From assembly GCA_017481575.1 (NCBI GenBank), contig JAFUPA010000039.1:1-57135 (forward strand): a stretch of DNA of 57,135 bases. The letters run 5' to 3'. Numbering within the stretch: the stretch's first letter is position 1; each line of letters begins with the position of its first letter. The notes beneath the pieces were generated by a model. It ran no database searches, was not told the DNA's origin, and saw only the letters and a program-made list of their open reading frames with translations. The position numbers were made by a program, and so were the translations under genes. This stretch comes from Clostridia bacterium (GTDB lineage Bacteria > Bacillota > Clostridia > Oscillospirales > Acutalibacteraceae). Below are positions 1-57,135 of the stretch, piece after piece.

Positions 1-146
1 CCGCCTACGGCGGAGCCTCTCCTCAAGGAGAAGCCTTGGCTTATCACAAATTTGATAGCCTTCCCCTCGAGGGGAAGGTGGCATTTTCGTAAGAAAATGA
101 CGGATGAGGTGTTAATAAAAAGACCCCGACAAACCCCAATTTGCCG
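1..146. repeat. Palindrome-rich intergenic repeat cluster
   Basis: A series of short perfect hairpins occupies the left edge: 1-13 (CCGCC/GGCGG), 18-31 (TCTCCT/AGGAGA), a 20-bp perfect palindrome at 59-78 centred on CTCGAG, and 82-99 (CATTTTC/GAAAATG). Bases 121-146 recur at 54012-54037 with one difference in 26. The same kind of hairpin mosaic lies at 53.8-54.0 kb. I see no credible gene in 1-226; the reading frame across it has no homology I recognise. Confidence 0.7.
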
Positions 147-226
147 AAGTCTTCTGCGGAAGCAAGACGCCTGCCCTACCGCACACGATTTGAAGTTTTA
201 TGCAACGGAAATAAATGACACGAAAA

Positions 227-256
227 GAGAGGGAACAGCATACACTGTTCCCTCTC
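227..256 (-). terminator. Intrinsic terminator of the 288-872 gene
   Basis: A perfect 12-bp stem (227-238 with 245-256) has a 6-base loop. Read on the minus strand it is followed by TTTTCG, and it lies 31 bases past the stop codon of the upstream minus-strand gene. Confidence 0.8.
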
Positions 257-287
257 GGAAAAACTCTTTATTTATAATTGAATTCGT

Positions 288-872
288 TTATTTTACATAT
301 TCCATTTTCAAAACGTCATATTCATCTGTACGGTTTCCTTTGTAATGCAGTTCAAAATTATCCTCATTCCACACAAAATAGAATTCACCTTTGTTAACAG
401 GGTTAAATACGTGATTGAACGAATAATCTCCGACTTTCTTCATTGTGAAGTCAGATGTTTTTTCAAAAACGTGCCCGACACCACCGTGAAGATGCGAGGC
501 TTCCATAACCATTATATTATGTTTACCGTCGGTAGAAGAGGATTCAGTAAATTCAGCATCAATGATACTTATTGAAGAGAATGTCATTAATCCGAGATAC
601 CATACAGTAGCCAATGCAAGAACTGCTGTAACCGGAACCGAAACCCATTTCCTTTTTATGTTTTTGAACATTAGCCATGCAATTGAGCACAAAAGCAGCA
701 CAGTACCAATGCAAAGGATTATGAAATAAATTAGTTCCGTGTTTAGAGTACCGAAGCAGAAGTAATAATTCATACCCTCCAGCTTGTTAATGATGTGCCA
801 TAATCCGATAAGTACAACGCCGACAACAAATGCGACCAACGAAAACTTCGGTAAGACAAACTTCCTTTTCAT
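288..872 (-). CDS. Hypothetical three-TM membrane protein
   Basis: A 194-residue protein of unknown function. Three hydrophobic segments are visible: about residues 8-26, 46-68 and 75-97. After them comes a polar C-terminal half (about residues 98-194), probably exposed outside the membrane, with no motif I recognise. The start is supported by AGGGAGA about 7 bases upstream of the ATG. The gene stands alone, with its own terminator at 227-256 and the rubrerythrin terminator directly upstream, so it is likely monocistronic. It may be specific to this lineage. The reading frame is convincing; the function is open. Confidence 0.75.
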   Translation of the reverse strand: MKRKFVLPKFSLVAFVVGVVLIGLWHIINKLEGMNYYFCFGTLNTELIYFIILCIGTVLLLCSIAWLMFKNIKRKWVSVPVTAVLALATVWYLGLMTFSSISIIDAEFTESSSTDGKHNIMVMEASHLHGGVGHVFEKTSDFTMKKVGDYSFNHVFNPVNKGEFYFVWNEDNFELHYKGNRTDEYDVLKMEYVK

Positions 873-895
873 TTTTATCTCTCCCTAAATAACAT

Positions 896-930
896 AAAAG
901 ATATGCTACCTTGATGATAGCATATCTTTT
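896..930 (-). terminator. Terminator after rubrerythrin
   Basis: A 13-bp perfect stem (896-908 with 918-930) with a 9-base loop closes the perR-rbr transcript. Its 3' arm ends in TCTTTT when read on the minus strand. Read on the plus strand it is also T-rich, so it may work in both directions. Confidence 0.8.
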
Positions 931-961
931 TTTGTTTTGCAATAAGGGAATATTAAACTTA

Positions 962-1504
962 TTAACCAAAATATCTCTCAAGAAGACCCTGGAATGCCTT
1001 GCCGTGTCTTGCTTCGTCACGAGCCATTTCGTGAACTGTGTCGTGAATAGCGTCAAGGTTAGCTGCCTTTGCTCTCTTTGCAAGGTCAAACTTACCTGCT
1101 GTTGCGCCGTTTTCAGCAGCAACACGAAGCTCAAGGTTCTTCTTTGTTGAGTCTGTTACAACTTCACCGAGAAGCTCTGCAAACTTTGCTGCGTGCTCTG
1201 CCTCTTCGTAAGCTGCCTTTTCCCAATAAAGACCGATTTCAGGATAACCCTCACGGTGTGCAACTCTTGCCATTGCAAGGTACATACCAACCTCTGTGCA
1301 CTCGCCCTCGAAGTTTGCACGAAGGTCCATGATGATGTCCTCTGAAACGCCCTGTGCTACGCCAACAACGTGCTCTGCTGCCCATGCAAGATTCTCGTCC
1401 TGCTTGTTGAACTTCTCTGCAGGAACTTTACACTGCGGACAAAACTCCGGTGCTGAATCTCCCTCGTGAACATAACCGCATACGCTACATACCCATTTTG
1501 CCAT
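962..1504 (-). CDS. rbr: Reverse-type rubrerythrin (rubredoxin domain first)
   Basis: A non-haem diiron protein expected to reduce hydrogen peroxide in the cytoplasm of anaerobes using electrons from NAD(P)H-rubredoxin oxidoreductases. Of its 180 residues, the first 25 or so form a rubredoxin-like iron centre (C6-x2-C9 and C22-x2-C25). The rest is a ferritin-like four-helix bundle with the expected Glu and E-x-x-H ligands (E68/E71, E101-x-x-H104, and DEARH near the C-terminus). In classical rubrerythrin the rubredoxin domain is at the C-terminus, so this is the reversed form described in clostridia. GGAGG precedes the ATG. It lies 43 bases downstream of perR with no terminator between, so the two probably share a transcript under peroxide control. 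Confidence 0.93.
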
Positions 1505-1547
1505 AATAATTTACCTCCAAATAAATTTTAAATAATTTGTTTTTTTA

Positions 1548-1925
1548 TTATAAACAGCTGTTACATACACCGATAAATGTTATCGTGTGTGATGTAATTC
1601 TGCCATCTACAAAATCATGAGCTTTTTTCTCAATATCCTCAAGCACGGGGTAGGCGACATCGTAAAGTCGTTTGCACTCCGAACAGAGCATATGATAATG
1701 ATTTTTTGCATTGCCGTCAAAGTGATCGGCTCCGCCGACTGAAATTTTCTGAATTGTGCCGTCCTCCGAAAGCATATTCAGGTTTCTGTAAACCGTTCCG
1801 AGGCTTAAGTTCGGCATATTTATTTTAAGTGATAAATAAATCTCCTCGGCGGTCGGGTGGTCATGCCTTTGGCATAACTCATTTATAATTGCGTCACGCT
1901 GTTTGCTGTGCTTTGTTATTGCCAT
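1548..1925 (-). CDS. perR: Peroxide-responsive repressor PerR (Fur family)
   Basis: A 125-residue metal-dependent repressor with an N-terminal winged helix and a C-terminal dimerisation domain. The residues that mark PerR rather than Fur are all present: H23, D70, H76, H78 and D89 correspond to H37, D85, H91, H93 and D104 of Bacillus PerR. The Asp at 70 is the position usually Glu in Fur. Structural zinc ligands are C81-x2-C84 and C121-x2-C124. The start is the ATG at 1925, with GGAGG seven bases upstream; a TTG at 1943 lies upstream of the ribosome site and is rejected. It probably represses itself and the downstream rubrerythrin, and derepresses when the Fe-bound His residues are oxidised. 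Confidence 0.9.
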   Translation of the reverse strand: MAITKHSKQRDAIINELCQRHDHPTAEEIYLSLKINMPNLSLGTVYRNLNMLSEDGTIQKISVGGADHFDGNAKNHYHMLCSECKRLYDVAYPVLEDIEKKAHDFVDGRITSHTITFIGVCNSCL

Positions 1926-1944
1926 TGCATAACCTCCAATCAAT

Positions 1945-1971
1945 TAATAATGATAATCGTTACTGTTATTA
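1945..1971. promoter_or_regulatory. Probable PerR/Fur-type operator
   Basis: An AT-rich imperfect dyad (TAATAA ... TTATTA arms) sits between the perR -10 box and the ribosome site. Bases 1946-1964 match 15 of 19 positions of the classical Fur box, and the core matches the PerR box less well (about 9 of 14). Its position over the transcription start suits autorepression. Confidence 0.55.
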
Positions 1972-1995
1972 TAATTGATTTTTAGGAATTGTCAA
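1968..1995 (-). promoter_or_regulatory. perR-rbr promoter
   Basis: TTGACA (1990-1995) and TATAAT (1968-1973) on the minus strand, 16-bp spacer: a perfect consensus match for the housekeeping sigma factor. Confidence 0.85.
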
Positions 1996-2014
1996 TACCT
2001 TTTTTAAAAATTTT

Positions 2015-2043
2015 TTGACTTTTTTTATTTCATAAGTTAATAT
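2015..2043 (+). promoter_or_regulatory. Promoter of the lipoprotein gene
   Basis: TTGACT (2015-2020), 17-bp spacer, TAATAT (2038-2043). It diverges from the perR promoter, and the two -35 regions are about 20 bp apart. Confidence 0.65.
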
Positions 2044-2085
2044 ATATCCGATAAGTTTACTATATTCAATTTTTGGGTGATTAAA

Positions 2086-2532
2086 ATGAAAAAAACGTTA
2101 ATTTTTATTTCTGTTTTAATTATAATACTGTCGTTATTTACCGCTTGCGGCAAAAAGTCCGAAGAGGGCGAAACTACCACAAGTCCGACTATGAATGATT
2201 ATGCGAATGACTACTATTCTTTAACCGAGCCGTCATTTACCGTTGGTGCGGTCAAGACGAGCGAGCGTTTTGAAACGGGCGAAAATGAATATCAGCTTTA
2301 CTATTATGACGAAAACGGCTTACCTGCCAAGCTTGAAACCTACCGCAACGGTAAACTTGTTTATTATAGTCTCGTAAGCGGTGCGGACGATATGGGCAAC
2401 TCTGTTCAGGAAAAATATTACACCGCAGACGGCAAGTTTGTTGCTATTTTTGATAACGGTATCTTTTTTGATGAAAGCGGAAAACGTCTTTCCGAGGATT
2501 ACGTTCAGGCTCAGCTTGACAAGCTGAAATAA
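2086..2532 (+). CDS. Small secreted lipoprotein, function unknown
   Basis: A 148-residue predicted lipoprotein. The N-terminus has a short basic start, a hydrophobic stretch and a lipobox ending L-F-T-A-C, so the mature protein would begin at Cys21 and be lipid-anchored on the outer face of the membrane. The mature part is acidic and rich in Tyr and Asp/Glu, with an antiparallel-looking repeat of the YYDENG type that resembles short beta-repeat proteins. I cannot assign a function. The ATG at 2086 is preferred over a GTG at 2077 because it gives a standard signal peptide; the ribosome site (GGGTG) is weak. It is monocistronic, with a terminator directly after the stop codon. Confidence 0.75.
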   Translation: MKKTLIFISVLIIILSLFTACGKKSEEGETTTSPTMNDYANDYYSLTEPSFTVGAVKTSERFETGENEYQLYYYDENGLPAKLETYRNGKLVYYSLVSGADDMGNSVQEKYYTADGKFVAIFDNGIFFDESGKRLSEDYVQAQLDKLK

Positions 2533-2538
2533 AAACGA

Positions 2539-2571
2539 GGCTGTGTACTTTTTTGGGTACACAGCCTTTTT
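2539..2571. terminator. Bidirectional terminator
   Basis: The 10-bp stem 2539-2548/2557-2566 is followed by TTTTT on the plus strand. On the minus strand it is followed by TCGTTTTTATT. It serves the converging lipoprotein and HAD phosphatase genes. Confidence 0.85.
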
Positions 2572-2572
2572 G

Positions 2573-3142
2573 TCAGTTGATTTTAGTAACTTTACCTTTC
2601 ACGACGTGATATTTGTTTTCTGTTGCAAGCGTCAGAAGCGGCCCGTCGGATTTAAGGTTGTCGGTATATACGTCACGGATTGTATATTCGTCAGCGTATT
2701 TTTTCATTCTTTCAACCTTTTCTCCGTCCTTGCAGTTAAGCCCGATTGCCTTACCTGTTTTTGTGTCAAACTCGGTTGCAACAATCAGGTCAACACCGAG
2801 CCTGTCGCAAATCGGCTTAATCTGAAAAACAGGGGAGGCAGAGCAGACAATCGTTTTAACACTCCTGTCTCTGTTGACAAAATAAGGGTTGATTTTGTGT
2901 GCGTATTTCTGCCAGAAAAGTGTTGTTTCCTTTTCGCAATCCACACTTTTTAAGGGAGCGTAGAATGCTTCTTTAAATTTTTCCGTTGGCACAATTCCGA
3001 GGGCAAAACCGATGAGCGTAATTATATGCCACGGAAGGTAGAGGAGAAAACGAGGATGTCTTCTTAACTCGAAAAGGTAGAAATACGTGCCTGATTCGCC
3101 GTTGAATATCGTTTTGTCAAAATCGTATAGGTCAGCAATCAT
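2573..3142 (-). CDS. HAD-superfamily (IB-type) phosphatase
   Basis: A 189-residue haloacid dehalogenase-type hydrolase related to phosphoserine phosphatase-like subfamily IB. Motif I is D-F-D-K-T near residue 7 (Asp nucleophile plus Asp acid/base), motif II is S-A-S near residue 100, and motif III is T-D-N near residue 160 for Mg binding. A hydrophobic patch at about 30-50 forms the cap insertion and may touch the membrane. The substrate is not evident. Its ATG overlaps the stop codon of the GH95 gene (TAATG), so the two are translationally coupled. A role in processing a sugar phosphate is possible but only inferred from that coupling. Confidence 0.82.
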   Translation of the reverse strand: MIADLYDFDKTIFNGESGTYFYLFELRRHPRFLLYLPWHIITLIGFALGIVPTEKFKEAFYAPLKSVDCEKETTLFWQKYAHKINPYFVNRDRSVKTIVCSASPVFQIKPICDRLGVDLIVATEFDTKTGKAIGLNCKDGEKVERMKKYADEYTIRDVYTDNLKSDGPLLTLATENKYHVVKGKVTKIN

Positions 3143-5445
3143 TAAATTTCAACATCCTTTTTGCCGTCAAGAGTTACGTTAACAGTCTTGTCGCCGTAAA
3201 TGATTTCATAGTCGCCCTTACCGTCAAGTGTAAGCTTTGTGAGCTTGCCGTCTGCCCAATCGATGTCAACCTTAACACCGCCCTTGGCTGTAAGTCCGTG
3301 AATGTGACCGTCAGCCCACTTGTCGGGAAGTGCGGGGAGAATGAGAATTCTGTTCTCAAACGACTGCATAAGAGCCTGTGCAATACCACTTGTTGCACCG
3401 AAGTTACCGTCAATCTGGAACGGCGGATGAGCGTCAAACATATTCGGGAATGTGCCACCTCTGCCGGGTGTATACTTCGGGTTGATGTATCTCAACTGGT
3501 TGTCAATGAGCTTAATCACCTTGTCCTTGTCACGAAGTCTTGCCCAGAAGTTAATCTTCCAACCAAGGCTCCAGCCTGTGCCGTTGTCACCACGAAGCTC
3601 AAGTGTTCTTCTTGCCGCCTGAGCAAGCTCAGGTGTGTCGTCAACATTGATAAGGTTTGCAGGGAAGAGCGAATAAAGGTGAGAAACGTGGCGGTGATGC
3701 TGGTCAAACCCGACAACGTCCTTGTACCATTCAAGAAGCTCACCCTTTGAGCCTATTCTGTAGGGAAGGAGCTTTTCATATTTCACTTTAATCTCGTCAA
3801 TGATGTCACTTTCTGCACCGAGAATTTCCGCAGCCTTCATAATATTGAGGAAAAGGTCACGAATGATTCCCATTGTCATATATGTGGTTTCGCTGATAGA
3901 GCAATCCTTTCTGCCGATTTTATACTCGTTTTCGGGTGAGGTTGAGGGAGCAAAAATGAGATAGCCGTCCTTGTCCTCAATCATCATATCAAGGCAGAAA
4001 CGAGCAGCAGATTCCATAATCGGAAGAGCTGTGTCCTTAAGGAAAGCCTTGTCGAGTGTGTATTCATACTGCTCAAAAAGGTGACGGCAGAACCAAGCAC
4101 CTGCCATTGACCAGAAAGACCATACGGGGTTGCCCTTTGACGGAGTGGGAATTCTCCAAAGGTCAACGTTATGGTGAACGCAGAAGCCGCCTGCGTTGTA
4201 GTAATTCTTTGCAACCTCTTTACCCGAAACCGAAAGCTCTTTGATAAAATCAATAAGAGGCTGGTTCATTTCTGGGAGAGAGCAGGTCATTGTGGGCCAG
4301 TAGTTCATTTCTGTGTTTATGTTTGTGGTGTAGTTTGAACGCCACGGTGAGCACATTTTGAAAGTCCAGATGCCCTGGAGTGTCATAGCCTGTGAGCCGG
4401 CTCTTGAAGCAGCAATTGTAAGGTAACGACCGTAGTTGAAAAGAAGACAGTAAAGGTCGTTGTCGTTATTTTTATTGTAAAGGAATTCGTGAAGTCTGCG
4501 GTTTGTGGGTGTTGAGTCCTTTTTACTGTTGCCGAGGTCGATTGAAACTCTGTCATAAAACTCTTTGTGGTCAGCGATGTGACGAGCCTTGAGTTCTTCA
4601 ACACTCTGTACCGAAGCGGCGGAAATTCTTTCACGGCATATGCCCTCATAATCCTTTTCGGACTGTGTAAGCGGCTTGTCCCAAGCTTCAAAACTACTTT
4701 CTGCGGTAAGGATGATGTTAGCGTATGTTGCATCTGAAACGGTAAGATGCTTTTTATTGGCCTTAATCTGACCGTCGGTCAGCACCTTGAACATACAGCA
4801 GAATGAAACGCCAACCTGATCTCCGCACCAATACTCGGCGATAGCCTTCGGGTCTTTTGAAAAGTCAATGTGGCTCGGGCAAAGACCTCTTAAAGTGTAT
4901 GTATCACCATTTGTCTCAACCTCGTTCTTAAGCTCGCAGTTTACCATTGCGTTGAAGTCGAGCTTCTTTTTACCCTCACACTTGATTGAGTAAACAAGCA
5001 CCTTGTCGGGGTGGCTGATGAAAGCTTCTCTGTTATAAACTGTGTCGTTAGCGGTGTATTCAACTTTTGTGACAGCAGTTGCAATGTCAAGCTCACGTCT
5101 GTACTTTTTAGCACACATATGCACGTTTGATGTGAGCATAAGCTTACCGAGCTGAAGATACCATTCGCAATCGTCACCCGTAAGGTTTTCTTCAATATAA
5201 TCTCTTGATTCTATCATTTTGCCGTCGAGCGCAAGATCACGAGCCTTTACAAAATGCTCGTACTTGTTATCAACAGCATATTTATGTGAAAAGCCTGACC
5301 AGAGTGTGTCAAGGTTAAGACCGACGGTTTCTTTGTCAACACCGCCGAAAACCATTGCACCGAGGCTACCGTTACCGAGCGGCAAAGCCTCAACCCACTC
5401 TTTAGCAGGATGATTGTACCATAAAACGTGTGAACCGAGTCCCAT
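3142..5445 (-). CDS. GH95 alpha-L-fucosidase/galactosidase-type glycosidase
   Basis: A 767-residue inverting glycosidase of family GH95, expected to release alpha-1,2-linked L-fucose (or a related sugar) from glycans. The N-terminal beta-sandwich opens with the family signature W-Y-N-H-P-A and EALPLGNG at about 10-30. The alpha/alpha barrel carries the asparagine-rich TNINTEMNYW segment (about residue 375), which supplies the Asn pair that activates the base. It also has S-P-E-N-E (about 505, general acid Glu) and Q-I-D-G-N-F-G (about 677, Asp). All catalytic positions known from Bifidobacterium AfcA appear present. No signal peptide is seen, so it acts on imported oligosaccharide. The start at 5445 is fixed by GGAGGT seven bases upstream; an upstream in-frame extension is rejected. 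Confidence 0.9.
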   Translation of the reverse strand: MGLGSHVLWYNHPAKEWVEALPLGNGSLGAMVFGGVDKETVGLNLDTLWSGFSHKYAVDNKYEHFVKARDLALDGKMIESRDYIEENLTGDDCEWYLQLGKLMLTSNVHMCAKKYRRELDIATAVTKVEYTANDTVYNREAFISHPDKVLVYSIKCEGKKKLDFNAMVNCELKNEVETNGDTYTLRGLCPSHIDFSKDPKAIAEYWCGDQVGVSFCCMFKVLTDGQIKANKKHLTVSDATYANIILTAESSFEAWDKPLTQSEKDYEGICRERISAASVQSVEELKARHIADHKEFYDRVSIDLGNSKKDSTPTNRRLHEFLYNKNNDNDLYCLLFNYGRYLTIAASRAGSQAMTLQGIWTFKMCSPWRSNYTTNINTEMNYWPTMTCSLPEMNQPLIDFIKELSVSGKEVAKNYYNAGGFCVHHNVDLWRIPTPSKGNPVWSFWSMAGAWFCRHLFEQYEYTLDKAFLKDTALPIMESAARFCLDMMIEDKDGYLIFAPSTSPENEYKIGRKDCSISETTYMTMGIIRDLFLNIMKAAEILGAESDIIDEIKVKYEKLLPYRIGSKGELLEWYKDVVGFDQHHRHVSHLYSLFPANLINVDDTPELAQAARRTLELRGDNGTGWSLGWKINFWARLRDKDKVIKLIDNQLRYINPKYTPGRGGTFPNMFDAHPPFQIDGNFGATSGIAQALMQSFENRILILPALPDKWADGHIHGLTAKGGVKVDIDWADGKLTKLTLDGKGDYEIIYGDKTVNVTLDGKKDVEI

Positions 5446-5475
5446 AAAAATTACCTCCATAATAGATATAAACAA

Positions 5476-5505
5476 AGTATACATTATATAAACAATCAAA
5501 GTCAA
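5476..5505 (-). promoter_or_regulatory. Promoter of the GH95-HAD operon
   Basis: TTGACT (5500-5505) and TATACT (5476-5481) on the minus strand with an 18-bp spacer, about 30 bases upstream of the GH95 ATG. A second TATAAT-like string overlaps the spacer. Confidence 0.6.
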
Positions 5506-5514
5506 TTGATTATC

Positions 5515-5543
5515 TTGCAATTTTTAACATTTTATTATAGAAT
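5515..5543 (+). promoter_or_regulatory. Promoter of the flavoprotein-cmk-plsC-ispH operon
   Basis: TTGCAA (5515-5520), 17-bp spacer, TAGAAT (5538-5543). It diverges from the GH95 promoter. Confidence 0.6.
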
Positions 5544-5581
5544 ATATAAGTATATTTGTGTATTGTTTGATTGGAGTAATT

Positions 5582-6817
5582 ATGTCACAGAAAGTTTTGA
5601 TAGTCGGTGCAGGTGCGGCGGGACTTATTGCCGCAGGTACTGCCTCCGCCTACGGTAAAGAAGTTACAATACTTGAAAGAAATGAACGCCCGGCACGCAA
5701 GGTTGTTATAACAGGCAAGGGCAGGTGTAACGTTACAAATAACTGTAAAGAGCTTGACGAGCTTATTTCAAATGTTCCGGTCAACGGACGTTTTCTTTAC
5801 AGTGCATTTTCCAACTTTATGCCGCAGGACACAATCGAGCTTATTGAGGATATGGGTGTGCCGCTCAAATGCGAGCGTGGCAACCGTGTTTTTCCCGTTT
5901 CGGATAAAGCACTCGACATTGTCGATGCACTTGTGCGTTACGGTACGGATGACGGTGCCGAGATTGTGCAGGGCAGGGCAAAGGAACTGATTATCGAAAA
6001 CGGCGAGCTTCGTGGTGTGCGTACCTTTGACGGCGAGGAGCTTTATGCCGACAGCGTGCTTGTTGCAACGGGCGGTATGTCATATCAGGCAACCGGCTCA
6101 ACGGGAGACGGATACTCTCTTGCATGTCAGGCAGGTCATACGATTGTCGAGCCTAAGCCGTCGCTTGTACCTCTCAATGCTCACGAGGGCTTTTGCTCCG
6201 AGCTTATGGGGCTTTCTCTGCGCAATGTCGGAATGAAGGTTGTAGATGCCAAGAAAAACAACAAGGTTATTTACGAGGATTTTGGTGAAATGCTCTTTAC
6301 ACACTTTGGTGTTTCGGGACCTATGGTGCTTTCTGCAAGCTCACACCTTCGTGAAATGGAAAAGGGCAGATACATTATATATATAGATTTAAAGCCCGCA
6401 CTCGACCACGACCAGCTCGACGCAAGAATATTGCGGGATTTTTCAGAGAATACTAATAAAAATTATATCAATTCGCTCGGTGCTCTTTTACCGAGAAAGC
6501 TTATTCCCGTTGTGGCAAAATTGAGCGGAATCAAGCCGACAGTCAAGGTTAATCAGATTACACGTGAGGAACGCCGCAGACTTGTTGAGCTTTTAAAATC
6601 CTTCAAGGTAACAGTTAAAGGCTTCCGACCGATTGACGAGGCTATCATCACCTCGGGCGGAGTCAAGGTTTCGGAGATAAATCCCAAAACAATGGAGTCA
6701 AAGCTCCTCAAAGGTCTTTATTTCGCAGGCGAGGTCATTGACGTTGATGCCTACACGGGCGGCTTTAATTTACAGATTGCATTTTCAACCGGCAAGCTTG
6801 CCGGCGAAAATATATGA
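5582..6817 (+). CDS. BaiN/HI0933-type FAD-dependent flavoprotein
   Basis: A 411-residue member of the BaiN/RdsA/HI0933 flavoprotein family. The N-terminus has the FAD dinucleotide-binding G-A-G-A-A-G motif (about residues 9-14), and the C-terminus has the family's FAGEVIDVDAYTGGFN-like FAD-binding segment. Between them lies the family's inserted substrate domain. Some relatives reduce bile-acid intermediates; most have no known substrate, so the name gives family only. The start at 5582 is chosen for the upstream TTGGAG site; ATG GTTs further upstream lack one. The stop overlaps an ATG (ATGA), and the gene is first in a tight run with cmk, an arrangement common in clostridia. Confidence 0.85.
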   Translation: MSQKVLIVGAGAAGLIAAGTASAYGKEVTILERNERPARKVVITGKGRCNVTNNCKELDELISNVPVNGRFLYSAFSNFMPQDTIELIEDMGVPLKCERGNRVFPVSDKALDIVDALVRYGTDDGAEIVQGRAKELIIENGELRGVRTFDGEELYADSVLVATGGMSYQATGSTGDGYSLACQAGHTIVEPKPSLVPLNAHEGFCSELMGLSLRNVGMKVVDAKKNNKVIYEDFGEMLFTHFGVSGPMVLSASSHLREMEKGRYIIYIDLKPALDHDQLDARILRDFSENTNKNYINSLGALLPRKLIPVVAKLSGIKPTVKVNQITREERRRLVELLKSFKVTVKGFRPIDEAIITSGGVKVSEINPKTMESKLLKGLYFAGEVIDVDAYTGGFNLQIAFSTGKLAGENI

Positions 6818-6831
6818 TTAGGAGATTTTAT

Positions 6832-7500
6832 ATGGCTATAAATATTGCAATTGACGGCCCTGCAGGTGCAGGAAAATCAAGCGTAGCAAAGCTTGTTTCA
6901 AAAAAACTCGGTTATATTTATGTTGACACAGGTGCGCTTTACCGCACAGTCGGTCTTTACTCAATCCGCAAGGGCATCGACACAAAGGATGCAGAAGCTG
7001 TAACAGCTACACTTAAGGATATCGAGGTCAAGCTCGGTTTTGTTGACGGTGCACAGCACGTTTTCCTCAACGGTGAGGACGTTTCTGATGCTATCAGAAC
7101 TCCCGAAGCATCAATGGGTGCTTCAAACGTTTCAGCAATCCCTGCTGTCAGAACTTTCCTCTTTGACTTGCAGAGAGATATTGCCAAAGAAAACGACTGC
7201 ATTATGGACGGCAGAGATATCGGCACAGTCGTTCTTCCCGATGCACAGATTAAGATTTTTCTCACAGCTTCTCCTGAAGCAAGAGCCGAAAGACGCTACA
7301 AGGAGCTCATTGAAAAAGGCGAAAAGGTCGATTTTCAAGACGTTCTTGACGACATAAACAAGCGTGACTATCAGGACTCTCACCGTGAAATCGCACCGCT
7401 TAAGCAGGCAGAGGATGCAATCCTTGTCGATAACAGCGGATGCAATCTTGAAGAGGGCGCACAGCTTATTTTAGATGTTATCAGCGAAAAGCTCGCATAA
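6832..7500 (+). CDS. cmk: Cytidylate kinase
   Basis: A 222-residue cytoplasmic kinase that phosphorylates CMP and dCMP to the diphosphates with ATP, essential for pyrimidine nucleotide supply. The P-loop G-P-A-G-A-G-K-S is at about residues 8-15. The Y-V-D-T-G-A-L-Y-R substrate segment and the M-D-G-R-D-I-G-T motif for CMP recognition follow. The length is typical of bacterial Cmk. The ATG at 6832 is preferred because AGGAG lies eight bases upstream; an ATG at 6814 would overlap the previous stop and carries no site. It sits 14 bases after the flavoprotein gene and directly before plsC, clearly one operon. Confidence 0.97.
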   Translation: MAINIAIDGPAGAGKSSVAKLVSKKLGYIYVDTGALYRTVGLYSIRKGIDTKDAEAVTATLKDIEVKLGFVDGAQHVFLNGEDVSDAIRTPEASMGASNVSAIPAVRTFLFDLQRDIAKENDCIMDGRDIGTVVLPDAQIKIFLTASPEARAERRYKELIEKGEKVDFQDVLDDINKRDYQDSHREIAPLKQAEDAILVDNSGCNLEEGAQLILDVISEKLA

Positions 7501-7515
7501 TTGAGGTTTATTTCT

Positions 7516-8187
7516 ATGCCCTATAAATTTGATTTTTCAAATCACAATTCACGCTTTGCTTACAGGTTTATGCGACCGTTAGCAGGCATTGTCACAAAAA
7601 CTAAATATAAAATAACGTATATCGGTCAGGAGAATATTCCCGAGACAGGCGGATTTATTCTTGCGGCAAACCACATCACAGCCCTTGACCCGGTTATAAT
7701 TTCTGTCGGCTTCAAACGGACTATGCACTTTATGGCAAAGGACGAGCTTTTTCAGAATAAACTCATCGGCTGGGCGATGGCACAGCTTAATGCCTTCCCT
7801 GTGGACAGAACAAAATTCGATTACGATGCAATAGATTATGCTATCAGCGTTGTCAAAAACGGCGATGTGCTCGGTATCTTCCCGGAAGGCACACGTTCAC
7901 CCGACTACACTCCGCAAAAAGGTAAGGGCGGTGTGTGTTACATAGCAAAAATGTGCAAATGCGATGTCGTTCCCGTTTCTATTTATACAAGTGACGAAGC
8001 AAAAACAGGCACAAGGCTTACTGTAAGATACGGCAAGCCTATAAAGCACGAGGAATTGAAATTTGACCCGAACAGCAACAAAATGAAGGACTTGCGCCAC
8101 GCAACCAACCTTATTATGGAAGAAATTACAAAATTGTGGAAACTGGGTCATCAAATACAAGATGATTGCGCAGTAAAACAATTATAA
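7516..8187 (+). CDS. plsC: 1-acylglycerol-3-phosphate O-acyltransferase (PlsC)
   Basis: A 223-residue membrane-associated acyltransferase that adds the second acyl chain to lysophosphatidic acid to make phosphatidic acid. The catalytic N-H-x4-D box is seen as N-H-I-T-A-L-D (about residue 50), and the substrate-binding F-P-E-G-T-R-S box is at about residue 120. The N-terminal region is only mildly hydrophobic, as in other short PlsC proteins. The start at 7516 follows GAGG by nine bases; the gene begins 15 bases after the cmk stop. The cmk-plsC-ispH order is a conserved clostridial cluster. Confidence 0.93.
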   Translation: MPYKFDFSNHNSRFAYRFMRPLAGIVTKTKYKITYIGQENIPETGGFILAANHITALDPVIISVGFKRTMHFMAKDELFQNKLIGWAMAQLNAFPVDRTKFDYDAIDYAISVVKNGDVLGIFPEGTRSPDYTPQKGKGGVCYIAKMCKCDVVPVSIYTSDEAKTGTRLTVRYGKPIKHEELKFDPNSNKMKDLRHATNLIMEEITKLWKLGHQIQDDCAVKQL

Positions 8188-8208
8188 TAGCGTAGCAGAT
8201 ATATTACT

Positions 8209-8228
8209 GCAATGCCCTTAGGCATTGC
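8209..8228 (+). other. Hairpin just upstream of the ispH-rpsA ribosome site
   Basis: A perfect 8-bp stem (GCAATGCC 8209-8216, GGCATTGC 8221-8228) with a CTTA loop, no T-run after it, and the AAAGGGAG ribosome site immediately downstream. It is not a terminator. It may tune mRNA stability or translation between plsC and ispH. Confidence 0.5.
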
Positions 8229-8243
8229 AAAGGGAGAAAGGTC

Positions 8244-10280
8244 ATGGAGATTAAACTTGCCAAAACAGCAGGCTTCTGCTTCGGAGTAAACCGTGCTGTC
8301 GATATGCTTTATAAAATGGTCGAAAACGGTGAAAAGGTCTGCACCCTCGGTCCGATAATTCACAATCCGCAGGTTATCGGTGACCTTGCAGACAAAGGTG
8401 TTGTCATCATCGACAGCGAAAAAGATGTTCCCGAAAATACAAAGGTTGTAATCAGAACTCACGGTGTCGAGAAGCAGGTTGTTGATTCATTAAAGCAAAG
8501 AAATGTCGATTTCTGTGATGCAACCTGTCCGTTCGTCCGCAAAATTCACAAGATTATCACGGACAATTCTGACGAAAATACACTTGTTTTTATTGCGGGT
8601 GACGAAAACCACCCCGAGGTTCAGGGCATCAGGAGCTATTGCAAGGGCGAAAGTGTTGTCTTTAAAAACAGCGACGAGCTTGAAAAAGAAGTCGAAAAAC
8701 ACCCCGAATATGCAAAAAAAGCAATAATTGTTGTCTGGCAGACGACATTTAACACCGTAGAATACGAAAAATGTTTAAAAAAAATAAAAAAACACTATAC
8801 AAATGCAAAAATTTTTGATACAATATGTAGTGCTACGAATGAGCGGCAGGAAGAGGCAATGCGTTTAGCCAAAACCTGCGACGCCATGATTATAGTAGGA
8901 GGACGGCAAAGCTCCAACACTGCGAAGTTGAAGGCTGTGTGTGAGAACTGTTGTCCGACCTATCTGATTGAAACTGCAAAGGAACTCTCTGAGGTTGACC
9001 TGAGCGGTTACAAAAGGGTAGGTGTAACCGCAGGAGCTTCCACTCCGGCGGCAATCATAAAGGAGGTACTTTCAACAATGTCGGAAAACACAAACGCAAA
9101 CGTTATTGAAACAGCAGAGGAGGTGGCAATGACTTCTAACGCTGAAGATATGAGTTTTATGGAGGCACTCGAAGAGTCTCTTAAAAATATGAGCACGGAC
9201 CAGAAGGTTCTCGGTATCGTAACAGGTATTTCACCGAGCGAGATTCAGGTTGACATCGGCAGAAAGCAGACAGGCTATGTTCCTGCTGACGAGTACAGCG
9301 CAGACCCGACTGCAGACCCGATGAAGGAGCTTAAGATCGGTGACGAGATTAACCTCATTATCATGAAGACAAACGATCAGGAAGGCACAATAATGCTTTC
9401 CAAGAAGAGATATGACGCACAGGGCGCATGGGACAAGATTGAAGCAGCTAAGGAGAATGACGAGGTTGTTTCAGGTACAGTTACAGACGTTATCAAGGGC
9501 GGCGTAATCGTTATCGTTAACGGTGTAAGAGTATTTGTTCCCGCATCACTTGCAACAGCATCAAGAGGCGACTCACTTGACGATCTTCTCAAGACAAAGG
9601 TTGAGCTTAAGATTATCGAAGTTAAAGCAGAGCGTGGTCGTAAGAAGGCTGTCGGTTCAATCAAGGCAGTTCTTAAGGAAGTACGCAAGGCTAAGGAAGA
9701 AGCATTCTGGGCACAGGCTGAAGAGGGCCAGGTTTACCAGGGTACAGTTAAGTCACTCACAAATTACGGTGCATTCGTTGACATCGGCGGCGTAGACGGT
9801 ATGGTACATATCTCTGAGCTTTCATGGAAGAGAATTAAGCATCCGTCAGACGTTCTTGCTATCGGTCAGGAAATCGAAGTTTTCGTGAAGTCACTTGACA
9901 AGGAAAACAAGAAGATTTCTCTCGGCTACAAGAAGGCAGAGGACAATCCTTGGGAGATCCTTCGCCGTGACTATCCTGTTGATACTGTTATCGAGTCAGA
10001 AATCGTTGGCATGACAACATTCGGTGCATTCGCAACAGTTATCCCGGGCATCGACGGTCTTATTCACATCTCACAGATTGCTGACCAGCACATCAGCAAG
10101 CCGCAGGATGTTCTTAAGATTGGCGAAAAGGTTACTTGCAAGATTACAGCTATCGACTTTGACAAGAGCCGTGTAAGCCTTTCAATCCGTGCACTTCTTG
10201 CTCCGAAGGCAGAAGAGGTTGCAGAGGAAGCAGTTGAAGAAGTTGCTGAAGAAGCAGCAGAAGCACCTGTAGAGGAATAA
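8244..10280 (+). CDS. ispH: IspH (HMBPP reductase) fused to ribosomal protein S1
   Basis: A 678-residue two-part protein. Residues 1 to about 280 are 4-hydroxy-3-methylbut-2-enyl diphosphate reductase, the last step of the non-mevalonate isoprenoid pathway. The three cysteines that hold its iron-sulphur cluster are C12, C95 and C195. Residues from about 300 on hold four S1 RNA-binding repeats. The third (V-Y-Q-G-T-V, N-Y-G-A-F-V-D) and fourth (T-F-G-A-F-A) are the best formed. The S1 part should bind mRNA on the 30S ribosome. The tail is rich in Glu, Ala and Val. The fusion is well known in clostridia. The window has no separate rpsA. The start follows GGGAGAAAGG. A tetraloop terminator closes the operon. 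Confidence 0.96.
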   Translation: MEIKLAKTAGFCFGVNRAVDMLYKMVENGEKVCTLGPIIHNPQVIGDLADKGVVIIDSEKDVPENTKVVIRTHGVEKQVVDSLKQRNVDFCDATCPFVRKIHKIITDNSDENTLVFIAGDENHPEVQGIRSYCKGESVVFKNSDELEKEVEKHPEYAKKAIIVVWQTTFNTVEYEKCLKKIKKHYTNAKIFDTICSATNERQEEAMRLAKTCDAMIIVGGRQSSNTAKLKAVCENCCPTYLIETAKELSEVDLSGYKRVGVTAGASTPAAIIKEVLSTMSENTNANVIETAEEVAMTSNAEDMSFMEALEESLKNMSTDQKVLGIVTGISPSEIQVDIGRKQTGYVPADEYSADPTADPMKELKIGDEINLIIMKTNDQEGTIMLSKKRYDAQGAWDKIEAAKENDEVVSGTVTDVIKGGVIVIVNGVRVFVPASLATASRGDSLDDLLKTKVELKIIEVKAERGRKKAVGSIKAVLKEVRKAKEEAFWAQAEEGQVYQGTVKSLTNYGAFVDIGGVDGMVHISELSWKRIKHPSDVLAIGQEIEVFVKSLDKENKKISLGYKKAEDNPWEILRRDYPVDTVIESEIVGMTTFGAFATVIPGIDGLIHISQIADQHISKPQDVLKIGEKVTCKITAIDFDKSRVSLSIRALLAPKAEEVAEEAVEEVAEEAAEAPVEE

Positions 10281-10294
10281 TCAATAACAAATCA

Positions 10295-10320
10295 GGGACT
10301 GCGAAAGCAGTCCCTTTTTT
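10295..10320 (+). terminator. Terminator of the cmk-plsC-ispH operon
   Basis: GGGACTGC (10295-10302), GAAA tetraloop, GCAGTCCC (10307-10314), then six T. It also lies at the end of the converging XRE gene, but the minus side lacks a good T-run. Confidence 0.92.
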
Positions 10321-10325
10321 ATGTG

Positions 10326-11105
10326 TTATTCATATATAAAACTAACGTGTGAGAATGTGTTGTCGTAATCAATAAGTAGATCCAACACAATACCGTCATC
10401 TTCAATCGGTTTTACACAAGTGACACCTTTATAACTATATCGGTATTCGTTTTGTTCTATGTTATATCCGAATATTGCGTTAACATTTAAACAATTCATG
10501 CCGAAGCAGTACACTCCGAGTTCACTGATATCTGCAGACGTCCCGCCCCAACAAATAATTCGTTCTTCAAAAATCTTGTCAGGGGAGAAATATCTTAAAT
10601 GCACTTCATTACTGCCTTCCTTTTTCATCAGAAAACAATAATATTCTCCTTTTCTTGCCGACTTGATAATTTCCATGTTTTCATCACCGTCAATGGAAGA
10701 AAAATCAGCGGCTTCTATTATTTGTTCGATATCATTCGGGTTTACGGAATAGAAAAAGCGATAGCTATAATAACTGCATAAAATAATGGTCAGCAATAAT
10801 AAAACCGAAACAATACCCGTAAAAAAACTTTTCTTGGATTTTTTTATGATTTCAACAATGATTTCGTTTGAAGTGTTGTTGAGGCTTTCATTTTTTGCCT
10901 TTTCACCCTTTAAAAGCTCTGCAACCGTAACTCCCAAAACTTCAGCCAAAGGCTCCAGAATAGATATGTTCGGCGCACTTCTGCCCGTTTCCCATTTTGA
11001 AACGGCCTTGTCCGTAACATTCAATTTTTCCGCTAAATCCTTCTGGCTTAAATTAAGTTCCTTACGTCTTGCACAAATAAAATCTCCCGTGTGTTTATTG
11101 TCCAT
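10326..11105 (-). CDS. XRE-family regulator with transmembrane anchor
   Basis: A 259-residue protein with an N-terminal helix-turn-helix of the Cro/C1 type (about residues 10-62, with LSQKDLAEKLNV and the KAVSKWETG recognition helix). A short linker follows, then one transmembrane helix at about 93-115 and an extracellular C-terminal domain with no recognisable fold. This DNA-binding-plus-TM architecture is common in clostridia and suggests a regulator that senses something at or outside the membrane. Its targets are unknown. The ATG is preceded by AGGAGATG. It is flanked by a repeat block upstream, with no partner gene in the same direction. Confidence 0.85.
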   Translation of the reverse strand: MDNKHTGDFICARRKELNLSQKDLAEKLNVTDKAVSKWETGRSAPNISILEPLAEVLGVTVAELLKGEKAKNESLNNTSNEIIVEIIKKSKKSFFTGIVSVLLLLTIILCSYYSYRFFYSVNPNDIEQIIEAADFSSIDGDENMEIIKSARKGEYYCFLMKKEGSNEVHLRYFSPDKIFEERIICWGGTSADISELGVYCFGMNCLNVNAIFGYNIEQNEYRYSYKGVTCVKPIEDDGIVLDLLIDYDNTFSHVSFIYE

Positions 11106-11223
11106 TTTATCATCTCCTGTTCTGTAAAAATTTTATCACACCATACTCAAAAAGTCACCCTACCTTTGGTAGAATTATAAATATCTGCTGATTTTAAGAA
11201 TACAGTCACCCGTAAATGACAAA

Positions 11224-11435
11224 TTTTAATTTGTGGAGATGTTTCAAATTCGCACAAACTGCCTTTGTGTGCGTAGGGGCGTCTATCAGACGTCCGCCGA
11301 TTTTTTGCTGATTTTGACGGACGACCAATGGTCGCCCCTACTCGCTCAACTGTTGATCGTGCGTTGCCCTCCTTGCCTAAAGGAGGGTGGCACGGCGCAA
11401 GACGTGACGGGAGGATATTATAAAAAGCGGCGCAG
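11224..11435. repeat. Dispersed intergenic repeat, copy A
   Basis: About 212 bp nearly identical to 54195-54406, with only scattered differences. It contains one 69-bp inverted-repeat element at 11273-11341 (GTAGGGGCG/CGCCCCTAC ends), then a GCCCTCC...GGAGGG hairpin region. An open frame on the minus strand here is a product of the repeat. The rest of the gap (11106-11223 and 11436-11529) shows no gene. Confidence 0.85.
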
Positions 11436-11529
11436 CCCCACACTTCTTCACTATTACTTCTTACTTATTACTTTTGGGATTCACCCCAACAAACTCCAAT
11501 TTGTCAAATCAATTTACGACGTTTTTTGT

Positions 11530-11558
11530 TTTACATTTTAAAAATAATATGTTATATT
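11530..11558 (+). promoter_or_regulatory. Promoter of the nucleoside phosphorylase gene
   Basis: TTTACA (11530-11535), 17-bp spacer, TATATT (11553-11558), about 30 bases before the ATG. Confidence 0.6.
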
Positions 11559-11587
11559 GTAATAAACAAAAACCGAGAGGTGATTAA

Positions 11588-12889
11588 ATGCGAATTTACG
11601 ATATAATTCTCAAAAAACGTTACGGTGAAGAGTTAACAGACGAGGAAATCGAGTTCTTTGTTTCTTCGGCAAGCAACGGCGAAATCGAAGATTATCAGAT
11701 TACCGCATTACTTATGGCAATCTGTTTTAACGGTATGACCAAAAGAGAAACCGCAACGCTTACTTTAGCAATGGCTCGCTCGGGCGATATGGTCGATTTG
11801 TCCGCAATTGACGGCTACACGGTCGACAAGCACTCAACCGGCGGTGTGGGCGACAAAACAACTCTCATTGTTGCACCGATTGTCGCTTCACTCGGCGGCA
11901 AAGTTGCCAAAATGTCGGGCAGAGGTCTCGGACATACAGGCGGCACAGTCGACAAGCTCGAGTCAATCGAAGGCTTTAGAACTACTCTCTCGGGTGAGGA
12001 TTTCTTAAATCAGGTCAACAAAATCGGTTTGAGCGTCATCGGTCAGTCGGGCGACCTCGCACCTGCGGACAAAAAGCTCTATGCACTCCGCAACGACACA
12101 GCAACGGTTGATAGCATACCGCTCATTGCTTCAAGCATTATGAGCAAAAAGCTTGCCGCAGGCTCGAAGGGCATTGTTCTTGATGTCAAAACAGGCAGCG
12201 GAGCTTTTATGAAGAGCGTCGAAGAGTCCGAAGCACTCGCCAAAGCAATGGTCGAAATCGGCAAATCCGCAGGCAGAGATATGGTTGCTGTCATTTCAAA
12301 TATGGACATTCCGCTCGGCAATGCGGTCGGCAATTCCCTCGAGGTTATCGAGGCGGTCGAAACACTTAAGGGGAACGGCAGTGCAGACCTTACAGCTGTT
12401 TGTATTGAGCTTGCCGCCAATATGCTCACTCTCGTCACGGGTAAAGATAAAGAAACCTGCACCGAAATGGCAAAGGGTGCCATTGCCGACGGCTCGGCAC
12501 TCGAAAAGCTCGGTCAGATGGTAGCAGAGCAGGGCGGTAACCCCGATTGGATTTATGATACTTCACTTTTTCCGAAAGCAGAGTTTGAGTATGAAATCAA
12601 GTCCGAGACGGACGGCTACATTGAGCATATGGATGCCGAAAAAATCGGAGTTGCCTCGCTTCTTCTCGGTGCAGGCAGAAACACCAAGGCGGACGAAATC
12701 GACTTTGCCGCAGGTATAATTCTTAAAGCAAAAACAGGCGACAAGGTCGCAAAGGGCGATACCGTCGCAACTCTTTACACAAACAACAAAACAAAATTCT
12801 CCGCCGCAGTCGATAAGTTTAACGAAGCGGTTAAATACTCGCAAACCCCCGTCGAAAAACAACCACTTATTTATTCCGTTATAAAATAA
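11588..12889 (+). CDS. pdp: Pyrimidine-nucleoside phosphorylase
   Basis: A 433-residue cytoplasmic enzyme that cleaves uridine, thymidine and deoxyuridine with phosphate to the free base and (deoxy)ribose-1-phosphate in nucleoside salvage. The family signature is strong. It includes D-K-H-S-T-G-G-V-G-D-K at about residue 80, S-G-R-G-L-G-H-T-G-G-T-x-D-K-L-E for phosphate and substrate binding, and R-N-D-x-T-A-T for the base. The glycine-rich C-terminal domain is complete. Gram-positive members usually accept both uridine and thymidine, so pdp is preferred to deoA. The start follows CGAGAGGTG. The next gene begins 15 bases after the stop, so read-through is likely. Confidence 0.95.
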   Translation: MRIYDIILKKRYGEELTDEEIEFFVSSASNGEIEDYQITALLMAICFNGMTKRETATLTLAMARSGDMVDLSAIDGYTVDKHSTGGVGDKTTLIVAPIVASLGGKVAKMSGRGLGHTGGTVDKLESIEGFRTTLSGEDFLNQVNKIGLSVIGQSGDLAPADKKLYALRNDTATVDSIPLIASSIMSKKLAAGSKGIVLDVKTGSGAFMKSVEESEALAKAMVEIGKSAGRDMVAVISNMDIPLGNAVGNSLEVIEAVETLKGNGSADLTAVCIELAANMLTLVTGKDKETCTEMAKGAIADGSALEKLGQMVAEQGGNPDWIYDTSLFPKAEFEYEIKSETDGYIEHMDAEKIGVASLLLGAGRNTKADEIDFAAGIILKAKTGDKVAKGDTVATLYTNNKTKFSAAVDKFNEAVKYSQTPVEKQPLIYSVIK

Positions 12890-12904
12890 ATGAGGTGAAT
12901 TATA

Positions 12905-13852
12905 ATGTCTACCAACAGAAAAATTGTGGCAATCGGTATAACGCTGTGCCTTTGCTTTGTCGTAATAGTTTTTATTGTTTCGGGATTTTCGTTTGCATAT
13001 CTTGGTTCACTTATTGAAAGTGCTTTTAATAAAGAGGCAAACCGATACGATATGTATCAGTATAACGTTGAACACGCAGTCATGTTATCTGAAGAAATCG
13101 AAATAAATCCTGACGATTATATCAGCTTTTCGGATTATAAATTTACAGACGGTCAGGAGTATATTGTCGCAAATTATTATAATGTATTGCCGGAAAAAGA
13201 TTCCGATCTACCTCTTCGTGTCAATAAATATTTTATTGATGAAGCTTTCCTGTTTACCGATGGAGACAATAGATATTTTTACACCGACGATGAGAAAAAT
13301 TTATATTATTATAGGGAAATCAAAAGCGACAACTCGGCCGATTTGTTTATAAAGAAAGACTACGTTTTTCCGACTGTTGAGAAAGACAAAGTTGTAAGTT
13401 TGTTAATATACGATAGTATAGTAACACCTGGATTTGGTGATTATATTTGTTCGGACGATTTTTCAAAAGTTACAAAAATTACAGATACCGCTGTGATTGA
13501 AAAAACAATAAATGAATATAAATCAGGAAGTGGAGATTTTAATTGGTTGGATAAGCATTTTAATTATCCGAAAGACACAGACTATTTAATCTTGGCTGAG
13601 TTTGAAGACGGTACTGTATATCAGACACTCGGAAGAAAAAAGGTTGATATCAGCGATATAAAAGCAGAGTTGAAAAATAATGCTTGGATAGATTTATGCA
13701 GGGTCAGATATGAAGATGAATGGAATATTGACAATTGTATGTTTATAACCTGTGAGGATTGTTACAAGGTTATATTCTTTAACAACGAAGATACCTCGTC
13801 GTATGGTGTGGAACTTGATAAAACAACATTAAAGTTAAAATTAGGCAGTTAG
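12905..13852 (+). CDS. Hypothetical membrane-anchored extracytoplasmic protein
   Basis: A 315-residue protein I do not recognise. Residues about 7-33 form one hydrophobic helix, probably an uncleaved anchor. The remaining 280 residues are acidic and Tyr/Asp-rich, and should lie outside the cell. There are no obvious catalytic motifs or repeats. GAGGTG lies nine bases before the ATG. It follows the nucleoside phosphorylase by 15 bases and may share its transcript, though a functional link is not evident. Its codons look more AT-rich than the phosphorylase, which may mark a more recent arrival. No terminator was seen after it; 13853-13982 holds no convincing gene. Confidence 0.75.
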   Translation: MSTNRKIVAIGITLCLCFVVIVFIVSGFSFAYLGSLIESAFNKEANRYDMYQYNVEHAVMLSEEIEINPDDYISFSDYKFTDGQEYIVANYYNVLPEKDSDLPLRVNKYFIDEAFLFTDGDNRYFYTDDEKNLYYYREIKSDNSADLFIKKDYVFPTVEKDKVVSLLIYDSIVTPGFGDYICSDDFSKVTKITDTAVIEKTINEYKSGSGDFNWLDKHFNYPKDTDYLILAEFEDGTVYQTLGRKKVDISDIKAELKNNAWIDLCRVRYEDEWNIDNCMFITCEDCYKVIFFNNEDTSSYGVELDKTTLKLKLGS

Positions 13853-13982
13853 TTAGGCGGAACGAAAATCAGAACGACCACGTGGCTTTATTAGAAAAAG
13901 ACATTAAAAGGAGCTTTGTCTTACTTCTGTATTACTACATAAAATGATTTATAAAAACTTTACTTTACTAAAAATACTTTTA

Positions 13983-14011
13983 TTGACATATAATTTTGTG
14001 TGTGATAGAAT
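13983..14011 (+). promoter_or_regulatory. Promoter of the DUF1295-ligase pair
   Basis: TTGACA (13983-13988), 17-bp spacer, TAGAAT (14006-14011). Confidence 0.75.
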
Positions 14012-14051
14012 GTGCATTGGTTTGTGAAAATAGAAAAATAGGAGATTAATT

Positions 14052-14852
14052 ATGGTTTTTCCACTTGCTTTATTGTTTCTTTTTATCGCCGCAATGGCAA
14101 TTTCGTCAATCGGATTTAAAAACTATGTCTGGTTCATTTCTATTGGATACGGCTTTTCAATTGCAGGCGAAGGTCTTTTGATGATGCTTATGTATGGCAA
14201 AACTCTTTCACTCGGCACAGTTCTTTGCTGTCTGTTGCTTGTTGCCTACGGTTGCCGTCTCGGCGGTTATCTTGCATTCCGTGAGCTTAAGAGTTCTTCA
14301 TACAAAAAGAATATGACCGGCGAAATCAAGGACGGAAAAACCGTTCCCTTCGGCGTTAAAATTGCTATCTGGGTTACTTGTGCCGCACTTTATGTCACAC
14401 AGGTTTCGGGCATTTTTTACCGCCTTGTAAACGGCTCGGGCAGTAATGTCTGGACATATATCGGTGCTGCAGTTATGCTTTTCGGTATCGTTTTTGAGTC
14501 CGTTGCAGATATTCAGAAGAACAATGCAAAGAAAGTCAATCCCCGCCGTTTTGTTGATACAGGACTTTACAAAATTGTTCGTTGTCCCAATTACCTCGGC
14601 GAAATGATTTTCTGGACGGGTGTGCTTCTTTCGGGTATCGGTGCAGTTACGGGCTGGCAATGGCTTGTGGTTGCAATCGGCTATATCGGCATCATTTTCG
14701 TTATGTTCAGCGGTGCTCGCCGTCTTGAAATCCGTCAGAATAAAAACTACGGTAACGACCCCGAGTATCAGAAATATGTCAAAACAGTACCTATTATGGT
14801 TCCGTTTATCCCTCTTTACAGCGTAGAGAAATATAAGTGGCTTGTAGCCTGA
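14052..14852 (+). CDS. DUF1295/steroid 5-alpha-reductase-like membrane protein
   Basis: A 266-residue integral membrane protein with about six or seven hydrophobic helices. The C-terminal third carries the family motif G-L-Y-x-x-V/I-R-x-P-N-Y-L-G-E at about residue 175, shared by DUF1295 proteins and by isoprenylcysteine methyltransferase/5-alpha-reductase relatives. In that superfamily this region binds a nucleotide cofactor (NADPH or SAM). Members act on lipids or prenyl compounds, but the bacterial substrate is usually unknown. It is followed after 25 bases by an acyl-CoA ligase-like gene, which supports a lipid-related role by context. AGGAG precedes the ATG. Confidence 0.8.
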   Translation: MVFPLALLFLFIAAMAISSIGFKNYVWFISIGYGFSIAGEGLLMMLMYGKTLSLGTVLCCLLLVAYGCRLGGYLAFRELKSSSYKKNMTGEIKDGKTVPFGVKIAIWVTCAALYVTQVSGIFYRLVNGSGSNVWTYIGAAVMLFGIVFESVADIQKNNAKKVNPRRFVDTGLYKIVRCPNYLGEMIFWTGVLLSGIGAVTGWQWLVVAIGYIGIIFVMFSGARRLEIRQNKNYGNDPEYQKYVKTVPIMVPFIPLYSVEKYKWLVA

Positions 14853-14877
14853 CAAGTGTCTTTTTGGAGGAACGCAA

Positions 14878-16464
14878 ATGTCTAATAAAAAATATCCTTA
14901 TAATGTGGTGGCAGAGCCAAAGGATTTAAAAGAATTAGTGAACTACTGTGCAAAAGAATACGGCGACAAAAAAGCCTTCTGGTACAGAGAGAAAAATAAG
15001 GAAATTGTAAAGTCCTTCAAGCAGGTTGCTGACGATGTCAAGGCACTCGGAACATATTTCCACAGCATCGGCTTCAAAAACAAGCACATTGCAATCATGG
15101 GTGAAAACAGCTACGAGTGGATTATCTCATATTTTGCAATTGTAAACGGTGGCAATGTCGTTGTCCCCATTGACAAGGAAAACGTTGCAAAAGATGTCAA
15201 GTTCCAGCTTACACAAAGTGATACTGACCTGTTTCTTTATTCAGATACATATTCCGACATCGCAGAATTCTGCGGTATACAGAGCATAAATTTCAAAACC
15301 TATGCCGAGCTTATCGACAAGGGTAACGAGCTTATTAAAAACGGCGACAACAGCTTTGACGAGACACAGATTGATGCAGAGCAGATGTGTGCTATCGTGT
15401 TCACATCGGGCACAACATCAGAGCCGAAAGGTGTAATGCTCAGCCACAAGGGACTTGCAAAGGATGCGGTTATCAGTCTTAAAAATCTTTCAATTCCCGA
15501 GGGCACGGTTTCGCTTCTTCCCTTGTACCACACATTCGGCTTTATGGCATGTGTTCTCTGTCAGATGCTTGTCGGTTTCCCGGTTTATATCAACACAAGC
15601 CTCAAGCGTGCATTTGACGACATTAAATATGCGGCACCAAAGCACATTTCTGTTGTTCCGATGCTCCTCGTTGTTATTTATAACAAAATCTGGAGCAATG
15701 TCCGTGCAGGCGGCAAGGAAAAGCTTTTCAAGACTATGATTAAGGTCAGCAATGCTCTTCTTAAGGTAGGTATTGATATCAGACGCAAGGTGTTCAAGCA
15801 GGTTTTTGATGCCTTTGGCGGCAATCTCGAAATGCTCATCACGGGCGGCTCTTCGATAGACGAAAAATACATCAAGGGCTTCAGAGATATCGGTATCACA
15901 GTCACAAATGGCTACGGAATTACTGAATGTTCACCGATTGTTGCAACAATGCGAACAAAGCATTATGCACCCGCAAGTGTCGGTGCAATTCAGCCGGAGC
16001 TTGAAGGCAGAGTTGTTGACGGCGAAATTCAGATTAAAGGCCCGACAGTTTTTCTCGGCTATTATAAGAACGAAAAAGCAACAGCCGAAGCCTTTGACGG
16101 CGAATGGTTCAAGACAGGCGATCTCGGCAGTATTGATGAAGACGGACTTCTCTACATTGACGGCAGAAAGAAAAATCTCATCATCCTTTCAAACGGTAAA
16201 AACGTCGTTCCTGAAGAGCTTGAATCGCTTATTATGAACAACATTCCCGAGGTTAAGGAAGTTGTCGTTTACGGCGAGAATGACAAAATCGTTGCAGAAA
16301 TCTACCCCGATTATGAAATCGCAGACGTTGAAAAAACAATCAACGAAAAGGTGAATGAACTCAATCAGAGCTTGCCTCTCTTCAAGCGAATGGCAACTGT
16401 TAAGTTCACCGCAACCGAATTCCCGAAAACAACAACAAAGAAAATTAAACGAGTACATAACTAA
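14878..16464 (+). CDS. AMP-forming acyl-CoA/acyl-ACP ligase
   Basis: A 528-residue adenylate-forming enzyme expected to activate a fatty acid through an acyl-AMP. The P-loop-like T-S-G-T-T-S-E-P-K-G is at about 176-185, and the aromatic G-Y-G-I-T-E motif near 345 positions the acyl substrate. F-K-T-G-D-L-G (about 410) binds ATP and ribose. The hinge D-G-R-K-K-N-L-I follows, and a C-terminal catalytic lysine sits in the T-T-K-K-I-K-R segment. The closest families are long-chain fatty acid-CoA ligases and acyl-ACP synthetases; chain length cannot be read from sequence. GGAGG lies upstream of the ATG. It is probably co-transcribed with the preceding membrane protein. Confidence 0.9.
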   Translation: MSNKKYPYNVVAEPKDLKELVNYCAKEYGDKKAFWYREKNKEIVKSFKQVADDVKALGTYFHSIGFKNKHIAIMGENSYEWIISYFAIVNGGNVVVPIDKENVAKDVKFQLTQSDTDLFLYSDTYSDIAEFCGIQSINFKTYAELIDKGNELIKNGDNSFDETQIDAEQMCAIVFTSGTTSEPKGVMLSHKGLAKDAVISLKNLSIPEGTVSLLPLYHTFGFMACVLCQMLVGFPVYINTSLKRAFDDIKYAAPKHISVVPMLLVVIYNKIWSNVRAGGKEKLFKTMIKVSNALLKVGIDIRRKVFKQVFDAFGGNLEMLITGGSSIDEKYIKGFRDIGITVTNGYGITECSPIVATMRTKHYAPASVGAIQPELEGRVVDGEIQIKGPTVFLGYYKNEKATAEAFDGEWFKTGDLGSIDEDGLLYIDGRKKNLIILSNGKNVVPEELESLIMNNIPEVKEVVVYGENDKIVAEIYPDYEIADVEKTINEKVNELNQSLPLFKRMATVKFTATEFPKTTTKKIKRVHN

Positions 16465-16470
16465 AAAGAA

Positions 16471-16505
16471 AAGCAGTATTGATTTTACTCAATACTGCTT
16501 AATTT
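16471..16505. terminator. Bidirectional terminator between converging genes
   Basis: The 12-bp perfect stem 16471-16482/16489-16500 has a 6-base loop. TT then AATTTTT follow on the plus side, and TTCTTTTT follows on the minus side. It serves the ligase and the M20 peptidase. Confidence 0.9.
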
Positions 16506-16513
16506 TTGCCTGT

Positions 16514-17956
16514 TTATCTTTTCTGCATTGTAATAATTTTTTTGTAGAAATCAACCGCACCCTCAAGTGTGTTGCACTCAATGTTTTCGTTAAGTCCGTG
16601 CATACCCTTCATCTGCTCGGGACCGTAAATAACGGGGGCAAAACGAACACAGCTGTCGCAAATCTTTGAATAGAAGCGGGCATCTGTTGCACCTGTAACA
16701 ACATACGGGCTGCAGCCGACACCGGGGAAGCACTCGTTAATCGCACTTTCAACCATCTTGAAAGCCTCGCCGTTAATGTCAACGCTCGGTGAGGGATAGC
16801 CTTTGTAAACAACCTCTGTTTCGACATTGAACTTCTTTGCAAGGTTTGTGATAACCTCGAGGCTCTCGTCTGTTCCCTGGTGGGGGATGTATCTCATATT
16901 AGCACAGATTGAAGCCTCCTGCGGAATAACGTTGTAGCCGTTTGAACCCTCTGCCATTGTGAATGCAATTGTTGTTGAAAGCATTGCACCTGCCTGCGCA
17001 CTTATCATCGGCAAAAGCTTTTTCATAAGCGGCTTGAAAAGCCAGAGGTTACCGAAAATAAGTCTTAAGCCGAAGCCTGCATAAGGTGCAAGCTGAGTGA
17101 ACATAGCCTCAACCTCGGGCATAAATTCAACGTTGAACGGGTTTTTCTTCTCAACTGCGGCAACAAACTTTGAAAGTCTTGCAATCGGAGTGTTTTTCGG
17201 GGGAGCACTTGCGTGACCGCCTGTCGAGCGTGCGATGAATTTAACGTCGCCGTAGCCCTTTTCAAAAACACCAACCATAGCAAAGTTACCCTTGATACCT
17301 GCCATCGGGTCCTGGATAATTCCGCCGCCCTCGTCACAAACAAGGAAAAGTCGAACGCCCTGCTTGTCAAGGTAATCAACAATTTTCGGCGCACCGTCGC
17401 CGCCGATTTCTTCGGTACAGCTGCTTGCAATGTAAACATCACAGTCGGGTGTGTAGTCTGCCTTGAGCAATTCTTCAACTGCCTGGAAAAATGCCATAAC
17501 CGTACACTTTGTGTCCGATGTGCCACGACCCCAGACCTTGCCTTCTGCAACCTCACCGCTGAACGGGGGATACTTCCATTCGCCCGTTGCTTCAACAACG
17601 TCCTGGTGGCTCATTATAAGTATCGGCTTTTCGCTTGACTTACCCTTCCATTTAAAAAGAAGATTTCCGTCAATTTCTGTCTTTTCAAGCTTTTCGTGAA
17701 CTGTCGGGAAAAGCTTTTCAAGCACCTTGTGGAAGCCGAGGAACTTTTCTGTGTTTACCTCGCCACGCTTTGAAATAGTTTCGTACTGCACCATTTCAGA
17801 GAGCTTGCCGACATATTCTTCGGTTCTCTTCGGGTCGGGATTTGGTGTGTAATCAGCCTTTTTTGTTTTCATAAGGGCTGTTCTGATTACCGCAACCAGC
17901 AGCAAAAGCACAAGCACTGCAATCACGGCAAGAATTAAATAAAGAACATACTTCAT
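16514..17956 (-). CDS. Membrane-anchored M20-family metallopeptidase
   Basis: A 480-residue zinc peptidase/amidohydrolase of the M20 (PM20D1/carboxypeptidase S-like) group. Residues about 4-27 form an N-terminal transmembrane anchor. The two-zinc site is visible as M-S-H-Q-D (about 115), G-R-G-T-S-D (bridging Asp), T-E-E-I-G (catalytic Glu pair), the Asp of V-C-D-E-G, and a C-terminal G-M-H-G-L-N (last His). The R-S-T-G-G-H-A dimerisation-domain motif is also present. Relatives hydrolyse dipeptides or N-acyl amino acids; the substrate here is not known. GAGGCG precedes the ATG, and a consensus promoter lies just upstream. Confidence 0.9.
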   Translation of the reverse strand: MKYVLYLILAVIAVLVLLLLVAVIRTALMKTKKADYTPNPDPKRTEEYVGKLSEMVQYETISKRGEVNTEKFLGFHKVLEKLFPTVHEKLEKTEIDGNLLFKWKGKSSEKPILIMSHQDVVEATGEWKYPPFSGEVAEGKVWGRGTSDTKCTVMAFFQAVEELLKADYTPDCDVYIASSCTEEIGGDGAPKIVDYLDKQGVRLFLVCDEGGGIIQDPMAGIKGNFAMVGVFEKGYGDVKFIARSTGGHASAPPKNTPIARLSKFVAAVEKKNPFNVEFMPEVEAMFTQLAPYAGFGLRLIFGNLWLFKPLMKKLLPMISAQAGAMLSTTIAFTMAEGSNGYNVIPQEASICANMRYIPHQGTDESLEVITNLAKKFNVETEVVYKGYPSPSVDINGEAFKMVESAINECFPGVGCSPYVVTGATDARFYSKICDSCVRFAPVIYGPEQMKGMHGLNENIECNTLEGAVDFYKKIITMQKR

Positions 17957-17986
17957 AGTATCGCCTCTTTTTGATAAATTGGCTTT

Positions 17987-18015
17987 ATTATAGCAGACTT
18001 TACTAAATGTTTCAA
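17987..18015 (-). promoter_or_regulatory. Promoter of the M20 peptidase gene
   Basis: TTGAAA (18010-18015) and TATAAT (17987-17992) on the minus strand, 17-bp spacer. Confidence 0.8.
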
Positions 18016-18040
18016 TCTTTTTTGTTCATATAAATTTTAC

Positions 18041-18069
18041 TTGTCTGTCATTATATGTTGTGCTATAAT
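18041..18069 (+). promoter_or_regulatory. Promoter of the cytoplasmic ceramidase-like gene
   Basis: TTGTCT (18041-18046), 17-bp spacer, TATAAT (18064-18069), divergent from the M20 promoter. Confidence 0.75.
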
Positions 18070-18112
18070 GTAAACGGAAAATTAATTGCTTCTAAACAGG
18101 AGGTTTATTATA

Positions 18113-19546
18113 ATGGATATAGCAGATCTTGCGGCGTCAGCCGTCAAAAAAATAGCTACAAGCAAGGGTAAGCGTCTTCAGAAAAAAGGCACAGCACCCG
18201 AACTCCCGAAGGTTCAGCCCACAACAATCAAAAGTGCAAGCGGTGCAAAATATAATGTCGGTTTCTCTTCAAGAGAAATGATGCCTGACGACTTTGGCAA
18301 GAAGAAATACTACATCGCAGGTCACAAGATGGCGCAGGATATGACTGGTATCCACGACAACCTCACAGCCAGCGCAATGTGGCTCGGCATCGGTGAAGAG
18401 GGCGGTATCATCATTGTTACAGCCGATATCATCGGTCTTACAAACACAGAGGTAAATGTTATCAGAGAAAGTCTTGCTGATTTCTGCAAGGCATCAAAGT
18501 GTAAAGCAATCAACATCTGCTGTACTCATCAGCACGCAGGCTTCGACACCGTTGGCTATTGGGGCAAGCTCCCGAAGACAGGTAAAGTCGATACTTATAT
18601 GCAAAAGATTTTCAAGACCATCAAGGAAATCTGTATAAAAGCTTACGAAAACAGAACTTTGGGTGACCTTTATGTCGGTACAGCTCACGTTCCCGAGGCA
18701 CAGCACGACAAGCGCCCGCCAATTGTTCTTCACGATACACTTACACGTATCCGCTTTGTTCCCGAGAATGGCGCAAAAGAAACATGGCTTCTCAACTTTG
18801 CCGCTCATCCGAACACCCTTGGCGGAGGCAACACCCTCTGCAGTGCCGACTATCCTCACTTCCTTCGTGAGGGTATCTATGCCGAAAAGGATGTCAATGT
18901 CCTCTTCGGTATCGGTGCAATCGGTGCAGTTGACCCGGGTGTGTTTGTTGAGGGTGAGGACGTGTGGCTTCGTACCGAAAAGCAGGGTAAAGCACTTGCC
19001 GCCGCCGCTCTTAAAATTGATAATGACGAGAAAATGGATGCCGAAATCACAGTTCTTCAGCAGCCGTTCTATTACCATGCCGACAACGGTGTTCTTGCCT
19101 TCCTTGCAATGCTCAAGGTTATGAGCTCAAAGATGGTTCCGAGCGAAGAGGCAGGTCTCGGTATGGCTCTCGTTTCAGAAATGACTTACATTAAAATCGG
19201 CTCACAGCAGATTGTTCTCGTTCCGGGCGAAGCGTTCCCCGAGATTGCTTACGGCGGAGCCGCTTCTGCAGAGGAGTCTGCAACAGGCAGAGGAACAGAA
19301 ATTAACCCGCCTACATTTGTCGAGGTTACAGGTGACGAAAACCTGCTTGTTTTCGGTGTCAGCAACGACTTCACAGGCTATGTTGTACCGCCCAACGATT
19401 TCATTCTTCATAAGACACAGCCATACCTCAGCAACGGCAGAGATAAGTTTGACCGCAGCCACTATCACGAGACAAATTCACTCGGCTATTCTGCGGCAAA
19501 AACACTCTCAACCGCCCTTGCTGATATTATGCAGAGAGTTAAATAA
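18113..19546 (+). CDS. Neutral ceramidase-like protein, cytoplasmic copy
   Basis: A 477-residue protein resembling the N-terminal catalytic domain of neutral/alkaline ceramidase. Zinc-site motifs are C-T-H-Q-H-A-G (about 137-143), the His of F-A-A-H-P (about 230) and V-P-G-E (about 370). At the canonical nucleophile site (G-D-V-S-P-N in ceramidases) it reads G-A-V-D-P-G, about residue 273, so the Ser appears replaced by Asp. No signal peptide is present, unlike the secreted relative at 34037-35797. The ceramidase C-terminal beta domain is short or absent. True substrate is uncertain; another amide or ester is possible. AGGAGGT lies eight bases before the ATG at 18113. A PHP gene follows. Confidence 0.6.
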   Translation: MDIADLAASAVKKIATSKGKRLQKKGTAPELPKVQPTTIKSASGAKYNVGFSSREMMPDDFGKKKYYIAGHKMAQDMTGIHDNLTASAMWLGIGEEGGIIIVTADIIGLTNTEVNVIRESLADFCKASKCKAINICCTHQHAGFDTVGYWGKLPKTGKVDTYMQKIFKTIKEICIKAYENRTLGDLYVGTAHVPEAQHDKRPPIVLHDTLTRIRFVPENGAKETWLLNFAAHPNTLGGGNTLCSADYPHFLREGIYAEKDVNVLFGIGAIGAVDPGVFVEGEDVWLRTEKQGKALAAAALKIDNDEKMDAEITVLQQPFYYHADNGVLAFLAMLKVMSSKMVPSEEAGLGMALVSEMTYIKIGSQQIVLVPGEAFPEIAYGGAASAEESATGRGTEINPPTFVEVTGDENLLVFGVSNDFTGYVVPPNDFILHKTQPYLSNGRDKFDRSHYHETNSLGYSAAKTLSTALADIMQRVK

Positions 19547-19550
19547 TTTT

Positions 19551-19584
19551 CAGGGCAGTACGGTTTTTGACTTGTACTGTCCTG
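19551..19584 (+). terminator. Weak terminator-like hairpin
   Basis: An 11-bp stem with one G-T pair (19551-19561/19574-19584), followed only by CGCTGTTTAAGTTTTG. Probably partial termination or an mRNA 3' stabiliser ahead of the PHP gene. Confidence 0.45.
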
Positions 19585-19618
19585 CGCTGTTTAAGTTTTG
19601 TCAAAGGAAAATTTTGAG

Positions 19619-20287
19619 ATGGAATACAAGTATGAATTGCATTGTCACACGGGCGATGTCAGCCGTTGTGCGGCTTGTCCTGCTGACAAGGCGGTCGAAA
19701 TTTACAAGTCAAAAGGCTATTCGGGTATGGTCATAACCGACCATTATTCACCGCAGACTTTTCTCGACAGGCATCTTTTTTGCCCTCAGAAGGAAACGGA
19801 TTTTTATTTGAGAGGTTACGAAAAAGCGCTTGCCGCCGCAGGCGATGATTTTACCGTTTTGTTCGGTATGGAGCTTCGCTTTTACGGCAACGGTAACGAC
19901 TACCTTGTTTACGGCATCACACCCGAGTTTATCCGTGAGCACGGCAACCTTATGACATACTATCCACGCAGGTTTTATGAGCTGTGTAAAAAACACAATA
20001 TGATTTTTCTGCAGGCGCATCCTTTCAGACCGTATATTTTCAGAACAAACCCGAAATACCTTGACGGTTGTGAGGTTTACAACGGCAAGGGCAAAAACAC
20101 GGATATCAACGAGAAAGCCGAAGCCTGGGCAGAGAAAAGCAATATGAAAATCCGTGTCGGTGGAACAGATTTCCACCGTGAAGCGCATATCGAAAATTTA
20201 AGCGGAATTATCACAACAGAAAAAATCAGCAATAACGACGACTTGTTGCGAATTCTCCGAAGCGGAGATTTTAAAATTATAAAATAG
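19619..20287 (+). CDS. PHP-domain phosphoesterase, cytoplasmic
   Basis: A 222-residue metal-dependent phosphoesterase of the PHP family. The trinuclear metal site can be followed through H-C-H-T near residue 8, T-D-H-Y near 41, Q-A-H-P-F near 137 and G-T-D-F-H near 182. Relatives include histidinol phosphatase, RNase AM (YciV/TrpH) and various uncharacterised phosphatases. There is no his operon nearby, so histidinol phosphate is unlikely as substrate. AAAGGA precedes the ATG at 19619; an upstream TTG is rejected. It follows the cytoplasmic ceramidase-like gene and precedes a secreted hydrolase by 40 bases. A secreted PHP protein of different length lies at 25448. Confidence 0.85.
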   Translation: MEYKYELHCHTGDVSRCAACPADKAVEIYKSKGYSGMVITDHYSPQTFLDRHLFCPQKETDFYLRGYEKALAAAGDDFTVLFGMELRFYGNGNDYLVYGITPEFIREHGNLMTYYPRRFYELCKKHNMIFLQAHPFRPYIFRTNPKYLDGCEVYNGKGKNTDINEKAEAWAEKSNMKIRVGGTDFHREAHIENLSGIITTEKISNNDDLLRILRSGDFKIIK

Positions 20288-20327
20288 CGTTGCAGACCCT
20301 TAATTTTTGTAAAAGGAGGCGAAACCG

Positions 20328-22097
20328 ATGAAGCAAAAAGTCCAAAGGCTTGTGTCTATGATTCTTGTAACATTAACGCTTGCGTTAAGCGTTCCGATAA
20401 CAACATTTGCAAAAGAGGAAGAGATACCTATGCCCGGCAAAAACGAATTCAGATGTGACTGGTTTGACGAAACAATAATTTATCCTTATAAATATTCAGA
20501 TTCTTACTTTATCGGCAATGCCTACGACTACAACCACGATCTTGCACTTTTCTCCCTGTGTGTTTCAATGGCTTCCTTCGGTTCCTTTGATACCGAAAAT
20601 CCCGACCAGAATATAAAGATGATGCTCGAGGAATGTGGCTATGACTTCACAAGCTACGGTTACGACACCGAGGGCTACGACACCGTCGGACTTGCAATCG
20701 GCACCAAAAAGGTTGACCTGAACGGTGAGCCGACAACACTCGTTATCGCCGCTATCAGAAGCGGAAACTACGGTATGGAGTGGGGCGGAAATCTGCGTGT
20801 CGGCACAGGCGAAAATCACGAGGGATTTGACATTTCCAAGGATACTGCAATACATTATTTCAATGAATTTTGCAAAGACTTTGAGCCCTACGGCACGGTA
20901 AAGCTCCTTATTCCCGGCTACAGCCGAGGCTCGTCAATTGCAAATCTGTTTGCCGCAGAAATAGTGGACTCAAGCTATGTCGAAACTCTTAACGGTGAAA
21001 CGGACTATATCAAAAACGCAGGCTTTACTAACGAAAACCTCTATACCTACCTTTACGAAACCCCTCAATGCACAAGCGACACAAAGGCGAGAGATGTGGT
21101 TTACGATAACATTTTTAACATAATCAACCCGAGCGATTATGTCCCGATGTTTGTTATGGATAACTTCAATTTCACCGTTTACGGACGCACTCTTTATCTT
21201 CCGTCGGCAAGCCGTGCGGACGATTACGACAGCCTTTACACCGCCGCTTGTGAGGAGTTTGACTCATTTATGGCGCACACCGGCAAGGAGTCAAAGGACT
21301 TCTTTTACAGCAAAGAGGATACATTTTCCTGCGAACTGATTTTCAAAAATGTCTTTTCCTACCTTGCAACCGAGGTTATGGTGGACAGAGAAAATTATGT
21401 CGAAAAATATGAGGATTCCCTCATTTTCTTCACAGGTCAGTATCTCGGCAAAAAGCGAACGGTCAAGGACCTTGCACGTTCTGTCGGAACAATGGCACTT
21501 GCAACGGTTGTTGCGCTCATTCCGTCAAATTACGAAAGAATTAAGACGGACGGTTACCGTTCCTACATTGCAGATTACCTCGCCGAAAAAACAACCGAAA
21601 GCGAGCTGACAGACGAGAATATCGAAGGCTTGATTGACTTGTTCATTGAAGTTCTCGACCTTATCAAAAATCATCGCACTGCAATCCCGACCCTCATTTC
21701 GCAGATAAACACGGTTGTCAACGTTCATCAGCCCTATGTTACAATGACGTGGATGCGTATTCTTGATGCACAGACAATGGAAACCATAAATGCTGACATT
21801 GATGACGAGCTTCGTCTTAACTGGAACAAGCTCAAGCTCAAATACAATTCCTACGGCAAGCTCGATGCCGAGTTTGACGAGGACGGAGGCTATGTCCTCT
21901 GGGCAAGCGATAACGAAGAGGTTGCAACTGTCAGCGAGGACGGCGTAGTCTACGCAAAGTCAAGGGGAACTGCAACCCTTACCGCCACTCTTTACTCGGC
22001 TGACGGAATGGTTTTGGACGAGGCATTCGCAACGATAGATGTTGATATGAATGCAATTCAGGTCGCAATTTATAAAATCAAAAATATTTTCACTTAA
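20328..22097 (+). CDS. Secreted class-3-lipase-like hydrolase with Ig-like domain
   Basis: A 589-residue exported protein. A signal peptide covers about residues 1-28, with cleavage near T-F-A-K. The middle is an alpha/beta hydrolase: the nucleophile elbow is G-Y-S-R-G (about 197-201), and N-P-S-D-Y-V-P (about 267-273) matches the Asp region of class 3 lipases. About 505-575 is a bacterial Ig-like (Big_2) domain with the V-A-T-V-S-E-D-G-V-V-Y-A core, often used to attach to the cell surface or to carbohydrate. The protein ends in a short amphipathic helix. It probably hydrolyses a lipid or ester outside the cell; substrate unknown. AAAGGAGG precedes the ATG. A terminator follows at once. Confidence 0.78.
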   Translation: MKQKVQRLVSMILVTLTLALSVPITTFAKEEEIPMPGKNEFRCDWFDETIIYPYKYSDSYFIGNAYDYNHDLALFSLCVSMASFGSFDTENPDQNIKMMLEECGYDFTSYGYDTEGYDTVGLAIGTKKVDLNGEPTTLVIAAIRSGNYGMEWGGNLRVGTGENHEGFDISKDTAIHYFNEFCKDFEPYGTVKLLIPGYSRGSSIANLFAAEIVDSSYVETLNGETDYIKNAGFTNENLYTYLYETPQCTSDTKARDVVYDNIFNIINPSDYVPMFVMDNFNFTVYGRTLYLPSASRADDYDSLYTAACEEFDSFMAHTGKESKDFFYSKEDTFSCELIFKNVFSYLATEVMVDRENYVEKYEDSLIFFTGQYLGKKRTVKDLARSVGTMALATVVALIPSNYERIKTDGYRSYIADYLAEKTTESELTDENIEGLIDLFIEVLDLIKNHRTAIPTLISQINTVVNVHQPYVTMTWMRILDAQTMETINADIDDELRLNWNKLKLKYNSYGKLDAEFDEDGGYVLWASDNEEVATVSEDGVVYAKSRGTATLTATLYSADGMVLDEAFATIDVDMNAIQVAIYKIKNIFT

Positions 22098-22101
22098 AAT
22101 T

Positions 22102-22127
22102 AAGTCGCAGTTTAACTACTGCGACTT
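22102..22127. terminator. Terminator between converging lipase and flippase genes
   Basis: The 10-bp perfect stem 22102-22111/22118-22127 has a 6-base loop, then TTCATTTTT on the plus side. The minus-strand flippase stop codon lies inside the hairpin. Confidence 0.85.
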
Positions 22128-23659
22128 TTCATTTTTCCTATTGTAAGATTTTTTGCCCAATGAATTTCCTCTTTGTTAATCGAAGTGAAAACACGAAGCA
22201 AAAGAACATAAACTGTAACGCTCAATAAAATTCCTGCAACAGCCGTACCTTTCAGCCCGAAATCAAGCTGTGAAAAAGAGAAAACAATGTTTTTGATACT
22301 GCCTGCTGATACCACACACAAAATCGGAATGACAATGTCTCTAAAAAGGTCAATCCGTACCTCGCTTACTTTTGTCAGCCTGCGGAAACTCAAAAAGAAG
22401 TTTATAATCTCGCTCATAAAAACAACAATTATGTAACCCTTGACCGAAAATATCGGCACAAGCAAATATACAAACACAACGCAGATACAAGCGTCAATTA
22501 TGTTGTACCGCATATAGCTTACCTGCTGGTCAAGTCCCTTGAGCATTCCGTCAATTGTCATATCCATATACATAATCGGTATAAGAGGGGAGAGTACCTG
22601 CGTGTAAAATCCCGCACTCTCATTTCCGTAAATTGCAAGCGAAAGCTCGGTAGAGTTAAAATACATTATCCCCGCCGTGCCGATTGCAAACATCAGGGTA
22701 ATGTGCAGAACTCTTGCAATCATATAACCGATTCTTGTGTGGTTTTTTGCAATATGCTGTGCGGCAATTTCGGGCACAAGCAAGCCTGAAAGCGACGACA
22801 GCAACGCTGACGGATAAAGCACAAGCGGCAATGCCATACCGTGTATAACACCGTAGGTTGCCATTGCTGTCTGCGGATTGCTTCCCGATTTGCGGAAACC
22901 GACGGGTATCAGCAGATGCTCAACTGTCATAAGGATTGAGCGCATCTCCGAACCGATTGCGTCGGGCAGAGCAATACGGAGCATTTTTTTGATGATTTCC
23001 TGCGGCTTTTCAAGTATTTCGGGCTTGACAGTCGATATTCTGTAAAGCACAAACGAGCAGGCGGCTGAAAAAATCTCCGCACACGTCATACCGAAAACAA
23101 TCGCTACGCACGAGGCTTCAAGTCCGTGCGAAAGCACACTGCGAAGGGAGAAAACCGTAACGGTTATTTTAAAAACCTGCTCTGCAAACTGCACAACCGT
23201 GTAGCGCACAAGCTTGCCCACAGCGGTGAAATAACCGCCGAGAGCCGCCGAAACCGCCACAAACGGCAGACTTAACGCAAGCACCTTTAACGATGGTATA
23301 CTGCGTATGTCACAAATCCATTTCTGACCTATCAGCTCCGAAAATCCCGACATAATGTAAGCGATAACCGTTCCGCAGATAAGCGAATAAAAAATGCACA
23401 GCCGCATAATCCTGCGTTCAGAATATTTTCCGAGCGTAAGGTTATCTGCAACCAACCGCATTGCGGCAAGCCGTATACCTGCCGAGGCAAAAGTGATTGC
23501 CATACCGTAAACTGCGGTAATCAGTTGAAAAAGTCCTATGCCGTCAGCACCGATTTTATTTGTAAGGTAAACGTTAAAGCTGACCGATACCGTCCTCATC
23601 AAAAAGGAGGTTGCGGTCAGCAGTATTGTGTTGTGTAAAAGCTTTTTTGCACCGCCCAT
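22112..23659 (-). CDS. SpoVB/MurJ-type lipid-linked glycan flippase
   Basis: A 515-residue polytopic membrane protein of the MOP superfamily, closest in form to the stage V sporulation protein B/polysaccharide flippase branch. It has about 14 hydrophobic helices and opens with the typical N-terminus (T-x-L-x-x-x-x-F-L-x-R), the G-A-D-G-I-G-L-F-Q loop and the A-G-I-R-L-A-A segment of helix 2. It should flip lipid-linked oligosaccharide precursors to the outer face for cell-wall, spore cortex or surface glycan synthesis. AAGGTG precedes the ATG. In this neighbourhood it sits between two secreted hydrolases but on the other strand, so a shared job is only suggestive. Confidence 0.85.
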   Translation of the reverse strand: MGGAKKLLHNTILLTATSFLMRTVSVSFNVYLTNKIGADGIGLFQLITAVYGMAITFASAGIRLAAMRLVADNLTLGKYSERRIMRLCIFYSLICGTVIAYIMSGFSELIGQKWICDIRSIPSLKVLALSLPFVAVSAALGGYFTAVGKLVRYTVVQFAEQVFKITVTVFSLRSVLSHGLEASCVAIVFGMTCAEIFSAACSFVLYRISTVKPEILEKPQEIIKKMLRIALPDAIGSEMRSILMTVEHLLIPVGFRKSGSNPQTAMATYGVIHGMALPLVLYPSALLSSLSGLLVPEIAAQHIAKNHTRIGYMIARVLHITLMFAIGTAGIMYFNSTELSLAIYGNESAGFYTQVLSPLIPIMYMDMTIDGMLKGLDQQVSYMRYNIIDACICVVFVYLLVPIFSVKGYIIVVFMSEIINFFLSFRRLTKVSEVRIDLFRDIVIPILCVVSAGSIKNIVFSFSQLDFGLKGTAVAGILLSVTVYVLLLRVFTSINKEEIHWAKNLTIGKMKSRSS

Positions 23660-23703
23660 AAAATCACCTTTTAAATATTATGCCGTAAAAGGGTGATTAA
23701 GAA

Positions 23704-23732
23704 TTGAAATCACAGGAATGATGTGGTAAAAT
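23704..23732 (+). promoter_or_regulatory. Promoter of the LCAT-like hydrolase gene
   Basis: TTGAAA (23704-23709), 17-bp spacer, TAAAAT (23727-23732). Confidence 0.65.
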
Positions 23733-23755
23733 ATCCGTATCAGGAGGGATACAAT

Positions 23756-25252
23756 ATGAAAAAACTTCTTGCAATTTTACTTTCAGTTATTATCGCATTT
23801 TCGTTGAGCGTTTCAATCTTCGCTCAGTCAGATTCGGACGAATGTGATTGCGGCTACATACCCGTGATTTTCGTAACAGGCTTTGCTTATACCGAGCTTG
23901 TTGCAAATGCCGGCACAGAGGATGAATACGGCGCATTCGGTGTTGAAAATGAAGCTATCATTGAAATGGTAAAGGGGCTTATATTCCCGCTCATTTCACT
24001 TCTTATTACCCGTGATTACGACACCTTTGCACACCGCTTGAGTGCAGACGTTATGGAGCTTTTCTACGATGCAAGCTGTGACGAAAACGGCGTTCCCAAA
24101 AATCCGACGGTAGATATTGAACGCTTTAATCCGCCGACGGCAGAGCATTATCCCAACGAATATTCGACCTTCCGCTACGATTGGCGAAAGGATATTTTCG
24201 ACATTGCCGCCGAGCTTAACGATTATATCGAGGAAACAAAGCGTCTTACCGGTCACAGCAAGGTTGCTCTTCGTTCCGAGAGTATGGGCGGTGCCGTTAC
24301 AATGGCATATCTCAAAACTTACGGCTACGACAGCGTTGAAACCGTTGTTATGCAGTCCTCTGCCTTTGACGGAATTTCGACAATCAGCTCACTTTTTGTC
24401 GGTGACCTCACCATTGACCCGCAGTCGCTTGTCAATTACATAGCTAACTTTATGGAGGGTAACTCCACCGAAACAGTATTGTACCGTGCACTTTATCTTT
24501 CACTTGCAAAGTTTATCATCAACCCTGTTGTCAGTCTGCTCGGCAACTTTATCGGCAATATTCAGGATATAGTTTACGACGAGTGCATCAAGCCACTCTT
24601 TGGTTACATTCCGGGACTCTGGGCATTTGTCACTCCCGAAACCTACGAGGAAGCAAAGGCATTTATGCTTGACGAGGAAGTCAATGCCGAGCTTATCAAA
24701 AAGATTGATAAATACCACTACGAGGTGCTCAACAAGCGTGACGAAATAATTGCCGACGCTATGGCAAACGGTGTTAATTTTGCAATTTTCTCAAACTACG
24801 GCAAGGGTGCTTTGCCGCTCGGTGAATACAGTATGAGCCAGAGCGATTTCCTTATCGAAACCGAACACACCTCACTCGGTGCAACCTGTGCAAAATACGG
24901 CGAAACTCTCGGCGACGGTTATGTTCAGGCGATTGACGACGGACACAACCACGTTTCACCCGACAATATGATTGACGCTTCAACCTGCTCTTTCCCCGAA
25001 ATCACGTGGTTTGTCAAGGATATGATGCACACCTGGTATACTGACGGCTACAACGAGTTTGTTTACAAGCTCATTTATACCGAGGGACAGGAGACAATCC
25101 ACACCTACGAGGAATATCCGCAGTTCCTTGTAAATAACCAGGAAACCGAAGCCCTTGAGCCCCTCACGGCAGAGAATTCCGACACCCAGAGCACAGACGT
25201 TGATTACGGTGCAGTGTTAGATTTAATTATTGATAAAATCAAATCTGAATAA
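23756..25252 (+). CDS. Secreted LCAT-like alpha/beta hydrolase
   Basis: A 498-residue exported protein. A signal peptide covers about 1-25, cleaved near I-F-A-Q. The fold resembles the lecithin:cholesterol acyltransferase/PGAP1 type: an early V-I-F-V-T-G-F oxyanion strand, the nucleophile elbow R-S-E-S-M-G-G (about 172-178, Ser in place of the usual Gly before Glu), L-G-D-G-Y-V (about 384, catalytic Asp) and H-N-H-V-S-P (about 394, catalytic His). It is therefore likely an esterase, phospholipase or acyltransferase acting outside the cell. A hydrophobic insertion lies at about 235-280, and the protein ends in an amphipathic helix. AGGAGGG precedes the ATG. It has its own promoter and a very strong terminator. 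Confidence 0.78.
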   Translation: MKKLLAILLSVIIAFSLSVSIFAQSDSDECDCGYIPVIFVTGFAYTELVANAGTEDEYGAFGVENEAIIEMVKGLIFPLISLLITRDYDTFAHRLSADVMELFYDASCDENGVPKNPTVDIERFNPPTAEHYPNEYSTFRYDWRKDIFDIAAELNDYIEETKRLTGHSKVALRSESMGGAVTMAYLKTYGYDSVETVVMQSSAFDGISTISSLFVGDLTIDPQSLVNYIANFMEGNSTETVLYRALYLSLAKFIINPVVSLLGNFIGNIQDIVYDECIKPLFGYIPGLWAFVTPETYEEAKAFMLDEEVNAELIKKIDKYHYEVLNKRDEIIADAMANGVNFAIFSNYGKGALPLGEYSMSQSDFLIETEHTSLGATCAKYGETLGDGYVQAIDDGHNHVSPDNMIDASTCSFPEITWFVKDMMHTWYTDGYNEFVYKLIYTEGQETIHTYEEYPQFLVNNQETEALEPLTAENSDTQSTDVDYGAVLDLIIDKIKSE

Positions 25253-25273
25253 TGAATTGCTGATTTGTCATAC

Positions 25274-25310
25274 AAAAAGCAGGAGCGAACTTTACTCGCT
25301 CCTGCTTTTT
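25274..25310 (+). terminator. Strong intrinsic terminator
   Basis: A 15-bp perfect stem (25274-25288/25296-25310), 7-base loop, the 3' arm ending in TTTTT. A symmetrical AAAAA arm means it could also act on the minus strand. Confidence 0.93.
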
Positions 25311-25447
25311 GGTTAATTTTATCAATTTAAATCCCGTATTTAGTGCAATTTGCTAATCTTGAAAAAATGCCAATCTTTTGCTGGAATTGCTTAACACTTT
25401 GTGCTAAAATTACAATGTTAATTTATATTTCATTGGAGGTAATATAA

Positions 25448-26953
25448 ATGAAATTCAGAAAAGCTTTAGCAGTTATTTTGTCAATGATTATGCTTGCAAC
25501 AGGCACAGCAATCGGTGCTTATGCAATTGACGGCGTTGACTACACAATCACAAGCACTTACGAAGACATTGATTGGGCAACAGTTAATCAGTATAAGGCT
25601 GACCTTCATTCCCACTCAACCGCTTCTGACGGTGACCAGACAAAGAAACAGCAGATCGAAAGACACTACGAGTTTGATTTTGATATTATGGCTCTCTCCG
25701 ACCACGGTACAGTTGACTATGGCTGGGATAAGGAAACAACCTCAAAGGTTATCCGTGTGTTCACTTCTGTTAAGGAAGGCAAGCGAGCACTCGAGCCCCT
25801 TGAGGCAGTCGGACTCACAGAAGAGGGTCTTAAGTATACATACGAAAACGATTATTATACACAGTATGACGAAAACGGCAACGCTCTTCATCAGATGATG
25901 CGTGTTCCTTTTGCAAACGAGCAGAATCCGACAGCCTTCAACAATGCTCACGTTAACACATGGTTTGTTGACTACGGCAACGATAAAATCGGCGGCACAA
26001 GCGACTACGAAACACCCATCAAGGCTGTTGATAAGCTCGGCGGTCTTTCAGTAATCAATCACCCCGGCGAGTATTCAAGTGCAAGAGACGAAGAGTGCTA
26101 CGAGGATGCTTACGATATGGACAGCATCCATTATCAGTATGTTGCAAATAAGTTTGCAAATCTTCTTATGGAGTACGATTCCTGCCTTGGTATCGACATC
26201 AACAGTAAGGGCGACTACAGAACCCGTTATGACAGAAAGCTCTGGGATATCCTTCTTCAGAAGGTTGTTCCCACAGGCAGAAATGTTTATGCAATCGCAA
26301 CATCTGACGCTCACAATCCCAATATTGTAAATTCCGGCTACACTTGGATGTGTATGCCCGAACTTACAAACGAAGCATTGAGAACATCAATGGAAAAGGG
26401 CGAATTCTTTGCAGCAAGCTACTATATGGGCAGCAGAGAAGAAGTAAAAACATGGGCAGCAGAGCTTACTGCAGCAGGTAAGGCTCCCGAGCTTGCCGCA
26501 AAGCTTCAGGCAACATACGAAACAATCGTTGCTGAAGAGCAGAACGGCGGTCAGGACACAATCTTTGAGTTTGACCAGAGCGCAGCTGTTCCCAAGGTAA
26601 CAAGCGTCAAGGTTGACGATGCGGCTGACACAATCACAATCAACACAAAGGATGCTTATCTCGTTCATTGGATTGCTGACGGCGAGTTTATCGCAACAGG
26701 CAACACAATCGATCTTGATGATTATTCAGATAAAATCGGCTCTTATGTCCGTGCAGAAATCATCGGTGAGGGCGGCGTAATCTATACACAGGCTTTCACA
26801 CTCGAGTATGACGGCGCACCCGAGGCAGAGGAAGAGTTCTTTGTTGACCTCGGTTTACCCGCAACTCTTATTTGCGATACAATCGTTAAGGCTCTCGGTC
26901 TTGTTCTTCGTGTTTTCGGTGTTATAGAGCTTGCATATTCTATCGTTAAATAA
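25448..26953 (+). CDS. Secreted PHP-domain phosphoesterase
   Basis: A 501-residue exported member of the PHP metal-dependent phosphoesterase family. A signal peptide covers about 1-26 (cleaved near A-Y-A-I). Metal-ligand motifs are L-H-S-H-S (about 53-57), S-D-H-G (about 84), N-H-P-G-E (about 203) and S-D-A-H-N (about 285). After the catalytic part comes a beta-rich domain (about 375-455) and a final hydrophobic segment (about 470-501) that could anchor it to the membrane. Export of a PHP enzyme suggests a phosphodiester or phosphate ester from outside, such as a phospholipid head group or teichoic acid, but this is inference. It is 17 bases ahead of the Gfo/Idh gene, so it may lead that operon. 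Confidence 0.82.
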   Translation: MKFRKALAVILSMIMLATGTAIGAYAIDGVDYTITSTYEDIDWATVNQYKADLHSHSTASDGDQTKKQQIERHYEFDFDIMALSDHGTVDYGWDKETTSKVIRVFTSVKEGKRALEPLEAVGLTEEGLKYTYENDYYTQYDENGNALHQMMRVPFANEQNPTAFNNAHVNTWFVDYGNDKIGGTSDYETPIKAVDKLGGLSVINHPGEYSSARDEECYEDAYDMDSIHYQYVANKFANLLMEYDSCLGIDINSKGDYRTRYDRKLWDILLQKVVPTGRNVYAIATSDAHNPNIVNSGYTWMCMPELTNEALRTSMEKGEFFAASYYMGSREEVKTWAAELTAAGKAPELAAKLQATYETIVAEEQNGGQDTIFEFDQSAAVPKVTSVKVDDAADTITINTKDAYLVHWIADGEFIATGNTIDLDDYSDKIGSYVRAEIIGEGGVIYTQAFTLEYDGAPEAEEEFFVDLGLPATLICDTIVKALGLVLRVFGVIELAYSIVK

Positions 26954-26969
26954 TTAGGCGGTGTTCAGA

Positions 26970-28061
26970 ATGGAAAGAAAAGTTAGAGTCGGCATCATCG
27001 GTTGCGGCGGCATTTGTAACGGCAAGCATATGAATGCCCTTGCAAACCTTGATTATATCGAAATCGTAGCACTTTGCGACATCATTGTCGAGCGTGCTCA
27101 CGAAACCAAAAAGAAGTTTAACCTCGGTGATGACGTTGCAATTTATGAGGATTATAAAGAACTTCTCAAGGACGAAACTATCGAGGTAGTTCACGTTCTC
27201 ACACCCAACCGTTCACACAGCTTCATCACAATTGATGCACTTGAAGCAGGCAAGCACGTAATGTGCGAAAAGCCCATGGCAAAGACATATGCCGAGGCAA
27301 AGGCAATGCTTGAAGCATCAAAGAGAACGGGCAAAAAGCTTACAATCGGTTATCAGAGCCGTTGGAGAGACGAATATCTCTACCTCAAAAAGGCTTGTGA
27401 GGACGGCGAGCTTGGCGACATTTACTACGGCAGAGCAATCGCACTCCGCAGACGTGCTGTTCCCACTTGGGGCGTTTTCCTCAACGAGTACGAGCAGGGC
27501 GGCGGACCGCTTATCGATATAGGCACACACGCACTCGACCTCACACTCTGGCTTATGGATAACCACGAGCCGAAAATGGTTGTCGGCACTTCCTACAAGA
27601 AGCTCGGCAAGCAGGTCGGCACAGCGAATGCGTGGGGCGACTGGGATACCGAAAAGTTCACCGTTGAAGACTCTGCTTTCGGCTTCGTTGTTATGAAGAA
27701 CGGCGCAACTGTTTCTGTTGAATCAAGCTGGGCACTCAATATCGCAGACCCGATGGAAGCAACAGTTATGATTTGCGGCGACAAGGGCGGTGCAGACACA
27801 ATGGGCGATGTTGACCTTCGTCTTAACTATGTCAAGAACGGCAGACAGGTTATCGAAACACCTAACTTCGACTGTGGCGGTGTTGCTTTCTACGACGGCG
27901 ACTCAACCGACCCCGAGGTGCTCGAGGCAAACGGCTTTTATCAGGCTATTATCAACGATACCGAAGTTCCAACAAAGCCCGAGCAGTCTCTCGTTGTAAC
28001 ACAGATTCTTGAAGCAATTTACGAATCAGCACAGACAGGTAAGCCTGTTTACTTTGATTAA
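26970..28061 (+). CDS. Gfo/Idh/MocA-family sugar oxidoreductase
   Basis: A 363-residue NAD(P)-dependent dehydrogenase. The Rossmann dinucleotide motif is G-I-I-G-C-G-G-I (about 8-15), the catalytic-pair motif is E-K-P-M-A-K-T (about 100-106), and the C-terminal alpha/beta domain carries the G-x-x-I-D-I-G-T-H-x-L-D segment with the likely catalytic His. Members oxidise or reduce a wide range of sugars, inositols and glycosides, sometimes with an internal redox cycle that cleaves glycosidic bonds. The start at 26970 follows GGCGGTG; an upstream GTG is rejected. It is followed by a terminator hairpin and then GH78, suggesting work on a rhamnoside or its product. Confidence 0.92.
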   Translation: MERKVRVGIIGCGGICNGKHMNALANLDYIEIVALCDIIVERAHETKKKFNLGDDVAIYEDYKELLKDETIEVVHVLTPNRSHSFITIDALEAGKHVMCEKPMAKTYAEAKAMLEASKRTGKKLTIGYQSRWRDEYLYLKKACEDGELGDIYYGRAIALRRRAVPTWGVFLNEYEQGGGPLIDIGTHALDLTLWLMDNHEPKMVVGTSYKKLGKQVGTANAWGDWDTEKFTVEDSAFGFVVMKNGATVSVESSWALNIADPMEATVMICGDKGGADTMGDVDLRLNYVKNGRQVIETPNFDCGGVAFYDGDSTDPEVLEANGFYQAIINDTEVPTKPEQSLVVTQILEAIYESAQTGKPVYFD

Positions 28062-28071
28062 ATTAATTTTT

Positions 28072-28122
28072 AAGGCGGTCAGACTGAATTCTATATTGAA
28101 TTTTAGTCTAACCGCCTTTTTA
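28072..28122 (+). terminator. Terminator/attenuator between Gfo/Idh and GH78
   Basis: A 14-bp stem with one mismatch (28072-28085 with 28105-28118), with the T-run ending in TTTTT. The GH78 ribosome site AGGAGA starts immediately after the T-run. With no new promoter apparent, GH78 must be reached by read-through. Confidence 0.8.
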
Positions 28123-28134
28123 GGAGATATAGAT

Positions 28135-30609
28135 ATGTATAAATATGATGTAAACTATTGGAACGGTGCAAAGCTTATTAAAACCGATATGAAGCCATAT
28201 GCAGATTTTGAGACTTCACCGTGGGCAAATGACGATGAAAAAGAAAAGTATCAGTTTTCCGACGTCCGTTGTGATGACGGTATGCCGATGTTTGTTTCTG
28301 ATTTCACCCTCGACAATCCGCAGTCGGTCAAGCTCGCATTTACCGCACTCGGCTGTGTGGATATTTTTATCAACGGTAAGCGTGTCGGTACAGACGAAAT
28401 GAAGCCCGGCTGGACAAATTACAACAAACGCACTCTCTATTATGAATACGATATCGCAGAGTATACCGCAAACGGCAAAAACAGAATTCTCCTTGTTGCC
28501 GCCCCCGGCTGGTATCAGGGCAGAATTTCGGGCGGATATTACGGCGCACATATGCCTGCTGTTATGGCTTGCGTAACTGCCGACGGCGAAAAGGTTGTAA
28601 TAACCGACGAAAGCTGGAAAGCAACCTGCGGTGGTCAGATAAGAACAGCCGACATCTGGGACGGCGAATACCGTGACGGCAGAATTGACGGATACGGTAA
28701 AATTTCTTGCCCCGACTACGATGTTTCAGATTGGAAAACAGCCGAAATCTGCGACTATTTTGACGGCGAAATCACACCATTTGTCGGACCGACTGTCCGT
28801 GTGCGTGACGGTCTCGGCTTTGATGCAAAGGTGATGACCGTTTACGAAACCACCAAGGATAACGGTACAAAGTTTGGTGAGATTGACGTAATCTCAACCC
28901 CCGAAAATCTTCCCGTTTCTCTCAAAGCAGGGCAGAAACTCGTCGTTGACCTCACACAGGAAATCGTAGGTTGGGTAAACCTTAAGTTAAAGGGCGAAAA
29001 CGGAACAAAGGTCAAGGTCCGCTACGCTGAATTCCTTAACGATTCGGGCGACATCGAGCGTGGTAACGACGGCCCTAAAGGCAGTATTTATACAGTAAAC
29101 TTCCGTTCCGCAAAGGGCAAGAGCCATTATGTTCTTGCAGGTGACGGGGAAGAGTGCTACCGCCCGACCTTCACTTTCTTCGGCTTCCGTTTTGTAGAAA
29201 TTTCTGCTGACGGAGACATTGAACTCACAGGCTTCAGAGCAGAGGTTGTCGGCTCAGATACAAAAGAAATCGGTCATATAGAAACCTCTGACGACCTTGT
29301 AAATAAACTAATTTCTAATGTTATCTGGGGTCAGCGCAGTAACTATTTAAGTATTCCTACAGACTGCCCACAGCGTGATGAAAGACTCGGCTGGACAGGT
29401 GATGCACAGGCTTTCAGCGTAACTGCGGCTTATAATGCCGATGTTCTCGGATTCTTTAAAAAGTGGATGCAGGATATGCGTGACGGACAGAGCGATGAGG
29501 GTGCTTACGGCGACATTGCTCCCCGTGTTGCTTACTGTCGCAATGATAATGCAACCGCTTGGGGCGATGCAGGTGTGATCATTCCTTACAACCTCTATAA
29601 GCTCTACGGCGACAAGGCCTTCCTTGAGGAACACTACGCTTCAATGGAAAAGTATATAGCACAGCTTATCGAAAACTACGGCTTTGCAGGTCCGATTCCA
29701 CGCTACGGTGACTGGCTTGCTTATGATTTCTGCAAAAATGAATATCTCTCCTCCGCATTCCTTGTTCACGACCTTGATATGATGGCATTTATGAGTGATG
29801 AACTCGGCAAGGCAGACCGTGCCGAGCATTACAGAGCATTACGCAAGGACGCCCACAAGTATTTTGAAGAGACATTTATGAAGGACGGCGAGCTTATCGG
29901 TGACACACAGACCGATTATGTTATCGCAATTGCCTTTGACCTTATCAGCGGAGATTATCTCAAAAAAGCCTCCGACCGCCTTGTTGAAAAAATCAAGGAA
30001 AACGGCAACCGACTTTCAACAGGCTTTGTCGGCACTTACAATCTCTGCCTTGCTCTTTCAAAAATAGGCGAGGACAATATTGCATACAATCTTCTTATGC
30101 AACGTGACGAGCCGTCGTGGCTTTACAGCGTTGACCAGGGCGCAACAACAATTTGGGAGCGTTGGAATTCCTACACTCTCGAAAACGGCTTCGGCGATGT
30201 CGGTATGAATTCCTTTAATCACTACGCCTACGGCTCGGTTCAGGAGTGGATGTACCGCTATATGGCAGGTATTGAGACAGACGGTATTGCTTTCAAAAAC
30301 ATTCTTCTTCAGCCTCGTGTTGACACAAGAACAGCCGACGAGCTTCCAAAAGGTCAGCAGAGAATGAAATGGGTACGTGCATCCTACGACTCTGTCGCAG
30401 GTCTTATCGAAAGCAGCTGGAGCAACGACGAAAGCTTTGTTTACGAATGTACTGTTCCCGAAGGCTCATCTGCAACACTTCTTCTCCCTGTTTTTGCAAA
30501 CAATGTTATTATCAACGGCGTTGAGCATAGTATGGATGAATTTGAAAAAGAAAACGGTTGCGCAGTTATCAAGCTCGGCGCAGGCAGTTATGTTTTTGAG
30601 GAAGTGTAA
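28135..30609 (+). CDS. GH78 alpha-L-rhamnosidase
   Basis: An 824-residue inverting glycosidase that removes terminal alpha-L-rhamnose from plant glycosides, pectin side chains or bacterial polysaccharide. N-terminal beta-sandwich domains precede an alpha/alpha-six barrel. Catalytic motifs are clear: D-C-P-Q-R-D-E-R-L-G-W with the general-acid Glu (about 415), and T-T-I-W-E-R-W with the general-base Glu (about 673). A C-terminal beta-domain closes the protein. No signal peptide is seen, so it acts on imported substrate. The ATG at 28135 follows AGGAGA; an upstream in-frame extension that runs into the previous gene is rejected. The TIM-barrel gene starts three bases after its stop. Confidence 0.93.
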   Translation: MYKYDVNYWNGAKLIKTDMKPYADFETSPWANDDEKEKYQFSDVRCDDGMPMFVSDFTLDNPQSVKLAFTALGCVDIFINGKRVGTDEMKPGWTNYNKRTLYYEYDIAEYTANGKNRILLVAAPGWYQGRISGGYYGAHMPAVMACVTADGEKVVITDESWKATCGGQIRTADIWDGEYRDGRIDGYGKISCPDYDVSDWKTAEICDYFDGEITPFVGPTVRVRDGLGFDAKVMTVYETTKDNGTKFGEIDVISTPENLPVSLKAGQKLVVDLTQEIVGWVNLKLKGENGTKVKVRYAEFLNDSGDIERGNDGPKGSIYTVNFRSAKGKSHYVLAGDGEECYRPTFTFFGFRFVEISADGDIELTGFRAEVVGSDTKEIGHIETSDDLVNKLISNVIWGQRSNYLSIPTDCPQRDERLGWTGDAQAFSVTAAYNADVLGFFKKWMQDMRDGQSDEGAYGDIAPRVAYCRNDNATAWGDAGVIIPYNLYKLYGDKAFLEEHYASMEKYIAQLIENYGFAGPIPRYGDWLAYDFCKNEYLSSAFLVHDLDMMAFMSDELGKADRAEHYRALRKDAHKYFEETFMKDGELIGDTQTDYVIAIAFDLISGDYLKKASDRLVEKIKENGNRLSTGFVGTYNLCLALSKIGEDNIAYNLLMQRDEPSWLYSVDQGATTIWERWNSYTLENGFGDVGMNSFNHYAYGSVQEWMYRYMAGIETDGIAFKNILLQPRVDTRTADELPKGQQRMKWVRASYDSVAGLIESSWSNDESFVYECTVPEGSSATLLLPVFANNVIINGVEHSMDEFEKENGCAVIKLGAGSYVFEEV

Positions 30610-30612
30610 GGA

Positions 30613-31461
30613 ATGAAAAATAATCTTTGTCTTTCCTTGGGTATGCAGTTGGATACCTCGCTTGCCGAACAGCTTGTTCTTCTCAAAAATGCAGGCTTTG
30701 ATGCCTTTGCTTTTGACAGGGAAAAGCACGGCACATCTGACCTTGCCCATGAGCTTATCAAAAAGGGCGAAAAACTCGGTCTTTACTGTGAATACATCCA
30801 CGCTCCGTTTTACGGAATGGATGACATCTTTCACGATGATAGCGGTGAGCTCTCCGATATTATGCTGGGCGATCTTTACGCAACAATCGACGATTGCCAC
30901 AGCTTCGGTGTAAAATATGCTGTTCTTCACGCAATTATCGGTATGGATAACCACAATCCCACCGAGCTCGGTCTTGACAGACTTGGTGACGTAATAGACT
31001 ACGCCGTTAAAAAGAACATTAACCTCGCTTTTGAAAATACCGAGGGTGAGGAATACCTCGAGGCAATATTCAACCGCTACGGCAATCTTGAAAATGTCGG
31101 CTTCTGCTTTGATTCAGGTCACGAGCTTTGCTACAACCACGGCAACGATATGCTCGGCAGGTTTGGCAAAAATCTTATGGTAACTCACCTCAACGATAAC
31201 GTCGGTGTGACGGGTGATGAACTCACTTTCTATGACGATGCGCATCTTTTACCCTTTGACGGCATAGCTGATTGGCAGGGGATTGCAAAACGTATGCACA
31301 CCTGCGGTTATGACGGCACTCTTTCTTTTGAAGTTATTTCAAAAGGCAGACCGACAAGGACGGAAAACGATATTTATAAAAAGCTTACTGATGAGGAATA
31401 TGTAAATCTTGCCTATTCCAAGGCGGTAAAGTTCAGAGAGCTTTTTAATTCCTGCAAATAA
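30613..31461 (+). CDS. Sugar-phosphate isomerase/epimerase-type TIM barrel
   Basis: A 282-residue protein of the xylose-isomerase-like TIM-barrel superfamily. The likely metal ligands lie in the usual places: Glu in F-E-N-T-E-G, Asp/His in C-F-D-S-G-H, His in V-T-H-L-N-D-N and Glu near the C-terminus in S-F-E-V-I. The family includes hydroxypyruvate isomerase, tagatose epimerase and inosose dehydratase-type enzymes. The Gfo/Idh plus TIM-barrel pairing is typical of pathways that convert unusual sugars through a keto intermediate, so the product of GH78 may be processed here. The ribosome site (GAGG within the previous gene, or AAGG close to the ATG) is poorly spaced. Confidence 0.85.
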   Translation: MKNNLCLSLGMQLDTSLAEQLVLLKNAGFDAFAFDREKHGTSDLAHELIKKGEKLGLYCEYIHAPFYGMDDIFHDDSGELSDIMLGDLYATIDDCHSFGVKYAVLHAIIGMDNHNPTELGLDRLGDVIDYAVKKNINLAFENTEGEEYLEAIFNRYGNLENVGFCFDSGHELCYNHGNDMLGRFGKNLMVTHLNDNVGVTGDELTFYDDAHLLPFDGIADWQGIAKRMHTCGYDGTLSFEVISKGRPTRTENDIYKKLTDEEYVNLAYSKAVKFRELFNSCK

Positions 31462-31463
31462 GA

Positions 31464-31500
31464 ACCCGACCCAACGAGCAATCGAAGATTGCGGTCGGGT
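31464..31500 (+). other. Two-tier hairpin after the TIM-barrel gene
   Basis: Outer stem ACCCGACC/GGTCGGGT (31464-31471/31493-31500), six-base bulge, inner stem GCAATC/GATTGC with a GAA loop. No T-run follows, so it is not a standard terminator. It may be a 3' mRNA stabiliser or a repeat unit. Confidence 0.55.
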
Positions 31501-31534
31501 GCCCCGGAACCTTGTTGCTCCGCAATAAAAACAC

Positions 31535-31562
31535 CCCCGAAACTTTCATTACGGTTTCGGGG
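31535..31562 (-). terminator. Terminator of the aquaporin gene
   Basis: The 9-bp stem 31535-31543/31554-31562, followed on the minus strand by GTGTTTTTATT. It converges with the TIM-barrel transcript. Confidence 0.85.
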
Positions 31563-31583
31563 TTGACTTATATGTTGTTTTAA

Positions 31584-32285
31584 TTATTTTTCGGTCTTCG
31601 GTGCAAAGATGTATTTAAAAACAAGAGCAGCAAGAGCAGCGCCTACAAGGGGAGCTAGGATAAACACCCAGACCTGCTCAAGAGCCTGACCGCCTTCAAA
31701 CACTGCCGGGGCAATGCTTCTTGCGGGGTTAACAGATGTTCCTGTCAGAGGAATACCGATAATGTGAACAAAAGTGAGAGTAAGTCCGATAACAATGCCT
31801 GCAATGTTGGAGGTTTTCTCACTTGATGTAACACCGAGAATTGTCATAACAAAAACAAAGGTGAGAACAATCTCGACAACAACAGCACCGGCAGTTGAAA
31901 TACTCACGCTGCTGAGGTTTTCAAATCCGTTACTGCCAAAGCCCTCGAGGTTAGAGCTTGCTGTTATAAAATAAAGAATACCGCTTCCGGCAAAGGCACC
32001 GGCAATCTGTGCTATAACATAACCTATAAAATCAGCAAAGCTCATGCCGCCGTTAATAAGAACGGCAAGAGAAACCGCAGGGTTAACGTGACAACCCGAA
32101 ATGTGACCGATTGCATAAGCTGCTGCAACGATTGAAAGACCGAATGCCAAGGCAATCGCAACAACGCCGAGGGTACCTGTATCTGTTCCGCCCGAAAGAC
32201 CGCCGCAGACAACAGCAGTTCCGCATCCGAAGAGAACAAGCACCATTGTACCGAAAAATTCGGCAATATACTTTTTGATATTCAT
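31584..32285 (-). CDS. aqpZ: Aquaporin, water-selective AqpZ type
   Basis: A 233-residue MIP-family channel with six membrane helices and two N-P-A loops (H-V-N-P-A-V-S and S-V-N-P-A-R-S). The selectivity-filter residues match AqpZ: Phe in A-F-G-L (helix 2), His in F-V-H-I-I-G (helix 5), a small Thr before the second NPA, and the Arg of N-P-A-R. Glycerol facilitators have a smaller residue in place of the His and an extra Asp loop, neither of which is seen. It should speed water flow and osmotic adjustment. AGGAGG precedes the ATG. It is monocistronic with its own promoter and terminator. Confidence 0.92.
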   Translation of the reverse strand: MNIKKYIAEFFGTMVLVLFGCGTAVVCGGLSGGTDTGTLGVVAIALAFGLSIVAAAYAIGHISGCHVNPAVSLAVLINGGMSFADFIGYVIAQIAGAFAGSGILYFITASSNLEGFGSNGFENLSSVSISTAGAVVVEIVLTFVFVMTILGVTSSEKTSNIAGIVIGLTLTFVHIIGIPLTGTSVNPARSIAPAVFEGGQALEQVWVFILAPLVGAALAALVFKYIFAPKTEK

Positions 32286-32312
32286 ACAAACCTCCTGAAT
32301 ATTATTTTAAAA

Positions 32313-32342
32313 ATTATAACATCTACCCGCCTTGTTTGTCAA
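32313..32342 (-). promoter_or_regulatory. Promoter of aqpZ
   Basis: TTGACA (32337-32342) and TATAAT (32313-32318) on the minus strand, 18-bp spacer. Confidence 0.82.
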
Positions 32343-32358
32343 TCACAGTGAATAACAG

Positions 32359-32387
32359 TTGACTGAGAATCAATTAAATGATAAAAT
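32359..32387 (+). promoter_or_regulatory. Promoter of the polysaccharide pyruvyl transferase gene
   Basis: TTGACT (32359-32364), 17-bp spacer, TAAAAT (32382-32387), divergent from aqpZ. Confidence 0.72.
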
Positions 32388-32414
32388 CTAAACATAAATA
32401 TGGAGGTGAATTCG

Positions 32415-33611
32415 ATGCAAAACAAGCCTGTAATAAATATTGTTACTGCAGGTGACAGATATAATTACGGTGACGTGCTTTATGCCGTTGTGATGAGTGA
32501 ATATATAAAAAAGTACGAACCCGAAATTTATAACAACTATAATATCTTGCATTACGGAATTATAAAGTCAGATTTAACCTCTGTTGGCGGTATAGAAACT
32601 CTGCCGATTAAACAACTTTATAATTGTGTCTTTGCTGAAAAGTCTATGACTGTTGTTGCAGGCGGACAGGTTATTGGAGCAAACATTGAAGTTCTTTTTA
32701 AGTTTTTGAAGAAGAACAAACTCACTTTGTACGCTGATTTATTTCGCTATTTTCTCTTTTCAAAGATCGGCAAGGACAGGGGAGATTTGCTTGTCAGGCG
32801 TTTTTGTTGTAAGCATAAATTTCCTTATATTATTTCAGCTGAATCTCTTTCATCGTCTTGCATTATCGCTTACAGTAATGTTGGTGGATCTGTTGCGTCG
32901 GATGAAACTCAAGCTGTTGAGAATATTAAGAGAGCTGACTATTTTTCCGTTCGAGATACTCTTAGTTTTAAAGAAAATAAAAAGTACCGTGACGATATTA
33001 TTCTTACACCTGATGCCGCTGTGATTATGTCTGATGTATTTCCTCGTGAAAAACTTGATATTGAAGTCAGTAAAGCGGTTAGAGCGGTAAAGGGCAGGTA
33101 TATAGCAATTCAGTTTAGCCTCAGTTATTACCGTCAGCATACGCAAGAAATTGTAAGTACACTGACTGATTTTAAAAAGAAATATAAAGGTATCAATATC
33201 GTTCTTGTGCCGATTGGTTATGCAATTCTTCATGACGATTTAATCGCACTCAAAGAACTTAAAATTAAAATCCCTGAAGCTATCTTTATAGAAAAACTCA
33301 CAATTAAAGAGATTATGTACCTTATTTCAGGTTCCGAACTCTGTATTGCAACAAGTCTTCACGGCATAGTTACCGCAATGTCGTACTCTGTTCCGTATAT
33401 CGCTTTGGGTGCGCACAACTCATCAACTAAACTTGATGAGTTCGTTAATACCTGGGGCTGTGAGCCTTATAATCATACAATGCCCATAAGTAAACTTTTT
33501 GATTACTATGATAACAGATTAAAGTATGATAAAGCCCTCAAAGATAATGCAAAATATCAACTTTCTCTTGCAAAACAGAATTACGACAACCTCTTTGCTC
33601 TAATCAAATAA
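32415..33611 (+). CDS. Polysaccharide pyruvyl transferase family protein
   Basis: A 398-residue GT-B-like protein of the polysaccharide pyruvyl transferase family (CsaB/EpsI-like). Family marks are the N-terminal G-D-x-x-N-Y-G-D segment (about 12-18), S-V-R-D-T in the middle (about 178) and the C-terminal T-S-L-H-G-I-V-T-A-M-S-Y-S-V-P motif (about 312-326). These enzymes add ketal pyruvate from PEP to a sugar of a cell-wall or capsular polymer. The tail is basic and flexible. The ATG at 32415 sits behind GGAGGTGA; an ATG 15 bases earlier overlaps that site and is rejected. Codons are more AT-rich than the neighbours, which fits a variable surface-polysaccharide gene. No glycosyltransferases accompany it here. 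Confidence 0.82.
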   Translation: MQNKPVINIVTAGDRYNYGDVLYAVVMSEYIKKYEPEIYNNYNILHYGIIKSDLTSVGGIETLPIKQLYNCVFAEKSMTVVAGGQVIGANIEVLFKFLKKNKLTLYADLFRYFLFSKIGKDRGDLLVRRFCCKHKFPYIISAESLSSSCIIAYSNVGGSVASDETQAVENIKRADYFSVRDTLSFKENKKYRDDIILTPDAAVIMSDVFPREKLDIEVSKAVRAVKGRYIAIQFSLSYYRQHTQEIVSTLTDFKKKYKGINIVLVPIGYAILHDDLIALKELKIKIPEAIFIEKLTIKEIMYLISGSELCIATSLHGIVTAMSYSVPYIALGAHNSSTKLDEFVNTWGCEPYNHTMPISKLFDYYDNRLKYDKALKDNAKYQLSLAKQNYDNLFALIK

Positions 33612-33617
33612 TTTAAA

Positions 33618-33643
33618 GAACTGTCTTCGGGCGGTTCCTTTTC
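33618..33643 (+). terminator. UUCG-loop terminator
   Basis: An 8-bp stem with two G-T pairs (33618-33625/33630-33637), UUCG tetraloop, then CTTTTC. It ends the pyruvyl transferase transcript against the converging YmxH-like gene. Confidence 0.75.
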
Positions 33644-33923
33644 ACATCCACCGTCCTCTCGGCTGTTGCGGCGGGCACGGCTTGGGGCAGGTGCAGTTGA
33701 CAAGGATCGTATCTTCGCCTATCACATCAATGTCGCACCACGGAATAACAAGGTCCTCGCACTTTCCCCAGAAGCCCATCATTTTACTTTTGCCGTAAAT
33801 TACAATTGAAACAAGCTTGCCGCACTCAATATCAATTTCAACATCATCAACATTCCCGAGCCTTGCACCGTTTGATTTGCAAATAACTTCCTTGTTTCTC
33901 AATTCAGCAATACAGCAACTCAT
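33642..33923 (-). CDS. YlmC/YmxH-family PRC-barrel protein
   Basis: A 93-residue protein with one PRC-barrel beta domain, close to the YlmC/YmxH sporulation-associated family. The N-terminus E-L-R-N-K-E-V-I and the G-x-R-L-G-x-V-D-D-V-E turn are the family signature. The C-terminal tail is unusual: a Cys/Pro-rich run with C-T-C-P-K-P-C, plus early Cys at 3 and 4, so metal binding or disulphide links are possible. The genome segment also has YunB and a SpoVB-like flippase, which fits a spore former. A ribosome site (AAAGGAG) is present upstream. The exact role of this family is not settled. Confidence 0.85.
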   Translation of the reverse strand: MSCCIAELRNKEVICKSNGARLGNVDDVEIDIECGKLVSIVIYGKSKMMGFWGKCEDLVIPWCDIDVIGEDTILVNCTCPKPCPPQQPRGRWM

Positions 33924-34036
33924 ACAAAAATCGCAACTCCTTTTTGGTTGTTATTTATAAGGCGGATAAGGTTGTAAAACACTTACTTTTATGTTAAAAT
34001 AATACTGTACTATAATATTATGAAAGGTGTGCGATT

Positions 34037-35797
34037 ATGAAAAAAATAATTTCACTCATTCTTTCGGTTGTAATGATATTTACAATCGGCAGTGTTTCTT
34101 TCGGCGTTGACGCTTTTGCAGAAGAGACAGCGGCACCCGAAACAGACATCACTACAGAAGTAATTGAAGGACTTGATACAGTGGCTCCTTTTGTTGCTTA
34201 CTTTGCACAGAGCCTTGAAAATATCGACCTTCCGAATTTCCCATTCCCAAGTTCGGTAGACCAGTTTACAGATATGCTTCTTAAGACTCTTTACGGCATT
34301 GTAGACCTTCTTATTGACGTTGTTCTCAAGTCTATCAATGCTGTTATTCCGTCTGTTGATTTTGAACATAAGGACGAGTATGTAAACGACCAGTTCTATG
34401 CAGGTATGGACGAGTATCTTGCAGAGCCGGCATCCGGCGCAGTATGGAGTGTTGGTTACGGCAGCAATTCAATCCAGACAGGTGACGAGCTTGACGGTGA
34501 GCACTATGTCGGCGGCAGCCTTTCTTTCCCTGACCCGAAATCTGCTACTGCAATCTATGACGATCAGCGTGTACGTTGCGTTGCACTCAACGACGGCAGC
34601 GGCAGAGGTACAATCGTAATCGCAGTTGTAGACGGCTTCGGTCTTTCAAACACAGACGTTGCAGGTATCCGTGCAGAGCTTGCAGATTTTGCAGAGGCTA
34701 ACGATATCGTCGGCATCAACATCTCCGTTCTTCATCAGCACAGCTGTGTTGACACCTTCGGTATGAACGGCGACCTTCTTAAAATGGTATTCACAAACCC
34801 TGCCGCAAACATTGCAAACAACCTCTTCGGAACAGAGTTTGAGCTTCTTGACGGCAGAAACAAGGCATTTATGGAGAACCTCTACAACGTAACAGTTGAC
34901 GCTGTTGAAACAGCAGTTGAAACAATGGAAGAGGGCAAGATTTACTATTCAAGCACAGATGTTGAGGACCTTATCCGTGAAAAGAGAGACCCTTATGCTG
35001 TAGATGCTGACCTCCACCGTTTCCGTTTTGTTCCCGCTGACGGCGGTAAGGAAACTTGGATTGTTAACTCTCCCATCCATTGCGTAGGTAACGGTGCCGC
35101 AGGTACAGAAATCACAGGCGACTATCCGTACTATATGGAGCAGGTTATCAACGAGCGTGCAGATGCTAACTTTATGATGGTTCTCGGCGCAGAGCTTGCA
35201 ATCTCTTCAGACTACAGTCCGCTTGAGCTTCCCGAGGAAATGACAGATATCGAAGAAATAGATGCTTACGGCACAGAGCTTGCAAACCGTTTGATTGATA
35301 ATTCAACAGAAGAAGTTGAGGTTGCTCCTCTTCTTAACTTCAAAATGGCACAGTACTATGTTCCCGTAACAAACCAGATTCTCCTCTTCGCAGGCAAACT
35401 TGGCGCTATTTCAAACACAGTTGTAGGTCTTGATGATTATGACCTCAATGCAGAAATTCTTACCGAAATCGGCTACCTTGAGTTGGGCACAGATATCGCT
35501 GTTGCACTTGTTCCGGGTGAGCTTGAGCCGGCTATCGCATTCGGTGGCTGTCTCCAGGGTGAGGAGTCATGGACTTATGAAAACTTCGATTACCCCTCAA
35601 TGCAGGAGGTAGTAGGCGAGGACAAGAAGCTTATTGTTTTCGGTCTTATGAACGACCAGGTAGGTTACATCCTTCCTGACAACGAGTTCAAGAGCCTTCT
35701 TGCAGGTGAAAATGAAGAAATTGTTGCATCAGGCGACAAGGCAGGTTCTGCTACAATCACAGCGTTTATGGAGCTTGTTGACAGCATCGAAAAATAA
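34037..35797 (+). CDS. Neutral ceramidase-like protein, secreted copy
   Basis: A 586-residue exported relative of the cytoplasmic protein at 18113-19546. A signal peptide covers about 1-28 (cleaved near A-F-A-E). A strongly hydrophobic/amphipathic region at about 78-108 may sit on a membrane. The catalytic domain then follows: L-H-Q-H-S (about 232-236), the His of S-P-I-H-C (about 347) and V-P-G-E (about 492). At the nucleophile site it keeps Ser (L-A-I-S-S, against G-D-V-S-P in ceramidases). It should cleave an amide or ester in a lipid outside the cell; ceramide is a guess from family. AAAGGTG precedes the ATG, TATAAT lies at 34011-34016, and a terminator follows. Confidence 0.6.
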   Translation: MKKIISLILSVVMIFTIGSVSFGVDAFAEETAAPETDITTEVIEGLDTVAPFVAYFAQSLENIDLPNFPFPSSVDQFTDMLLKTLYGIVDLLIDVVLKSINAVIPSVDFEHKDEYVNDQFYAGMDEYLAEPASGAVWSVGYGSNSIQTGDELDGEHYVGGSLSFPDPKSATAIYDDQRVRCVALNDGSGRGTIVIAVVDGFGLSNTDVAGIRAELADFAEANDIVGINISVLHQHSCVDTFGMNGDLLKMVFTNPAANIANNLFGTEFELLDGRNKAFMENLYNVTVDAVETAVETMEEGKIYYSSTDVEDLIREKRDPYAVDADLHRFRFVPADGGKETWIVNSPIHCVGNGAAGTEITGDYPYYMEQVINERADANFMMVLGAELAISSDYSPLELPEEMTDIEEIDAYGTELANRLIDNSTEEVEVAPLLNFKMAQYYVPVTNQILLFAGKLGAISNTVVGLDDYDLNAEILTEIGYLELGTDIAVALVPGELEPAIAFGGCLQGEESWTYENFDYPSMQEVVGEDKKLIVFGLMNDQVGYILPDNEFKSLLAGENEEIVASGDKAGSATITAFMELVDSIEK

Positions 35798-35809
35798 ATA
35801 AAAAATTAA

Positions 35810-35838
35810 GGGGTTGGTCATTGACCAACCCCGATTTT
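35810..35838 (+). terminator. Terminator of the secreted ceramidase-like gene
   Basis: The perfect 9-bp stem 35810-35818/35824-35832, 5-base loop, then GATTTTT. Confidence 0.9.
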
Positions 35839-35868
35839 TAGTTTTGAGGCCACAAAAGTGACTCTTCA

Positions 35869-36000
35869 TCAGAACTTTCTTGCAATTGAATTTGCAGTCA
35901 AAAGCTTGATGATGGTACGGAATGAAAAGATTGATTTTTCTTTTGCGATTTCGTCGAGCATAGCTTTTTCAGCCTCATAGTACATTTTTTCGATTGACAT
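35869..36000 (-). CDS. Small basic protein, 43 residues, unknown
   Basis: A short frame beginning MSIEKMYYEAEKAML and ending SIARKF. The first half is acidic and helical; the second half (about 24-43) is amphipathic and basic (F-R-T-I-I-K-L-L). AAAGGAATG lies upstream, and 52 bases further a perfect TTGACA-17-TATAAT promoter points at it, so expression is likely. No family is recognised. It is not part of either neighbour. It could be a small membrane-active or regulatory peptide; that is only a suggestion. Confidence 0.6.
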   Translation of the reverse strand: MSIEKMYYEAEKAMLDEIAKEKSIFSFRTIIKLLTANSIARKF

Positions 36001-36051
36001 ATAATTCATTCCTTTCTTTATTTCGGTAAGTTTTTCCTACCGTTTGACTGT

Positions 36052-36080
36052 ATTATAACACCATTATATGCACTTGTCAA
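36052..36080 (-). promoter_or_regulatory. Strong promoter of the 43-residue gene
   Basis: TTGACA (36075-36080) and TATAAT (36052-36057) on the minus strand, 17-bp spacer: exact consensus. The leader between holds a small CGGTA/TACCG hairpin. Confidence 0.85.
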
Positions 36081-36210
36081 GCGTTTTACACAAAGAATTT
36101 TATTTATATTTGGTTATAATGACGAAGCGAAGTACGAATGTATGTTAATATTATAAATAAAATCATTTAATAATGGGCTGATTTATTGTGCAAAATAACG
36201 AAGTACAAAA

Positions 36211-36240
36211 TAAAAACCTTCGCCGAAAATGACGAAGGTT
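36211..36240 (-). terminator. Terminator of the GH29-like gene
   Basis: The 8-bp stem 36215-36222/36233-36240, then TTTATTTTG on the minus strand. The stretch 36081-36210 between the two minus-strand transcripts holds no gene. Confidence 0.8.
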
Positions 36241-36255
36241 GTATGTTTTTGACAG

Positions 36256-37608
36256 TTAATAAACTTTAAACTCGGAAATTGTAGCAAAATCTCTGGTTTT
36301 CTCAATGACGAGTTTAATTCTTTTTGCTTCCATAGGCGAAACAATGCAGATTTTCTTTCTTCCGATTGTAGTACCTTTGTAAATCTTTCTCCAACGCTTG
36401 TTGTAGAAATAATAGAGTGAAAATTTCTCGACCTGCTGACCTGTTGTAATATTCTCTGCAAGCACAATTTTATCAATCGAGCAAACCTTGCCCATGTTTA
36501 CAACAATCGAAGTTTTGCGTGCACCGTTTGCTGTTTTGAAATACGACTTGCCAGAGTTTATAAACTTCTCGGAATGAAGCTCGTCACTTGCGCCGCTTGA
36601 TGTGAATTCTGCACCCTCGGTAAAATCTTCTTTAAATTCAAGCTCAAGCTGTGCACCGAGAGTAACCAACTGCTCAAGGTCTTTTTTATCAATCCTTCCG
36701 CTGTGTGACGGGGACACATTCAAAATGAATGTGCCGTTGTTACCTACAGATTTGAAATAACACATAATCGCCTTCGACATAACCTCCAGGCTTGTGTTTT
36801 CGTGGTCGTGGAAAAACCAGCCTGGTCTCATCTTCATATCCATAATCGCCGGGAACCAGACAAGCTCCTTGGCTTTTTTTATCTTTTTGCGACTGCCGAG
36901 GTCAGGCTCAACCAGTTTTTCAGCGGGTGCATCGTTAATAAGCTCTTTCGGTACAACACTCCATTCTGACTGTCTGCCGACACCTGAATGGTTACCGCAC
37001 CAGCGTATGTCTGGTCCGCAGTTGCAAATCATAGCTTTTGGCTGGAGCTTGCGGATAGTCTTGTAATAACGCTCCCAATCGTAGGGCTGCTTGCCGCTTG
37101 CATCACGTTCAAACCATACGCAGAAAATCTCGCCGTAATCCGTGCAAAGCTCTGTAAGCTGGTTTACAAAAAAGTCGTTGTATTTTTCTGTGCCGAATGT
37201 CGGCTCATACATATCGTAAGGGGAGAGGTAAATGCCGAACTTGATGCCCTCGTTTCTGCATTCCTCGCTCAATTCCTTAACCATATCGCCCTTGCCGTCA
37301 AGCCACGGTGAATTTTTAACGCTGTGCTCTGTGTATTTACTCGGCCAAAGGCAAAAACCGTCAGAAAACTTGCAGGTCAGTATCATACCTCTCATACCTG
37401 CAGATTTAATTGCCTTGACCCATTGCTTTGCAGAAAAATCAGCGGGAGTAAAATACTTTTCAGGCTCTCTGCCAGTGCCCCACTCGGTGTTGCAAAACGT
37501 ATTCATTCCGTAATGAACAAACGCAATAAATTCCGTGTTCATAAACTCAATCTGTTCAGGCGAGGGAACAACTGCATTTGCTTTTTCAATATAGCTTTTC
37601 TTTGCCAT
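36256..37608 (-). CDS. GH29 alpha-L-fucosidase-like protein with altered active site
   Basis: A 450-residue protein with the GH29 (beta/alpha)8 barrel followed by a discoidin-like carbohydrate-binding domain (about 360-450). The family N-terminus (F-V-H-Y-G-M-N-T-F, then T-E-W-G-T-G) is present. GH29 proteins normally read W-F-D-G-A at the nucleophile Asp; here it is W-F-E-R-D-A (about 165). They read W-x-P-A-E-x-D at the acid/base; here W-F-P-A-I-M-D (about 253), with Ile where Glu is expected. The downstream R-P-G-W-F and N-V-S-P motifs are intact. So it may bind fucosides without cleaving them, or use another residue. No signal peptide. GAGGTAA fixes the start at 37608; the in-frame N-terminal extension is rejected. 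Confidence 0.82.
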   Translation of the reverse strand: MAKKSYIEKANAVVPSPEQIEFMNTEFIAFVHYGMNTFCNTEWGTGREPEKYFTPADFSAKQWVKAIKSAGMRGMILTCKFSDGFCLWPSKYTEHSVKNSPWLDGKGDMVKELSEECRNEGIKFGIYLSPYDMYEPTFGTEKYNDFFVNQLTELCTDYGEIFCVWFERDASGKQPYDWERYYKTIRKLQPKAMICNCGPDIRWCGNHSGVGRQSEWSVVPKELINDAPAEKLVEPDLGSRKKIKKAKELVWFPAIMDMKMRPGWFFHDHENTSLEVMSKAIMCYFKSVGNNGTFILNVSPSHSGRIDKKDLEQLVTLGAQLELEFKEDFTEGAEFTSSGASDELHSEKFINSGKSYFKTANGARKTSIVVNMGKVCSIDKIVLAENITTGQQVEKFSLYYFYNKRWRKIYKGTTIGRKKICIVSPMEAKRIKLVIEKTRDFATISEFKVY

Positions 37609-37643
37609 AATGCTTACCTCAAAAAGTTTAAAGTGTTTTAGAT

Positions 37644-37672
37644 ATTGTACCATTTTCGGTACTCGATTGCAA
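37644..37672 (-). promoter_or_regulatory. Promoter of the GH29-like gene
   Basis: TTGCAA (37667-37672) and TACAAT (37644-37649) on the minus strand, 17-bp spacer. Confidence 0.72.
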
Positions 37673-37682
37673 TACACTAATG

Positions 37683-37711
37683 TTGCAAAACTTACCTTAT
37701 TATTGTATAAT
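37683..37711 (+). promoter_or_regulatory. Promoter of addBA
   Basis: TTGCAA (37683-37688), 17-bp spacer, TATAAT (37706-37711). It is back to back with the GH29 promoter, with only 10 bases between the two -35 boxes. Confidence 0.78.
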
Positions 37712-37737
37712 AAAATAAGTTTTAAGGGGGAATAGTG

Positions 37738-40700
37738 ATGCTCAGACTCATAACCGGTCGTATCGGCAGCGGTAAAACCACAAGGATTTATCAAGAAATC
37801 AAATCAAGAGTCGAAAAGGGTGAAAGCGTAATGCTTATCATCCCGGAGCAGTATTCCTTTTGTACGGAAAAAATGATGCTCGAACTCCTCGGAGCAAGAG
37901 GTGCCGACAGCGTTGAGGTTGTCAGCTTTACCTTCCTTTGTGAACGGCTTTTGAAAAAATACGGTCTTAATTCCAACCCCCGACTTGACGACAGCACCCG
38001 TGCGCTTATGATGAGCCTTGCTCTCGAAGGTGTCAGCGATTCACTCAAGGTTTACGGCAAGCACCGTTACTCCGCAAGCGTCATCACCCGAATGCTCAAA
38101 ATCATCAAGGAATTCAGGCAGTGCGCCGTTTCTTCGGATATGCTTCGTCAAACCTCGTCCGCCATGGAGGACTGTCTTCTTAAGTCAAAGCTCGACGAGC
38201 TTTCTCTTGTTATGGAGGCTTACACCTCGCTTGTTTCAAACAGCTATTTTGATGACGAGTGTGCTCTTGATGCCGTTTGCGGAGTGCTTGACGAGCATAG
38301 GGATTTTGTCGGCAAAACCGTATTTTTTGACGGATTCCGTGGCTTTACAAGTCAGGAGCTTAACGTAATGGAACGCATTTTTTCGCAAGCGGAGGACGTT
38401 TATGTCACCGTCTGTACGGACGTACCCTCAACGGTTGACGAATTCAGTTCGTTTGCACATACAAAAAGAACTGTCCGCAAGTTGACAGGAATAGCCGAGA
38501 AAAACGGTGTCAGAATTGCACCCCCCGAGTTTATCGAAGTCTTTAGCGAAAAAAGATACACCAATCCCGAATTACAGCTTCTTGAAAAAAGTCTTTACGA
38601 AAACGACTACGAAACCTACGACGAGGAAACAGAACACATCATTCTCTGCTCGGCAGAGGATTTTGAAAGTGAATGTGACTTCATTGCGCATACCGTTAAA
38701 AATCTTATAAGAATCGAGGGGCTTCGTTGCCGTGATATCGCAATCATCAGCCGAAGCGAAAATAACTATGCACGTCAGATTCGTTCTGCGCTCGTCAAAA
38801 ACGGTGTCCCTGTCTTTGAGGACAGACGTCAGCCGATAGCAACACAGCCGCTTATCGAGTTTTTGTTAAGTGTTACGGATATTTCCGTCAGCGGTTTTTC
38901 GTGCGACACGATTATGCGTGTGCTCAAAACAGGTCTTACCGACCTTACGGTTGAAGAAATTTCCGAGTTGGAAAACTACGCTGTTTTGTGGCAGATTAAC
39001 GGTAACAAATGGCTTGATGAATGGACAGCACATCCCGACGGCTTGGGTGAAAAAATGCTTGAGAAAGATGTCGCACGTCTCCAATCATTGAATGTTGCCA
39101 GAGAAACTGTCGTTGCACCTCTTCAAAAGCTTCGTTATGAAATAAAAAACTGTGACGGACTTTCTGCCGCAAAATCAATTTACAATCTCCTTGTTAAGAT
39201 GAATGTGCCTGAAAACCTCAAAAAGCTTGCCGAAACTCTCAACTCAAAAGGTGAGACTGATTTGGCAATTGAGCAGGGCAGGATATGGGATGTAGTAATA
39301 GAAATTCTCGATAGAATAGCTTTCTCTCTTGAAGGAATAAGTCTCACACCGAAACGATTTAACGAGCTTTTAAATCTTATAGTTTCAATGTATACCCTCG
39401 GCAATCTTCCGCAGGGTCTTGACGAAATTGTAATCGGCTCTGCAGACCGAGTGAAAACAACCTCACCGAAGGTCGTTTTTGCCGTCGGTGTTAACGACGG
39501 TCTTTTCCCAATGGTACCCGTTTCGGACGGTATTCTTTCCGACAACGAGCGAAAAACTCTCTCAACTCTCGATCTGCAAATGGACGACAACTTTGAGCAG
39601 AAGATGATGGAGGAGCGCTTTATAGCTTACAGCACGCTTTGCAGTCCGTCCGACAGGCTGTATGTAACCTATTCACGCAAGGATATCACGGGAGCACAGC
39701 TCACTCATTCCGAGCTTGTTACACAGATAAAGCAGATTTTCCCTAAAGTAACCGTTCTTGATACCGTCTTAACTCCCGAAATTGATTTTATAGAGGGCGA
39801 TATGCCTGCCTTTGAGCTTATGGCAAAGTTAAGCCTTAAGGGCGGAGTTATGCACTCAACTCTCGAGAAGTATTTTGCAGGAAGACCCGATTATAAGGAC
39901 AGGCTGTCTGCTCTCAACAGAGCCGTTAATAAGGGTGAGTTTGAAATTACCGACAAGGAAATTTCAAAAAAGCTCTTCGGCTTCAATATGTATATGTCAG
40001 CCTCAAGAACAGAGGTCTACCACAAGTGCCCGTTTGAGTATTTCTGCAAATACGGACTTAATGCAAAACCAAGAAAAATTGCCGAGCTTGACCCGATGCA
40101 AAAGGGTACGGCAATCCATTATATACTCGAAAACCTTATTTCTGTCTACGGCAGTGACGGACTTTGCGAAATGTCAAAGCAGCAGAGGGATAAGTGCGCA
40201 AGAGATATGCTTGAAGCATATTTCAGCGAAATTCTTGTTTCGGGTGAGGATATGGGTGAACGCTTCAATTACCTTTACCGCCAACTCGGTTTTGTTGTCT
40301 GCGAGGTCGTTGACCGCCTTGTTGCCGAGTTTTCCGTGAGCGAGTTTGTTCCTGTTGCATTCGAGCTTTCAATCGATTCTGACGGTGAAATTCCTGCCTA
40401 CGAAATTCCTCTTTCAGACGGTGGGGTGCTCAAACTCAAAGGCTCCGTTGACCGTGTTGATGTTATGGATAACGGTGACGAAACCTTCGTCCGTGTTGTG
40501 GACTACAAATCGGGCGGCAAAAAGTTCGATTTAAACGAGGTCTACTACGGACTTAATATGCAGATGCTCATTTACCTCTTTGCAATATGGCGAAGCGGTT
40601 TCAGAGATTACAAAAATATTACCCCTGCAGGCATTCTGTATATGCCTGTCAATGCTCCTTTTGCAAAAATTGACCGTGACGAGGGCGAGGAAGCAATAGC

Positions 40701-41097
40701 TTCTCAAAAGCAAAAGGCGGCAAAAATGAACGGTATGGTGCTTGACGACAGCCGTGTTATTTATTCAATGGATAATCGGCTTTCGGGCGATATCGTGCCT
40801 GCCGCAGTCAAAAAGGACGGCACAAATTCGGGAACTCTCATTTCTTTAAAGCAAATGGGACTTCTTATGAAGCGTGTTGAAAAAATCCTTGCAGATATGG
40901 CAGTCAGCTTACACGAGGGCAAAATCCCTGTTCGTCCTGCCGTTGCGCAAGCTACAACAAGCCCTTACCACGATGTATGCAAGTATTGTGATTATAAAGA
41001 TGTCTGCGGCTTTGACGAGGATACGCCGACCAATGATATCGAAAAAATAAAGCACGACGACAGCTTAAGGCTTTTAGGAGGTGAGGACGATGCCTGA
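37738..41097 (+). CDS. addB: AddB, helicase-exonuclease subunit B
   Basis: A 1119-residue subunit of the AddAB enzyme, which processes double-strand breaks for RecA loading and Chi-regulated recombination. The N-terminus has the P-loop G-R-I-G-S-G-K-T (residues 7-14). The C-terminal nuclease has D-Y-K-S-G (about 921). The iron-sulphur cluster ligands are one Cys in H-K-C-P-F-E (about 764) and three in C-K-Y-C-D-Y-K-D-V-C (about 1080-1089). Length is normal. The ATG at 37738 lies behind AAGGGGG; a GTG three bases upstream is a possible alternative. The last eight bases overlap addA, so the two are coupled. Confidence 0.96.
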   Translation: MLRLITGRIGSGKTTRIYQEIKSRVEKGESVMLIIPEQYSFCTEKMMLELLGARGADSVEVVSFTFLCERLLKKYGLNSNPRLDDSTRALMMSLALEGVSDSLKVYGKHRYSASVITRMLKIIKEFRQCAVSSDMLRQTSSAMEDCLLKSKLDELSLVMEAYTSLVSNSYFDDECALDAVCGVLDEHRDFVGKTVFFDGFRGFTSQELNVMERIFSQAEDVYVTVCTDVPSTVDEFSSFAHTKRTVRKLTGIAEKNGVRIAPPEFIEVFSEKRYTNPELQLLEKSLYENDYETYDEETEHIILCSAEDFESECDFIAHTVKNLIRIEGLRCRDIAIISRSENNYARQIRSALVKNGVPVFEDRRQPIATQPLIEFLLSVTDISVSGFSCDTIMRVLKTGLTDLTVEEISELENYAVLWQINGNKWLDEWTAHPDGLGEKMLEKDVARLQSLNVARETVVAPLQKLRYEIKNCDGLSAAKSIYNLLVKMNVPENLKKLAETLNSKGETDLAIEQGRIWDVVIEILDRIAFSLEGISLTPKRFNELLNLIVSMYTLGNLPQGLDEIVIGSADRVKTTSPKVVFAVGVNDGLFPMVPVSDGILSDNERKTLSTLDLQMDDNFEQKMMEERFIAYSTLCSPSDRLYVTYSRKDITGAQLTHSELVTQIKQIFPKVTVLDTVLTPEIDFIEGDMPAFELMAKLSLKGGVMHSTLEKYFAGRPDYKDRLSALNRAVNKGEFEITDKEISKKLFGFNMYMSASRTEVYHKCPFEYFCKYGLNAKPRKIAELDPMQKGTAIHYILENLISVYGSDGLCEMSKQQRDKCARDMLEAYFSEILVSGEDMGERFNYLYRQLGFVVCEVVDRLVAEFSVSEFVPVAFELSIDSDGEIPAYEIPLSDGGVLKLKGSVDRVDVMDNGDETFVRVVDYKSGGKKFDLNEVYYGLNMQMLIYLFAIWRSGFRDYKNITPAGILYMPVNAPFAKIDRDEGEEAIASQKQKAAKMNGMVLDDSRVIYSMDNRLSGDIVPAAVKKDGTNSGTLISLKQMGLLMKRVEKILADMAVSLHEGKIPVRPAVAQATTSPYHDVCKYCDYKDVCGFDEDTPTNDIEKIKHDDSLRLLGGEDDA

Positions 41098-44000
41098 ATG
41101 GACCCCTGAACAGAAAAAAGCAATAGATTCACGCTCCGGTACCGTCCTTGTTTCCGCCGCCGCAGGCTCGGGTAAAACTGCCGTGCTTGTCGAGCGTGTT
41201 ATCCGCCGTCTTATGGACAGGGACAATCCCTGTTCTGCCGACAGATTGCTTATCGTAACCTTTACACGTGCCGCAACACAGCAGATGCGGGAACGAATTT
41301 CGAAAGCAATCAGCGATGAATTGCGTAAAAACCCTGCGGATGAACATCTTAAACGTCAGCTCATAATGCTTCCGTTCGCAAAAATAAGCACAATCGACAG
41401 CTTTTGTAACGACCTTGTTAAGGAGAATTTTCACGACCTTGACCTTTCACCCGATTATAAAATGCTCGAGGGTGCACAGCTGAAAATCACCGAAGCCGAA
41501 GCAATGAACAGAACTCTTGATGAGTTTTATAAGGAGAATTCCGACGAGTTCAACGAGCTTGTCAACCTCCTTGCAAGCGGTACGGACGACAGCGCCGTCA
41601 GCGAGCTTGTTTCAAAGCTTTACAACCATTCAATGGCGTTTGCCCGCCCCGAGGCTTGTCTTGAAAATCTCGAGTATGATTACAAAAACTGTGACGAAAA
41701 ATTACCCGACACCCGTTGGGGTAAGGTTATCCTTAACTACGCAAACAGCGTAGTTGATAACTGCATTTCTCTTTGCGGTGATATGCAAGCTTGTCTCGAA
41801 AATGACGAAACAGTAGGGGACAAATACGGCGCTAATGTCTACGAGATGCAGACCTATCTATCCACTCTCAAATCACTTATCGAAAAAGGTGAATGGGACG
41901 AGATACTTTTAAGCCTTAATTCTCTCAAATTTTCTGCTCTCGGCAGACTTCCAAGAGGCTACTCTTCGCCCGAAGCCGAGTTTGTTAAAAAGCAGAAGAA
42001 AGCTATAACCGAAGACCTTACTAAAAAACTTCCCAAATATTTCTGCGTCAGCGTCAGGGAACACGCTGAGGATATGCGTTACCTCGCTCCGATAGTCGCA
42101 AAGCTTGTCACTATCGTCAAGCGTTACAGCGAAATTCTGTGGGAGGAAAAGCAGAAGCTGGCAAGCGTTGACTTTGCAGATATAACCCACCTTGCATTGA
42201 AGCTTCTCGTTTCTTTCGGTGAGGAAGGCAAACCTGCCAAAACAAACCTTGCTGAAGAACTCTCGTCAAAATTTGACGAAATACTTGTTGACGAGTTTCA
42301 GGATATCAACGAGCTTCAGAACACGCTCTTCTGGGCTGTTTCAAAGTCCGACAGCAATATGTTTATGGTTGGCGACGTCAAGCAGAGCATTTACCGCTTC
42401 CGTCAGGCTATGCCCGAAATTTTCCTTCGCCGCCGTGACGGGCTTGAGGATTATGTTGACAACAATTATCCTGCAAAAATCACACTCGACCGCAATTTCC
42501 GCAGCCGTTCGGGTGTTACGGAAAATATAAATTTTGTTTTCCGTCAGCTGATGTCCAAAGAGGCAGGCGGTCTTGATTATGACAAAAACGAGGCACTTGT
42601 TGCCGCCGCACCTTACGATGACTGTGCTTTCCCGCAAGCTGAGCTTCATATAATCGGCTCGTTGGAGGACGGCGAGCGTGTTTCAAGAGAAATTGAAGCA
42701 CAGCATATTGCCGACACAATCAATCAGATAATCGAAAGCGGTATGCTTGTAAGCGAAAAGGACGGCACCAGACCTGTTACCTACCGTGATTTCTGCGTGC
42801 TTATGCGTGCAACAGGCGGCGGCAGAGCAGAGCTTTATTCGGAAGTACTTGCGGCTAATAATATTCCTGCCTATGTTTCCAACAAAGCAGGCTTCTTCGC
42901 CTCAACAGAGATAAGCACAGTCCTTAACCTTATGCGTGTTACCGATAATCCGTTGCAGGATATTCCGCTTCTTGCAGTTATGCTTTCACCGATTTACGGC
43001 TTCACCGCTGATGAATTGGCAAAAATGCGTGTTGAGGAAAGAAAGAAACCGCTTTACCATTGCGTTCTCAATTCCGCACAGAACGGGGATGAAAAGTGCA
43101 TTGCTTTTCTTGAAAAGCTCGACAATCTCCGTATGCTGTCGTCAACTCTTGCTTGCTCGGAGTTTGTACGTGAGCTTTACTCGGTGACGGGCTACAAGGC
43201 AATCGCTTCTGCTCTCAAAAACGGCTCGCAGCGCAATGCAAACCTAAATATGCTTCTTGATTACGCTTCGAAATATGAGGAATCAGGCAAACGTGGACTT
43301 TCCGGCTTTATCCGTTTCATTGACCGTGTTCAGCGGCAGAATGCCGACCTTGAAAGTGCATCGGATATTTCAGAAGCGGCTGACGTCGTCCGCATTATGA
43401 CGATACACAAGAGTAAGGGACTTGAATTTCCCGTGTGTATCCTTGCCGACCTTAACAATTCCTTTACCAACGACAACCAAAAAGGAGTTGCGGCATTCCA
43501 CCCCGATTACGGTCTTTGCTTTGACCGCAGAGATTCGAGGACGAAGTGTCAGTATTCCACCGTCGGCAAAAAAGCACTTATGCTTGCAGAGAAGTTTTCA
43601 TCTGCCTCCGAGGAGCTTCGTGTGCTTTACGTTGCAATGACCCGTGCCAAGGAAAGACTCATCTGCGTTACCCGTTATGACAAAATCGAGAATAAACTCG
43701 AGGACTTGTCTTTGTGCCTTTCAGGTGCAAAAGCGGAGATTGACCCGTTTAATATCCTTAACAAAAATTCAATGGCAGATTGGCTTCTTATGGCTTTTCT
43801 CCGCCACCCCGACGCTTCAAAGCTTCGTGTTCTCTCGGGCAGGCAGGAGGCAATTTCAACTCTTCATTGTGCCGAAAACCTCTGTATAAAAGTCATAAAC
43901 AGTGTTGCGCAAACTGCCTGCACCACAGTTCAGGCAGAAAAAGCACCGTCCGACAGCGAGCTTTTGGAAGAAATAAAGAGAAGGATAGACTATAAATATC

Positions 44001-44626
44001 CTTATGCTGACCTTACCTTTGTACGTGCAAAGAGTGCGCCGTCGGAGTTCGATTCTGTCGGCTTTGACTCAACTTACTTTGCATCGTCAAAACCGCAGTT
44101 CCTGTCAAAATCGGGAATGAATCCTGCAAGCCGAGGCACAGCAACCCATAAGTTTATGGAGTTCTTTGACTATTCGGCTGACAGCTTCGACATCAATTCA
44201 CAAATAGAGCGAATGATTAGGGAACGCCACCTTACTGTAGAGGAAGCAGAAGCACTCGAAAAGCCGAAGCTGGAACGCTTCTTTAAAAGTGACATTGCTT
44301 TGAGAATTAAAAACTCTCCCAAGCTTCTTCGTGAAAAGCAGGTGACTGTCGGCATCAAAGCGTGCGAGCTTTATCCCGACCTTGACCCTGTGCTCTGCGA
44401 CGAAACGGTGGTTATTCAGGGCTATGTTGACTGTGCATTTGTCGAGGGCGGCGAGCTCGTCATTGTTGACTACAAGACTGACAGGGGAGTAACACTGCAG
44501 GAGCTTTGCGAGCGTTACCGTACACAGCTTAAAATGTATGAATACGCACTCTCACAATGCACCGGAATGGCGGTCAAAGGCACACTTATTTATTCATTTG
44601 AAAACGCCGAATATATTGCTTTATAA
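41090..44626 (+). CDS. addA: AddA, helicase-exonuclease subunit A
   Basis: A 1178-residue UvrD-type 3'-5' helicase with a C-terminal nuclease, the motor subunit of AddAB. The Walker A A-A-G-S-G-K-T is at about 22-29, and the Walker B/DEXX box D-E-F-Q-D-I is at about 400. Motif V/VI regions are T-I-H-K-S-K-G-L-E-F and Y-V-A-M-T-R-A-K. The nuclease site is D-Y-K-T-D (about 1125). The helicase motor and the nuclease are both complete. The start at 41090 follows GGAGGTGAGG and lies inside the end of addB. After it comes a new promoter for rpmE. Confidence 0.97.
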   Translation: MPEWTPEQKKAIDSRSGTVLVSAAAGSGKTAVLVERVIRRLMDRDNPCSADRLLIVTFTRAATQQMRERISKAISDELRKNPADEHLKRQLIMLPFAKISTIDSFCNDLVKENFHDLDLSPDYKMLEGAQLKITEAEAMNRTLDEFYKENSDEFNELVNLLASGTDDSAVSELVSKLYNHSMAFARPEACLENLEYDYKNCDEKLPDTRWGKVILNYANSVVDNCISLCGDMQACLENDETVGDKYGANVYEMQTYLSTLKSLIEKGEWDEILLSLNSLKFSALGRLPRGYSSPEAEFVKKQKKAITEDLTKKLPKYFCVSVREHAEDMRYLAPIVAKLVTIVKRYSEILWEEKQKLASVDFADITHLALKLLVSFGEEGKPAKTNLAEELSSKFDEILVDEFQDINELQNTLFWAVSKSDSNMFMVGDVKQSIYRFRQAMPEIFLRRRDGLEDYVDNNYPAKITLDRNFRSRSGVTENINFVFRQLMSKEAGGLDYDKNEALVAAAPYDDCAFPQAELHIIGSLEDGERVSREIEAQHIADTINQIIESGMLVSEKDGTRPVTYRDFCVLMRATGGGRAELYSEVLAANNIPAYVSNKAGFFASTEISTVLNLMRVTDNPLQDIPLLAVMLSPIYGFTADELAKMRVEERKKPLYHCVLNSAQNGDEKCIAFLEKLDNLRMLSSTLACSEFVRELYSVTGYKAIASALKNGSQRNANLNMLLDYASKYEESGKRGLSGFIRFIDRVQRQNADLESASDISEAADVVRIMTIHKSKGLEFPVCILADLNNSFTNDNQKGVAAFHPDYGLCFDRRDSRTKCQYSTVGKKALMLAEKFSSASEELRVLYVAMTRAKERLICVTRYDKIENKLEDLSLCLSGAKAEIDPFNILNKNSMADWLLMAFLRHPDASKLRVLSGRQEAISTLHCAENLCIKVINSVAQTACTTVQAEKAPSDSELLEEIKRRIDYKYPYADLTFVRAKSAPSEFDSVGFDSTYFASSKPQFLSKSGMNPASRGTATHKFMEFFDYSADSFDINSQIERMIRERHLTVEEAEALEKPKLERFFKSDIALRIKNSPKLLREKQVTVGIKACELYPDLDPVLCDETVVIQGYVDCAFVEGGELVIVDYKTDRGVTLQELCERYRTQLKMYEYALSQCTGMAVKGTLIYSFENAEYIAL

Positions 44627-44642
44627 AAAAATAAAAAAACAG

Positions 44643-44671
44643 TTGCATTTTTAAATATTATGTGTTAAAAT
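44643..44671 (+). promoter_or_regulatory. Promoter of rpmE
   Basis: TTGCAT (44643-44648), 17-bp spacer, TAAAAT (44666-44671). It resembles the promoter in front of the four-tRNA array (TTGCAT and an A/T-rich spacer ending TGTG). Confidence 0.7.
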
Positions 44672-44707
44672 AGCATCTGCGTGAATATTTCGAAAGAGGT
44701 GACAGTA

Positions 44708-44911
44708 ATGAAGGAAGGAATCCATCCTAAGTACGAAACGACAGTTATTCGCTGTGCTTGCGGTAATGAGATAGAAACTCGTTCTACCAAGGAGAACTTG
44801 CGTGTTGATATTTGCTCAAAATGTCATCCGTTCTTTACAGGTAAGCAGAAGCTTGTTGATACAGGCGGACGTGTTGACCGCTTCAATAAGCGTTTCAATT
44901 TGTCAAAATAA
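44708..44911 (+). CDS. rpmE: 50S ribosomal protein L31, zinc-binding form
   Basis: A 67-residue ribosomal protein of the large subunit at the subunit interface. The zinc ligands are C-A-C near residue 16-18 and C-S-K-C-H-P near 36-41, marking the C+ (zinc-containing) form used when zinc is plentiful. The central H-P-F-F-T-G-K motif and R-V-D-R-F-N-K-R tail are typical. AAAGAGGTGAC lies upstream of the ATG at 44708; an upstream start is rejected. It is followed at once by a strong terminator. Confidence 0.97.
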
Positions 44912-44925
44912 TTATCTAAAGATAA

Positions 44926-44956
44926 GGCGGTGCTTTTTTGCACCGCCATATTTTTT
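44926..44956 (+). terminator. Terminator after rpmE
   Basis: GGCGGTGC (44926-44933), loop of six T, GCACCGCC (44940-44947), then ATATTTTTT. The yigZ ribosome site starts directly after it. Confidence 0.92.
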
Positions 44957-44970
44957 CGGAGGTGAACCGT

Positions 44971-45588
44971 GTGGAATACAGAACCATTCTCAACGAGTCA
45001 AGTGACGAATTCATCGAACGCAAATCACGCTTTATCGGCTATATCAAGCCCGTCACAACGCAAGAGGAAGCCGTCAGCTTTATAAACGAAATCAAGTCAA
45101 AGCATTGGGATGCAACCCACAATGTCTATGCTTATGTTCTGCGTGAGGGTCAGGTGCGCCGCTATTCCGACGACGGTGAACCGCAGGGCACAGCAGGCAT
45201 ACCCGTGCTCGATGTACTTTTAAAAGAGAATGTGACCGACTGTGTCGTTGTTGCAACACGTTATTTCGGCGGCACTCTGCTTGGTGCAGGCGGACTTGTG
45301 CGTGCTTATTCGCACACGGCAAAAATCGCAGTTGATGCCGGCAAGATCATCACAATGAAGCTTTGCAAGGTTTTAAAGGTCACCTGCGACTATAATTTTT
45401 ACGGCAGGCTTAATTCACTTATACCGGAAATGGGCGGTGTAATTGATGACACCGAATTTGCCGATAATGTCACCGTTACCTTCAAATTGCCTGTCGGAGA
45501 TGTGTCGGGCTTTGAGGCGAAGCTTGTCGATATGAGCTTCGGAAAGTTCCACAGCGAAGAAATCGGAGAAGAATACAAATATTTTTGA
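44971..45588 (+). CDS. yigZ: YigZ/IMPACT-family protein
   Basis: A 205-residue member of the YigZ (UPF0029/IMPACT) family. The N-terminal domain carries the signature segments F-I-G-Y, D-D-G-E-P-Q-G-T-A-G-x-P and R-Y-F-G-G-x-x-L-G-A-G-G-L-V-R-A-Y (about 55-120). The C-terminal half is the smaller DUF1949 ferredoxin-like domain. Eukaryotic relatives regulate translation through GCN1. In bacteria the role is not fixed. The start is a GTG at 44971 because GGAGGTGA lies directly upstream. Its transcript probably arises by read-through of the rpmE terminator or from a weak local promoter. Confidence 0.9.
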   Translation: MEYRTILNESSDEFIERKSRFIGYIKPVTTQEEAVSFINEIKSKHWDATHNVYAYVLREGQVRRYSDDGEPQGTAGIPVLDVLLKENVTDCVVVATRYFGGTLLGAGGLVRAYSHTAKIAVDAGKIITMKLCKVLKVTCDYNFYGRLNSLIPEMGGVIDDTEFADNVTVTFKLPVGDVSGFEAKLVDMSFGKFHSEEIGEEYKYF

Positions 45589-45676
45589 TTTTTTTAAAGG
45601 AAAAACAAAATATTTGGTGTATATAATAAATAGAAGGTTATTTTTAATAGGATAATAAGCGATTGGAGTGAAAAGC

Positions 45677-46687
45677 GTGAAGACGGTAAGAGAAATAACT
45701 TGCGAAAATGAGCATAAGATTTTATCAGGTAATGCCTGTTTTGCGGACTCAAGCCGAGGCAGACAGCGTCCCGAAGAGGAATGTGAGCTTCGCACCTGTT
45801 TTCAGCGTGACCGTGACCGTGTAATTCACTCTAATTCGTTCAGAAGACTAAAGCATAAAACGCAGGTCTTTTTGTCCCCGATGGGTGACTACTACCGCAC
45901 CCGTCTTACTCATACGCTTGAGGTTGCACAGATTGCACGCACAATTGCAATCGCTCTCGGTCTTAACGAAACCTTGACCGAAGCAATTTCACTCGGTCAC
46001 GATTTGGGTCACACACCGTTCGGCCATGCAGGTGAAAGAGCACTCAACAGCGTTTATGACGGTGGCTTCCGCCATTACGAGCAAAGCCTGCGTGTTGCCG
46101 ATGTTATAGAAAAGGAAGGCAGAGGACTTAATCTTACCGAAGAGGTGCGTGACGGTATTGTCCGCCATACCTCGGGTAAGGAAGCCTTTACTCTTGAGGG
46201 CAGAATAGTCCGTCTTGCCGACCGTATTGCGTACATAAATCACGATATTGACGATGCTGTCCACGCCCAAGTGCTTAAGGAAACAGATATCCCTGCCGAT
46301 ATTCGTGATGCTTTGGGGCAGAATAAATCACAGCGAATTAACAAGCTTGTGCTTTCTGCCGTCAATAACAGTAAAGACGACATCATCCTCGGTGAGGACT
46401 GTGCTGATGCTTTTGCAACTCTGCACAGCTTTATGTTCGAGAGGGTGTATACCAACCCCGTCTGCAAGGGCGAGGAAGCAAGAGCCATTGAAATGATTAA
46501 ATGGCTCTATGAATATTTCCTCGTTCACCCCGACGAGATGCCTGCGGAATACAAAATCATCCGTGAAAAAGAGGGCGTCGAACGTGCGGCTTGCGACTAT
46601 ATCGCAGGTATGACGGACAGGTATGCGGTGCACACCTTTGAAGAACTCTTTGTTCCCCGCTCCTGGGTGGTTATGAAGGGGGAATAA
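45677..46687 (+). CDS. dgt: dGTP triphosphohydrolase-like HD enzyme
   Basis: A 336-residue HD-domain enzyme expected to convert dGTP (or dNTPs) to the deoxynucleoside and triphosphate, keeping dNTP pools in check. HD metal ligands are seen in L-T-H-T-L-E (first His), L-G-H-D-L-G-H-T-P-F-G-H (HD pair) and I-N-H-D-I-D-D (last Asp). An R-L-K-H-K-T-Q-V motif near the N-terminus is family-specific. A GTG start at 45677 sits eight bases after GGAG; an earlier GTG lies inside that site. It is followed by dnaG after one base. The dgt-dnaG-rpoD order is common in clostridia. Confidence 0.93.
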   Translation: MKTVREITCENEHKILSGNACFADSSRGRQRPEEECELRTCFQRDRDRVIHSNSFRRLKHKTQVFLSPMGDYYRTRLTHTLEVAQIARTIAIALGLNETLTEAISLGHDLGHTPFGHAGERALNSVYDGGFRHYEQSLRVADVIEKEGRGLNLTEEVRDGIVRHTSGKEAFTLEGRIVRLADRIAYINHDIDDAVHAQVLKETDIPADIRDALGQNKSQRINKLVLSAVNNSKDDIILGEDCADAFATLHSFMFERVYTNPVCKGEEARAIEMIKWLYEYFLVHPDEMPAEYKIIREKEGVERAACDYIAGMTDRYAVHTFEELFVPRSWVVMKGE

Positions 46688-46688
46688 T

Positions 46689-48443
46689 ATGGCTATCAGT
46701 GATGAGTTCCTCACCGAACTCCGGGCACGCACCGATATTGAAAGTGTTATTTCGCCTTATGTTAATCTCTCCAAAAGAGGCAGACTTGTCAAAGGTCTTT
46801 GCCCGTTTCATAACGAAAAAACACCGTCCTTCACGATTTATACCGACAGTCAGTCGTTTTACTGCTTCGGTTGCGGAGCAGGCGGCGATGCAATAACCTT
46901 TGTCCGTCGGATCGAAAATCTCGATTACGTCGAAGCGGTCAAGGTTCTTGCGGAGCGTGCAGGTATGAAGATGCCCGAGGACGGCTATGACGACTCCCTC
47001 GCAAAACACCGTCAGCGTATTCTGGCGGCTAACCGTGAAGCGGCAAAGTTCTTTCATGCTACAATGATGTCCGAACAGGGCAGAATCGGTCTTAACTATT
47101 TCCTCGGACGAGGACTTACAATGCAAACGATAAAGCATTTCGGTCTCGGCTATGCACCCGATTCCTGGGATGCACTTCTTAAGTATATGCGTTCAAAAGG
47201 CTTCACTAATCAGGAGCTTTATGATGCCAACCTTGTCCGAAAGAGCGACAAAGGCGAACGCACTCGTTATTACGACAATTTCAGAAACCGTGCCATGGTG
47301 CCGATTATTGATTTGCGAGGTAACGTAATCGCCTTTGGCGGACGAGTTCTCGACAACTCAAAGCCGAAGTACATCAATACCTCGGACACTATGGTTTACA
47401 AAAAAAGTGACGGTGTTTTCGCTCTGAACTTTGCCAAAAACGGCAACCCGTCCAAGATTATCGTGGCCGAGGGCTATATGGATGTTATCGCCTTGCATCA
47501 GGCGGGCTTTACAAACTCCATTGCCTGTCTCGGTACGGCTCTTACGCAGGAGCAGGCAAGGCTTGTTTCACGCTATGCCGAAGAGGTTATTCTCTCCTAC
47601 GACTCTGACGAAGCAGGACAGAAAGCCACAAAGCGTGCCATTGAGATTTTTGGAAAAACAGGTGTCAAAATCCGTGTGCTCAAGCTCACGGGAGGCAAAG
47701 ACCCCGACGAAATCATCAAAAAATACGGCAAAGAGAAATTTCAGAGCCTTATTGACGGTGCTGCAAACGACATTGAATATGCCATTTTGCGTGAGCGTGA
47801 GAAATATGACCTTGACTCAATCGACGGCAAAACCAAGTTTTTAACCTCAATTGCAACAATTCTTGCTTCAGCTAACTCCATTGAGCAGGATGCTTACGCC
47901 TCCAAGCTTGCAACCGAAATGGGTATAAGTAAGGATGCAATCCTGCAGGAGGTCAAACGAGCCTTCAAGCGGAAAATCGAGGCGCAGAAAAAAATCCGCT
48001 TTAACGAGATTGTCAAGGAAACCGTAACACCCAAGGATGCAATAAATCCCGAGCGTGCAAAGCATGTGCGGGCAACGAAAGCGGAGGAAACGCTCCTCGC
48101 AAGCCTTATGTTAAATCCGGATTTTTACAAAAAAATCAAGGACAACCTGAATGAGGATTTATTTGTAACCGACTTTAACCGCAGGGTATATACGGCACTT
48201 GCCGCCCGGCTTGAAAACGGCAGAAGTATTGAGCTTTCAATGTTTGCCGCCGAATTCACTCCCGAAGAAATGGGCAGACTTGCTCAATTCGGTGCAATGT
48301 CAGGCACTATCAGCAACACCGTTGCGGAATGCAACGATTGTATAAATGTTTTAAAACAAGAAAAAGCAAAGGCTTCTGCAGTCAATGCCGCAGAGCTCAG
48401 CGATGAAGAATTCAGAAATCTGTTTAAGAAAACGGAAGTCTAA
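46689..48443 (+). CDS. dnaG: DNA primase DnaG
   Basis: A 584-residue primase that makes RNA primers for replication. The N-terminal zinc finger is C-P-F-H (about 38) with C-F-G-C (about 59). The catalytic RNA polymerase/TOPRIM core has A-E-G-Y-M-D (about 259) and the S-Y-D-S-D-E-A-G motif (about 305). The C-terminal third is the helical DnaB-interacting domain. GGGGGG precedes the ATG, which lies one base after the dgt stop. It is followed by rpoD after 16 bases, so these share the macromolecular synthesis operon. Confidence 0.97.
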
Positions 48444-48459
48444 TAAAGGAGAACTGTTT

Positions 48460-49569
48460 ATGGAAAACCACGCACCCGAACAACAAAAGAAATCACCCCT
48501 TAAGCTCTTGCTTGAAAAAGGTAAGGTAACGGGCAAGCTCACTTCACAGGAGATTGACCAGGCTCTTATCGATATGGATATCGATATCGAAGAGCTTGAC
48601 AAGTTCTATGAAACGCTTGAAAATCAGAATATTGAGCTCATCGACGACCTTTCAAACATCGATCTTGAAAACGTTGATTTCAATATGGATATGCCCAAGT
48701 CAGCCGAGCTTGCAACCGAGGATGTTGACGACAAGGCACAGGGCAACGATGACCCCGTTAAGGTTTATCTTAAAGAAATCGGACGTATTCCGCTTCTCAC
48801 AGCAGAGGAAGAAATCGAGCTTGCAGTCCGCATCGTTGACGATGACGAGAGCGCAAAGAAAAGACTTGCCGAAGCAAACCTTCGTCTTGTTGTTTCAATT
48901 GCAAAAAGATACGTCGGCAGAGGTATGCACTTCCTTGACCTTATTCAGGAGGGTAACCTCGGTCTTATCAAGGCTGTTGACAAGTTCGACTACACAAAGG
49001 GCTTCAAGTTCTCAACCTATGCAACCTGGTGGATAAGACAGGCTATCACAAGAGCTATTGCTGACCAGGCAAGAACAATCCGCATTCCTGTTCATATGGT
49101 TGAAACAATCAATAAGGTTAAAAAGACAAACAGTCAGCTCCTTCATAAAAACGGCAGAGACCCGAGTGCTGAAGAAATTGCGGCAGAGCTCGGTATGCCC
49201 GTTGCAAAGGTAAGAGAAATTCTCCGTGTTGCACAGGAGCCCGTCTCTCTCGAAACACCTATCGGTGAAGAGGAAGACAGCCATCTTGGCGACTTCATTC
49301 CTGATGACGATGCTCCCGCACCGGCAGATGCCGCTTCAATCCTTCTTCTTAAGGAGCAGCTTGACGAGGTTCTCAAAACTCTTACTCCTCGTGAAGCAAA
49401 GGTTCTTATGCTCCGCTTCGGTCTCGAGGGCGGACATCCCCACACACTTGAAGAGGTTGGTAAGGAATTTGACGTTACCCGTGAGCGTATCCGTCAGATT
49501 GAAGCCAAGGCTCTCCGTAAGCTTCGCCACCCGTCAAGAAGCAAGAAGTTAAAGGACTTCCTCGACTAA
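48460..49569 (+). CDS. rpoD: Primary sigma factor RpoD/SigA
   Basis: A 369-residue housekeeping sigma-70 factor. After an acidic N-terminal region 1.1 (about 1-85), region 1.2 is [11 protein letters not shown] (about 97). Regions 2.3-2.4 include the [13 protein letters not shown] core for promoter melting and the -10 box. Region 4.2 near the C-terminus includes T-L-E-E-V-G and [12 protein letters not shown] for the -35 box. These fit the TTGACA/TATAAT promoters found across the window. The ATG at 48460 follows AAAGGAG; the frame is open further upstream but that overlaps dnaG. No terminator was seen before the MITE-like element. Confidence 0.98.
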
Positions 49570-49576
49570 TTAACGT

Positions 49577-49852
49577 TAGGGTGACGGTAATAATCCGAAC
49601 CATGTTTTTTATCGGATGATTTCCGCCACTTCTTTGTTAAAATACTCGCCAATCCGCAAGGATTGGCTGTGTTTTTGCCTTGAATTGCCAAAAATCCTCT
49701 CGATAAAAAATCTTCGACCCGAAAGCGAAAGATTTTCAGATGATTTTTGGATGTTTCGGGTGCCGATAGGCTGGCGCCTTGCAAAGCCGAAACGCCGAAA
49801 AGCGCTGAAAAGACTCGCTTTCAGGCAGGTTCGGATTACTACCGTCACCCTA
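49577..49852. mobile_element. MITE-like element with 23-bp terminal inverted repeats
   Basis: Bases 49579-49601 (GGGTGACGG...CCGAACC) recur inverted at 49828-49850 with one difference in 23, and the outermost bases on both sides are TA, suggesting a TA target duplication. The element is about 270 bp, too short for a transposase. Inside it are more hairpins (for example CCAATCC/GGATTGG near 49654-49670) and only overlapping short frames that I treat as spurious. The size and TA flanks resemble non-autonomous relatives of IS630/Tc1-mariner elements. It sits between rpoD and yunB. Confidence 0.75.
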
Positions 49853-49893
49853 TCACTTTTTACCGCATATCATAGGTTAGAGGCGGTGAAAAA

Positions 49894-52558
<2,665 letters not shown>

Positions 52559-52592
52559 AGTCAAAGATAATACCGGATAAGGAAGTGATGAA

Positions 52593-53648
52593 ATGATAAA
52601 ACCGGAAAAGTTACAACGAGGAGATAAAATTGCAATTGTAAGTCTTTCTTGGGGAGGACTTGGAGACGAAAAACTAATTCATAAATATTATATTGCTAAA
52701 GAAAGATTAGAAAATGATTTTGGTCTTGAAGTTGTTACTATGCCTAATGCATTAAAAGGAAGCGAGTTTGTTTATAATCATCCCGAATTAAGGGCGAAGG
52801 ATTTAATGGATGCATTTAAAGACAAAACAGTTAAAGGTATATTTTGTGCAATAGGCGGCGATGATACCGTTAGATTATTGCCTTATATAGATTATGATGT
52901 AATAAAAAATAATCCTAAAATATTTATGGGTTATTCAGATACAACAGTTAATCATATGATGATGAACAAAGCCGGACTTGTTTCATTTTATGGTCCTTCT
53001 GTTATGTGTGAATTTGGCGAATATGTAAATATGTTTGATTATACAAGACAAGCAGTTGAAGATATTTTGTTTAATGACTGTGAGAATTATGAAATTAAAT
53101 CAAGCGATATATGGTCAAATGATTATGTTCCATGGAAAGAAGAAAATATAAATATTGCCAAAAAATTATTACCGGAAAAGTACGGATATGAAACTTTGCA
53201 AGGCTCAGGTGTTGTGACGGGGCAATTGTTAGGTGGGTGTGTTGACGTTTTTCCAATGGTAATCGGTACGGAGATATGGCCGACTAAAGATGAATGGAAA
53301 GGTAAAATATTACTGTTAGAAACAAGTGAAGATCAGATAAAACCGGACTTTTTAACTTGGTATTTAAGGAATTTGGGAGCTCAAGGAATATTTGATGTTA
53401 TTAAAGGTATTGTGGTTGGAAAACCTCAAGATGAAAAATATTACGAGGAATACAAAGAAGTTTATAAAAAGGTTTTAAAAGAGTTTAATAAAGAAAATTT
53501 GCCTGTTTTATATAATATTAACATAGGACACGCTTACCCGATTGGAATATTGCCCCTTGGAACAGATATACAAATAGATTTTACTAATAAAAAAGTACGT
53601 TTAATTGAATCACCAACAATTAGCGCATCAGAGAGCTTTCCATGCTAA
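52593..53648 (+). CDS. S66 peptidase, MccF/LD-carboxypeptidase-like
   Basis: A 351-residue serine peptidase of family S66, which holds LD-carboxypeptidases for murein recycling and MccF-type enzymes that cleave microcin C-like aminoacyl-adenylates. The catalytic set is visible: Ser in M-G-Y-S-D-T-T (about 110-116), Glu in L-L-L-E-T-S-E-D and His in N-I-G-H-A-Y-P. The long insertion before the Glu and the S-E-D motif fit the MccF-like branch more than short LdcA. Codons are strikingly AT-rich and the third position differs from ligA, suggesting horizontal transfer. GGAAGTG precedes the ATG. No microcin operon accompanies it, so self-immunity or antibiotic resistance is only a possibility. Confidence 0.88.
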   Translation: MIKPEKLQRGDKIAIVSLSWGGLGDEKLIHKYYIAKERLENDFGLEVVTMPNALKGSEFVYNHPELRAKDLMDAFKDKTVKGIFCAIGGDDTVRLLPYIDYDVIKNNPKIFMGYSDTTVNHMMMNKAGLVSFYGPSVMCEFGEYVNMFDYTRQAVEDILFNDCENYEIKSSDIWSNDYVPWKEENINIAKKLLPEKYGYETLQGSGVVTGQLLGGCVDVFPMVIGTEIWPTKDEWKGKILLLETSEDQIKPDFLTWYLRNLGAQGIFDVIKGIVVGKPQDEKYYEEYKEVYKKVLKEFNKENLPVLYNINIGHAYPIGILPLGTDIQIDFTNKKVRLIESPTISASESFPC

Positions 53649-53670
53649 CAAAAACCAAATATAAATTTCA

Positions 53671-53712
53671 AGCCATAGCAGATAAAACTATCTTGCTGTG
53701 GCTGAGTTTTTG
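53671..53712 (+). terminator. Terminator after the MccF-like gene
   Basis: A 14-bp stem with one bulged T (53671-53684/53689-53703), 4-base loop, then GAGTTTTTG. Confidence 0.82.
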
Positions 53713-53776
53713 TGCAAAGCCAAAAGACGAAGGGATAGACAGAAGAAAATTCAGATAATAGATATTTGCACGGTAG

Positions 53777-53796
53777 GGCGGGGGCTTGCTCCCGCC
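53777..53796. repeat. GC-rich hairpin repeat unit
   Basis: GGCGGGGGC/GCTCCCGCC with a 2-base loop. A related unit is the GGGAGCCG/CGGCTCCC hairpin at 54159-54177. Both are preceded by GGTAGG and followed by TTGCACAA(A/G)TTTTAATTTGTC, which marks them as copies of one module. Part of the gene-free stretch 53713-54471. Confidence 0.65.
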
Positions 53797-53865
53797 GAAT
53801 GTTGCACAAATTTTAATTTGTCGTGGAGATTATCTTTTGCTGTAAACTTGGATTGAGAGGAAGCG

Positions 53866-54037
53866 CCCCTTGTCAGGGGAGCTGGCTTGCCGAAGGCAAG
53901 CCTGAGGGGTAGTCAAGGCTTTTGCTATCTCTCCCTCCGTCAAAACCTACGGTTTTGCCACCTCCCTCGTCAGATGGAGGCAACGGCTACAATCAGTTTT
54001 ATCTATATTCAAGACCCCGACAAACCCCAAATTGCCG
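53866..54037. repeat. Multi-hairpin repeat block
   Basis: Hairpins at 53866-53879 (CCCCT/AGGGG) and 53884-53902 (GGCTTGCC/GGCAAGCC) are followed by CAAAACC/GGTTTTG and CCTCC.../GGAGG pairs near 53941-53990. The block ends with the 26-bp segment 54012-54037, shared with 121-146. It resembles the cluster at 1-146 in plan. No gene is seen. Confidence 0.65.
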
Positions 54038-54063
54038 ATATAATTATAATATTTATCCAATCG

Positions 54064-54132
54064 GTAGGGGACGGCGACACGACGTCCCGAAATTGACGTG
54101 CAAACTCGTGAGACGGGCAATCCGTCCCCTAC
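54064..54132. repeat. 69-bp inverted-repeat element, variant type
   Basis: GTAGGGGACGG at the left end and CCGTCCCCTAC at the right end are perfect inverted copies (11 bp). The total length is 69 bp, the same as the two elements at 11273-11341 and 54244-54312, but the interior differs. Confidence 0.7.
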
Positions 54133-54194
54133 ATATCAAAATCAATTTGGTGCGGTAGGGGAGCCGTTTCGGCTCCCGTCAAAGATTGCACAAG

Positions 54195-54406
54195 TTTTAA
54201 TTTGTCTGGATGTTTCAAATTCGCACAAACTACCTTTGTGTGCGTAGGGGCGTCTATCAGACGTCCGCCGATTTTGTGTTGATTTTGACGGACGACCAAT
54301 GGTCGCCCCTACTCGCTCAACTGTTAATCGTGCGTTGCCCTCCTTGCCTAAAGAAGTGTGGCACGGCGAAGCCGTGACGGGAGGGTTGTTATAAAAATCA
54401 ACGCAG
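54195..54406. repeat. Dispersed intergenic repeat, copy B
   Basis: About 212 bp nearly identical to 11224-11435. It contains a 69-bp element with GTAGGGGCG/CGCCCCTAC ends at 54244-54312 and the GCCCTCC...GGGAGG tail. An open frame on the minus strand encodes the same peptide-like string as copy A and is not counted as a gene. Bases 54407-54471 hold nothing further. Confidence 0.85.
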
Positions 54407-54471
54407 TTCCGAGGCAAAAATAAGGGTCAAAAAATAATTTTAAAAATTTTCAAAAAAATGTAAAAAAACAC

Positions 54472-54499
54472 TTGCATTTTTAAAAATGTGTGCTATAAT
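54472..54499 (+). promoter_or_regulatory. Promoter of the four-tRNA array
   Basis: TTGCAT (54472-54477), 16-bp spacer, TATAAT (54494-54499). Confidence 0.8.
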
Positions 54500-54553
54500 A
54501 TCAAATGTTCTCGGTCAGCAGACGGGGAATGCAAAAATGAAATGGCGAAGTAT

Positions 54554-54629
54554 GGGAGCATAGCTCAGCTGGGAGAGCATCTGCCTTACAAGCAGAGGGT
54601 CACAGGTTCGAGCCCTGTTGTTCCCACCA
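54554..54629 (+). tRNA. tRNA-Val (anticodon UAC)
   Basis: A 76-base cloverleaf with anticodon loop CTTACAA, T-loop GGTTCGAGCC and an encoded CCA end. First of four tRNAs on one transcript. Confidence 0.96.
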
Positions 54630-54632
54630 TAC

Positions 54633-54709
54633 GGCCCGGTAGTTCAGTTGGTTAGAACGCTAGCCTGTCACGCTAGAGGTCGACGGTTCGAGCCCGTTCC
54701 GGGTCGCCA
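54633..54709 (+). tRNA. tRNA-Asp (anticodon GUC)
   Basis: A 77-base cloverleaf. The GGCCCGG/CCGGGTC acceptor has one G-T pair, the anticodon loop is CTGTCAC, the discriminator is G and CCA is encoded. Confidence 0.96.
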
Positions 54710-54721
54710 TTTTATTTTTTT

Positions 54722-54797
<76 letters not shown>

Positions 54798-54801
54798 TTT
54801 T

Positions 54802-54877
54802 GCGGATGTAGCTCATCTGGTAGAGCGCCACCTTGCCAAGGTGGAGGTAGCGAGTTCGAGCCTCGTCATCCGCTCCA
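54802..54877 (+). tRNA. tRNA-Gly (anticodon GCC)
   Basis: A 76-base cloverleaf with acceptor GCGGATG/CATCCGC, anticodon loop TTGCCAA and encoded CCA. It is the last of the array; the terminator stem begins at its final A. Confidence 0.95.
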
Positions 54878-54918
54878 AAAAAGAAGTAACTTTTGTTCGC
54901 AAAAGTTACTTCTTTTTT
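54877..54918 (+). terminator. UUCG-loop terminator of the tRNA array
   Basis: A 19-bp perfect stem (54877-54895/54900-54918) capped by TTCG, the 3' arm ending in a T-run: a very stable terminator. Confidence 0.95.
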
Positions 54919-54945
54919 TATCCAAGTTTAAGGCTCGATATATCA

Positions 54946-54974
54946 TTGAATACTACAACAATTTATGATATAAT
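54946..54974 (+). promoter_or_regulatory. Promoter of the small-gene run
   Basis: TTGAAT (54946-54951), 17-bp spacer, TATAAT (54969-54974), about 20 bases before the 46-residue gene. Confidence 0.75.
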
Positions 54975-54995
54975 CTTACTAAGGAGAGTGATAAT

Positions 54996-55136
54996 ATGAA
55001 CGAAGAAATGGATGCCTGCAAATTGATTAAAGACCTTGCTGAAGAAAATCAGACAAGAAAAATTCTTGAAATGATTAACGATTGCAAGAGCTTAGAAGAA
55101 GCGAAGGTAAAAATAAAAGCCTTACTTAATAAATAA
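54996..55136 (+). CDS. Small acidic-basic helical protein, 46 residues
   Basis: A short frame with an excellent ribosome site (AAGGAGAG) and a clear promoter. The protein is charged and almost entirely helical: a Glu/Asp-rich N-terminus, a T-R-K-I-L-E-M-I middle and a K-V-K-I-K-A-L-L end. No family is recognised. The neighbours (small XRE protein, hydrophobic peptides, integrase remnant) suggest a mobile-element origin, perhaps a small regulator. It may be the first gene of the transcript that leads into the structured RNA at 55162. Confidence 0.7.
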   Translation: MNEEMDACKLIKDLAEENQTRKILEMINDCKSLEEAKVKIKALLNK

Positions 55137-55161
55137 GCAAGGCTAAACCAAAACACCAAAA

Positions 55162-55229
55162 GGGAACGATACTTGCCATCGCTTCCCAAGGTAGTTAGAT
55201 GATACCATAAAACAGATAAAAAGGCAAGT
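55162..55229 (+). ncRNA. Structured leader or small RNA with possible pseudoknot
   Basis: A 9-bp stem with one bulged C (55162-55170/55178-55187) carries a 7-base loop ACTTGCC (55171-55177). That loop is exactly complementary to GGCAAGT at 55223-55229, so a pseudoknot or long-range pairing can form. A small GGTA/TACC hairpin (55190-55193/55203-55206) lies between. It has no coding frame. It sits directly upstream of the 43-residue hydrophobic peptide and could be its leader or a separate RNA. No family is recognised. Confidence 0.5.
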
Positions 55230-55253
55230 AAAAATAAGGTGATATAGCAATCG

Positions 55254-55289
55254 AAGACAGGGGATGATTCTGTGTTTTTCCCTTGTCTT
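55254..55289 (+). promoter_or_regulatory. Hairpin covering the start of the 43-residue peptide
   Basis: An 11-bp stem with one G-U pair (55254-55264/55279-55289) and a 14-base loop. Its 5' arm contains the purine-rich GGGG and the A of the start codon, so it would block ribosome access. Such masking is a hallmark of type I toxin mRNAs. Confidence 0.55.
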
Positions 55290-55395
55290 TAAAAAAAAAT
55301 CTACCAAGCCTAACTACAAAGAATACATAATACAAGGCTTGATAGATTTAACTGTAGGTTCGCTGTTAATCCTAATCGGTAATCTTATCGACTAA
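55264..55395 (+). CDS. 43-residue hydrophobic peptide, possible type I toxin
   Basis: Starts M-I-L-C-F and has a basic stretch (K-K-K-S-T-K-P-N-Y-K, about 10-19). One hydrophobic helix of about 20 residues follows (I-I-Q-G-L-I-D-L-T-V-G-S-L-L-I-L-I-G), then a short polar end. The size and plan match membrane-acting type I toxins and some phage-borne small peptides. The ATG at 55264 is the only in-frame start, but its GGGG site is adjacent and masked by a hairpin, and AAGGTGAT at 55236 is too far, so the true start is uncertain. A run of nine A within the frame could slip. It belongs to the locus with the antisense promoter at 55440-55468. Confidence 0.5.
   Translation: MILCFSLVFKKKSTKPNYKEYIIQGLIDLTVGSLLILIGNLID
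55297..55349 (+). other. Long-range inverted repeat within the peptide mRNA
   Basis: AAATCTACCAAGCCT (55297-55311) pairs with AGGCTTGATAGATTT (55335-55349) with one mismatch, enclosing 23 bases. It adds to the folded character of this mRNA. Confidence 0.6.
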
Positions 55396-55403
55396 AACTC
55401 AGC

Positions 55404-55436
55404 GGTGCAAGGGGAACTTACCTTCCTCTTCGCACC
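55404..55436. other. Hairpin at the 3' end of the peptide mRNA
   Basis: GGTGC/GCACC outer stem (55404-55408/55432-55436), internal loop, then a 7-bp stem AGGGGAA/TTCCTCT with one G-U pair and a 6-base loop. On the plus side an AT-rich stretch follows without a strong T-run. The predicted antisense RNA would start within its right arm. Confidence 0.55.
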
Positions 55437-55439
55437 TAA

Positions 55440-55468
55440 ATCTTACAATATTTTTATATCATTGTCAA
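55440..55468 (-). promoter_or_regulatory. Antisense promoter facing the peptide gene
   Basis: TTGACA (55463-55468), 17-bp spacer, TAAGAT (55440-55445) on the minus strand. The predicted start near 55433 would give an RNA complementary to the 3' region and coding sequence of the 43-residue peptide. Confidence 0.6.
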
Positions 55469-55475
55469 TACAATT

Positions 55476-55571
55476 ATGAAAGAGTTTATTATTAGCTTAG
55501 GTTTATTTTTAGTTTGTTTCGGTGTTATAAAAGTAATAATTGGATTTATAAAAAAGAGAAGAGGAAAATAA
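55476..55571 (+). CDS. 31-residue single-helix membrane peptide
   Basis: MKEF then a hydrophobic helix (about 5-25) and a basic K-K-R-R-G-K tail, positive-inside style. No Shine-Dalgarno is visible, so translation is unproven; it might be leaderless or chance. It ends one base before the start of the XRE gene. A second small hydrophobic peptide next to the first is notable. Confidence 0.35.
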   Translation: MKEFIISLGLFLVCFGVIKVIIGFIKKRRGK

Positions 55572-55572
55572 T

Positions 55573-55743
55573 ATGACAATAAAAGAATTGCGCCAAGCCA
55601 CAGGTATGACACAAAAGGATTTTGCTGAATATTTCGACATATCCAAAAGGGCTGTTGAATCTTGGGAAGGTGGGAAGAGAAACTGTCCCTCGTACCTTTT
55701 GGAATTGATGAAATATAAACTTGAAAAAGAAAACTTAATCTGA
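55573..55743 (+). CDS. Minimal XRE-type helix-turn-helix protein
   Basis: A 56-residue DNA-binding protein made almost only of a Cro/C1-type domain. L-R-Q-A-T-G-M-T-Q-K-D-F-A-E-Y is helices 1-2, and S-K-R-A-V-E-S-W-E-G-G is the recognition helix and turn. Y-L-L-E-L-M-K-Y-K-L follows. Proteins of this size and sequence type are common beside toxin-antitoxin modules and in prophages and ICEs. AGAGGAA lies seven bases before the ATG. It may control the small-gene run here. Confidence 0.85.
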   Translation: MTIKELRQATGMTQKDFAEYFDISKRAVESWEGGKRNCPSYLLELMKYKLEKENLI

Positions 55744-55772
55744 ATTAGTAGTTGTTTTGTAGGTGTGTTTTG

Positions 55773-55922
55773 ATGAAAGTTAAATATATTGGAGAAACTT
55801 ACGGAGATTTAACAAACGGAAGTATATATGAATGTCTTGGAGAAGAAGTGGACTGTTATAGAATTATAGATGAATCAGAGGAAGATTACTTGTATCCGAT
55901 TGTTGAATTTGAAATAGTCTAA
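55773..55922 (+). CDS. Small SH3-like protein, 49 residues
   Basis: A short, acidic, beta-rich protein. The string K-V-K-Y-I-G-E-T, then L-T-N-G-S-I-Y-E-C-L-G, R-I-I-D-E-S-E-E-D-Y-L-Y-P and F-E-I-V is typical of a small barrel family frequent in phages and gut Firmicutes, with no assigned role. Spacing of AGGTG to the ATG at 55773 is good. It is 29 bases after the XRE gene and may share its transcript. Confidence 0.75.
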   Translation: MKVKYIGETYGDLTNGSIYECLGEEVDCYRIIDESEEDYLYPIVEFEIV

Positions 55923-55969
55923 GAATAAATATTCTGTTTTGTTTATCTGAAAAAAGTGTTGCTTACCTC

Positions 55970-55998
55970 TTTACAAACTGAAAACACTATGCTATAAT
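55970..55998 (+). promoter_or_regulatory. Promoter of tRNA-Val(GAC)
   Basis: TTTACA (55970-55975), 17-bp spacer, TATAAT (55993-55998), 13 bases before the tRNA. Confidence 0.82.
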
Positions 55999-56010
55999 AG
56001 CAGGGCACTT

Positions 56011-56087
56011 GAGGGTGTAGCTCAGTTGGTCAGAGTACTTGCTTGACATGCAAGGGGTCGGTGGTTCGAGCCCACTCATCCTCACCA
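56011..56087 (+). tRNA. tRNA-Val (anticodon GAC), integration target
   Basis: A 77-base cloverleaf with GAGGGTG/CATCCTC acceptor (one G-T pair), anticodon loop TTGACAT and encoded CCA. An integrase remnant follows on the same strand 204 bases later, the usual position for an element inserted at a tRNA 3' end, so the 3' part of this gene is the likely attachment site. Confidence 0.93.
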
Positions 56088-56093
56088 CTTATA

Positions 56094-56137
56094 AAATTCC
56101 TGAAACCTTTGTTTTATGAGGTTTTTCAGGAATTTTT
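56094..56137 (+). terminator. Terminator after tRNA-Val(GAC)
   Basis: AAATTCCTGAA...CCT (56094-56108) pairs with AGGTTTTTCAGGAATTT (56119-56135) with a two-base bulge, followed by more T. The stretch 56138-56290 is AT-rich and holds no gene. Confidence 0.82.
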
Positions 56138-56290
56138 TCTTTTTCTTGGTGAAATAAAAAAGAAAGAAAAAGGATAAGGTCCACTAAAAAAGTCCATTTT
56201 TACTAATTAAATGCATTAAAAAGGGATTTTTGAAAGAAATTCTTCTTAGTTACTTTTGAGTGTTTTTTGAAAAAGGAAAGGAAGAAGGAC

Positions 56291-56521
56291 ATGGCTTCGG
56301 TTTATAAAAATATCAAAAAAGGAAAGGTTGTATCGTATAAATTACGTGCATTTTTAGGAAAAGACGAAAAAGGAAAACAAGTATTTAAATGTAAAACTTG
56401 GATAGTTCCTGAAGGAATGAATGAACGAAAAGCAGCAAAAGAAGCTATCCGTGAAGCGGAGAATTTTGAAAAAGAATGCAGAAAAAGATTAAATGAAAAC
56501 TCATTAATAAACGCGAATTAA
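56291..56521 (+). pseudogene. Truncated tyrosine integrase (arm-binding domain only)
   Basis: A 76-residue frame that looks like the N-terminal arm-type DNA-binding domain of a phage/ICE tyrosine recombinase: M-A-S-V-Y-K-N-I-K-K-G-K start, a three-strand sheet with G-K-D-E-K-G-K-Q, then a charged helix (R-K-A-A-K-E-A-I-R-E-A). The core-binding and catalytic domains (R-H-R-Y) are absent, and the frame stops 12 bases before the converging primase fragment. It sits just beyond tRNA-Val. Start at 56291 follows GGAAGAAGGAC. Most likely the leftover of an integrase whose rest was deleted. Confidence 0.7.
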
Positions 56522-56533
56522 GCGTTCTATCAC

Positions 56534-57135
56534 TTACTGTGACAATATAAGCTTTGTCGCAATGCTGTCGGATGACTTTTCATATTCTGCAGTCGCTTTA
56601 GTTACAGCTTCAGGTTCCTTGAGTCCTTCTTTTTGATATTTCAAACAACCCTCAATCAGCCAAGAGAGAATCACAGAACGATAATAGTCGGATGCAAATA
56701 GCTCTCGTAATGACCTATCCATTTTCCCCGATTCTTCTCCAAAAGATTCTTCGAAAGGAATTACTTTAACTCTGTTTGATTTAAAAATAGTTAAATCGTT
56801 AATCTGAGGGAGAGAATTAGCCGCCCAATACATCGAGAAATTGGGAGTAAATTCAAAAGAGTTCTGACGCAGGAAACGGGCGGACATTGTATCACGACCG
56901 GTAAGCTTTTTAATTTTCTGAACATCTAATTTCATCATTTTCTCAGGCTCTGAAACACGAAGAAATCTGCATCCTGCAAGACGAGCTATATCTTCAGACG
57001 GCGCAGAAGCATTGTTGAACTTCTTAATTGCAAATGTTTCGGGCTCGGCGGAGTTTGCATAGTCCCCCAAAGCTCCGGATACAGCTTCAAGAAGGGTGCT
57101 TTTTCCATTTCGGGTTTTCTCACCATAGAAAATCC
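56534..57135 (-). CDS. P4/D5-type phage primase-helicase, partial
   Basis: The C-terminal part (about 200 residues visible) of a superfamily 3-like helicase of the phage P4/D5 type, open through the right edge of the window. At the edge the Walker A reads G-E-K-T-R-N-G-K-S-T. Then come a Walker B/sensor region (R-F-L-R-V-S-E-P), W-A-A-N-S-L-P (sensor 1) and R-V-K-V-I-P-F (Arg finger region). The end, S-I-A-T-K-L-I-L-S-Q, comes early; these proteins usually continue with a winged-helix tail, so it may be cut. Replication protein of an integrated element together with the integrase remnant. Confidence 0.85.
   Translation of the reverse strand, partial: IFYGEKTRNGKSTLLEAVSGALGDYANSAEPETFAIKKFNNASAPSEDIARLAGCRFLRVSEPEKMMKLDVQKIKKLTGRDTMSARFLRQNSFEFTPNFSMYWAANSLPQINDLTIFKSNRVKVIPFEESFGEESGKMDRSLRELFASDYYRSVILSWLIEGCLKYQKEGLKEPEAVTKATAEYEKSSDSIATKLILSQ

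Follow-up and report, generated by a model that had tools for sequence, protein, structure and literature searches.

A prophage-derived, probably antitoxin-only relic of a type I toxin-antitoxin-like phage family between two tRNA genes of a Clostridia bacterium

The locus described here lies in an insertion of about 1.05 kb between the genes for tRNA-Gly(gcc) and tRNA-Val(gac), within the window (the whole stretch of DNA analysed, 57,135 nucleotides of a Clostridia bacterium contig). In two genomes of the same genus, G002 and G014, the gap between these tRNA genes measures 59 bp and 359 bp, respectively. The insertion harbours a 46-aa ORF with its own promoter, two small peptides (A and B), a 56-aa HTH protein and a 49-aa ORF, and it appears to be a prophage-derived passenger module. 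The features considered are as follows.

54919..55965, no strand: the insertion as a whole, flanked by tRNA-Gly(gcc) and tRNA-Val(gac); boundaries approximate, from the gaps in same-genus G002 and G014
55220..55263, plus: place of the candidate sense promoter and ribosome site, as located by relatives; degraded here (best promoter score 7.5, p=0.65)
55253..55290, plus: strong stem-loop around GGGG and ATG, predicted by folds; window-specific
55264..55395, plus: 43-codon ORF of peptide A; homologous in DNA to phage L093 from codon 10 (55291) on
55291..55433, minus: predicted antisense RNA of about 143 nt with three stem-loops, ending at the U9 tract 55299-55291 (fold z -4.6; covariance model; covariation)
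55297..55349, minus: stem-loop 3 of the antisense RNA, an intrinsic terminator (fold; covariation helix 5)
55362..55403, minus: stem-loop 2, opposite the C-terminal codons of A (fold; covariation helices 3 and 4)
55404..55436, minus: stem-loop 1 (fold; covariation helices 1 and 2)
55440..55468, minus: antisense promoter TTGACA-17-TAAGAT (sequence; conserved place in relatives)
55476..55571, plus: peptide B, 31 aa, with a predicted membrane helix and a basic tail; B-like ORFs in relatives
55573..55743, plus: small HTH protein, 56 aa (PF01381, 31 bits against a cut-off of 23)

The 46-aa ORF (54996-55136) has a good promoter of its own (54946-54974, plus strand; TTGAAT-17-TATAAT with TG before the -10) and a ribosome site, and its codon score stands at z 3.3 against shuffles; it gave no Pfam or NCBIfam match, and tblastn found nothing like it in the 18 member loci compared. 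Opposite its 3' end, the minus-strand segment 55227-55118 carries another promoter (TTGCCT-17-TATCAT, with TG) and, downstream of it, a stem-loop and an intrinsic terminator of 11 bp (92-nt fold z -4.4); it possibly specifies a second antisense RNA. Outside the insertion, pieces of 54300-54406 some 50-110 bp long have copies at numerous sites of this genome and of same-genus genomes. The stretch 56291-57070, just after tRNA-Val(gac), holds a 76-aa ORF without a library match, which we take to resemble an integrase N-terminus, and, on the minus strand, the end of a P4-type phage/plasmid primase (TIGR01613, 110 bits against a cut-off of 108.7); it would represent the edge of a second element.

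A previous, sequence-only reading of this DNA had proposed a type I toxin-antitoxin locus from features that were all recovered: the 43-codon ORF at 55264-55395, a stem-loop hiding GGGG and ATG (at about 55253-55290 in folds), the promoter TTGACA-17-TAAGAT on the minus strand (55468-55440) and a second hairpin at 55404-55436, which corresponds to stem-loop 1 of the predicted antisense RNA. It had missed the terminator, a 15-bp stem (55349-55297) followed by nine U inside the peptide A ORF; the arms of this stem coincide with codons KST(K) and (L)ID(L) of the peptide, and the U tract with its poly-lysine codons. The 152-nt antisense segment folds with z=-4.6 (matched by 1 of 200 shuffles), and among minus-strand promoters within 140 nt 3' of the ORF, the best one has p=0.013 when compared with dinucleotide shuffles. 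On its own, the promoter motif says less than promoter and terminator together: bare TTGACA-17-TANNNT occurs three times in the window against 0.71 expected (at least three in 5 of 100 shuffles), while TTGACA with a -10 hexamer (at least 4 of 6) and seven T within 260 nt is found at this place only on both strands of the 57-kb window, a uniqueness due to the 15-bp stem and the U9 at 55299-55291. Scanned against Rfam, the window and six member loci yielded only tRNA at the gathering threshold, and up to E=5 no match in the window region overlapped 55291-55433; a known riboswitch or small RNA was rejected for want of an Rfam match, and a plasmid copy-control antisense RNA because no rep gene was seen among the window ORFs. 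On the plus strand, 55418-55431 (loop and 3' arm of stem-loop 1) is complementary at 12 of 14 positions to the HTH ribosome site (55558-55571); such pairing might attenuate translation of the HTH gene, or it could be a chance match of pyrimidine-rich with purine-rich stretches.

The peptide A ORF by itself is not above chance in codon use, scoring -0.23 per codon, which is below the 5th percentile (-0.10) of genuine gene pieces (mean 0.18, n=342), with spurious ORFs averaging -0.29 (sd 0.19, n=69). Its descent from a coding gene is indicated by its relatives, which also led to the rejection of a chance ORF, and by nothing else. The window aligns with phage L093 at 72.8% identity over 246 nt, the alignment starting at codon 10 of A, and 5' of this homology its promoter and ribosome site are degraded. 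The best ribosome-site match reaches 3 of 5 positions, GGGG abuts ATG with zero spacing, and the L093 start codon has, as judged by reading the alignment, no in-frame counterpart in the window. A promoter, ribosome site and start from which a toxin gene could be expressed were not found in the window copy.

The first relative was reached through the antisense RNA, since the 43-residue query alone found none by tblastn or patterns. With window peptide A, tblastn gave no relative in phages, plasmids or 391 class genomes, and its matches in 13 other genomes of a set of 98 relatives (E up to 1) were rejected as chance-like, being pieces of long frames and unlike sequences. Degenerate DNA patterns (viral and genome contigs) and 8-residue seeds of the peptide likewise yielded no relative; DNA searches with the window sequence gave nothing in phage and plasmid records and, across the 391 class genomes, only stretches of 22-44 bases in nine other genomes. 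A covariance model (R1) was made for the minus-strand RNA with the window as its single sequence; at E up to 1 it matched 3 genomes out of the 199 others in the family sample. In the best match (G481, E=3.5e-5), the opposite strand carries a 41-aa ORF aligning with peptide A, in the order holin-like gene, A homologue, B-like peptide and HTH; the remaining matches were G556, a confirmed member, and G517.

A two-protein profile then matched five of 398 genomes, window and G481 among them, and wider profiles added seven viral contigs and later one more complete viral member and two cut ones. Viral members L112 and L113, new but cut at the contig end, were not counted, and of nine viral loci, L091 and L106-L110 were repeats of contigs already counted. 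In the class sample, the wider profile matched 12 of 381 genomes including the window, of which four were judged chance and dropped: G261 and G428 (after inspection of L102 and L105) and G441 and G236 (frames of 233 and 224 residues). Two HTH relatives, G069 (L066) and L069, were rejected as members on account of their other contexts. A DNA search with one member added L114 (MT835475.1, 63221-75432) from an unannotated 80-kb human faecal phage record, where the module lies on the strand opposite to genes for a transposase, a DNA transposition protein, terminase and portal; a tblastn search of phages with two relatives as queries, and one of plasmids with a single relative, gave no match. The resulting comparison set comprises 20 loci, including the window, from phages, prophages and genomes of the window's class. 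In all 20, the plus strand keeps the A frame open across the conserved part, which in G374 is preceded by an in-frame stop, and two genomes that had not contributed to a 10-member profile were detected with it at E about 1e-12. The proposed pair of small membrane peptide and antisense RNA is, in terms of sequence, conserved in 19 further loci with the antisense promoter at the corresponding place; relatives devoid of both this promoter and the hairpin had been named as grounds for abandoning the proposal, which by this rule is not refuted, as the relatives keep the promoter.

The best promoter on the minus strand is found at +59 to +87 from the A stop in 18 loci of 19 (the L092 site being listed at +114), and 14 of 19 have an exact TTGACA. 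Compared with shuffles, the promoter is supported across 15 dereplicated loci including L114 (Fisher p=7e-20), individually with p<0.05 in 13 of the 15; L090 (p=0.09) and G253 (p=0.05) are weak, and the near-duplicates L088, L089, G432, L092 and L111 were excluded from the 14- and 15-locus tests. Among the 19 non-window loci, R1 picks out the antisense strand, at the place expected by homology, in 15, two of which (G481 and G556) it had already met beforehand; it missed G374, L089, G387 and G253 and gave two weak off-target matches. Folds of the antisense RNA reach z -3.6 to -7.6 in 19 loci and are more stable than the sense strand in 16 of 19 (for example -41.6 against -33.0 kcal/mol in L114), the sense strand being the more stable in G771, G387 and G253; for this comparison the antisense start of L092 was placed by analogy with L090. 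The sense strand likewise folds better than its own shuffles (z -2.2 to -8.6).

Covariation was assessed on 12 aligned antisense RNAs (alignment A6, 12 of the 20 loci, omitting L086 (G374), L088, L089, L092, L096 (G432), L100 (with G387 on its reverse strand), L101 (G253) and L111). Of the cells, 88.9% are paired, and 37 of 48 pairs have changed on both sides; on all five measures, 0 of 500 shuffles equalled the observed values, and slid versions reached at most 51.9%. These figures lean towards structure because A6 was fitted to the model, without the four loci that R1 missed. Helix 5, the terminator stem, has 96.4% of cells paired and 9 of 15 pairs changed on both sides, one pair occurring as T-A, C-G, G-C and A-T. 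G-U cells valid on the antisense strand only number 59 against 12 on the sense strand only; for the terminator stem the strand-specific count is 31 to 0 over 19 loci, in windows picked by Watson-Crick pairs only, an asymmetry that amino-acid constraint may explain in part. In a permutation test independent of A6, the terminator arms of 14 loci form 11.4 of 12 pairs with their own partner against 9.7 across loci (0 of 10000 permutations). The arms are read as K-P/S-T-K and L-x-D-L codons in the relatives.

On the sense side, peptide A has 30-44 residues across the family, with a basic start in most and mostly a DLIVG-like motif. Its best 17-residue Kyte-Doolittle mean is 1.96-2.57 (20 loci), and that of peptide B 2.14-3.20 (12 scored), so that both are predicted to be small hydrophobic peptides with a membrane helix. 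The net charge of A is 0 to +9 before the helix and -1 to +1 after it (20 loci), while B has a net positive tail in 10 of the 12 scored. A B-like hydrophobic ORF, by a criterion without shuffle control, is present in 18 of 19 loci and in L114 too. An HTH-type protein directly follows B in 9 of 19 loci (assigned by eye, except in the window); in L087-L089 its place is taken by a small protein, presumably excisionase-like, which in L087 had no PHROG match. Window peptide A matched nothing in Pfam, NCBIfam, PHROGs or PADLOC, in agreement with the earlier view that it is not one of the TxpA or BsrG families; no A or B peptide scanned with Pfam or NCBIfam exceeded a curated cut-off, and the strongest hit that any A or B peptide gave in the four libraries was that of one B peptide to DUF308 (E=0.0036, below cut-off).

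A sense promoter scoring at least 10 is present in 16 of 19 loci (absent in the window, G374 and G398), and a GGAGG-like ribosome site with 4 or 5 of 5 matches in 16 of 19. The promoter spacer is palindromic in most, at most 9 of 300 shuffles reaching the observed score in 11 of the 16 loci; the palindrome is weak in L087 (291 of 300), L088 (77), G253 (47), G556 (43) and L089 (29). Such a spacer fits an operator which the small DNA-binding protein of the operon would bind. The bacterial copies G374 (L097/L086) and G398 (L098), which lack the sense promoter, keep the antisense promoter and the terminator stem, and G374 has a stop in the A frame just before the conserved part. The masking of the start region proposed from the window divides: a local hairpin of such strength occurs in the window alone (start-region dG -18.5, with the 19 others ranging from -0.7 to -12.2), but longer mRNA folds, computed without a shuffle control, predict a mostly paired start codon for 16 of 18 relatives and a mostly paired ribosome site for 8 of them, which leaves room for a translational block, or masking, through other pairings.

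Layout, promoters, structure, terminator and strand bias are conserved at the level of sequence, and the locus appears to comprise an RNA gene with its own promoter and terminator opposite a peptide gene. In complete copies, a sigma-70-type promoter, in most palindromic between the hexamers, would drive an operon of A, B and often a small DNA-binding (HTH) protein, which probably represses it. An opposing promoter in the A-B gap would yield an antisense RNA of about 110-160 nt with three stem-loops over nearly all of A, ending inside A where lysine-rich codons serve as the U tract and K-P/S-T-K and L-x-D-L codons as the stem arms. This RNA would pair with the A mRNA, beginning at the stop codon and reaching back to about codons 4-10, and would block or destroy it, as SR6 does with yonT; since it stops short of the ribosome site, degradation or an elongation block is the favoured mode. 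Unsilenced A would insert into the membrane and harm it, and B is perhaps a second toxin.

The window copy appears intact on its antisense side (promoter, stems and terminator) and degraded in the promoter, ribosome site and start of the peptide, so that an antitoxin-only relic is most likely. The type I proposal is therefore upheld for the family as a conserved pair but not for the window copy as a working module: missing the sense promoter and ribosome site, the latter is likelier a toxin-silent relic with a kept antitoxin RNA. On balance, we favour with reasonable confidence the reading that the window carries a prophage-derived, probably antitoxin-only relic of an undescribed phage family resembling type I toxin-antitoxin systems.

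The alternative of an antisense-controlled phage regulatory or membrane-peptide cassette, acting in lysis timing, superinfection exclusion or a lysogeny switch with A and B non-toxic at natural levels, is held to be unlikely. It would account for the operator-like palindromes and adjacent small DNA-binding protein in many copies, for the one copy that follows a holin gene and for the charge of A lying on the other side of the helix from that of known type I toxins; however, Gram-positive type I systems are usually built in just this way, from a prophage-borne small membrane peptide facing a structured antisense RNA (PMC6563280, PMC7699646), and the genes adjoining the five members tested (terminase, portal, transposase, tail and holin) show packaging, transposition, tail or holin neighbours alike, as expected of an independent cassette.

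We regard as quite improbable a second alternative, in which the window holds a rewired working pair, with A transcribed from 54946-54974 through the 46-aa gene and its translation restrained by the window-specific hairpin. The lack of spacing between GGGG and ATG, codon use in A resembling that of spurious ORFs, the end of L093 DNA homology at codon 10 and the parallel loss of the sense promoter, with the antisense one kept, in G374 and G398 argue against rewiring, even though the upstream promoter (TTGAAT-17-TATAAT with TG) is good, no plus-strand terminator-like site was reported in 54878-56300, the A ORF is still open and the start codons of relatives are often predicted to be paired too. 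A stand-alone minus-strand small RNA opposite a chance ORF, to which the codon statistics of the A ORF alone and the placement of promoter, stems and terminator all on the minus strand would lend themselves, is refuted for the family by the A frame open in the conserved part of 20 loci, the two outside genomes found by the 10-member profile (E about 1e-12) and the sense promoter and ribosome site in 16 of 19, and is very improbable overall, though it could hold for the decayed window copy.

Beyond the relic reading, a broader and distinctly tentative proposal is that of a widespread, unnamed phage-borne type I family whose DNA is doubly constrained (codons of A doubling as the antitoxin terminator, with arm residues changing together, KPTK going with L-V/I-D-L and KPAK with L-A-D-L), and whose toxin-less host copies keep the antitoxin RNA, maybe as a trans guard against phages with the same toxin. 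If the peptides are toxic, phages and prophages of the window's class would carry a type I family for which no library scanned has a model. The family lends itself to studying the evolution of a toxin ORF that shares its bases with an antitoxin terminator, and to asking if hosts gain protection from relics that retain the antitoxin alone.

TxpA/RatA and BsrG/SR4, to which the sequence-only reading had likened the architecture, share with the module a 3' overlap of toxin gene and antisense RNA. They also share an antisense RNA with a small membrane toxin in prophage-like elements (PMC6563280). Here, however, the overlap takes in nearly the whole ORF, a second peptide and a repressor-like gene stand in the operon, and A and B have no Pfam or NCBIfam match above curated cut-offs. 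Known Gram-positive type I toxins carry their charge in a C-terminal tail (PMC6563280, PMC7699646); the charged C-terminal part after the helix that marks TxpA/BsrG and the C. difficile toxins was not found in peptide A. The Fst/Ldr family (PF13955; PMC7472228) resembles the module in being a small membrane toxin with an RNA antitoxin in Gram-positive bacteria, but PF13955, present in the library, matched none of the four A peptides scanned up to E=1 and gave no match in the window's genome. A text search of the literature, incomplete in coverage, found no description of the present family.

The C. difficile pairs CD0977.1-RCd11, CD0904.1-RCd13 and CD0956.3-RCd14 resemble the module in a location in prophages, peptides of 34-47 aa, antisense RNAs with their own promoter and, in part, no prior annotation (PMC7699646). 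Their toxins have a hydrophobic N-terminus and a lysine-rich C-terminus, the reverse of peptide A as compared by description only, and their toxicity has been shown (PMC7699646), whereas toxicity is a prediction for the peptides here.

The nearest arrangement found in print is, instead of TxpA/RatA or BsrG/SR4, yonT-yoyJ/SR6 of the B. subtilis prophage SPbeta, which shares the prophage location, sigma-A type promoters, two small peptides on one polycistronic transcript with no typical terminators downstream, and an antisense RNA that starts between the two peptides and covers the 3' part of the first (PMC5848175). The two-peptide operon with an antisense start in between is predicted here too, by layout only. 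The differences are that YonT is a 58-aa toxin and peptide A has 30-44 aa (a comparison by description only), and that SR6 extends for 30-40 nt into the 5' part of yoyJ (PMC5848175), with the predicted antisense start here lying upstream of B. Furthermore, the antisense RNA here would span nearly the whole of A and terminate within it, and an HTH protein and a palindromic promoter are often present. SR6 promotes the degradation of yonT mRNA (PMC5848175), and the best reading of the complete module is that it would act as type I systems do, with yonT-yoyJ/SR6 as its closest counterpart in layout.
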